32,683 nt of DNA from Candidatus Gastranaerophilales bacterium (GTDB lineage: Bacteria > Cyanobacteriota > Vampirovibrionia > Gastranaerophilales > Gastranaerophilaceae), in contig CALUVE010000023.1 of assembly GCA_944324135.1 (NCBI GenBank), positions 1 through 32,683 of the forward strand, written 5' to 3'. Both the position numbers and the translations under genes were made by a program. Below are positions 1 to 32,683 of this stretch, in pieces. Numbering within the stretch: position 1 is the first letter of the stretch; each line of letters opens with the position of its first letter. The notes under the pieces were generated by a model. That model ran no database searches. It was not told the origin of the DNA and saw only the letters and a program-made list of their open reading frames with translations.

Positions 1-1448
1 TCTTCATTAAATACAACTTTCTCAAGCGTAATCTCGCCTGTCTCAAGCGCGAATTGTAACCATTCAGGGCTGTTTATTAAGGTTTCGTCAAACTCTACCC
101 AGCTCTGGTCTGCGTCCGGAGTCTTTTCAAAGTATTTTTCGTGGAATACATCTGCGTTGTTGTATCCCTCATCATTTGCTTTTTCTACAAACTCTTCGTC
201 AAACAGAGCACCGTTCATGCGGTACCAGAGGTTTGTATACCATTCCTCTTTGTCAGGGTCAAGAACTTCGCGTTCACTCATATCCAAGAATTCAGGAGGT
301 TCGCTCTCTTCCCATTTTTTATGAGCGTTATCAAATCTGTCCTTGTTGAATTTTTTCTCTTTCAATGCAAGGGTCATATCTGTTTGGAAGTTCTTAATTG
401 CTTCTTGCAGAAAGTTATAGTGTGTACCGCTGTATTTGCTAACTGCAGCAAACAGATCTATAATTTTTTCTTTCATAGTCTTAAGCGAACCGTCTTGTTT
501 TGTATTACTCAACAGTGTATCCAATGTAGCATCGCCTGTATGGAATACCAGATAGTCAAGGCTTTGAGGTATACCGTTTTCATCTTCATATGTATATTTA
601 TAAGTATCAATTCCGGTTGTAGGATCACTTGATACCAATGAGAAGTATTCTGTATCAGTTAAATCAGGTGCCATAAGTGTTTCGTCACCGTTCTCTGCAC
701 ATATTTTCTGTGAAACTTCTGATATCATTTCTGAATTGGCCGTATCATGCATAGCTGCACCCCAAATTTGTATATTTTCTATAGTAATAGACATACCTGG
801 AATCGTGGTTTCATAATTTTTCGGATAATCGCTTTCATTATAATCTTGAGGTTGGCTTGGATCGTGTTTATAATCCAGTAAGTGTGCAAGTACGTGTAAG
901 TAGCACCCAGATCCGGATTGTCCTCTTACTGCAGTATCATAACAAGATTTACTTGCAGTCATGAATTTTCTGTATAATTCTGTATCTGTATTAATTACGA
1001 CGTCATAGTATACGTCATCTGTTTCTTTTGGTTCGCTATTTTTCCACTTTTCGTAGTCAGGGTTTGGTTCTTGCCATTCTTCTACGTGTATACAATTGTT
1101 TAATTCCAGAAATTCATCAAGGTTTGTTGCCTGCTGGAATGTAGTTGCATCCCCGTGGTTAACCATTGTTTGTCCTGCGCGGTTAACCAGAGCATACTGG
1201 TTCTTCAACGGCTGGTACTGCAGCATTGTGCTTGCTGTTAGGTCATACAGCGTTTGCTGTCCGTTTGCATCATAATACACATACTGTAATTTGGTTGCAT
1301 TTAATGCTTCCATATACTCATCACTTGCAGCCTGAGTCTCGTTCGCCAGACGGGTTTTGCTGTTTGCAATCATCTGTGAACGGAATTCATTATTGGTTAA
1401 CCGTGTGGTTATACTCAATAATCTAGCTTGTGAGGCTGCCATTCCCAT
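1..1448 (-). CDS. Large uncharacterised protein, N-terminal part (runs off left edge)
   Basis: An open reading frame of 482 codons without a stop runs from ATG 1448-1446 to the left edge, so the C-terminus is missing. The ribosome binding site AGGAAAGGA lies about a dozen bases upstream. The protein begins MGMAASQARLLSITTRL, has no signal peptide, and its first ~100 residues read as amphipathic helix rich in Ala, Asn, Gln and Thr. The rest is acidic and rich in Asp, Glu, Tyr and Trp, with repeated 'W-E-x-x-P' style segments (for example EEWQEPNP and KKWEESEPPE), then a stretch NSPEWLQFALETGEITLEK near the visible end. I do not recognise a named domain. The start resembles, from memory, large hypothetical proteins recurring in gut Vampirovibrionia genomes. 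A helical N-terminus without a signal peptide is also seen in flagellar or type III axial proteins, but that is a loose analogy. The coding call is firm; the function is unknown. Confidence 0.85.
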   Translation of the reverse strand, partial: MGMAASQARLLSITTRLTNNEFRSQMIANSKTRLANETQAASDEYMEALNATKLQYVYYDANGQQTLYDLTASTMLQYQPLKNQYALVNRAGQTMVNHGDATTFQQATNLDEFLELNNCIHVEEWQEPNPDYEKWKNSEPKETDDVYYDVVINTDTELYRKFMTASKSCYDTAVRGQSGSGCYLHVLAHLLDYKHDPSQPQDYNESDYPKNYETTIPGMSITIENIQIWGAAMHDTANSEMISEVSQKICAENGDETLMAPDLTDTEYFSLVSSDPTTGIDTYKYTYEDENGIPQSLDYLVFHTGDATLDTLLSNTKQDGSLKTMKEKIIDLFAAVSKYSGTHYNFLQEAIKNFQTDMTLALKEKKFNKDRFDNAHKKWEESEPPEFLDMSEREVLDPDKEEWYTNLWYRMNGALFDEEFVEKANDEGYNNADVFHEKYFEKTPDADQSWVEFDETLINSPEWLQFALETGEITLEKVVFNE

Positions 1449-1554
1449 AGTTTGAAGAATCCTTTCCTATTAGATGTATACATATAGATAATCGGATTTT
1501 TTAGGGAAAAACTTTAATATAATCATAGAAAATATTAACAAAAATTTACATAAA

Positions 1555-1592
1555 TAAAACAGCGTACAGAAAAAATTCAGTACGCGGTTTTT
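1555..1592 (-). terminator. Intrinsic terminator after the lytic transglycosylase gene
   Basis: GCGTAC (1562-1567) pairs with GTACGC (1580-1585), extended by A-rich and T-rich flanks. On the minus strand the stem is followed by TGTTTTATTT. It sits 26 bases past the transglycosylase stop and ahead of the start of the next minus-strand gene. Confidence 0.7.
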
Positions 1593-1610
1593 ACACTACT
1601 ACACACAAAT

Positions 1611-2258
1611 TTAGATAGAAATTGTTTGCTGCGGAAGTTCAAGCTCGACAGGAGTTTCATCGACAACATCCATATCAAGATACTTTGTAACATATTCTTC
1701 CACTGCAGGAACTTTTGGAGCCTGCGGTACAGGAGCAGCAGCCGGAACATGAACCGGTTCTGCGGCAGCAACAGTTTGTTTAGCTTTGTGCGCATTTACA
1801 ATTGACGGATCAGACTTAAGATTATGGTAATCAGTCATGATTTTGTTTACAAATCTTTTAGTTTCCTGGAACGGCGGAACAGAATTGTACTTTTTAACAT
1901 TGCCCGGCCCTGCATTGTAAGCTGCAAGCGCCAGTTCAACAGAACCGAACATTTTGTACATCTGCTTGTAATACATAATACCGCCTCTGATGTTATCACT
2001 CAAAGAATAAGGATTAACTCCGAGACGTCTTGCGGTGGACGGCATCAACTGATAAACACCGATTGCACCGTGAGAACTTCTTGCTTCGTGTCTGAAGCCT
2101 GATTCTGTTCTTGCAATACTAAGTGCAATCGCAGGATCTACGCCCATTTCAATAGCATGTTTTACTATTATATCCTTTACGGTATTAACGTCAGCAGCCT
2201 GAGCTTGAGCAAAAAACATCAATACTAAAGTAATAGTAAATAGTAATAATTTTCTCAA
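1611..2258 (-). CDS. Secreted lytic transglycosylase (SLT domain, GH23-like)
   Basis: The product cleaves peptidoglycan glycan strands in the periplasm. I place the start at TTG 2258-2256: AGAGGA lies 8 bases upstream, and translation then begins MRKLLLFTITLVLMFF, a clean signal peptide ending AQAQA before Ala-Asp. This gives 215 residues. Upstream ATGs at 2303 and 2393 would put an unlikely extension before the signal sequence. The SLT domain shows the catalytic Glu in ARTESGF (about residue 52), then GAIGVYQLMPSTA, a GG-x-x-Y-Y segment and AYNAGPGNV, all hallmarks of the family. A Pro/Ala-rich linker and a short acidic tail follow. It is a single gene, divergent from mtnP and closed by the hairpin at 1555-1592. 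Which transglycosylase subclass it belongs to cannot be told. Confidence 0.9.
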   Translation of the reverse strand: MRKLLLFTITLVLMFFAQAQAADVNTVKDIIVKHAIEMGVDPAIALSIARTESGFRHEARSSHGAIGVYQLMPSTARRLGVNPYSLSDNIRGGIMYYKQMYKMFGSVELALAAYNAGPGNVKKYNSVPPFQETKRFVNKIMTDYHNLKSDPSIVNAHKAKQTVAAAEPVHVPAAAPVPQAPKVPAVEEYVTKYLDMDVVDETPVELELPQQTISI

Positions 2259-2406
2259 AATAAAAATCCTCTGGTTGTAAATTGAAAAATTCCTAAACAA
2301 CATACTCCTCCCTCTTCCTTTATTTTCCGGGTGACAGAAATTTAGGAATGAAATTTTATACATACATAATATTACAAAAATATAAAAATTCAACCCAAAT
2401 AAATTT

Positions 2407-2435
2407 TTGTGTTACAATTGATGAAGAATTGTTAT
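2407..2435 (+). promoter_or_regulatory. Candidate sigma-70 promoter of the mtnP-yggT-trkAH operon
   Basis: TTGTGT (2407-2412) and TGTTAT (2430-2435) are spaced exactly 17 bases apart, about 30 bases ahead of the mtnP start. The same TTGTGT -35 element recurs at two other promoters in this window. Confidence 0.5.
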
Positions 2436-2466
2436 GAAAATCATATAGAAAAACAAAGGGGAAACT

Positions 2467-3270
2467 ATGACAAATAAAGAATTAGCAACCATCGGTGTAT
2501 TCGGAGGATCCGGATTTTACAAATTCTTAAATGATATAGAAGAAGTACAGGTAGAAACTCCATACGGTATGCCGAGCGACAATCTGTTAATAGGAAAAAT
2601 CGGAGAACACAAGGTTGCTTTTATGCCGCGCCACGGAAGAAACCATACAATATTGCCGCATCTTATCAATTACAGAGCAAATGTATGGGCTATGAAATCA
2701 GTCGGCGTGCAAAGAGTAATTTCTCCTTGCGCTGCAGGAAGCCTGCAAAAACATGTAAAACCCGGTGACTTTGTAATCTGTGACCAGTTTGTTGATTGGA
2801 CAGACGGAAGAAAATCAACATTCTTTGAAGGTCCGATAGCAACTCACCCGTCACCTGCTGAAACTTACTGTCCGGAGCTCAGAGAACTTGCAATAAAAAC
2901 GGGCAAAGAACTCGGAATTACCATCCACGAAACAGGAACTGTTGTCGTAATCAACGGCCCGAGATTTTCAACAAAAGCAGAATCAAAATTTTTCACAAAT
3001 CAAGGCTGGGAAGTTATCAATATGACAGCTTTTCCGGAAGCTTATCTTGTCAAAGAAATGGATATGTGCCCGCTTAATATCTCCTTGATAACAGACTATG
3101 ATGCAGGACTTGTTGGTGATGTTCCGCCGGTTTCTCACCACGAAGTTATGAATGTATTTAATTCAAACCTTTCTCATTTGAAAGAATTACTGTTCAAAAT
3201 GATAGAAAATATACCAATGGAAAGACGCAATTGTGATTGCATGAATACTAAAAGAAATTCACAACCGTAG
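2467..3270 (+). CDS. mtnP: S-methyl-5'-thioadenosine phosphorylase
   Basis: The cytosolic enzyme splits methylthioadenosine, a by-product of polyamine synthesis, into adenine and 5-methylthioribose-1-phosphate. The 267-residue length fits the PNP/MTAP family. Visible are the phosphate-loop GGSGFY (13-18), RHGRNH (55-60), NGPRFST, NMTAFPEA with Met186, and TDYDAG with Asp210 and Asp212. The last three correspond to human MTAP Met196, Asp220 and Asp222 with a constant offset of 10; these aspartates favour 6-aminopurine substrates over the Asn of purine nucleoside phosphorylases. The start is supported by AAAGGGGAAACT just upstream. The C-terminus ends in a short basic, Cys-containing tail (RRNCDCMNTKRN). 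It leads an operon with yggT, trkA and trkH. Confidence 0.9.
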   Translation: MTNKELATIGVFGGSGFYKFLNDIEEVQVETPYGMPSDNLLIGKIGEHKVAFMPRHGRNHTILPHLINYRANVWAMKSVGVQRVISPCAAGSLQKHVKPGDFVICDQFVDWTDGRKSTFFEGPIATHPSPAETYCPELRELAIKTGKELGITIHETGTVVVINGPRFSTKAESKFFTNQGWEVINMTAFPEAYLVKEMDMCPLNISLITDYDAGLVGDVPPVSHHEVMNVFNSNLSHLKELLFKMIENIPMERRNCDCMNTKRNSQP

Positions 3271-3279
3271 GGAGAAACT

Positions 3280-3543
3280 ATGTCATTAACAGCCGGTATT
3301 ATAAATATATTCAACCTATTTTATTTTTTAATAATCCTCAGAATTTTTCTGAGCTGGATACCGTCAATCAACTGGTCAGCACAACCGTGGAAAACTATCA
3401 GCGAAGTTACTGATATTTATCTGGATTTATTCAGAAAAATAATTCCGCCGATTGCAAATATAGATTTTTCACCGATTGTTGCCTTGATTGTACTCCAGAT
3501 AGTAGAAAATATTTTGCTGTATCTGGTACAGCAAATCAGGTAG
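3280..3543 (+). CDS. YggT/Ycf19 family small membrane protein
   Basis: An 87-residue protein with two hydrophobic segments (about 5-25 and 64-83). The family core is visible: a first helix followed by L-R-I-F-L-S-W-I-P, then a loop with PIANIDFSPIVALIVLQ, matching the D-x-S-P-[IL] signature. Family members in chloroplasts and cyanobacteria (Ycf19) and in bacteria act in membrane or division-related processes, but the biochemical role is unsettled. The start has GGAG five bases upstream. It lies 9 bases after mtnP and 11 before trkA, so it is cotranscribed with them. The context gives no clear functional hint. Confidence 0.85.
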   Translation: MSLTAGIINIFNLFYFLIILRIFLSWIPSINWSAQPWKTISEVTDIYLDLFRKIIPPIANIDFSPIVALIVLQIVENILLYLVQQIR

Positions 3544-3554
3544 GAGCTTAATTT

Positions 3555-4898
3555 ATGAAAATAATCATATATGGAGCAACTGACATAGGATGCCTGCTGG
3601 CAACAGAATTTTTTGAAGACCACGACATCACTATTATTGATAATGAAGAAAATCTAACAGATGAATTTAACCGTCTGGATATAAGTTTTGTAGCCGGTAA
3701 TGCTTCAAACATAAATGTTCTGACAAATGCAGATATAAGAAATGCAGATGTATTTATCGCGTGCACGCCGCTGGATGAAGCAAATATTGTAGCCTGCCTC
3801 ACCGCAAAAAAAATGAGCGGGGTCAAAACAATCTGTTTTGTATCAAAAGAAGAGTACAAATGCACGTTAAAATTTGAAAAAGACAACGACTTTTTCAGAG
3901 ACTTTTTCATTGATTACATTGTATGGCCTGAGGAACTTCTGACACAGGATATTTTTCGTATTGTAACGGTTGCACACGCCCTGGATGTCGAATACTTTGC
4001 AGACGGACAGGCAAGATTACTGGAATACAAATTAGGAGAAGAACACTCCATTGCCAACAAAAAAGTTAAAGACTGCGGTTTCACAGACGGAACACTGATT
4101 GTTGGAATCACAAGAAACAGCGAACTTTTTATACCAAACGGGGACACCGTTCTTCTTGCAGGCGACAAACTGATATTTATGGGAACATCTCACTCGCTGG
4201 ATATGCTTGCCGGTACTTTTTTCTACGAAAAAGAAAATATCAAATCCGTTGCTATCATCGGCGGCGGAAATGTAGGGCTTATGCTTGCTCAGGCGCTTGA
4301 ATCATTAAAAATTAAAGCAAAAATAATTGAAAAAGATTACGAACGCTGCGAATGTATTTCTCAGTATTTGAAAAACACTCTTGTAATCAACGGCGACGGA
4401 ACCAACCTTTCATTGCTTTCTGAAGAAGAAATCGGAGATTGTGATGTTGCAATAAGTGTCACTAATAATGACGAAAGAAACCTTTTGTGTTCACTTTTAT
4501 GCAAGCAGCTCGGTGTTAAACGTGTCATTGCAAGAGTATCAAAAGTATTAAATATTCCGCTGTTTGAAAAAGTAGGTATTGATATTGCAATATCCCCTAA
4601 AAATTCTGCTATTAACGAAGTTAAGAATGATTTAGCGGAAACAAATGTTGATATCCTTGCAACAGTCGAGCAGGGGCAGGGCGAAGTTTTGGAAATCGAA
4701 ACACCTGTTGAGTTTGACAATAAAAAAGTTATGGAATTAAAATTCCCGGCAAATGCAATTATCGGAGTTGTACAGCGCAAACACAGCGTCATCATTCCAA
4801 AAGGTACAACCGTTATTAATAAAGGTGATACTCTGATAATATTTACAAAAGCGGAAGATGCTGATGCAATCAAGAGTTTCTTTAAGGTGAATAAGTAA
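3555..4898 (+). CDS. trkA: Trk potassium uptake regulatory protein TrkA
   Basis: The peripheral cytoplasmic subunit binds NAD(H) and nucleotides and gates the TrkH channel. The 447 residues form the usual tandem of two RCK units, each a Rossmann-like N domain plus a C domain. The second N domain starts VAIIGGGNVG with an intact G-x-G-x-x-G loop and an acidic residue at the end of strand 2 (IIEKD). The first starts IIIYGATDIG, in which the middle glycine is replaced by threonine, although the strand-2 Asp (IIDNEEN) is kept. The start is supported by AGGAG 8 bases upstream. The stop overlaps the trkH start (TAATG), a sign of translational coupling and a 1:1 complex. Confidence 0.9.
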   Translation: MKIIIYGATDIGCLLATEFFEDHDITIIDNEENLTDEFNRLDISFVAGNASNINVLTNADIRNADVFIACTPLDEANIVACLTAKKMSGVKTICFVSKEEYKCTLKFEKDNDFFRDFFIDYIVWPEELLTQDIFRIVTVAHALDVEYFADGQARLLEYKLGEEHSIANKKVKDCGFTDGTLIVGITRNSELFIPNGDTVLLAGDKLIFMGTSHSLDMLAGTFFYEKENIKSVAIIGGGNVGLMLAQALESLKIKAKIIEKDYERCECISQYLKNTLVINGDGTNLSLLSEEEIGDCDVAISVTNNDERNLLCSLLCKQLGVKRVIARVSKVLNIPLFEKVGIDIAISPKNSAINEVKNDLAETNVDILATVEQGQGEVLEIETPVEFDNKKVMELKFPANAIIGVVQRKHSVIIPKGTTVINKGDTLIIFTKAEDADAIKSFFKVNK

Positions 4899-6367
4899 TG
4901 AGACTGAATTATCTTGCAAACGCTATCGGACTGATAATGATTTATATAGGGATAGTTATTCTCTCCCCGATAGTTGTTGCACTTATTACAAAAGATTTTT
5001 ATTCGATAATTCCGTTTATCACGGCGGGCATAATCTCTACAGGTATCGGACTTTGCCTGAGAAAATTTTTCCCGAACGCTTCTTCTGTTGAAAACTTGAA
5101 CGACATCAAAAAAACAGAAGCTCTTTTTATTGTAGCAGTTTCCTGGGTAATTTTCGGGCTTGTTTCAGGTATCCCATACTTGTTTTACGGCATAGGCCCT
5201 GTTGATGCAATGTTTGAGGCGACTTCCGGAATTACAACCACCGGAGCTACAATATTGACAACATTTGATTATCCGCAAACTTTATTTTTCTGGCGCTCGC
5301 TGACACAATGGCTCGGCGGCTTGGGAATCATAGTATTATTTATTGCAGTACTTCCGCAATTTGCTGTTGCTGGGCGGCAGATGTTTTTTGCGGAAGCGCC
5401 CGGCCCTACAGAGGACAAAATCACCCCTAGAATCAGAAATACAGCCTCTACACTGTGGGGGATTTATCTGATATTTACACTAATCCAAACAATATTACTA
5501 ATGCTTGCGGGAATGCCTCTGTTTGATGCAATATGTAATTCATTTTCGACCATTGCAGCAGGCGGTTTTTCACCAAAAGCAAACAGCACATGGGATTACC
5601 ATTCGACAGCTATAACCTGGATTATGACAATATTTATGTTCATTGCAGGCAGTAACTTTATACTCTGGATAAGAGCGTTTAACCAGAAAAAACCGTCCTT
5701 GTTTATGAAAAACGAAGAATTCAGACTTTATTTGAATTTAACAATAATATTTTCTTTATTTATCGCAGCAAGCCTGATATATTCAAGCGGTTACAGCCCG
5801 TTTGAGGCATTGACTCACGCGTTTTATCAGGTCGCATCAATTTCAACCTCAACTGGGAGCGCAAGTGATGACTTTATAAAATGGGATTACACCTCACAAA
5901 TAATTCTGTTTATTGTAATGTTTATGGGCGCTTGCGCAAGTTCTGCAGGCGGCGGCATCAAGTTAACCCGCTGGCTGATTGTTTTCAAAACTATGAAAAG
6001 TGAAATGATTAGGATTCTCCATCCGAACGCTGTTTTTAATGTAAAAGTTGATAATACAATTGTACCTAAAGAAGTTATCAGACAAATTATAGTATTTGTA
6101 TTCTATTATCTGGCAATATTTATAATCGGTGCAATTCTGATAAGCATAATAGAACAAAATGTAATAACAGGTTTGAGCACCTCAATCACAACCCTCGGGA
6201 ATATCGGCCCAGGTTTTTCTCAAGCTATAGGTCCTATGGGAAACTTTGACGGACTGCATATTTCAACTAAAATTATCTGTATCATATATATGCTTGTCGG
6301 CAGACTTGAAATAATTCCGTTTTTAGTTATGTTCCAGCGAGATTTCTGGTCTGTAAAAGAATCTTAG
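4898..6367 (+). CDS. trkH: Trk potassium uptake channel TrkH
   Basis: Integral inner-membrane potassium-translocating subunit, 489 residues with hydrophobic helices throughout. The four pore-loop repeats with selectivity-filter glycines can be seen: SGITTTGATIL, STIAAGGFSP, STSTGSASDD and LGNIGPGFSQ. The segment CASSAGGGIKLTRW after the third pore loop is also typical. Together with TrkA this makes a complete Trk system. It closes the mtnP-yggT-trkA-trkH operon; no strong terminator follows, only an inverted repeat at 6384-6420. Confidence 0.93.
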   Translation: MRLNYLANAIGLIMIYIGIVILSPIVVALITKDFYSIIPFITAGIISTGIGLCLRKFFPNASSVENLNDIKKTEALFIVAVSWVIFGLVSGIPYLFYGIGPVDAMFEATSGITTTGATILTTFDYPQTLFFWRSLTQWLGGLGIIVLFIAVLPQFAVAGRQMFFAEAPGPTEDKITPRIRNTASTLWGIYLIFTLIQTILLMLAGMPLFDAICNSFSTIAAGGFSPKANSTWDYHSTAITWIMTIFMFIAGSNFILWIRAFNQKKPSLFMKNEEFRLYLNLTIIFSLFIAASLIYSSGYSPFEALTHAFYQVASISTSTGSASDDFIKWDYTSQIILFIVMFMGACASSAGGGIKLTRWLIVFKTMKSEMIRILHPNAVFNVKVDNTIVPKEVIRQIIVFVFYYLAIFIIGAILISIIEQNVITGLSTSITTLGNIGPGFSQAIGPMGNFDGLHISTKIICIIYMLVGRLEIIPFLVMFQRDFWSVKES

Positions 6368-6383
6368 ATAATTAATCTTTATA

Positions 6384-6420
6384 AATGATTAAAATGAACA
6401 ATTAATGTGATTTAATCGTT
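6384..6420. repeat. Imperfect inverted repeat between trkH and tolC
   Basis: AATGATTAAA (6384-6393) and TTTAATCGTT (6411-6420) are inverted copies with one mismatch, separated by 17 bases. It is not followed by a T-run, so it is a poor terminator; it could be an operator for the efflux operon. Nothing else is apparent in this short gap apart from AT-rich promoter-like sequence. Confidence 0.3.
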
Positions 6421-6465
6421 GTATATATGTGAAAATACCCGATTGAAATAAGAGGACACATTAAA

Positions 6466-7953
6466 TTGTCATTACGCAAAAAAATTATTGCATTATTTAT
6501 ATGTATTGTTCTGAATTCAGGACTTTGCTGTTTTGCGTTGGAAGCATCCGTCCAGATGATAGAAAAAGGCTCCACACTTTCTATGAAAGACTGTCTTGAA
6601 ATTGCGCTGAACAACAGCCCTCTTATAAAAAGAGCAAGATATAACTACGGAGTATCCGCAAAAACTTACAGCATTTCAAAAGCTGCCTACTTTCCGACAA
6701 TCGGAATAGGTACCGGATATTATGTGAACACCAGCAGCTCCTCCCGGGGTGGGGGCGGAAGATACGGCTCATATAACAGAAATACCACTAACAATTATTA
6801 TTCAGCGGAAGCCTCTCTCAATCAGCTGATATGGAATTTCGGAAAAACTAATGCTAATATCAGAATGAATAATTTTTACAGAATCGCTGCTATTTTTGAC
6901 TTTGACAATATTGTGCTTGACACTCTGTTTGAAGTTAAAAATAACTACTACAATGTACTCGCTGCCAAAGCTCAGGTCGAAATAAACAAAGCAAATGTTC
7001 AAATCAATGAAAGAAATTACCAGAGAACAAAAGCATATTTTGACGAGGGAATCCGCTCCAAAATTGACCTTGTTAACGCTGAAGTTTATCTGAGTGACTC
7101 AAAGGTAGCCCTGGTAAATTCAGAAAAAATTTACCAGAACGCCCTTGTTCAACTTAACAATTCTATGTATGTTGCATACACTCCGGACTACGAAATTGAA
7201 AGCACAGAAAATTTTAAATTCAGCGACAACCTTGCGGAAGTAAACCTTGAAGATATCTCTAAAAAAGAGGATTACTCTGCACCGCCGGAAGAAGTTGATG
7301 ATGCATTTTTAACAAGTCAGGTAGAAAAAATAGAAGTGCTGACTGATTTCAAACTTAACCCGTTCCCTTATACTTTTGAAGAATCTTTAGAGATGGCGTA
7401 CGAAAATAGACCTGATTTAAAAGCCTATGATGCTACTTTGAGCGCAATGAAAGAAGCTTTGAAATACACCAAACGTGAATATCTTCCTGAAATCAGCGGG
7501 AACGTCGGCTACGGTTACAGGGACAGCTACAATACAAATTCTTTTAACGTCGGAGTTTCACTCTCAACAAATGTGAATATTCTGGCAACAAAACACGAAA
7601 TTGACAGCGCAAAATTACAGGTAGAATTAGCACAGAATGAGATAGATTTAGCAAAACAAAACATATATTTTGAAGTTCAGGACGCCTATATTAATATGAT
7701 GCAACTGGAAAAACAAATTCCGTTGTTAGCTGTCAAAGTCCGCCAGACTCTGGAAAACTTTGAACTTGCAGACGGCAGATATTCAGTCGGTATCGGAGAC
7801 TACATTGAACTTCAGGATGCAAAAGTAAATTACAACAATGCACAGCAATCATACGTTGAGGCTGTATTCAATTATAACGTGGCAAGAGCAAACCTTGAAA
7901 AAGCCATTGCTCTCCCTCAGGAAGTAACAGCAACCATAGGGGATGAAAAATGA
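6466..7953 (+). CDS. TolC family outer-membrane efflux protein
   Basis: Outer-membrane channel of a tripartite efflux or secretion system, 495 residues. The start is TTG 6466-6468 with AGAGGA 9 bases upstream; it gives MSLRKKIIALFICIVLNSGL, a signal peptide ending near CCFA. Two OEP repeats are visible: 'LSMKDCLEIALNNSPLIKRARYN' type motifs at ~40 and again 'FEESLEMAYENRPDLKAYDA' at ~305, with long coiled-coil segments following each. A Ser/Gly-rich insert (SSSSRGGGGRYGSY) near residue 90 is likely a surface or periplasmic loop. The last bases overlap the next gene (ATGA), so it is cotranscribed with the adaptor, ATPase and permease. Confidence 0.88.
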   Translation: MSLRKKIIALFICIVLNSGLCCFALEASVQMIEKGSTLSMKDCLEIALNNSPLIKRARYNYGVSAKTYSISKAAYFPTIGIGTGYYVNTSSSSRGGGGRYGSYNRNTTNNYYSAEASLNQLIWNFGKTNANIRMNNFYRIAAIFDFDNIVLDTLFEVKNNYYNVLAAKAQVEINKANVQINERNYQRTKAYFDEGIRSKIDLVNAEVYLSDSKVALVNSEKIYQNALVQLNNSMYVAYTPDYEIESTENFKFSDNLAEVNLEDISKKEDYSAPPEEVDDAFLTSQVEKIEVLTDFKLNPFPYTFEESLEMAYENRPDLKAYDATLSAMKEALKYTKREYLPEISGNVGYGYRDSYNTNSFNVGVSLSTNVNILATKHEIDSAKLQVELAQNEIDLAKQNIYFEVQDAYINMMQLEKQIPLLAVKVRQTLENFELADGRYSVGIGDYIELQDAKVNYNNAQQSYVEAVFNYNVARANLEKAIALPQEVTATIGDEK

Positions 7954-9104
7954 AAATAGACAAAAAAATTATTATAACTGCAATAATAGGATTGGTTGTA
8001 CTACTACTGGTGATAAAAACAGTAAATAAAAATAAAGTACGCTATGAAACAACTAAACTTACACGATGCACAATTACCCAGATAGTAGAGGCATCAGGGA
8101 CAATTAATCCTGTAAATACAGTTAGCGTAGGTTCAACCGTATCAGGTCTTATAAAAGATATCTACGTTGACTTTAACTCCGTTGTTAAAAAAGGGCAGCT
8201 CCTGGCACAAATCGACCCGGCAAACTTTGAAGCATCCGTCCAGCAGGCACAAGCATCAATCAATAATGCAGAAGCAAATCTTGCAAGACTGAACGCTGTG
8301 ATGGAAATGGATAAAAAAACATATAACCGTTATAAAAGATTGTACGAAAAAAACTTTATAGCCAAAAGCGAGCTTGATCAGGCCGAAAGCAACTACCTTG
8401 CGGATTTGGCACAAATAGGAGCAGCTCAAGCGCAAATTTCACAGGCTAAAGCAACTTATAAAACAGCAATGACAAACCTCGGGTACACAAAAATAATAGC
8501 ACCCGTGGACGGAACTATTATTTCCCGTGAAATAGACCTTGGTCAGCCGGTTGCCGCAAGCTTTCAGGCTCCGCAATTATTCACGATTGCGCAAGATTTA
8601 ACAAAAATGCAAATAGAAGTAAATGTTTCAGAAGCTGATATCGGTAAAGTAAAAGAAGGGCAGGATGTCACCTACACACTTGACGGATATCCTGACAGTA
8701 TTTTCCACGGGAAAGTCACGCAGGTCAGAATTTCTCCGACAACAGTATCTAACGTTGTAACATACTCTGTCATTGTTGATGTAAACAACGAAGATTTAAA
8801 ACTAATCCCCGGTATGACAGCAAACGTTTCTATTATCACCGATAAGAGTGAAGATATCCTGTGTATCCCGAATATGGCACTAAAATTCACTCCGAATACT
8901 GACGGGACAAAATACAAAAATCAGGGTATCTGGATTATGGAAAGAGGCAAACCAAAAAGAATTGATGTAAAAACAGGGGTCAGCAATGATACATCAACAG
9001 AACTTGAAGAACCCGCACTTGCTGAGGGAACCCCTATTATCACAGGTATAAAAGGCAAATCAAGAAACGCTTCAACACAAAAACGCCGCCGCGGAATGTT
9101 CTAA
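7950..9104 (+). CDS. Periplasmic adaptor (MacA/HlyD-type membrane fusion protein)
   Basis: Links the inner-membrane ABC transporter with the TolC channel. The 384 residues start with a single membrane anchor (about 7-24, IITAIIGLVVLLLV). A lipoyl-like half motif follows (VSVGSTVSGLIKDIYVDFNSVVKKGQLLAQID), then a coiled-coil hairpin of ~80 residues, then the second lipoyl half (YTKIIAPVDGTIISREIDLGQ) and beta-barrel domains. The C-terminus is basic (QKRRRGMF). The start overlaps the tolC-like stop by four bases. The domain order and the ABC neighbours favour a MacA-type adaptor over an RND adaptor; the substrate is unknown. Confidence 0.88.
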   Translation: MKIDKKIIITAIIGLVVLLLVIKTVNKNKVRYETTKLTRCTITQIVEASGTINPVNTVSVGSTVSGLIKDIYVDFNSVVKKGQLLAQIDPANFEASVQQAQASINNAEANLARLNAVMEMDKKTYNRYKRLYEKNFIAKSELDQAESNYLADLAQIGAAQAQISQAKATYKTAMTNLGYTKIIAPVDGTIISREIDLGQPVAASFQAPQLFTIAQDLTKMQIEVNVSEADIGKVKEGQDVTYTLDGYPDSIFHGKVTQVRISPTTVSNVVTYSVIVDVNNEDLKLIPGMTANVSIITDKSEDILCIPNMALKFTPNTDGTKYKNQGIWIMERGKPKRIDVKTGVSNDTSTELEEPALAEGTPIITGIKGKSRNASTQKRRRGMF

Positions 9105-9118
9105 AACAAAGGATAAAA

Positions 9119-9823
9119 ATGAGTTTAATAGAAGTAAAAAATGCAATAAAAACCTATCAAACAGGCGAAGACAGCTTTAACGCGCTGAATAATGTTTCAC
9201 TCAGCATCGAAAAAGGTGAATTCGTTGCAATAATGGGAGCATCAGGCTCCGGCAAATCAACTTTTATGAATATGCTCGGGACTCTGGACAAACCGAATTC
9301 GGGCAGCTATTTTCTTGACGGGATTGATATGCTTTCTCTGGACACAGATGCACTTGCAGAAGTCAGAAATTCTAAGATGGGATTTGTGTTTCAGGGGTTC
9401 AACCTTATCTCAAGAACAACCGCGCTTGAAAATGTAGAACTACCGATGATATACAAAGGAATTCCGGAAGATGAAAGAATTAAACGCGCAAAAAAAGCTC
9501 TGGAAATCGTAGGTCTTGAAAAACGTGAGGATCACATGCCAAACCAGATGTCCGGAGGCCAGCAGCAGAGAGTTGCAATAGCACGCGCCATAGTAAACGA
9601 CCCGCCTCTTATTTTGGCTGACGAACCGACAGGAAACCTTGATACAAAAACAAGTATTGAAGTTATGGAGTTTTTTGTAAGTTTGAATAAAAACATGGGA
9701 AAAACAATTGTACTCGTAACTCACGAACCTGATATTGCAGCTTACTGCAAACGCGTTGTCAGATTTAAAGACGGAAACATAATATCAGATGAACTAAACG
9801 CTCACACAACAATTCCATATTAA
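9119..9823 (+). CDS. ABC transporter ATP-binding protein (MacB/LolD-like)
   Basis: ATPase of 234 residues. It has Walker [10 protein letters not shown] (40-48), a Q-loop in [20 protein letters not shown], signature [14 protein letters not shown], Walker B LILADEP, the D-loop GNLDT and switch His in VTHEP. The 'ALENVELP' segment and Q-loop context are typical of the MacB/LolD/FtsE group that powers mechanotransmission-type transporters. AAGGA lies a few bases ahead of the ATG, 14 bases after the adaptor gene. In classical MacB the ATPase is fused to the permease; here it is a separate chain, as in YknY. Confidence 0.92.
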
Positions 9824-9838
9824 AAAAAAAGGGGAACT

Positions 9839-11068
9839 ATGCTTGACTTAAAATCAACAACAATAATGGCTATCCGCTCATTAAAAATAAACAGAATGCG
9901 CTCAATGCTGACAAGCCTCGGAATAATTATCGGCGTAAGCGCAGTAATCATAATGCTGGCAGTCGGTACCGGCGCCAGCAAAAGAATTGCCAAAGATATG
10001 GAATCAATGGGGAGCAATCTCCTTATGATACGCTCTGCATCAGCCACCTCTGGCGGTGTGAGAATGGGTTTTGGGACAAAGCCGTCACTGACACTGAAAG
10101 ATGCGGAAGCAATAGAGACAAATACCCGTGGAGTTATGGCTGTTGCACCGTATTCTTCAGGAACATACCAGCTCACATACGGAAACCAAAACTGGTCTAC
10201 GACTGTTGGCGGGACAACAGCGTCATACCTTTTTATAAGGAATTACGAGATAATGAGCGGACGTAATTTTATCCCTGAGGACTTGAAAAATAATACCAAA
10301 GTTGCAATTATAGGAAATACCGTTGCCACTGAACTTTTCGGCGATATGGACCCTTTGAATAAAACAATGCGCGTAGGCGGTGTACCTTTTAAAATTATAG
10401 GGACGCTAAAAGTCAAAGGGCAAAGCGGCATGGGTATGGATCAGGACGATTTGGTATTTATACCTATAACAACAGCGCAGAAAAAAGTTTTTGGAACAGA
10501 TTTTCCAGGAACTGTTAAAATGATTAACGTAAAAGCACAGAATGACCAGATTATAACAACAACCTATGATGATATTGCAGAACTTCTCAGAACCCGCCAC
10601 CACATTGGTAAAAATCAGGAAGACGATTTTGAAATCAGAAACCTGGCAGAAATGCAGGAAACAATTAAATCCTCAGCACGTACAATGTCAATTCTTCTCG
10701 GTGCAATAGCCTCTGTCTCACTTCTCGTCGGAGGTATAGGGATTATGAACATTATGCTGGTTTCCGTCACTGAAAGAACAAAAGAAATAGGTATAAGAAT
10801 GGCGATAGGGGCAAAAGCCTCAGATATCAGAATACAATTTTTGATAGAATCATTTTTGCTTTCCGTAATCGGCGGTATTATAGGTGTAACAATAGGGGTG
10901 CTCGGGGCAAAAAGTATACAGCTGTTTTCTGATATGAGCATATCAATAACGAGCTTTTCTATATTTTTATCACTCGGATTTTCGGGAGCAATAGGAGTGT
11001 TGTTCGGATACTACCCTGCGTACAAAGCATCTCTCCTTAATCCTATAGATGCGCTCAGATATGAATAG
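9839..11068 (+). CDS. MacB-like ABC permease (FtsX domain)
   Basis: Inner-membrane permease of 409 residues. It opens with a helix at ~20-45 (LTSLGIIIGVSAVIIMLAVGTGA), followed by a large periplasmic domain of ~230 residues (MacB_PCD type: 'IRNYEIMSGRNF', 'VAIIGNTVATELFG'). The FtsX domain then has three helices from ~283, with the conserved GGIGIMNIMLVSVTERTKEIGIRMAIGA segment, and the ending P-A-Y-K-A-S-x-L-N-P-I-D-A-L-R-Y-E. With the preceding three genes it completes a TolC-dependent pump, probably exporting a lipophilic compound, peptide or envelope precursor. It ends 8 bases before the convergent aroE gene, with no obvious hairpin between them. Confidence 0.92.
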   Translation: MLDLKSTTIMAIRSLKINRMRSMLTSLGIIIGVSAVIIMLAVGTGASKRIAKDMESMGSNLLMIRSASATSGGVRMGFGTKPSLTLKDAEAIETNTRGVMAVAPYSSGTYQLTYGNQNWSTTVGGTTASYLFIRNYEIMSGRNFIPEDLKNNTKVAIIGNTVATELFGDMDPLNKTMRVGGVPFKIIGTLKVKGQSGMGMDQDDLVFIPITTAQKKVFGTDFPGTVKMINVKAQNDQIITTTYDDIAELLRTRHHIGKNQEDDFEIRNLAEMQETIKSSARTMSILLGAIASVSLLVGGIGIMNIMLVSVTERTKEIGIRMAIGAKASDIRIQFLIESFLLSVIGGIIGVTIGVLGAKSIQLFSDMSISITSFSIFLSLGFSGAIGVLFGYYPAYKASLLNPIDALRYE

Positions 11069-11076
11069 AAAAAAAA

Positions 11077-11922
11077 TTAAATGCCAAGCGCCTCAAGCGC
11101 TGCAATTTTCATATCGGCAAAGTCAGGAGTGCGCCCGAACCATATTTCCTGAGCAGAAACAGCCTGATAAATCAGCATATCAAGACCATTGATAGTTTTT
11201 AAACCTAATTTTTCAGCCTCTTTCAACAAAAGTGTTTTCTTAGGATTATAAATTACATCATACACAACGGCATCTTTATTAATAGTCTGCATTGCAGAAA
11301 CTTCAAGCGGCATCATATCTGCAGAACGCCCAAGCATACCGATTGGAGTAGCATTCACTATCATATCAAACATAGACAAATCTCTAACCCGCTCAATCTG
11401 ATGGGTTTCAAAGTTCACCGACGGGAAAAGACGTCTCATATAATTCAATAAATCAATTGAATTCGGGATATTTCTGGTATAAAAATCAATACCGCTCACC
11501 CCTAAATCAATCAGCCCGACTGCTGCCGCACGACTCGCGCCGCCTGTACCAAGAATTGCAGCACGCTTACCTGTGAGAACTATTTCAGGCGGGATAGCTT
11601 TTTTAAATCCAAGAACATCAGTATTATAACCTTTAAAAAGTTTGTTAGAATCAATTTTTACCGTATTTACCGCGCCGACAACATCAGCTGATTTATCAAC
11701 TTCCTGCAAAAATAATGATATAGGCAATTTCAGCGGAATAGTCACATTAAACCCGTTGTAATTGTTGTGTTTTAGAAATTTAACTCTGTCTACCAAATCT
11801 TCAGGATCTGTTTCTAAAATATCATAGGTAGCATCAATTCCAAGACTCTTGAAGCCTGCAGAATGAATAGCTGGTGAAATTGAGTGTCCTAAAGGATAAC
11901 CGATTAATCCGAATTTATTCAT
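11077..11922 (-). CDS. aroE: Shikimate dehydrogenase
   Basis: NADP-dependent reduction of 3-dehydroshikimate to shikimate in chorismate synthesis. I start at ATG 11922-11920, giving 281 residues beginning MNKFGLIGYPLGHSISPAIH, as the family does; an in-frame start at 12003 lies inside topA and adds unrelated sequence. GGAGG lies about 12 bases upstream, within topA. Catalytic Lys65 in FNVTIPLK and Asp102 in GYNTD are present, as is the nucleotide-binding GTGGASRA (125-132) and NATPIGM. The start overlaps the topA stop by 8 bases, so it is the last gene of the lptC-to-aroE operon. Confidence 0.92.
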   Translation of the reverse strand: MNKFGLIGYPLGHSISPAIHSAGFKSLGIDATYDILETDPEDLVDRVKFLKHNNYNGFNVTIPLKLPISLFLQEVDKSADVVGAVNTVKIDSNKLFKGYNTDVLGFKKAIPPEIVLTGKRAAILGTGGASRAAAVGLIDLGVSGIDFYTRNIPNSIDLLNYMRRLFPSVNFETHQIERVRDLSMFDMIVNATPIGMLGRSADMMPLEVSAMQTINKDAVVYDVIYNPKKTLLLKEAEKLGLKTINGLDMLIYQAVSAQEIWFGRTPDFADMKIAALEALGI

Positions 11923-14257
11923 TGGCAGAATTTTCCTCCGTATTTTGAGATTCCACAACGCGTTTATAACCGCAGTTTCTGTTGGAGCACTCAATAACTT
12001 CACCTTTTTTCAAAACTTTTTTAACCAGAAGAGCTCCGCAATCTGGGCAAACCTCGCCGGTCGGTTCATTCCAGAGAGTAAAATCGCATTCAGGATATCT
12101 GTTGCACCCGAAAAATACCGTACCTTTTTTGGATTTTCTCTCCACAATATCAGCCTGACCGCATTTAGGGCATTTAACTCCGGTTGAACGTCTGTAAGGT
12201 TTTCTATGTTTGCAATCCTGATTTGTACATTCCATATATTTGCCGTAAGGACCTGTTTTGAATATCATATCGGCACCGCATTTTTCGCATTTTTCTTCAC
12301 ATATTTCCTGCGGAGCGTCCTGTTGAGTTTCAGACGGCATTTCACTAAGGACATTCATGGACATAACGGTTTTGCAATCCGGATAACCTGAGCAGCCAAG
12401 GAATTGTGTACCAAAGCGGCTATTGCGGACAATCATAGGTTTACCGCAATTCGGGCAGTTTATTTTAGTTTCTATATTAATTTTTTTAGCAGTTTTCATA
12501 ACTGCATTGACTTCCTCCATAAACGGGCCGTAAAAATCCTGAAGGACTTTATTCCACACAGCTTTTTTATCCGCAATCTTATCCAGTTTTTCTTCCATGC
12601 CGGCAGTAAATTTGTAGTCCATGATATCAGAGAACTGTGCAACCAGCTGTTTTGAAACCGCTCTGCCTAAAATAGTCGGATGAAGTGCCTTGTCACGTTT
12701 TTCTACATATTTTCTGGTTTGAATAACTGTAATAATGGTTGCATAAGTAGACGGACGTCCGATACCGTATTCTTCAAGTGCTTTTACCAGTGAAGCTTCG
12801 TTATATCTTGGAGGCGGCTGAGTAAAGTGCTGTTTAGGATTAATTTTTCTGCACTCAACTTTATCTCCCTTTTCTAAATCCGGGATTTTAGAATCCGCTT
12901 CTTTTTCGTTTTCATCCTCACTATCATTGTAGAGTTTAAGAAAACCATCAAAAGTAATTTTACTTGTGCCTGCTTTCAGGGTATAGTCGCCTGCGGTAAT
13001 TTCAATTGACTTATTTGCGATTTCCGCATTTGCCATCTGAGAGGACATAAATTTTTCCCAGATTAATTTATAAAGTCTGTACTGGTCATTATCAAGATAC
13101 TGTTTGATACTTTCTGGAGTTCTTTCAGGATATGACGGACGGATAGCTTCGTGGGCATCCTGAACATTTTGTTTACCTTTGACATAAACATTAGGGGTAT
13201 CCGGATAATATTTTTCTCCGAAATTTTTCAGGATAAAATCTTTTGCCATAGCCTGAGCATCATCAGAGACTCTGACACTGTCTGTTCTCATATACGTAAT
13301 CAAACCGACAGCGCCTGACTCCAGTTCTATACCTTCGTATAATTTTTGGGCAACCTGCATAGTTTTTTGGACACCGAATCCAAGCTTTGAACTTGCTGCA
13401 CGCTGAAGGGTTGATGTGATAAAAGGTGCTGTTGGCTTACGTTTTGTAGATTTGTTTGTAACTTTTGATACAACAAACTCCGCACCTGAAAGATAATCTA
13501 CAACCTTTTGCGCTTCCTCCTGATTTTTAATATTTTTTTCTACAGATTCACCTTTGTACTTTGAGACTTCAGCTTCAAATACTTTGTTATCTTTTGCCAA
13601 ATCAGCATGTATCGACCAGTATTCCTGAGGGACAAAAGCTTCGATTTCATCTTCGCGCTCACAAATCATTCTCAATGCGACTGACTGCACACGCCCTGCT
13701 GAAAGATTGTAATTGCCCATCTGTTTCCATAAAACAGGGCTCAACTTGTAACCTACGAGTTTATCAAGAATTTGTCTTGTCTGCTGCGCCTGTACCATAT
13801 CCATATTAATCATACGAGGATGTTCAACAGAATATTTTACTGCTTTCGGTGTGATTTCATTGAATTCAATACGTTTAATTTTTTCATCAGGCACGTCTAA
13901 AATTTGCCTTACATGCCATGCAATAGCTTCTCCCTCACGGTCAGGGTCGGAGGCAATATAAATATTATCAAACTTTTTAGCAAGAGTATTCAGTTTTTTT
14001 ACAACATCTTTCTTGCCGGGGATAATCTCAAACTTGGGTTCAAAATTATTATCCACATCAAATCCCAGGTTATCAGTCTTGGGGTCTTTTGTGGGTAAAT
14101 TTCTGATATGACCGTAGCTGGCTTCTATCTGGTAGCCATCTCCCAGAATTTTTTTGATGGTTTTAGATTTTGCAGGAGACTCAACTATAACCAGCGACTT
14201 TCCTTTTTGGGATGTTTTATTGGATTCTGTATTTCCCTTTACAGCAGTTTTTGCCAT
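11915..14257 (-). CDS. topA: DNA topoisomerase I (type IA)
   Basis: Relaxes negative supercoils. 780 residues. The Toprim domain begins SLVIVESPAK (Glu26) and carries DPDREGE (104-110). The catalytic tyrosine is Tyr322 in GLITYMRTDS. After the core, four C-terminal zinc ribbons are visible with Cys sets near 601/604/622/628, 657/660/677/682, 696/699/718/724 and 737/740/757/762, a full complement for DNA strand binding. The N-terminus has ~20 extra polar residues before the Toprim strand. It follows dprA by 32 bases, a common bacterial dprA-topA pairing. Confidence 0.96.
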   Translation of the reverse strand: MAKTAVKGNTESNKTSQKGKSLVIVESPAKSKTIKKILGDGYQIEASYGHIRNLPTKDPKTDNLGFDVDNNFEPKFEIIPGKKDVVKKLNTLAKKFDNIYIASDPDREGEAIAWHVRQILDVPDEKIKRIEFNEITPKAVKYSVEHPRMINMDMVQAQQTRQILDKLVGYKLSPVLWKQMGNYNLSAGRVQSVALRMICEREDEIEAFVPQEYWSIHADLAKDNKVFEAEVSKYKGESVEKNIKNQEEAQKVVDYLSGAEFVVSKVTNKSTKRKPTAPFITSTLQRAASSKLGFGVQKTMQVAQKLYEGIELESGAVGLITYMRTDSVRVSDDAQAMAKDFILKNFGEKYYPDTPNVYVKGKQNVQDAHEAIRPSYPERTPESIKQYLDNDQYRLYKLIWEKFMSSQMANAEIANKSIEITAGDYTLKAGTSKITFDGFLKLYNDSEDENEKEADSKIPDLEKGDKVECRKINPKQHFTQPPPRYNEASLVKALEEYGIGRPSTYATIITVIQTRKYVEKRDKALHPTILGRAVSKQLVAQFSDIMDYKFTAGMEEKLDKIADKKAVWNKVLQDFYGPFMEEVNAVMKTAKKINIETKINCPNCGKPMIVRNSRFGTQFLGCSGYPDCKTVMSMNVLSEMPSETQQDAPQEICEEKCEKCGADMIFKTGPYGKYMECTNQDCKHRKPYRRSTGVKCPKCGQADIVERKSKKGTVFFGCNRYPECDFTLWNEPTGEVCPDCGALLVKKVLKKGEVIECSNRNCGYKRVVESQNTEENSANE

Positions 14258-14289
14258 AACTCCGTTACCTTAACTTCTACTCTTTCAAT

Positions 14290-15378
14290 TTAAACTTTTT
14301 TATACCTATCTCCGCCAACTTGTTTTATTATCCCTTTAAGCTCCATCATTGTCAAGACGGTCAGCAAATTTTCAAGCGGAATTTTTGTCAGCGAAATTAA
14401 TTCATCTACGCCTTTTTCTTCCAGCTGAAGAGCATCGTAAACTTTTTTCTCATCAACATCAAGTTCTGAGAAATCTAATGTAGTTTGAACTGCCGGCTTA
14501 ACTTCCCAACCAAGTGCATTCAAAATATCATCAGCACAGGTCGCAATCGCTGCACCCTGTTTGATAAGTTTATAAATTCCCTGAGTATTCGGATTAGTAA
14601 TCAATCCCGGCACACAAAGAAGTTCTCTTCCCTGCTCAAGTGTTAAATTTGCAGTAATCAATGCGCCGCTTTTCAATGAAGCTTCCACAACAAGAGTCCC
14701 GTAAGAAAGGCCGGAGACTATCCTGTTCCTTTGAGGAAATCTGAATTTCAAAGGTTCAAAAGTCGGATAGTATTCTGTAAAAATAACCCCGTGCCCGTTT
14801 TCTATTTTATTATACAACTCCCTGTTTGAAGTCGGATACACAAAGTCAAACCCGCTTGCAATGACACCGATTGTTTTAAGATTATTTTTAATGGCTGCAT
14901 TGTGAGCAGTTGTATCCAAACCGGCAGCTAGTCCTGAAACTATACAAATATCCGTTCCGCAAAGTTCGGAAATAATTTTATTCAAAGCTTCTCCTGCATG
15001 AAAAGTTGCGCGCCGTGACCCGACAACCGCAAGAGTGCGCTCAAAATTACACACGGATAAATCACCCTTATAATACAAAACTGCAGGTGGATTATAAATA
15101 TTTTTAAGCATTTCCGGATAATTTTCATCTGATAATGTCAGAAAATTTATCCCTCTGTCAACAACCAAATTATATGCTTTATCAACATCAGTCTTATCAC
15201 GGAGCTCAACAAATTTTTCAGCTTTGTTAACACTTAAACCGTCGATATCAGACAGCTCTTTTAAATTTGCGTTGAATGCAGCTTCAATATCGCCAAAATA
15301 ATTATACAATCTCTGTATAAAGCTGCTATCCAACTGTTCTATAGAAGAAAATGCTATCCAATACTTACTTTTGCTCAT
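14290..15378 (-). CDS. dprA: DNA processing protein DprA (Smf)
   Basis: Binds incoming single-stranded DNA during transformation and loads RecA. 362 residues: an N-terminal helix-rich region with a helix-hairpin-helix-like part (LSDIDGLSVNKAEKF), then the Rossmann-like core with VVGSRRATF, SGLAAGLDTTAHNAA, FPQRNRIVSGLS and GTLVVEASLKSGALITA, and a C-terminal winged-helix domain ending MELKGIIKQVGGDRYKK. The ATG overlaps the upstream TPR gene by 14 bases, so translation is probably coupled. Its presence with pilT and recO elsewhere in the window is compatible with, but does not prove, competence. Confidence 0.93.
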   Translation of the reverse strand: MSKSKYWIAFSSIEQLDSSFIQRLYNYFGDIEAAFNANLKELSDIDGLSVNKAEKFVELRDKTDVDKAYNLVVDRGINFLTLSDENYPEMLKNIYNPPAVLYYKGDLSVCNFERTLAVVGSRRATFHAGEALNKIISELCGTDICIVSGLAAGLDTTAHNAAIKNNLKTIGVIASGFDFVYPTSNRELYNKIENGHGVIFTEYYPTFEPLKFRFPQRNRIVSGLSYGTLVVEASLKSGALITANLTLEQGRELLCVPGLITNPNTQGIYKLIKQGAAIATCADDILNALGWEVKPAVQTTLDFSELDVDEKKVYDALQLEEKGVDELISLTKIPLENLLTVLTMMELKGIIKQVGGDRYKKV

Positions 15379-16147
15379 TACTTTGTTTCTTTTTTATACG
15401 TTCAATAAGCTCTTTTACGTTATCAGCTTCTTCCTTTGCGACATCCATAGAAATATAGTCCTCAAAGTACTCAACAGCATCCTCGTAATCTCCGCGGGCT
15501 AAAAAGAGTATCGCAACTTTTTTATACGCCGGATTGAATTTATCATTTACAGCAATTGCTTTTAAGTAATTTGAAATAGCTCTGTCGATTTCATTATTAG
15601 CTTCATAAGCCTGCGCAAGATAATAATAAATCCATTCATTGTTTTCTTTAAATCTTAAAACATTTTCAAAGTTCTCGATGGCTAAATCGTATTCGCCAAG
15701 CTCAAAATAAATTTTGGCTAAATCATAATAAGCATCATAATTTTCCGGCTGGGCATCAAGAATTTTTTCAAGTTCATCAATCGCCATATCAAGCCTTGCA
15801 TCTTCCATATAAAATCTTGCAAGATAGTGATTTAAAATCAATTCTTCAGGGAGTTCATATATCCCGTTCATCAAAAGATTGATTCCGCTTTCAAAATTGC
15901 GCTGTTTAAAATATAAATCAGACAAATTTATATACACTTGCGGAATTTTACGGTTTATATCAAGTGATTTCAGAAAATACTGCTCTGCCTTTTCATAATT
16001 ATTCAAATTCATATAACACAGAGCCATATTATTATAGATTTCAGCATTGTCAGGTTCTGTTTCCAGAACCTTGCTGAATTCATCAATTGCTTTTGAGTAT
16101 TCTCTTTTTTTGAAAAGTTCTATAGCCTTATCAATTTTTGTTTCCAT
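15365..16147 (-). CDS. Tetratricopeptide repeat protein
   Basis: 260 residues made almost wholly of about seven 34-residue TPR units, with the typical W/L-G/A-Y-A-F-A-P pattern (for example AIDEFSKVLETEPDNAEIYNNMALCY and AIENFENVLRFKENNEWIYYYLAQAY). There is no signal peptide, so it is probably a cytoplasmic scaffold for protein interactions. AGAGG lies 6 bases before the ATG. It sits between lptA (13-base gap) and dprA (14-base overlap). The context does not decide whether it serves envelope transport or DNA processing. Confidence 0.88.
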   Translation of the reverse strand: METKIDKAIELFKKREYSKAIDEFSKVLETEPDNAEIYNNMALCYMNLNNYEKAEQYFLKSLDINRKIPQVYINLSDLYFKQRNFESGINLLMNGIYELPEELILNHYLARFYMEDARLDMAIDELEKILDAQPENYDAYYDLAKIYFELGEYDLAIENFENVLRFKENNEWIYYYLAQAYEANNEIDRAISNYLKAIAVNDKFNPAYKKVAILFLARGDYEDAVEYFEDYISMDVAKEEADNVKELIERIKKKQSNEQK

Positions 16148-16160
16148 TTATTACCTCTTT

Positions 16161-17135
16161 TTACAACCCGAGTCCTACATTTTCATCCTGACCTGAGCCG
16201 ATATTTCTGATAACGGTTCTGGTGTTTCCCTCAGCATGGAAATCTTTCGGATTAATAATCATTTTAATTTTATCAGCATAAATTGTTCTCAACCCCTGCG
16301 TAATTGCAGAACGCCCCGAGAAATAAACTTCATTCGGTTTGTTTGTAGTTTTGTCAGGATACACTGTGACCTTTGGGCCTTCCGCAAAATAATCCTGATA
16401 CCAGATTTTGACATTACCGCTTGCGGTAAAGACAGATTTATCCTGACTGTATTCCTGATAAGTAGCTTTTAAAACAAGGTTATCACCATCTTCCATTGAA
16501 ACTTTAGATGTTGTATTTCCTTTAGCTCTTAACATTTTTGTTTTGGAATCGTATTTGAAATTGTCAGCAAAAGAGTCATTATTTTTCTCCTTAACTCGTG
16601 CGTTCCCGATTAATTCCAAATCCTGCAAGTCGCCGTTTTTATCCATCTTTATTATTGCTTTATCAGAAAAAGTTTCTGTTTCTTTATACAAAATAGTAAC
16701 AGTACCCTCGGCTGTCATAATTCCGGTATTAGTATCATATTCCTGTGAATCTGCATTTATAACAACAATAGGAGTCTTACCATCATACACGATAGATTGG
16801 GTATCCCCCTCAGCTCGTACAATTTTGTTAATCAAAGATACTTTTAAGATATTTGCTTTAACTTCTCTTTTTTTATTTTTCTTTACTTCAAAAGCATAAG
16901 GCTTGTTATAAAAAGTTGCGGTATCCAGCTGTTGATTTTTGGTGACAGTAACATCCGCAGAATCTCCGACCACCTTTAAAGCATCAAGAGAAACATTGAC
17001 ATCTCCCTCAAGTTTAATTTTACTTTCTTCTTCCGAATAACTCTGTGTTTTGGATTCAATAACCAAATCAGCCGCATTTACCGCAAGCCCGATAGTTAAA
17101 ATAACTGCCGTGAATATCAAAAGTATCTTTTTCAT
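16161..17135 (-). CDS. lptA: LptA/OstA-like periplasmic LPS transport protein
   Basis: Periplasmic bridge carrying lipopolysaccharide from LptC to the outer membrane. The 324 residues begin with a signal peptide (MKKILLIFTAVILTIGLAVNA). The body is beta-rich with repeated OstA-type units such as 'GDVNVSLDALKVVGDSADVTV', 'AEGTVTILYKETETFSDKAIIKM' and 'ASGNVKIWYQDYFAEGPKVTVYP'. It is considerably longer than the ~185-residue enterobacterial LptA and may hold two OstA domains. AGGAG lies 5-6 bases upstream. The start overlaps the lptC stop by one base (TAATG), which strongly supports the Lpt assignment of both. Confidence 0.82.
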   Translation of the reverse strand: MKKILLIFTAVILTIGLAVNAADLVIESKTQSYSEEESKIKLEGDVNVSLDALKVVGDSADVTVTKNQQLDTATFYNKPYAFEVKKNKKREVKANILKVSLINKIVRAEGDTQSIVYDGKTPIVVINADSQEYDTNTGIMTAEGTVTILYKETETFSDKAIIKMDKNGDLQDLELIGNARVKEKNNDSFADNFKYDSKTKMLRAKGNTTSKVSMEDGDNLVLKATYQEYSQDKSVFTASGNVKIWYQDYFAEGPKVTVYPDKTTNKPNEVYFSGRSAITQGLRTIYADKIKMIINPKDFHAEGNTRTVIRNIGSGQDENVGLGL

Positions 17136-17734
17136 TATTTCTCCTTAACATCATATATTTTGGAAACAGTATGACCTGAAATCTTGAAAGAATCAAAAGT
17201 CGGACTGATTACAATTTTATCAGCTGTAGCAAGCATCTGCTGACCTTTTTGTACCACGATATGCCCTCTTGCAACAATAGGATTTTTATTGCCTGACCAT
17301 TTGAGACAATCAGCTTTTAGAGAAATCCCGTCTTTTAAAACAATGTGCGTATCGTTGTATAAAATTATCTCGCTTTTTTTAGAATTATATGTACCTTTAG
17401 ACGATTCAAAGCTCATTGAAACTTCATCGTTTTCATCATAAAAATTACCGATTACGCTGTTTAAAATGGCAATGCCGTTATTACTGTCATACTTGCCGGT
17501 TTCTCCATAGATTTCCCAATATTTTTTCTCATTTTTTGTTTCTGTAAGGATAATCCCTTTAATCAAAGCTTCCTGTCTGTCTGAAGATGTCTGGAGCTGA
17601 CTGCGGTTGAAATTATGAGTAATAATGCCGGCGGAAATAAATGCCCACATCATTATGCCGACAATCGCCATAAACGCTGACAAATATGCCTTTTTCTTCC
17701 TGCTTAAATTTTGCCATTTTTCTATAAGTTTCAT
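17135..17734 (-). CDS. lptC: LptC-like LPS export protein
   Basis: Membrane-anchored periplasmic component of the Lpt bridge. With the start at ATG 17734-17732 it has about 199 residues: a short basic cytoplasmic end (KWQNLSRKKKAY), one transmembrane helix (about residues 17-38) and a beta-strand periplasmic domain (FESSKGTYNSKKSEIILYNDTHIVLKDG and so on) matching the LptC/YrbK fold. A TTG two codons upstream (17740) is possible. Neither start has a Shine-Dalgarno sequence, and the predicted -10 element ends only about eight bases before the ATG, so the mRNA may be leaderless. It is the first gene of the six-gene operon. Confidence 0.8.
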   Translation of the reverse strand: MKLIEKWQNLSRKKKAYLSAFMAIVGIMMWAFISAGIITHNFNRSQLQTSSDRQEALIKGIILTETKNEKKYWEIYGETGKYDSNNGIAILNSVIGNFYDENDEVSMSFESSKGTYNSKKSEIILYNDTHIVLKDGISLKADCLKWSGNKNPIVARGHIVVQKGQQMLATADKIVISPTFDSFKISGHTVSKIYDVKEK

Positions 17735-17741
17735 ATACAAA

Positions 17742-17770
17742 ATGTTAGCATAAACTATTTAATTACACAA
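17742..17770 (-). promoter_or_regulatory. Promoter of lptC-lptA-TPR-dprA-topA-aroE
   Basis: On the minus strand TTGTGT (17770-17765) and TAACAT (17747-17742) have a 17-base spacer. Transcription would begin around 17736-17734, at or next to the lptC ATG. Confidence 0.55.
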
Positions 17771-17819
17771 AAAAGAATTAAATATCTTAATATTTTACAC
17801 ACAAAAATTAAATTTGTTT

Positions 17820-17825
17820 TATAAT
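17820..17825 (+). promoter_or_regulatory. -10 element of dapA
   Basis: A perfect TATAAT lies 34 bases before the dapA start; AGAGGG follows as the ribosome binding site. The -35 side is weak: TTTACA at 17794-17799 is three bases too far for optimal spacing. Confidence 0.5.
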
Positions 17826-17859
17826 TTGTAAAGGGATTATATTTAAGAGGGAAAAATTT

Positions 17860-18753
17860 ATGTCTTTAAGATTTGATGCAGGAGAAGTAATTACGGCAAT
17901 GGTTACGCCGTTCAACAGTAAAAGAGAAATTGATTACGACAAAACAGAAGCTCTTGTCAAACATCTTGTATCAAACGGCAGTGACGCAGTACTAGTTTGC
18001 GGAACAACCGGAGAATCTCCAACCCTGACTCACGAAGAGGAAATCGAACTTGTAAGCACTGCAAAACGTGCCGCAGCGAACAAAGCAAAAGTAATTATGG
18101 GCGCCGGCTCAAATTCCACTGAAACAGCCGTTATGGTTGCAAAACTTGCTGAAAAAGAAGAAGTTGACGCTATACTTTCTGTTGTTCCTTATTACAACAA
18201 ACCGTCTCAAAGAGGAATGATTGAACACTTTTCAGCTATCGCAGAGAGTACAAAACTTCCGATAATTCTCTATAACATTCCATCAAGAACAGGCGTTAAT
18301 ATGCAGGTTGATACAGTTAAATACCTTGCAGAAAAATACCCGAATATTGTAGGGCTTAAACAAAGTTTTGGAGATATGGACGTAATTACTGAATTAAAAA
18401 TGAACTGTCCTGAAGATTTTGCTATTTATTCAGGGGATGACAGTCTTACTCTCCCGATGCTGTCACTCGGTGCGCACGGTGTAATTTCAGTGGCTTCACA
18501 TATCTTTGGCACTGAAATCAAATCAATGATTAGAAATTTCAAAACAGGCGATGTACTAGCTGCTAAAAATATGCACCAGAAATTGTACCCGTGTTTTAAA
18601 AAATTCTTTATTGCACCAAACCCTGTGCCTGTTAAATATGCACTTTCCTATAAAGGATTGATTGAAAATGTTGTAAGACGTCCGCTTGTTGAGCTGACTC
18701 AAAGCGAACAGGCTGAAGTTATTTCAGCTATCAGAAATTTTTATCATGATTAG
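17860..18753 (+). CDS. dapA: 4-hydroxy-tetrahydrodipicolinate synthase
   Basis: Condenses pyruvate with aspartate semialdehyde, the first committed step to lysine and diaminopimelate for peptidoglycan. 297 residues, the usual length. The Schiff-base Lys is Lys167 in IVGLKQSFGD. Other signatures are VCGTTGESPTLT (pyruvate carboxylate binding), the YYNKPSQRG loop with the active-site Tyr at 111-112, and LYNIPSRTG with Tyr138. AGAGGG lies 9 bases upstream. It is followed by a short hairpin (TAGCCT/AGGCTA, 18751-18765) and then by the separate secD promoter, so it may be monocistronic. Confidence 0.95.
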   Translation: MSLRFDAGEVITAMVTPFNSKREIDYDKTEALVKHLVSNGSDAVLVCGTTGESPTLTHEEEIELVSTAKRAAANKAKVIMGAGSNSTETAVMVAKLAEKEEVDAILSVVPYYNKPSQRGMIEHFSAIAESTKLPIILYNIPSRTGVNMQVDTVKYLAEKYPNIVGLKQSFGDMDVITELKMNCPEDFAIYSGDDSLTLPMLSLGAHGVISVASHIFGTEIKSMIRNFKTGDVLAAKNMHQKLYPCFKKFFIAPNPVPVKYALSYKGLIENVVRRPLVELTQSEQAEVISAIRNFYHD

Positions 18754-18782
18754 CCTCACAGGCTATGATTTATATAAAAATT

Positions 18783-18811
18783 TTGTGTAATCATATAAAT
18801 AATAATAGTAT
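18783..18811 (+). promoter_or_regulatory. Candidate promoter of secDF
   Basis: TTGTGT (18783-18788) and TAGTAT (18806-18811) are spaced 17 bases apart, 20 bases before the secD GTG start; AGAGGA lies between. Confidence 0.45.
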
Positions 18812-18831
18812 TTTATAAGAGGATTTAAAAA

Positions 18832-20136
18832 GTGAAAAACAAAATTATGATGTTTTGGGCAATTGTAGCAATCGTTATCGTATCAACGGTACTGATTTTT
18901 GTTAAGCCCACCAAATTGGGGTTAGACCTTGTCGGAGGTTCAAGACTGGTTCTGGAAGCTCAAACGACACCGTCTATTCCTAAAATTACTCCTGAAGTTA
19001 TGGGGAACTTGCAATTTGCAATTGAAAACCGTGTTAATAAACTCGGTGTTGCAGAAACAATTGTTCAACAAGTCGGAGAAAAAAGACTGCTCATCGAAAT
19101 TCCAAACGTAACAGATTTGAATGAAGCAAAATCATTCCTCGGTGAAACTGCTGACTTGGAATTCAAAAGAGAAATTCAGGATGAAAACGGAATCCGCTGG
19201 GAATCAACCGGTTTAAGCGGCAAAGATCTTTCAAGAGCTTCTCTCTCTACTGACCAGATTGGACAGTGGGTTGTTTCTCTGGAATTCAACGCAGAGGGCG
19301 CTAAGAAATTTGCAGACCTTACAAAAGAATTAGTAGGTCAAAAAATGGCTATTTTCTTTGATGGAGAACTTCAGTCAGACCCTGTCATCAGAGAAGTTAT
19401 ATACGGAGGCAAAGCTCAAATATCAGGCGGCGAAAGCGGTTTTGAACAAGCTGAAGCACAGAGAATGGTTAACCTGCTGAATGCCGGCGCACTCCCTGTA
19501 CCTGCCGTAATCGTTGAAGAAAATACCGTAGGTCCTACCCTCGGGGCTGACAGTATCGCTAAATCACAAAAAGCCGGTATCATCGGGCTTTCTGCGGTTA
19601 TGATATTTATGATTGTATTCTACCACGTACCGGGCTTGATTGCAGATGTAGCTTTGATTATATACAGTTTAATATTATTTGCATTATTCAAAACTATACC
19701 TGTAACCTTAACTCTTGCCGGTATTGCTGGTTTCATTCTTTCTATAGGTATGGCGGTTGATGCCAACATCCTTATTTTCGAAAGAACTAAAGAAGAATTA
19801 AGAGCCGGAAGAAATCTCTTCACAGCTATTAATTCAGGTTTTGACAGAGCTTTCACAAGTATTTTTGACTCGAACATGACAACAATCATTACTTGTACAA
19901 TCCTTTATCTTTTAGGAACAAGTGTTGTTAAAGGTTTTGCACTGACCTTGGCTCTCGGTGTTATTGTATCAATGTTCAGTGCAATTACCGTAACCAAAAA
20001 CTTCATGCACTTAATCTTTGGTACAGGAGAACTTAAACACCCTGCATTATTCGGATTAAGAAAAGATGAAATCGGACAAAGCTATGAAGCCACAGAAACC
20101 AAACGTGAAAAAGCTCGTTTCGGTATTTTGGACTAA
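18832..20136 (+). CDS. secD: Protein translocase subunit SecD
   Basis: Uses proton motive force to pull exported proteins through SecYEG on the periplasmic side. 434 residues, starting at GTG 18832 with AGAGGA 8 bases upstream. One N-terminal helix (about 3-24) is followed by GLDLVGGSRLVLEA, the compact P1 periplasmic region, and a C-terminal membrane domain of five helices. The latter contains the conserved GMAVDANILIFERTKEELRAG segment with the functional Asp, and FDSNMTTIIT. A charged cytoplasmic tail follows. The secF gene is 37 bases downstream. Confidence 0.95.
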   Translation: MKNKIMMFWAIVAIVIVSTVLIFVKPTKLGLDLVGGSRLVLEAQTTPSIPKITPEVMGNLQFAIENRVNKLGVAETIVQQVGEKRLLIEIPNVTDLNEAKSFLGETADLEFKREIQDENGIRWESTGLSGKDLSRASLSTDQIGQWVVSLEFNAEGAKKFADLTKELVGQKMAIFFDGELQSDPVIREVIYGGKAQISGGESGFEQAEAQRMVNLLNAGALPVPAVIVEENTVGPTLGADSIAKSQKAGIIGLSAVMIFMIVFYHVPGLIADVALIIYSLILFALFKTIPVTLTLAGIAGFILSIGMAVDANILIFERTKEELRAGRNLFTAINSGFDRAFTSIFDSNMTTIITCTILYLLGTSVVKGFALTLALGVIVSMFSAITVTKNFMHLIFGTGELKHPALFGLRKDEIGQSYEATETKREKARFGILD

Positions 20137-20173
20137 CGGACTTCTGACAAAGGTATATGAAAGGTAAAAAATT

Positions 20174-21160
20174 ATGATAAATACAGGTAAAAAACATTTA
20201 GTTCATATTGTAAAATACAGATGGTGGTGGATGGCTCTGACCTGCATTCTCCTTATTCCGGGGATTATTGCAATGATTTATTCCTCCGTTACTTATGCAA
20301 ACCACGCTCCTATGAAAGTCGGTATTGATTACACCGGCGGCACCATTTTGCAGTACGGACTTGAACAAAAACTCACAAACAGCGAAGTTGAAAAAACAAG
20401 AGCTAATCTTGAATCTGCAGGTATTGAAAACCCTTACATTCAAATCTTAAACGTTAACAACGACCAGCAGAAAAAAACTAAATCAAATATCAATTCTATA
20501 ATTTCAATCAGAACAAAATTTATTGATGAAAACTCAGATACAACATCTGTTATCACAAAACAATTGCAGAGAGACTATACAAACCCTGAATTAATCTCCG
20601 TAAGTTCGGTTGGTCCTACAATGGGAAAAGAATTGTTTAAAAATTCTCTTATTGCAGTAACACTTGCATTCTTAGGAATTGTAGCTTATCTGTCTTTTAG
20701 ATTCAGATTTGATTATGCACTGGCTGCAATACTTGGGGTATTGCACGATGTTTTGTTTGTATGCGGCGTATTTTCAATACTGGGTCTTTTGTATAACGTG
20801 CAGATTGACGGGCTATTTATCACTGCGATATTGACTGTTATCGGATTTTCAGTTCACGATACAATCGTTGTATTTGACAGAATAAGAGAAAATTTAAGAT
20901 ACTATTCAAAGAAAATGTCTTTCGGAGAAATTGTTGATGCTTCAGTTAATCAGACTTTGACAAGAAGTATCAATACATCATTAACAACCCTGATTACTTT
21001 GCTGGCATTGTATTTCTGGGGCGGTGTTACTACAAAAGACTTCGTTCTTTGTATGATACTCGGTATCGCAATCGGAACTTATTCAAGTATATTCTTCTGC
21101 AGTATGCTTGTTGATTTCTGGAATGATAAACAGTCTAAAACAAAACAAGTTTCAGCATAA
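20174..21160 (+). CDS. secF: Protein translocase subunit SecF
   Basis: Partner of SecD, 328 residues. An N-terminal helix (about 17-40) precedes GIDYTGGTILQYGL, the SecF counterpart of the SecD G-x-D-x-x-G-G motif. The membrane domain begins ELFKNSLIAVTLAFLGIVAYLSFRFRFDYALAA and contains GFSVHDTIVVFDRIREN, with the conserved Asp residues, and NTSLTTLITLLALYFWGG. AAAGG lies 9 bases upstream. A strong terminator follows at 21182-21216. Confidence 0.95.
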   Translation: MINTGKKHLVHIVKYRWWWMALTCILLIPGIIAMIYSSVTYANHAPMKVGIDYTGGTILQYGLEQKLTNSEVEKTRANLESAGIENPYIQILNVNNDQQKKTKSNINSIISIRTKFIDENSDTTSVITKQLQRDYTNPELISVSSVGPTMGKELFKNSLIAVTLAFLGIVAYLSFRFRFDYALAAILGVLHDVLFVCGVFSILGLLYNVQIDGLFITAILTVIGFSVHDTIVVFDRIRENLRYYSKKMSFGEIVDASVNQTLTRSINTSLTTLITLLALYFWGGVTTKDFVLCMILGIAIGTYSSIFFCSMLVDFWNDKQSKTKQVSA

Positions 21161-21181
21161 AAACTTCATAACTAAAAAAAT

Positions 21182-21216
21182 AAAAAAAGACCGTTAAAAA
21201 TAAACGGTCTTTTTTT
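21182..21216. terminator. Bidirectional intrinsic terminator after secF
   Basis: An A-run plus GACCGTT (left arm 21182-21195) pairs with AACGGTC plus a T-run (right arm 21203-21216), with a 7-base loop. Its A and T tails let it work for secF and for the convergent small membrane-protein gene. Confidence 0.9.
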
Positions 21217-21244
21217 ATTTATATTTTATCAGATAACAGACGTA

Positions 21245-21586
21245 TTATTTTAAACTGGCGGCTGCAGCCTTGATACTGTCCTTAACCATCCGGGCACCGT
21301 CAAAGTAAGCTTTTTTACAGAGGCTGTCAATCTTTAGAGAATCGTTCATAATGTCAAGCTCTTTTTGCCAAGTAGGTTTTGAATTTTGCAATTTCCCATC
21401 ATTAATATTGTTGAGAATATTCAAATATCTTTCCGGATCTTTTTCTTTTATTTTAGTGGAAATATTTTTAATGCAGCTATTATTGTAGTCTATTACATCT
21501 TTTACTGTAGATACAACAATCCCAAACCCGACAACAGTGGAGCAGCCCGCAAAAATAGTAGTACCTATATCTTTATTTATTCGCAT
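21245..21586 (-). CDS. Small single-pass membrane protein, unknown function
   Basis: I place the start at ATG 21586-21584, with GGAG 8 bases upstream; this gives 113 residues beginning MRINKDIG. One hydrophobic segment (about 9-29, TTIFAGCSTVVGFGIVVSTV) is followed by a charged, probably helical domain (KNISTKIKEKDPERYLNIL, WQKELDIMNDSLKI) and an Ala/Lys-rich end. Two cysteines follow the membrane segment. It begins 13 bases after pdxA, so it is probably cotranscribed with it. I recognise no family; small lineage-restricted proteins of this type are common at operon ends. Confidence 0.65.
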   Translation of the reverse strand: MRINKDIGTTIFAGCSTVVGFGIVVSTVKDVIDYNNSCIKNISTKIKEKDPERYLNILNNINDGKLQNSKPTWQKELDIMNDSLKIDSLCKKAYFDGARMVKDSIKAAAASLK

Positions 21587-21599
21587 ATAATTTTCTCCG

Positions 21600-22532
21600 T
21601 TATAAAACTGCTTTAATAGCCTCAATCATCCCGCTTTCATCCGCAATATTCTGACCTGCTATATCAAAAGCCGTACCGTGCCCCGGAGAAGTTCTTAATA
21701 TATCAAGTCCTATTGTCATATTGACTGTTTTTATCCCTGCGACAGTCTTAATCGGAATAAGCCCCTGGTCATGATAAACCGCAATATAACAATCATACGG
21801 AACTTTATGCGGCTTTAAATAGCCCTGAGCAGCACTGTAAAACAATGTATCTGACGGCTGAGGAGTTGTAATATCAATACCTTTGGAAATTAATTCCATA
21901 CAAGCAGGAAGCATAATTTCTTTTTCTTCTGTCCCCAGCACACCATCTTCACCGGCATGCGGATTTAAACCGCATAGGGCTAATTTCGGATTTTGAATAT
22001 TCATACGGTTTACTAAAAAATCTTGAATCAATTCAACTTTATTTATAACATCCTGCTTTGTAAATTTAATCTCTTTCACAGGGCAGTGACGAGTTAATAA
22101 CAAAACTCTGAAATCATTTGCAAGAAAAAGCATCTCGGCGTGCTGTTTATCATGAGATAGAAATTTTTGAAGAATTTCCGTCTGACCGCTATAAAAATGG
22201 CCTGCAAGATACAACGCAAACTTTGAGACAGGAGCTGTTACTATGGCTTTTGGATGAAGTTCTGCAGCCTTTTTCAATGATTGAAAAACGAATTCTCCTG
22301 ATTCTTTGACGGCTTGTCCGGGCATAATAGAGGCTTCATACGGGATTTCTATTAATTCGTAATCTTTATCAAGAATTCCGTAAAAATCAAGAATTTTTTT
22401 GTTAGAAATAAGAGCAACAGACTCTGCTGGCAAATCAAGAGCTTTCAATGCCTTTATAGTAACTTCCGCACCAATTCCGTTAGGATCGCCTGTTGTAATT
22501 AAAATTTTATCATTCATGTTGCTTTTACTCAT
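21600..22532 (-). CDS. PdxA-family 4-phosphoacid dehydrogenase (PdxA or PdxA2)
   Basis: About 310 residues. PdxA oxidises 4-phosphohydroxy-L-threonine in pyridoxal phosphate synthesis; PdxA2 paralogues act on D-threonate or D-erythronate 4-phosphate made by DUF1537 kinases. Present are TTGDPNGIG, the three metal-binding His residues in LLTRHCPV, LNPHAGE and VYHDQG (E. coli His166, 211, 266), and the Lys, Asn and Arg of the substrate site (PIKTVAG, VNMTIG, LRTSPGHG). However, the GHTE motif reads SGQTE (CAG codon): the substrate-contacting His136 of E. coli is Gln here (about residue 117). I chose ATG 22532, which overlaps the kinase stop by 8 bases; TTG 22541 or ATG 22517 are possible. The adjacent kinase favours PdxA2, but a single PdxA serving vitamin B6 synthesis cannot be excluded. 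Confidence 0.85.
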   Translation of the reverse strand: MSKSNMNDKILITTGDPNGIGAEVTIKALKALDLPAESVALISNKKILDFYGILDKDYELIEIPYEASIMPGQAVKESGEFVFQSLKKAAELHPKAIVTAPVSKFALYLAGHFYSGQTEILQKFLSHDKQHAEMLFLANDFRVLLLTRHCPVKEIKFTKQDVINKVELIQDFLVNRMNIQNPKLALCGLNPHAGEDGVLGTEEKEIMLPACMELISKGIDITTPQPSDTLFYSAAQGYLKPHKVPYDCYIAVYHDQGLIPIKTVAGIKTVNMTIGLDILRTSPGHGTAFDIAGQNIADESGMIEAIKAVL

Positions 22533-23838
22533 GGTTTTCAAAGTAATTCAGAATATCAATAAGCATATTAACCCCGCCGAGGTTGCCGGATTTTGTGACA
22601 ATCCAGTGAGCCTCATGATCAAGACAGAGTGCAATCGCAGGTGCAACTTCATCAATAAGCTGCAATTGACTTGCTCCGATTGCACGGCAGCACTTGTAGG
22701 AAGTCTCACCGCCCAGAGATATTAATATAGCATCTTTTACTTCCAGAACTCTTCTGGTCAGCTCTGCCAGAAATTCAGTGATAGCATTTGCAAGCCCTGA
22801 TTTTGTAAGTTCAGCATTCAGAGAATCTTCCGAAAATCCGTCGAAATCTTTCAGCAAATCAGAAGTGTGAACAACAACAATATTATTAGCGCCAAGATTT
22901 TGTACAACTCTGGTGACAAGTTCTTCCTGCACACCGCCGACAATTGTTTTCAAATCAAGTTTGACAAACAGAGTATTATCGTCAAATTCATCACTCTGTT
23001 CCAATTTTTCAATCTGCTTGGCTGTAATATTTGTTGCGCTGCCGGAAACAATAAGTTTTGGAAGTACCGGAATAGTTTTATTAATATGCTGCAATTCAGA
23101 ATCGGCGTACCAGTACTCACACAATTCATGCGCAAGAGCTGCGGCTCCAACCGGCAGAATATTATATTCCAACTTAGACATTGCAAGAATAATCTGTTCA
23201 ATATCAACAGTAGAAACAGCATCCATAACGATAATTTTTTTACCGGATTCTATAAGTTCTTTCAAGCTTTTAATTATCGGGCCGGCACCTTTCATTACTG
23301 TTTTAAGCTCAACAGCACCTATTAAATCAGCCCTTTCTTCTCCCAATTGGTAAGCCATCAGGGTCGGAATATGAGATTCAAAAATAGGGGAATGAGGGTC
23401 TCGCGCCATTTCTGTTCTTTCAATAGGAACACCTTTCAATAGATGATAACCGCCTATAGTAACTCTGCCCTCTTGCGGAAATGCAGGCACCATAATTGCG
23501 ACATCCATACCGAGAGTTTCCAACACGGCAAGAACCTCTACTGCTATATTGCCTCTAAGCGTTGAATCTATTTTTTTGAAATAATAATCTGCACAAATCA
23601 TTTCCTTAAAACGATTTGTAGCATCAACTACTTTATGAACAGCCAAATCAGCATCAAGGTTTCTGGTTTCAGTAGAAATAGCCCAAACTTGAGTGCCTTT
23701 CATATTTAAAGGTTCAGAGGAGGTATCCTCCAACAAAATCTGGCAGTTTGCACCTTTTAAGTAAAATTGTAAAGCCGTATCATTTGCACCCGTTAAATCG
23801 TCCGCAATAATACAGGTTGTATTTGAATTAATCATCAT
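22525..23838 (-). CDS. DUF1537 four-carbon acid sugar kinase (DtnK/OtnK-like)
   Basis: ATP-dependent kinase of the DUF1537 family, characterised members of which phosphorylate D-threonate, D-erythronate or 3-oxo-tetronates at the 4-hydroxyl. 437 residues, a normal length. The N-terminal domain starts IIADDLTGANDTA, the substrate-binding signature, and contains YYFKKIDSTLRGNIAVE and MVPAFPQEGRVTIGGYH. The C-terminal nucleotide-binding part has VSGSATNITAKQI, ISLGGETSYKCCRAIG and TKSGNLGG. The start overlaps the ssb stop (ATGA), and the stop overlaps the pdxA-like start. Such kinase-PdxA2 pairs are known in four-carbon acid catabolism ending in dihydroxyacetone phosphate. No transporter or aldolase neighbour is present, so the substrate is uncertain. 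Confidence 0.88.
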   Translation of the reverse strand: MMINSNTTCIIADDLTGANDTALQFYLKGANCQILLEDTSSEPLNMKGTQVWAISTETRNLDADLAVHKVVDATNRFKEMICADYYFKKIDSTLRGNIAVEVLAVLETLGMDVAIMVPAFPQEGRVTIGGYHLLKGVPIERTEMARDPHSPIFESHIPTLMAYQLGEERADLIGAVELKTVMKGAGPIIKSLKELIESGKKIIVMDAVSTVDIEQIILAMSKLEYNILPVGAAALAHELCEYWYADSELQHINKTIPVLPKLIVSGSATNITAKQIEKLEQSDEFDDNTLFVKLDLKTIVGGVQEELVTRVVQNLGANNIVVVHTSDLLKDFDGFSEDSLNAELTKSGLANAITEFLAELTRRVLEVKDAILISLGGETSYKCCRAIGASQLQLIDEVAPAIALCLDHEAHWIVTKSGNLGGVNMLIDILNYFENHE

Positions 23839-24170
23839 AAAACTTCAGCGTCTCTTTTTGAACCTAACAATCTTATACTGTTAGCAACCACAAGGAAATT
23901 TTCTCTGTCTGAGCCTGTGACTTTGTCAGTCCATTTGTTCTGAGCAATTCTGCCGTCAATTGCGACCTGCATACCTTTTTTTACATACTCGCCGGCAAAT
24001 TCTGCCTGTTTGTCCCAAACATCAATATTAAACCAATCAGCAACTTCTGATTTAGTTTTTGAATCCCAGCGGTTGACGGCAATTGAAAAATTAGCTTTTA
24101 CTTTGCCTGATTCAAAATATTTAATTTCCGCATCGCGTCCGACTCTGCCGACCAGTACAACACTATTCAT
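23835..24170 (-). CDS. ssb: Single-stranded DNA-binding protein, short form without acidic tip
   Basis: A 111-residue OB-fold protein beginning MNSVVLVGRVGRDAEIKYFESGKVKANFSIAV, with WFNIDVWDKQAEFAGEYVKKG and the strand-5 VVANSIRLLG typical of bacterial SSB. It ends GSKRDAEVL right after the OB fold: both the flexible linker and the acidic D-D-D-I-P-F-type tip that recruits repair proteins are missing. AGAGG lies 9 bases upstream. Short tailless SSBs occur in some cyanobacteria beside a full-length one. It leads an operon with the DUF1537 kinase and the pdxA-like gene; the pairing has no obvious functional logic. Confidence 0.9.
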   Translation of the reverse strand: MNSVVLVGRVGRDAEIKYFESGKVKANFSIAVNRWDSKTKSEVADWFNIDVWDKQAEFAGEYVKKGMQVAIDGRIAQNKWTDKVTGSDRENFLVVANSIRLLGSKRDAEVL

Positions 24171-24276
24171 ATTTATATACCTCTTTCTTGAATTTAATAT
24201 AAATATTTTACAACAAAAATAACATATAATTCAGAAAAAGGCTTATCGTTAAAAAAATTTAATAAAGTGATTTTGC

Positions 24277-24305
24277 TTGTAATTAGAGCATGCTGGTGAT
24301 ATAAA
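24277..24305 (+). promoter_or_regulatory. Candidate thrS promoter
   Basis: TTGTAA (24277-24282) and TATAAA (24300-24305) are separated by exactly 17 bases, and the -10 is preceded by TG (24298-24299 region, TGATATAAA, extended -10 type). Transcription would start near 24312, leaving a leader of about 100 bases. Confidence 0.5.
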
Positions 24306-24311
24306 ATTATT

Positions 24312-24411
24312 ATAGCAGTTTAGGGGGTCCACCCTGGGGACAGGAAAATGATATGAGTGTTGTTATATCAGAACATCCCTGTCAAAATCCCGAAGGACAG
24401 AAGAGGATAAA
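24312..24411 (+). promoter_or_regulatory. Structured thrS leader with mutually exclusive hairpins
   Basis: A G-rich start (AGGG/CCCT, about 24322-24335) is followed by GACAGG (24339-24344), which can pair with CCTGTC (24378-24383). They enclose a second stem, TGATATGA (24349-24356) with TTATATCA (24363-24370), around the loop GTGTTG. The same CTGTC (24379-24383) can instead pair with GACAG (24396-24400), directly before the ribosome binding site AGAGG (24402-24406). The two pairings exclude each other, an arrangement typical of leader switches that control ribosome access. I see no T-box sequence (no GGGTGG-type antiterminator) and no known riboswitch consensus. E. coli ThrRS represses its own mRNA by binding tRNA-like leader hairpins, so autoregulation is a plausible model. 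Confidence 0.5.
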
Positions 24412-26217
24412 ATGGAAAAAAATGAATCAACTTTAGGAGTGCTTCGCCACTCAACTTCACACATCATGGCACAAGCTGTTCAAAAATTGTTTCCGCAGGC
24501 AAAGTTAGCTATCGGACCATCAACAGACACAGGTTTTTACTATGATTTTGACCTGACTGACGGACACGCTTTTACTGAAGAAGATTTGACAAAAATTGAA
24601 GAAGAGATGAAAAACATCATTAAACAAAATCTTACCTTTGAAAGATACGAAATTAAAGATGTTGACGCTCAGATTGCAGAGTTTAAATCTCAAGGAGAAA
24701 TTTACAAAGCAGAACTCCTTGAAGAACACAGAAACGACAATCCGACATTATATTTGACAAAAGACAAAGACGGGAATGTGCTATTCAATGACCTTTGTGC
24801 AGGCCCGCACATCCCGAACACTTCATATATAAAAGGCAATGCCATTAAATTACTCAAAGTTGCAGGCGCATACTGGAGAGGAAATGAAAAGAACAAAATG
24901 CTTCAGCGTATTTACGCAACAGCATTCTGGACAAAAGAAGACCTTGCTGATTACCTGAACTTTTTGGAAGAGGCTGAAAAACGCGACCACAGAAAACTCG
25001 GCGCAAAGCTCGACCTGTTTTCAACAAGAGAAGAACTCGGCGGCGGTCTGGTTCTCTGGCATCCAAACCTTGCAATCGTCAGAGAAGAAATCGAAAATTA
25101 CTGGAGAACAGAACACAGAAAACGCGGATATGTCATCGTAAATACCCCGCATATCGCGAAATCAAAACTCTGGGAAATTTCAGGTCACGCGGACCACTAC
25201 AGAGACAACATGTTCTTTATTGAAAAAGATGAAGACAGTGATGAACAATTTATTTTAAAACCGATGAACTGCCCGTTCCACATCTTGATTTATCAGGCAA
25301 ACAGATATTCTTATCGTTCATTGCCGCTTAGAATGGCAGAACTCGGTACTGTTTACAGAAAAGAAAAATCCGGAGCACTTTCAGGTTTGACACGTGTTCA
25401 AGGGTTCACTCAGGATGATGCTCACGTATTCTGTACACCTGAACAACTTGTTGATGAAATTAACGAAATTATTGATTTTGTTGCGGACACAATGAAAATG
25501 TTCAAAATGGAATTTGAGGTTGAACTTTCAACAAGACCTGAAAGCTTTGTCGGCGAAATTGAAAACTGGAACAGAGCAGAAGCCGGCTTGAAAGAAGCTA
25601 TGGACAGACGAGGAATGAAATACGACATTAACGAAGGCGACGGTGCTTTCTACGGGCCGAAAATCGACTTTAAAGTGAAAGATGCTATCGGCAGAACATG
25701 GCAATGTGCTACAATTCAATTAGACTTTAACCTGCCTGAACGTTTCGGCATCAAATACCAGGATAGAGACGGCTCTATGAAAACACCTGTTATGCTTCAC
25801 CGCGTAATATTCGGTTCAATGGAACGTTTCCACGGAATTCTTATTGAACACTACGCAGGTGCATTTCCGACATGGCTTGCGCCGACACAGGTTGCAATTG
25901 TTCCTATCAGCAATGAAAAACACGAAGATTTTGCTGAAGAAGTTTACAAAAAAATGCGTGCCGCCGGTATAAGAGCAAAACTCGATGACCGCTCTGAAAG
26001 TATGAATTACAAAATCAGAGAAAGCCTGCAGGATAAGAAAATTCCTTATGTTGTCGTAATCGGTGACAAGGAAATCGAATCTAATGCACTTGCTGTCAGA
26101 GCAAGAGGCATCGGACAGGTTGGCACTATGGGCGTCGACGAATTTATAAACAAAATCGAAGATGAAATCCAAGCAAGACGCGCAGATTCTTTTGCACAAA
26201 ATATGGTAAAAGCATAG
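24412..26217 (+). CDS. thrS: Threonyl-tRNA synthetase without TGS domain
   Basis: Class II synthetase charging tRNA-Thr. At 601 residues it is about 40 shorter than the E. coli enzyme, because it begins straight at the editing domain: H13-x-x-x-H17 (RHSTSHIM) matches E. coli His73/His77, and DLCAGPHI (Cys129, His133) matches Cys182/His186. The N-terminal TGS domain is absent. The catalytic domain has the zinc ligands Cys287 (MNCPFH), His338 (DDAHVF) and His463 (MLHRVIFGSMERF), motif 2 around YRKEKSGALSGLTRVQGFTQDD, and WQCATIQLDF. The anticodon-binding domain runs from about residue 485. No extra upstream start encodes a TGS domain. AGAGG lies 5 bases before the ATG. Confidence 0.96.
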   Translation: MEKNESTLGVLRHSTSHIMAQAVQKLFPQAKLAIGPSTDTGFYYDFDLTDGHAFTEEDLTKIEEEMKNIIKQNLTFERYEIKDVDAQIAEFKSQGEIYKAELLEEHRNDNPTLYLTKDKDGNVLFNDLCAGPHIPNTSYIKGNAIKLLKVAGAYWRGNEKNKMLQRIYATAFWTKEDLADYLNFLEEAEKRDHRKLGAKLDLFSTREELGGGLVLWHPNLAIVREEIENYWRTEHRKRGYVIVNTPHIAKSKLWEISGHADHYRDNMFFIEKDEDSDEQFILKPMNCPFHILIYQANRYSYRSLPLRMAELGTVYRKEKSGALSGLTRVQGFTQDDAHVFCTPEQLVDEINEIIDFVADTMKMFKMEFEVELSTRPESFVGEIENWNRAEAGLKEAMDRRGMKYDINEGDGAFYGPKIDFKVKDAIGRTWQCATIQLDFNLPERFGIKYQDRDGSMKTPVMLHRVIFGSMERFHGILIEHYAGAFPTWLAPTQVAIVPISNEKHEDFAEEVYKKMRAAGIRAKLDDRSESMNYKIRESLQDKKIPYVVVIGDKEIESNALAVRARGIGQVGTMGVDEFINKIEDEIQARRADSFAQNMVKA

Positions 26218-26228
26218 AATAATTAATC

Positions 26229-26267
26229 AAACCAAGGGCAGTATTATAACTTACTGCCCTTAGGTTT
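26229..26267 (+). terminator. Strong hairpin between thrS and the WG-repeat gene
   Basis: AAACC plus AAGGGCAGTA (26229-26243) pairs with TACTGCCCTT, one bulged A, and GGTTT (26252-26267), a stem of 15 pairs with an 8-base loop. The T-run after it is short and interrupted (TTTAAATTTA), so termination may be partial. The next gene's AGGAG follows at once, so the hairpin could also lie in that gene's leader. Confidence 0.5.
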
Positions 26268-26285
26268 AAATTTAGGAGAAAAAAT

Positions 26286-27158
26286 ATGAAGAAGAATTTC
26301 TTGATTACTATGGCAATTTTAACTGTTGTCACGGGCAGCAGCATTGTTTACGCAAATCCTGACGCAGCAACGACAGCAGCAGGAACTGCGGCTGTTGTAT
26401 CAACACTTGTCGCAAATGACGCAATGAAAGCTTCGACAGAACCGACACCGACTAATCTGGTATCAGGCAAAACACCTCGTTATGACGAAACTATCTACAA
26501 TTATTACGCAGACATAACAGGGTACAAAGAAAACAGTCTCTGGGGATTCAAAGACCCGGCAGGCAATATTCTTGTAAAACCGACCTACAAAAATATAGAA
26601 GCTTTCAACGAAGAATTAATCAAAGTTCAGGCAAACAACGGTAAATACGGTTTGATTAACCTTAAAGGTAAATCTGTTCTGCCCGCAATTTACACCTCTG
26701 TCAGAGAACTAAATTCCGACTACTACCTGATAAGTCAGGATTGGAAATATGGCATTACAAACAGCGCTGCAAAGGTTTTAATCTCTCCACAGTACAAGAA
26801 AATAGATGATTTAAGAGATGATTTCTTTAAAGCCTGCAATAACACAGCCTGCGGGGTTGTCAATTCCTCAAACAAAACTATAGTTCCTTTCCGGTATGAA
26901 AATATTGAAACTCTCGGCGACAATTTGTTCAAAGTTAAATATCAAGACAAATGGGGCGTTATGTCCGACACTGGAAACTCTATCATTGCGTCTAAGTACG
27001 ATAACATAACAATGAGCATTTACGGCTATATAAAATTCAAAACCAACAAAAAATGGGGCGCAGCCGACACAAACGGTAAAATTATACTTGAGCCTGAGTA
27101 CGGGCCTTTCAGAATTAACTGGAAACTCCGCTCTCTCTATAAAAAGGCTAATAATTAA
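26286..27158 (+). CDS. Secreted WG-repeat protein
   Basis: 290 residues starting with a signal peptide (MKKNFLITMAILTVVTGSSIVYA). After an Ala/Thr-rich low-complexity linker (residues 25-60) come six WG-type repeats with a strikingly regular spacing: the WG/YG/CG dipeptides lie at residues 86, 121, 155, 189, 223 and 257. Each follows the pattern 'x-x-W-G-x-x-[DN]-x-x-G-x-x-[IL]-x-P-x-Y-x-x-I'. WG repeats form beta-rich, probably ligand-binding or adhesive domains, but their role is generally unknown. The third and fourth repeats have YG and CG and a Cys pair (CNNTACG). AGGAG lies ahead of the ATG. It is bounded by hairpins on both sides. Confidence 0.85.
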   Translation: MKKNFLITMAILTVVTGSSIVYANPDAATTAAGTAAVVSTLVANDAMKASTEPTPTNLVSGKTPRYDETIYNYYADITGYKENSLWGFKDPAGNILVKPTYKNIEAFNEELIKVQANNGKYGLINLKGKSVLPAIYTSVRELNSDYYLISQDWKYGITNSAAKVLISPQYKKIDDLRDDFFKACNNTACGVVNSSNKTIVPFRYENIETLGDNLFKVKYQDKWGVMSDTGNSIIASKYDNITMSIYGYIKFKTNKKWGAADTNGKIILEPEYGPFRINWKLRSLYKKANN

Positions 27159-27174
27159 CTAAACAAATAAAAAA

Positions 27175-27240
27175 AGAATGTTATTTGATGTATAAGCGCC
27201 TAACAGGTGCTATGTTTCTCAAATAACATTCTCTTTTTTT
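27175..27240. terminator. Long bidirectional terminator between convergent genes
   Basis: AGAATGTTATTTGA (27175-27188) pairs perfectly with TCAAATAACATTCT (27219-27232), flanked by an A-run on the left and CTTTTTTT on the right. An inner hairpin AGCGCCT/AGGTGCT sits in the loop. It closes the WG-repeat gene and the minus-strand perR-to-flavodiiron operon. Confidence 0.9.
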
Positions 27241-27255
27241 ATAATTTTTTACAGG

Positions 27256-28440
27256 TTAAACCAATCCGATTGATTTGTGTTTTTCATAAATGCTTTCAGC
27301 CATAACATCAAGCTTTTTAAAATCATCTTCTGTCGGTTTGCCTTTTATCTGTAACGGTTCAACCAAGTCGATTTTCAGAGGTGCGAGCAAATCAGCGATG
27401 ACGTCAAACAGCTTTCCGCCCCAGCCGTAAGAACCCAGCAGAGTAGCAAATTTAGCTTTCGGGCGCAAAACAGCAGCAAGATAAGCTACATTTACAGCCA
27501 TCGGGTGCGGCCCTGCGAGCACCATGGATGTTCCCATTGCTATTGTAGCAGCATCAACAAGTTCCATAGCCAGGTCACCCAAATCATCGTCAACGATGTC
27601 AAATTTGAATGTCTTAATACCTTTTTCCTCTAATTTGCCGGCGAGATAATCAATCATTTCCTTTGTACTGTTGTACATAGAAACATACGGCATCACAACA
27701 AGATTTTTCGGCTCGTCAGATGTCCAATCTGCATACGCATCAAGAATATAATCAGGATTTTTATGTACCGGTCCGTGGCTCGGCAGAATCATATCGACTT
27801 TCATATCCTGAATCATTTTTGTGTAACGTTTGCACATCATTCTGAACGGCATCATAATTTCCGCATAATAACGTTTTGCACTTTTGTAGAGTTCGTTGCT
27901 TTCGACTGCAAAAACGTCAGAAAATGTGTAGTGTGCACCTAAAAAGTCACACGTACAAATAACATTATCCTCTTTAATATAAGTGAACATTGTATCCGGC
28001 CAGTGAACCCCTGGGGCAAAAATGAATTTTAATGTTTTATCCCCGAGTGATATTTCTTCACCGTCAGTGACAACTCTAATCTTTTCTTCAGGAATGTGGA
28101 GCATTGATTTTATGTTTTCAGCGCATTTCGGATTAGTCAGGACAACAGCATTCGGATATTTTTCCAGCAACGCCGGTATAGAACCCGAGTGATCCTGTTC
28201 CCCGTGATTTGCAACTATATAATCCACTTTACCAATCTGATTTTCAACAAGCCGCTTAATGTATTCAGTAGTTTTGGGCGGATACATAGTATCTATTATA
28301 GCTGTTTTTTCGCTGCCCTTTACAAGATAAGAATTGTAGCTTGTCCCGTGTTCCAACGGAATCAGTTCATCAAATATACGTCTGTCACAATCATTCAAAC
28401 CACAGTAGTAAATGTTATTTTTAATTTCTTGAAATTTCAT
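27256..28440 (-). CDS. Flavodiiron protein (class A, FprA-like oxygen/NO reductase)
   Basis: Cytosolic enzyme reducing O2 to water and/or NO to N2O. 394 residues: a beta-lactamase-like diiron domain followed by a flavodoxin domain. Diiron ligands are visible: His79, Glu81, Asp83 and His84 (ANHGEQDH), His146 (GVHWPD), Asp165 (CTCDFLGAH) and His222 (PSHGP). The FMN phosphate loop is VSMYNSTKEM (253-262), with GSYGWGG later. No rubredoxin or flavin-reductase extension is fused, so electrons probably come from the separate rubredoxin of the same operon. AAGGAG lies 8 bases upstream. It is the last gene of the PerR operon. Confidence 0.95.
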   Translation of the reverse strand: MKFQEIKNNIYYCGLNDCDRRIFDELIPLEHGTSYNSYLVKGSEKTAIIDTMYPPKTTEYIKRLVENQIGKVDYIVANHGEQDHSGSIPALLEKYPNAVVLTNPKCAENIKSMLHIPEEKIRVVTDGEEISLGDKTLKFIFAPGVHWPDTMFTYIKEDNVICTCDFLGAHYTFSDVFAVESNELYKSAKRYYAEIMMPFRMMCKRYTKMIQDMKVDMILPSHGPVHKNPDYILDAYADWTSDEPKNLVVMPYVSMYNSTKEMIDYLAGKLEEKGIKTFKFDIVDDDLGDLAMELVDAATIAMGTSMVLAGPHPMAVNVAYLAAVLRPKAKFATLLGSYGWGGKLFDVIADLLAPLKIDLVEPLQIKGKPTEDDFKKLDVMAESIYEKHKSIGLV

Positions 28441-28466
28441 AATTTATGCTCCTTTGCTTATTTATA

Positions 28467-29003
28467 TTATCTCGGTCTTTTAAAAAAGAAAACATTCTCA
28501 TTTGCGCAAACCGGACAAAAATCCGGACGCTCAGTCTGCTGTAAAGCACATCCGCATACAGAACATTCCCAATCATATGTGCCGTCAGGATTAGGCTCTA
28601 CATTATCATTAAGAGAAAGTGTTAACTTCGTCAGAGTTTTTTCGTGCTTTTTTTCTATATCTGATATTAATTCGAACAATTTTGCTATATGTTCATACCC
28701 TTCATCTCTGGCTGTTTTAGCAAAATCAGGATAGTGGACGGTTCCCTCTTCCTTTTCAATAGAAAGTGAATGATTAAGAATTCTTTTGACGTCCGGATAT
28801 TTGCCGTCACAAAACCATTTCATCCAAATTTTTGCATGCTCTTTTTCATTATCAGCTGCTTCCTGAAAAAATCTTGAGACATCTTCATAGCCGTCTTGTT
28901 TTGCCAGCATTGCAAAAATCTGATATTTTGTATATGTAACAGCTTCTTCAATAAAAGCCCGTCTTAAATTTTTCTTGGTTTCTGAGTTCTGGAATCCGTC
29001 CAT
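28467..29003 (-). CDS. Rubrerythrin, divergent copy
   Basis: Peroxide reductase with a four-helix diiron domain and a C-terminal rubredoxin domain, 178 residues. The first helix reads AFIEEAVTYTKYQ rather than the standard [12 protein letters not shown], but all diiron ligands are retained: Glu20, Glu53 and His56 (NEKEHA), Glu83 and Glu86, and the Glu/His of DIEKKHE. The rubredoxin-type centre has CSVCGC and CPVC. AAAGGA lies 5-6 bases upstream. It lies 18 bases after the canonical rubrerythrin gene. The altered first helix and EKEE in place of ENYE suggest altered reactivity or partner preference rather than loss of function. Confidence 0.92.
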   Translation of the reverse strand: MDGFQNSETKKNLRRAFIEEAVTYTKYQIFAMLAKQDGYEDVSRFFQEAADNEKEHAKIWMKWFCDGKYPDVKRILNHSLSIEKEEGTVHYPDFAKTARDEGYEHIAKLFELISDIEKKHEKTLTKLTLSLNDNVEPNPDGTYDWECSVCGCALQQTERPDFCPVCANENVFFFKRPR

Positions 29004-29021
29004 TTTTATCCTTTCAAATAA

Positions 29022-29561
29022 TTAGTAATTTTGCGCTTTTATATAGAAATATGATTTCGGGTGTTTGCATACTGGGCACAATTCCAGCGCTGTTTCACTC
29101 TCGTAAGTATGCCCGCAATTACTGCATTCCCAGACAACTTTTTCTGTTTTTTCAAAAACAGTGCCATTTTTAACCGCAGCAAGCAATTTTCTATATCTTT
29201 CTTCGTGTTCCTTTTCTATCTTGCCAACAAGCTCAAAGAGTGCAGAAATTGTATCAAACCCCTCTTCCTTTGCCTCTTTTGCAAATCGCGCATACATATC
29301 AGTCCACTCGTAATTTTCACCGGCAGCAGCATCTTCAAGATTCTTTATTGTATCCGGCACAGCGCCGTCATGCAAAAGTTTAAACCAGATTTTTGCATGT
29401 TCTTTTTCGTTATTAGCTGTCTCTTCGAAAATTTTGCTTATTTGAACATATCCGTCTTTTTTAGCTTGAGATGCGTAGTAGGTGTATTTATTTCTTGCCT
29501 GAGACTCACCGGCAAAAGCTTCCAGTAGATTTTTTTCAGTCTTAGAACCGTGTAATTCCAT
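29022..29561 (-). CDS. rbr: Rubrerythrin, canonical copy
   Basis: 179 residues with textbook signatures: [16 protein letters not shown] (Glu19), NEKEHA (Glu52, His55), [10 protein letters not shown] (Glu82, Glu85), IEKEHEERY (Glu116, His119), and a C-terminal rubredoxin centre CSNCGH with CPVCKHP. It reduces hydrogen peroxide to water with electrons from rubredoxin in anaerobes. The ribosome binding site GGAGG (29573-29569) overlaps the stop codon of the rubredoxin gene just upstream, tying translation of the two together. Confidence 0.96.
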
Positions 29562-29572
29562 AAAAAGACCTC

Positions 29573-29713
29573 CTATTCATCTGCTTCAAACATATCTTTA
29601 CCAACAGCGCAGAGCGGGCAAACATAATCTGCCGGCAAATCTTCAAATGCTACATTTCCGTTTTCAGCCGGATCATAGACATATCCGCAAACTGTGCATA
29701 CATACTTTTTCAT
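29573..29713 (-). CDS. Rubredoxin (46 residues)
   Basis: A small gene starting at ATG 29713-29711 with GGAGG (29724-29720) 6 bases upstream and ending at TAG 29575-29573. The protein begins [19 protein letters not shown] and continues [21 protein letters not shown]. It has the two CxxC iron-binding motifs (Cys6, Cys9, Cys32, Cys35) of a one-iron rubredoxin, and is a few residues shorter than the usual ~52. It would carry electrons to the rubrerythrins and the flavodiiron protein encoded downstream. It lies 16 bases after perR. Confidence 0.95.
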
Positions 29714-29729
29714 AACATACCTCCTTTTA

Positions 29730-30107
29730 TTACCTGTTTTTACAATTGTTACACAACCCTCTGAATATTACATCGTGAGATTGGATAACAAATCCGGTTT
29801 TTTCTTCTGTATTTTTAACAACGGCATCTGCCACTTCCGCCGGAACATCAAACACTTTCTTGCATTCTGTACAAATAAAATGATAGTGCTCCGATGTATT
29901 ATGATCATAGTGAGCAGAATTTTCAAGCCCGTCAATTTTTTTAATTTTACCAGCCTCTGTCAGTTGATTTAGATTCCGATATAAAGTTGCAAGACTCACC
30001 GGATTATCCGACTTTGACATTATATCATAAATATATTCAGCCGTCGGATGAACAACATTCTCGCGTAAAGCCTGAAGAACACTTTCCCTTTGCTTTGAAT
30101 AATTCAT
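29730..30107 (-). CDS. perR: Peroxide-responsive repressor PerR (Fur family)
   Basis: 125 residues: a winged-helix DNA-binding domain and a C-terminal dimerisation domain. Every PerR metal ligand aligns with Bacillus subtilis PerR at a constant offset of 17: His20, Asp68, His74, His76 and Asp87 for the regulatory iron (Bs His37, Asp85, His91, His93, Asp104), and Cys79, Cys82, Cys119 and Cys122 for structural zinc (Bs Cys96, 99, 136, 139). This favours PerR over Fur or Zur. The N-terminus lacks about 17 residues relative to Bs PerR, and there is no upstream in-frame start nearby. AGAGG lies 7 bases upstream. Two Fur/PerR-type boxes overlap its promoter, so it is probably autoregulated, with the peroxide-defence genes downstream in the same operon. 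Confidence 0.92.
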
Positions 30108-30126
30108 TGCGTGACCTCTAAATTTA

Positions 30127-30169
30127 TGATAACAATTCTCAGTTTATAATATTTGAGAATTATTGTCAA
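30127..30169 (-). promoter_or_regulatory. perR operon promoter with paired PerR/Fur-type boxes
   Basis: Two 7-1-7 palindromes are seen: TGATAACAATTCTCA (30127-30141) and TGAGAATTATTGTCA (30154-30168). They are also inverted copies of each other (13 of 15 positions). On the minus strand TTGACA (30169-30164) lies in the upstream box, and TATAAA (30148-30143) lies between the boxes. The spacer is 15 bases, short of optimal. The second box covers the expected transcription start. Bound PerR would block both RNA polymerase contact and initiation. Confidence 0.75.
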
Positions 30170-30182
30170 GTTTCGTCAAAAG

Positions 30183-30944
30183 CTAAACTACGTCTTGTAA
30201 AATGGATACAGATTTAAACTTTTTAGGAGAATGAGAAGAAATATAATTCTTCAAAAGCTCAAATGAGACAATACAAATTTTTTCGTTGGCAAAATCCTCA
30301 TACATAGATTTGGAATCAAGCGAAGAATCAGCAAGAGATACAAGAAAATCTCTCAATTTGTAGTGCATTACAGAATTTACATGGTGTTCAGAATTACAGT
30401 TTGCACAGAGAATTCCACCATGCTTTTGAGAAAAATACATATTGCTTTCTCCTACAACACAACCGCAGACCAAACAACGATTGAGTTCTATAGCAAATCC
30501 GGAAATTTGCATCATCTGCAGCTGGAATTTTATTACAGAGAGCAAAATTTCAATCTTAGAAGATGCGTCAGAAATTTTTTCCAAAACTTTATAGAGAAGA
30601 TTATAGATATCCGCAGAACAAGGATCATCCTCTACCCCAAAATTGCTGACAATCTCGGATACGTACATGGAATAGAAAATTTTATCCATATTTTCTCTGG
30701 TTTTTCTAAACGTATTGAGGGCTTCTGCCTGACAGATAGTATCAAGATTACGACCTTTGTGGAGCATAAGTTTATTAGCGACAAGCATATCCATCCTTGC
30801 GCCAAGCTTACTTTTAGTTTTTTTGACACCTTTAGCAACTCCCTTTATCAAGCCTTTATCTTTTGAATACATGACAATAATTTTGTCCGACTCTGAAAGA
30901 TTATAAGACTTAAGGTTAATCGCATCGGTAACGAAATTCTCCAT
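30183..30944 (-). CDS. recO: DNA repair protein RecO
   Basis: Recombination mediator that helps load RecA onto SSB-coated DNA. 253 residues: an N-terminal OB fold (VTDAINLKSYNLSESDKIIVMYSKDKG, GVKKTKSKLGARMD) and a helical C-terminal domain with a zinc site made of Cys157 and Cys160 (CLVCG) and Cys180 and Cys183 (CANC). It starts 6 bases after the pilT stop, so the two are cotranscribed. The upstream AAAGG lies inside the end of pilT. Its stop is close to the perR operator. Confidence 0.9.
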   Translation of the reverse strand: MENFVTDAINLKSYNLSESDKIIVMYSKDKGLIKGVAKGVKKTKSKLGARMDMLVANKLMLHKGRNLDTICQAEALNTFRKTRENMDKIFYSMYVSEIVSNFGVEDDPCSADIYNLLYKVLEKISDASSKIEILLSVIKFQLQMMQISGFAIELNRCLVCGCVVGESNMYFSQKHGGILCANCNSEHHVNSVMHYKLRDFLVSLADSSLDSKSMYEDFANEKICIVSFELLKNYISSHSPKKFKSVSILQDVV

Positions 30945-30950
30945 CCCTTA

Positions 30951-32045
30951 TTAGCCTTTTGTTCCGTGGAATACTCCTCTGAACATTTGTTGTAATTCGT
31001 TCTTATTATCTGAATACATCAACGCAGTTTCTTCAGTAATAAAATCTTTTTCATAAAGCTTGTACAAAGACATGTTCATAGTAATCATACTGTTGAATCC
31101 GCCTTTTTTAACAAGTTCATAAACTTCTTCGAGCTCGTCTTTTTCAATAAAGTCTTTAACAGTCGGTGTAATAATCAACACTTCACAAGCCGGAACACGA
31201 CCTGAACCGGAAGATACCGGAACAAGTTTTTGAGCAACCGTACCTCTTAAAATCTGAGCAAGCTGCTGGCGAACATAGCTTCTATCAGACGGTTCAAACA
31301 TGTTAATAATTCTGTTAACAGTTTGGACAGCATCGTTTGTGTGAATAGTGGCAAATACAAGGTGACCTGTTTCAGCAGCTTTGAGAGCTGAAGTGATAGT
31401 ATCCTTGTCGCGGATTTCACCGATAAACACAACATCAGGGTCTTGACGCAAAGCGTATTTGATACCATCGGGGAATGATGGAGTATCAATAAGAATTTGA
31501 CGTTGTGAAACGATAGATTTTTTATTGGTAAATATAAATTCTACCGGATCTTCAATAGTGATAATATGTTTTTGATAGTTTGAATTAATATAGTCAATCA
31601 AAGATGCGATAGTGGTGGATTTACCGGAGCCTGTCGGACCTGTAATCAAAACCAGACCGTTATTCAGAGTAGAAAACTGCTCAATAGATTGCGGCAGGTT
31701 CAATTCTGTAACTTTTTTAATTTCGTAAGGAATAGTTCTGATAACAAGGGCAGACTTGCCGAGGCAGCGGCTCAAGTTAACCCTGAAACGTGCAACACCT
31801 TTAATTTCGTAAGCAAAGTCCAAATCAAACAGTGCATTAATTTTGCCTTTTGAATGTTTTGGAATCAAAATATCATACGCATCCAGAATATCGTCCTCAG
31901 TCAAAGGCGGCATGTCGATTTTAATAATTCTACCGTCTTTACGAATTGCAGGTCTTTCATCAACTGCAAGGTGAACGTCAGATGCTCCAATAGCAACTGC
32001 TTTTTTCAAAAAACTTACAATATCAAATTTAGTTGTTTCGCCCAT
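30951..32045 (-). CDS. pilT: Type IV pilus retraction ATPase PilT
   Basis: Hexameric cytoplasmic motor that depolymerises type IV pili, needed for twitching and DNA uptake. 364 residues. It has the N-terminal PAS-like domain with ASDVHLAVDERPAIRKDG, Walker A GPTGSGKST (136-144), the Asp box IITIEDPVEF, Walker B PDVVFIGEIRD (Glu210) and the His box ETGHLVFATIHTNDA. The length and the C-terminal helices match PilT rather than PilB. AGAGGA precedes the ATG by four bases. A strong promoter lies upstream. No pilin or assembly gene is in the window. Confidence 0.94.
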   Translation of the reverse strand: MGETTKFDIVSFLKKAVAIGASDVHLAVDERPAIRKDGRIIKIDMPPLTEDDILDAYDILIPKHSKGKINALFDLDFAYEIKGVARFRVNLSRCLGKSALVIRTIPYEIKKVTELNLPQSIEQFSTLNNGLVLITGPTGSGKSTTIASLIDYINSNYQKHIITIEDPVEFIFTNKKSIVSQRQILIDTPSFPDGIKYALRQDPDVVFIGEIRDKDTITSALKAAETGHLVFATIHTNDAVQTVNRIINMFEPSDRSYVRQQLAQILRGTVAQKLVPVSSGSGRVPACEVLIITPTVKDFIEKDELEEVYELVKKGGFNSMITMNMSLYKLYEKDFITEETALMYSDNKNELQQMFRGVFHGTKG

Positions 32046-32071
32046 ACTATCCTCTTCTTACTACTGTTTGA

Positions 32072-32100
32072 ATTATACCATTTTTTACAGCATAAGACAA
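32072..32100 (-). promoter_or_regulatory. Promoter of pilT-recO
   Basis: On the minus strand TTGTCT (32100-32095) and a perfect TATAAT (32077-32072) are 17 bases apart, with the pilT start about 27 bases downstream. Confidence 0.75.
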
Positions 32101-32410
32101 TAATGCGGCAAAAAACTCATAAAAATAGTGGATTTTTGGATGTAACGAATTTGTAACATCTCAAAGAAAAAAAGTAAATTAATTTAGCGAGGAATACTTT
32201 ATATAAATGTAAGGGAAATTAAAAAGGGAAAAATTACTTACGGGAAAAATCAATTCAGTTTATGAATTATATAAACATGAATGAGAAAAAAAGATTTTTT
32301 TTATACTCTCTCTCTTAATATCCTCGTGTTTATTTAATGTTGCCTATTAAAGGCAACTTTTTTTTGCTTTTTGAAAGTTTGGCAACAGGAAAAGTTATTC
32401 TTTCTCTACT
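32101..32410. other. Non-coding region, possible small RNA
   Basis: About 310 bases without a convincing gene. It is AT-rich with GGGAAA repeated three times between 32212 and 32246, where GTAAG (32210-32214) and CTTAC (32237-32241) could pair. It ends in the plus-strand terminator at 32339-32365. The only short frame, 18 codons at 32262-32318, has no ribosome binding site. A terminator with no gene before it suggests a small transcript, but I cannot assign a class. Confidence 0.35.
32339..32365 (+). terminator. Intrinsic terminator without an associated gene
   Basis: GTTGCC (32339-32344), a 7-base loop, GGCAAC (32352-32357) and eight T's (32358-32365). The orientation is plus strand, but no plus-strand gene precedes it in the window. 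Confidence 0.75.
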
Positions 32411-32573
32411 CAGAGGGTTTTGTGGTAAAGAATGACAAAAAACTCTGGTGAAAATCACGCGCCGTCAAAGCGTTGACCTTTTGAATGCTAAAAAGAAAAT
32501 TATCGGCGGCAGGGGGATTTTTCTAAGCCGTTGGCGAGAATGGGTTATTCGAGCCGTACGGATTAGGATGCAG
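32411..32573. repeat. Structured repeat, copy 1
   Basis: It begins with a 13-pair hairpin with two tandem G-A mismatches (32411-32423 with 32435-32447). Then comes a 74-base core (32447-32520) that matches copy 2 with only three differences. The distal part contains the palindrome CCGTACGG and a long-range pair GGGTTA (32542-32547) with TAACCC (32577-32582). The copies are 163 bases apart. Both strands have short open frames but none with a convincing start. Confidence 0.75.
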
Positions 32574-32580
32574 AGCTAAC

Positions 32581-32683
32581 CCAAAGAATTTTTCAACAAA
32601 AAATTCTTTGGTGAAAATCACGTGCCGTCAAAGCGTTGACCTTTTGAATGCTAAAAAGAAAATTATCGGCGGCAACGGGATTT
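32581..32683. repeat. Structured repeat, copy 2 (cut by right edge)
   Basis: A perfect 13-base inverted repeat, CCAAAGAATTTTT (32581-32593) with AAAAATTCTTTGG (32599-32611) around a 5-base loop, leads into the second copy of the core (32610-32683), which continues beyond the window. The core differs from copy 1 at 32623 (T for C), 32675 (A for G) and 32676 (C for G). Confidence 0.8.

Follow-up and report, generated by a model that had tools for sequence, protein, structure and literature searches.

The repeat at the right edge of the window (the whole 32,683-nucleotide stretch of Candidatus Gastranaerophilales DNA that we analysed) is very probably a tRNA-linked foldback repeat. Our joint reading, to which we give a probability of roughly 0.55, is that the right edge of the window holds the distal units of an array of tRNA-linked repeats (TLRs) behind a tRNA-Glu(CTC) gene, and that the units of this array are DNA foldbacks, which would work as single-stranded or cruciform DNA and would have been inserted in trans. 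TLRs were first described in E. coli in 1978, and their function was still called unknown in a 2021 paper (PMC8144298). With the present findings, TLR-like elements are placed in a lineage distant from E. coli, in many species and behind many tRNAs.

Repeat copies and assembly break at the window edge

The window corresponds to the entire contig C23 of a 1.82-Mb genome (G000) that is assembled in 47 contigs. We found two 84-nt copies at its right edge (32437-32520 and 32600-32683), with 93% identity and a spacing of 163 bp, and a recount gave the three differences between the 74-nt core copies that the original prediction had reported. A hairpin had also been claimed before each copy: that of the second copy has perfectly paired arms of 13 nt (32581-32593 and 32599-32611), whereas that of the first is degenerate. 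The compensatory change in the hairpin arms was read again from the sequence (CAGAG/CTCTG versus CAAAG/CTTTG).

Another contig of the same genome, C15 (L002), provides the rightward extension. It starts inside a matching repeat unit, continues with one full unit and then carries a tRNA-Glu(CTC) gene near its start, all on the minus strand, with 84 bp between the tRNA-Glu and the first core. The right window edge is a contig end because of the repeat, C15 starting with an identical unit; since C15 begins in the unit that forms the edge of C23, the window edge is an assembly break inside the tRNA-Glu array. The two contigs hold full units each, plus one truncated unit, and the earlier suggestion of a boundary of a larger array is supported, the window being the distal end of the array behind tRNA-Glu(CTC). 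No gene lies between units in the window. Because the tRNA-Glu gene is on C15, ARAGORN detected no tRNA in the window, and the tRNA link was absent from the original prediction.

The repeat could in principle reflect passive local tandem duplication or an assembly artefact with only two copies, given that the window ends in the repeat and that the genome is in 47 contigs. We consider this practically negligible, as the unit was also found in independent MAGs of other studies and inside long contigs (e.g. G146:C4 and G197:C1). A coding origin had been considered for FSIQKVNALTARDFH and was rejected: what is conserved are the pairing, the boundaries and the tRNA ends, and FSIQKVNALTARDFH is an accidental frame. 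Neither is the core covered by an ordinary gene: no ORF of at least 80 aa, with ends left open, overlapped 32157-32683. A weak match to the Rfam family RsaF at 32330-32439 (22.3 bits, against a gathering score of 60) was taken as chance; it spans a terminator-like hairpin near 32340-32370.

Anatomy of the unit

The units run with the tRNA, on the minus strand. Each full unit opens with 17 nt copied from the tRNA 3' end, spanning T-loop to discriminator, and a trailer separates this copy from a second, inverted one (IRL). An A/T-rich hairpin (P2) comes next, and the unit closes with a conserved core of about 60 nt that has a small and a long hairpin (P2b and P3) and whose junction with the following tRNA-end copy falls inside the T-loop. 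In the window, the first element is the 3' end of tRNA-Glu(CTC) at 32667-32683, where the contig ends; it is either the tRNA's own end or a unit copy, and its sequence recurs unchanged at L002 61-77 and in the tRNA-Glu tail of L002. It is followed by the trailer at 32634-32666 (repeated at 32471-32503) and by the IRL at 32612-32629, in which the tRNA-Glu 3' end and T-arm recur imperfectly and in inverted orientation, and which pairs with the tRNA-end copy in the predicted DNA fold. The IRL of the matching L002 unit scored 10 against its tRNA, whereas tRNAs for other amino acids averaged 5.1. P2 lies at 32581-32611 with perfect 13-bp arms and, in A1, shows compensatory pair changes among relatives. 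The conserved core hairpin (P2b and P3, with a TC/TC internal loop) occupies 32515-32582, scored 93.9 bits with model R1 and 84.1 bits with model R2, and shows covariation.

The core is joined in the T-loop to the next tRNA-Glu 3'-end copy, at 32504-32520. This copy, which belongs to the distal unit of the window, matches the L002 tRNA tail at 15 of 17 nt, compared with 17 of 17 in L002. The distal unit continues on the same strand with its trailer (32471-32503) and its inverted tRNA 3'-end copy (32449-32466), and stops after a degenerate P2 hairpin (32411-32448), without a core; the same ending was found in G204 and G122 (L309 and L111). As single-stranded DNA, the minus strand of the unit at 32504-32633 has a predicted folding energy of -24.9 kcal/mol (z -5.2; none of 200 shuffles was as good), and the predicted fold is a forked hairpin.

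Distribution among relatives

The unit had been suggested to be a dispersed non-autonomous element, and searches with the core agree with this, as we recovered it at a further locus of the same genome and in many relatives. A DNA search detected the unit in 11 of 59 related genomes, weak short matches included. A first covariance model of the core, built from eight sequences and with 4 of its 15 pairs changed on both sides, had matches in 133 out of 383 genomes of the family (E <= 0.01). The order was searched with a second model, built from 91 matches, which at E <= 0.001 detected the core in 128 out of 286 genomes and reached two further families. With this second model, 77 of 386 genomes across the phylum were positive (E <= 1e-4): 76 belonged to the window's family and one to another family of the order. 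The seven genomes that were searched singly contained 3 to 20 cores each.

When 84,980 species genomes (GTDB) were searched for exact matches to the core pattern, 51 loci were returned. Those with informative titles were Gastranaerophilales, Melainabacteria or Cyanobacteria MAGs and the rest were gut MAGs, apart from one Collimonas MAG, whose locus had no tRNA or foldback nearby and was taken as a chance match. The core pattern was also present in one viral contig, beside host-like genes and a tRNA-Thr, which gave no support to an origin from a phage attP. Our searches of the open-licence literature returned no earlier description of the Gastranaerophilales element.

Link to the local tRNA

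We surveyed 105 core matches and dropped one duplicate, leaving 104 distinct cores. A tRNA was located within 4 kb upstream on the same strand for 80 of them (Glu, Thr, Leu, Ser, Pro, Met, Gln, Lys, Arg and Val), and further loci from the pattern search add tRNAs for Ala and Leu(TAG). The remaining 24 had no tRNA within 4 kb; these were partly at contig ends and partly in other repeats. The sequence after the core best matched the end of the local tRNA in 77 out of the 80 units, with a mean score of 16.2 versus 5.7 for tRNAs of other amino acids. In addition, 17-nt tail copies were present downstream on the same strand for 68 out of 112 tRNAs (88 copies), compared with none in the upstream opposite-strand control; the loci for these counts were chosen mostly for carrying a core, and 68 out of 112 is thus not a genome-wide rate. 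The inverted arm is the weaker line of evidence: the local tRNA ranked in the top 5% in only 47 of the 80 units, and the mean score was 9.7 versus 6.4 for other tRNAs, with a forward-orientation control that was barely lower (9.0).

The further locus in the window's own genome lies at tRNA-Val(GAC), where the tRNA end, the trailer and an intrinsic terminator are duplicated around the IRL, P2 and core, and where the unit sits behind that tRNA's terminator. A similar array was observed on the 5' side of tRNA-Val(GAC) (L150 4946-5067 in G000:C12, and L279 in G002:C66), with tRNA 5'-end copies (GGGCGATTAGC), a hairpin and an inverted D-arm-like stretch; in G002 there are five tandem copies with a period of about 111. 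In a raw count, the tRNA ahead of the unit had an anticodon with C in first place for 52 of the 80 tRNA-linked units (for example Glu CTC, Thr CGT, Leu CAG and Ser CGA), and this may reflect a preference for dispensable tRNAs.

Pairing in the core points to DNA

The core is diverse enough for covariation analysis. Among 92 distinct cores, 14 of the 15 pairs had changed on both sides, with 278 both-sided change cells observed versus 71 in shuffles, and the signal was lost when the partners were slid. In 70 distinct sequences out of the 91 rows, the core pairs comprised 954 Watson-Crick, 8 G-T and 10 A-C pairs, and 21 representatives at less than 70% identity gave 269, 9 and 6, respectively. For comparison, 50 tRNAs of these loci had 454, 42 and 0 in their T-stems and anticodon stems, so that wobble differed between core and tRNA stems (Fisher p = 6e-7). 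Between the inverted arm and the tRNA end, we counted 740 Watson-Crick, 6 G-T and 20 A-C pairs and 71 other mismatches, based on 50 of the 80 units (alignment score >= 9, duplicates dropped). Alignments made with covariance models lean towards the modelled structure, but the comparison of G-T with A-C should be unbiased against G-T, because these models accept G-U.

Selection on an RNA should preserve G-U pairs, of which the core has no excess; the simplest reading is therefore that DNA is what folds, either single-stranded or as a cruciform. Judging from the substitution patterns, the constraint probably acts on DNA.

The original prediction had also considered a repeated small RNA, and transcription past the tRNA into a structured RNA, which would act as an sRNA or as a decoy for tRNA processing, has been proposed for RtT and RrB of E. 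coli. Conserved pairing would be expected of such an RNA, and the rRNA-linked TLRs of E. coli are, according to PMC8144298, transcribed sRNAs that bind Hfq and CsrA in vitro, so that an RNA role is possible for those TLRs. We nevertheless regard a structured RNA as quite improbable for the Gastranaerophilales units, as there is no G·U excess, the units often lie beyond the intrinsic terminator of the tRNA, an inverted copy would compete with tRNA folding, and Rfam scans returned no non-tRNA family at the gathering score.

Comparison with E. coli TLRs and other known systems

In PMC8144298, TLRs are defined as lying directly downstream of a tRNA or rRNA gene, with one to five per locus, and their 3' part is an 18-19 bp copy of the 3' end of the tRNA or rRNA just upstream; E. 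coli has 22 of them in ten loci, with 'no known function'. The units of the window array carry a 3'-end copy of the upstream tRNA, are located directly downstream of it and fall within this number per locus, and by this definition the window array is a TLR. It differs from the E. coli TLRs in core sequence and lineage, and its units are most likely mobile or recombining DNA foldbacks.

We examined 13 stretches of the MG1655 genome with tRNA genes, which cover part of the 22 TLRs. Tail matches were found 18 times for 48 tRNAs; several of these were one TLR seen from two tRNAs, which left 12 distinct TLRs, and their copied ends begin in the T-loop. Six of the 12 also contain an inverted T-arm copy upstream (tyrT, two at tyrV, lysV, lysQ and proK), with scores above 300 out of 300 shuffles, while none was found in the argQ, argZ, lysT, lysW, lysY and lysZ TLRs. 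In particular, lysV and lysQ read GATTCGAACCTGC...AGCAGGTT|core|ATCCTGC, following the plan of the Gastranaerophilales unit, and the lysV, lysQ and proK TLRs are located behind intrinsic terminators, as read from the sequence. The E. coli TLRs are similar in that they are tandem units of 80-180 bp, lie behind a tRNA and end in 18-19 nt copied from its 3' end, beginning in the T-loop, but they have no core sequence in common with the window's class. The RtT covariance model (RF00391) matched only E. coli loci (L282) and had no match up to E 1 in the window at 31800-32683. Since the E. coli TLRs are built on a similar plan, the Gastranaerophilales finding offers a test of what TLRs are, and their origin becomes testable: whether they are mobile DNA, and by which enzyme they are moved.

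A second unit class in Gastranaerophilales (L106, L063, L026, L109 and L248) has another core (GGTTCGAGC...CAAGACA|) and the same tRNA-end logic. In the first four loci its layout resembles that of the E. coli TLRs, a resemblance for which we do not claim homology. A TGAG-modified T-loop common to E. coli and class-2 units was rejected as a sign of homology, as it occurred 5 times downstream of Gastranaerophilales tRNAs versus 4 times on the reverse strand.

The unit was also compared with other systems. Like the attC sites of integrons, the core is a site folded as a hairpin with conserved mismatches, and genes lie between like sites in G214 and G066; unlike in integrons, we identified no integron integrase here, the anchor is a tRNA and most units are gene-free. 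The CTX phage has a forked-hairpin attP that is used by XerC/XerD. In a similar way, the fold of our unit would restore a double-stranded target from a single strand, and the element itself supplies no integrase, but the target is the T-arm of a tRNA and not dif, and no phage genome is attached. REP/REPIN and small dispersed repeats are also short, dispersed hairpin elements nested in other repeats, but they differ from our units, which have a tRNA-end copy and a fixed place behind tRNA genes.

Insertion, loss and candidate enzymes

The orthologous tRNA-Glu(CTC) locus is patchily occupied within one genus: the unit was present in G069, G240 and G122, truncated in G204 and missing from G009, G177, G229 and G194. 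Similarly, the tRNA-Val unit of G000 is missing from G001, a genome of the window's genus. Some copies are precise insertions without target duplication. In the tRNA units of the G008 type, the join GGTTC|core|GAGTCC is the T-loop with nothing added or lost. Among the loci examined, we found one empty site GGCCTCGCTTG^TAGAAGTGG and one CTTTAGCCG^AAGAATC; when 17 boundary pairs were compared with these loci, only 1 had an exact empty site. In G008 and similar genomes, the core is also found, with sharp ends (TAC...CAAGC), in palindromic repeats away from tRNAs; at L183, L187, L199 and L201 (G008 and G278), it is inserted in the palindromic repeat GTCATTCTGAG...GAAGAATC, which is common in these genomes. 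At four tRNA-less units (L033, L230, L235 and L240), the left side is replaced, within P2 in three of the four, by another repeat that ends around TAATTTAATCTTGTTCTGTATGTTAAATTAC, possibly a dif-like site or the end of an insertion sequence.

Tyrosine integrases that target tRNA genes cross over in the T-loop and restore the tRNA 3' end. The units might accordingly be scars of integrative elements, with attR-like tRNA-end copies left at the 3' end of the tRNA by phages or islands and the core serving as an integrase arm site. The crossover and the restored 3' end fit this explanation, and so do a 367-aa integrase gene about 850 bp past the G001 array and the genes between identical units in G214. 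However, the units measure only 130-180 bp and have no integrase gene, one and the same core is found with tRNAs for ten or more amino acids and also occurs in non-tRNA palindromes, covariation of the fold is unexpected for a double-stranded arm site, and genomes with 3-20 cores have just two Xer-like tyrosine recombinases; we therefore consider integrase scars unlikely. The integrase gene of G001 is part of a prophage-like region (G001:C4, L102 from 9169 onwards), which starts beyond the tRNA-Glu array.

Among 26 genomes, no dedicated tyrosine recombinase was common to all beyond the Xer-like ones. The core-bearing genomes G000, G008 and G040 each encode just one pair of tyrosine recombinases, whose lengths are Xer-like; in G000, the only two Phage_integrase proteins have 312 and 287 aa.

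The units could also be short mobile hairpins, REP-like or IS200/IS605-like, spread by a Y1 transposase. A hairpin with a conserved internal loop that inserts without target duplication would be in agreement with such elements, and Y1 transposases were found in 6 of 12 core-bearing genomes, including G000. On the other hand, we found none in the core-bearing G001, G262, G030, G160, G146 and G017, and no constant tetranucleotide to the left of the insertions, which leaves spread by Y1 with little likelihood.

In the reading that we prefer, that of trans-inserted DNA foldbacks, the direct copy of the tRNA 3' end, interrupted in its T-loop by the core hairpin of about 60 nt, would pair with the inverted copy, with a second hairpin at the tip, and the unit would act as a DNA single strand or cruciform. 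Insertion of the folded element at the T-loop (TTC^GA) would be carried out by a recombinase or transposase supplied in trans, a step that we propose only tentatively. A copy of the tRNA 3' end would arrive with the inserted element and the tRNA gene would therefore stay whole, while recombination between identical tRNA ends would amplify the units into tandem arrays of 130-180 bp and could trap genes between them. Several observations count against this reading: no recombinase co-occurs with the cores in the genomes searched, the inverted arm is tRNA-specific in only part of the units and missing from six of the 12 E. coli TLRs, just 1 of 17 boundary pairs had an exact empty site, 24 of the 104 cores have no tRNA within 4 kb, and the rRNA-linked TLRs of E. 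coli are transcribed. More speculatively, the TLRs of Gastranaerophilales and E. coli may be one kind of mobile single-stranded DNA element, whose fold rebuilds the tRNA T-arm, which a host recombinase joins to tRNA genes, and which in some genomes collects cassettes in an integron-like way without an integrase of its own. We regard this as rather doubtful; XerC/XerD are named as the perhaps responsible enzymes on the basis that a Xer-like pair is the only set of tyrosine recombinases in some carriers.

Genes between units

In two genomes, the genes interposed between units look like cassettes, judging from their arrangement. If those of the G214 and G066 arrays are true cassettes, tRNA genes would anchor a gene-capture system in common gut bacteria. 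In G066 (contig C29; L052, 14388-16245), the third core is found about 2.2 kb behind tRNA-Glu, and a DUF6613 pilin-like gene and a zeta-toxin-like gene lie between the second and third cores. In G214 (contig C30; L130, 4033-8071), tRNA-Ser(TGA) is followed by three cores, of 62.0 bits each and with tRNA-Ser ends; a 578-aa protein with a Mrr_cat domain is encoded between the first and second cores and a 243-aa ORF is located between the second and third, and PADLOC matches were obtained at this locus.
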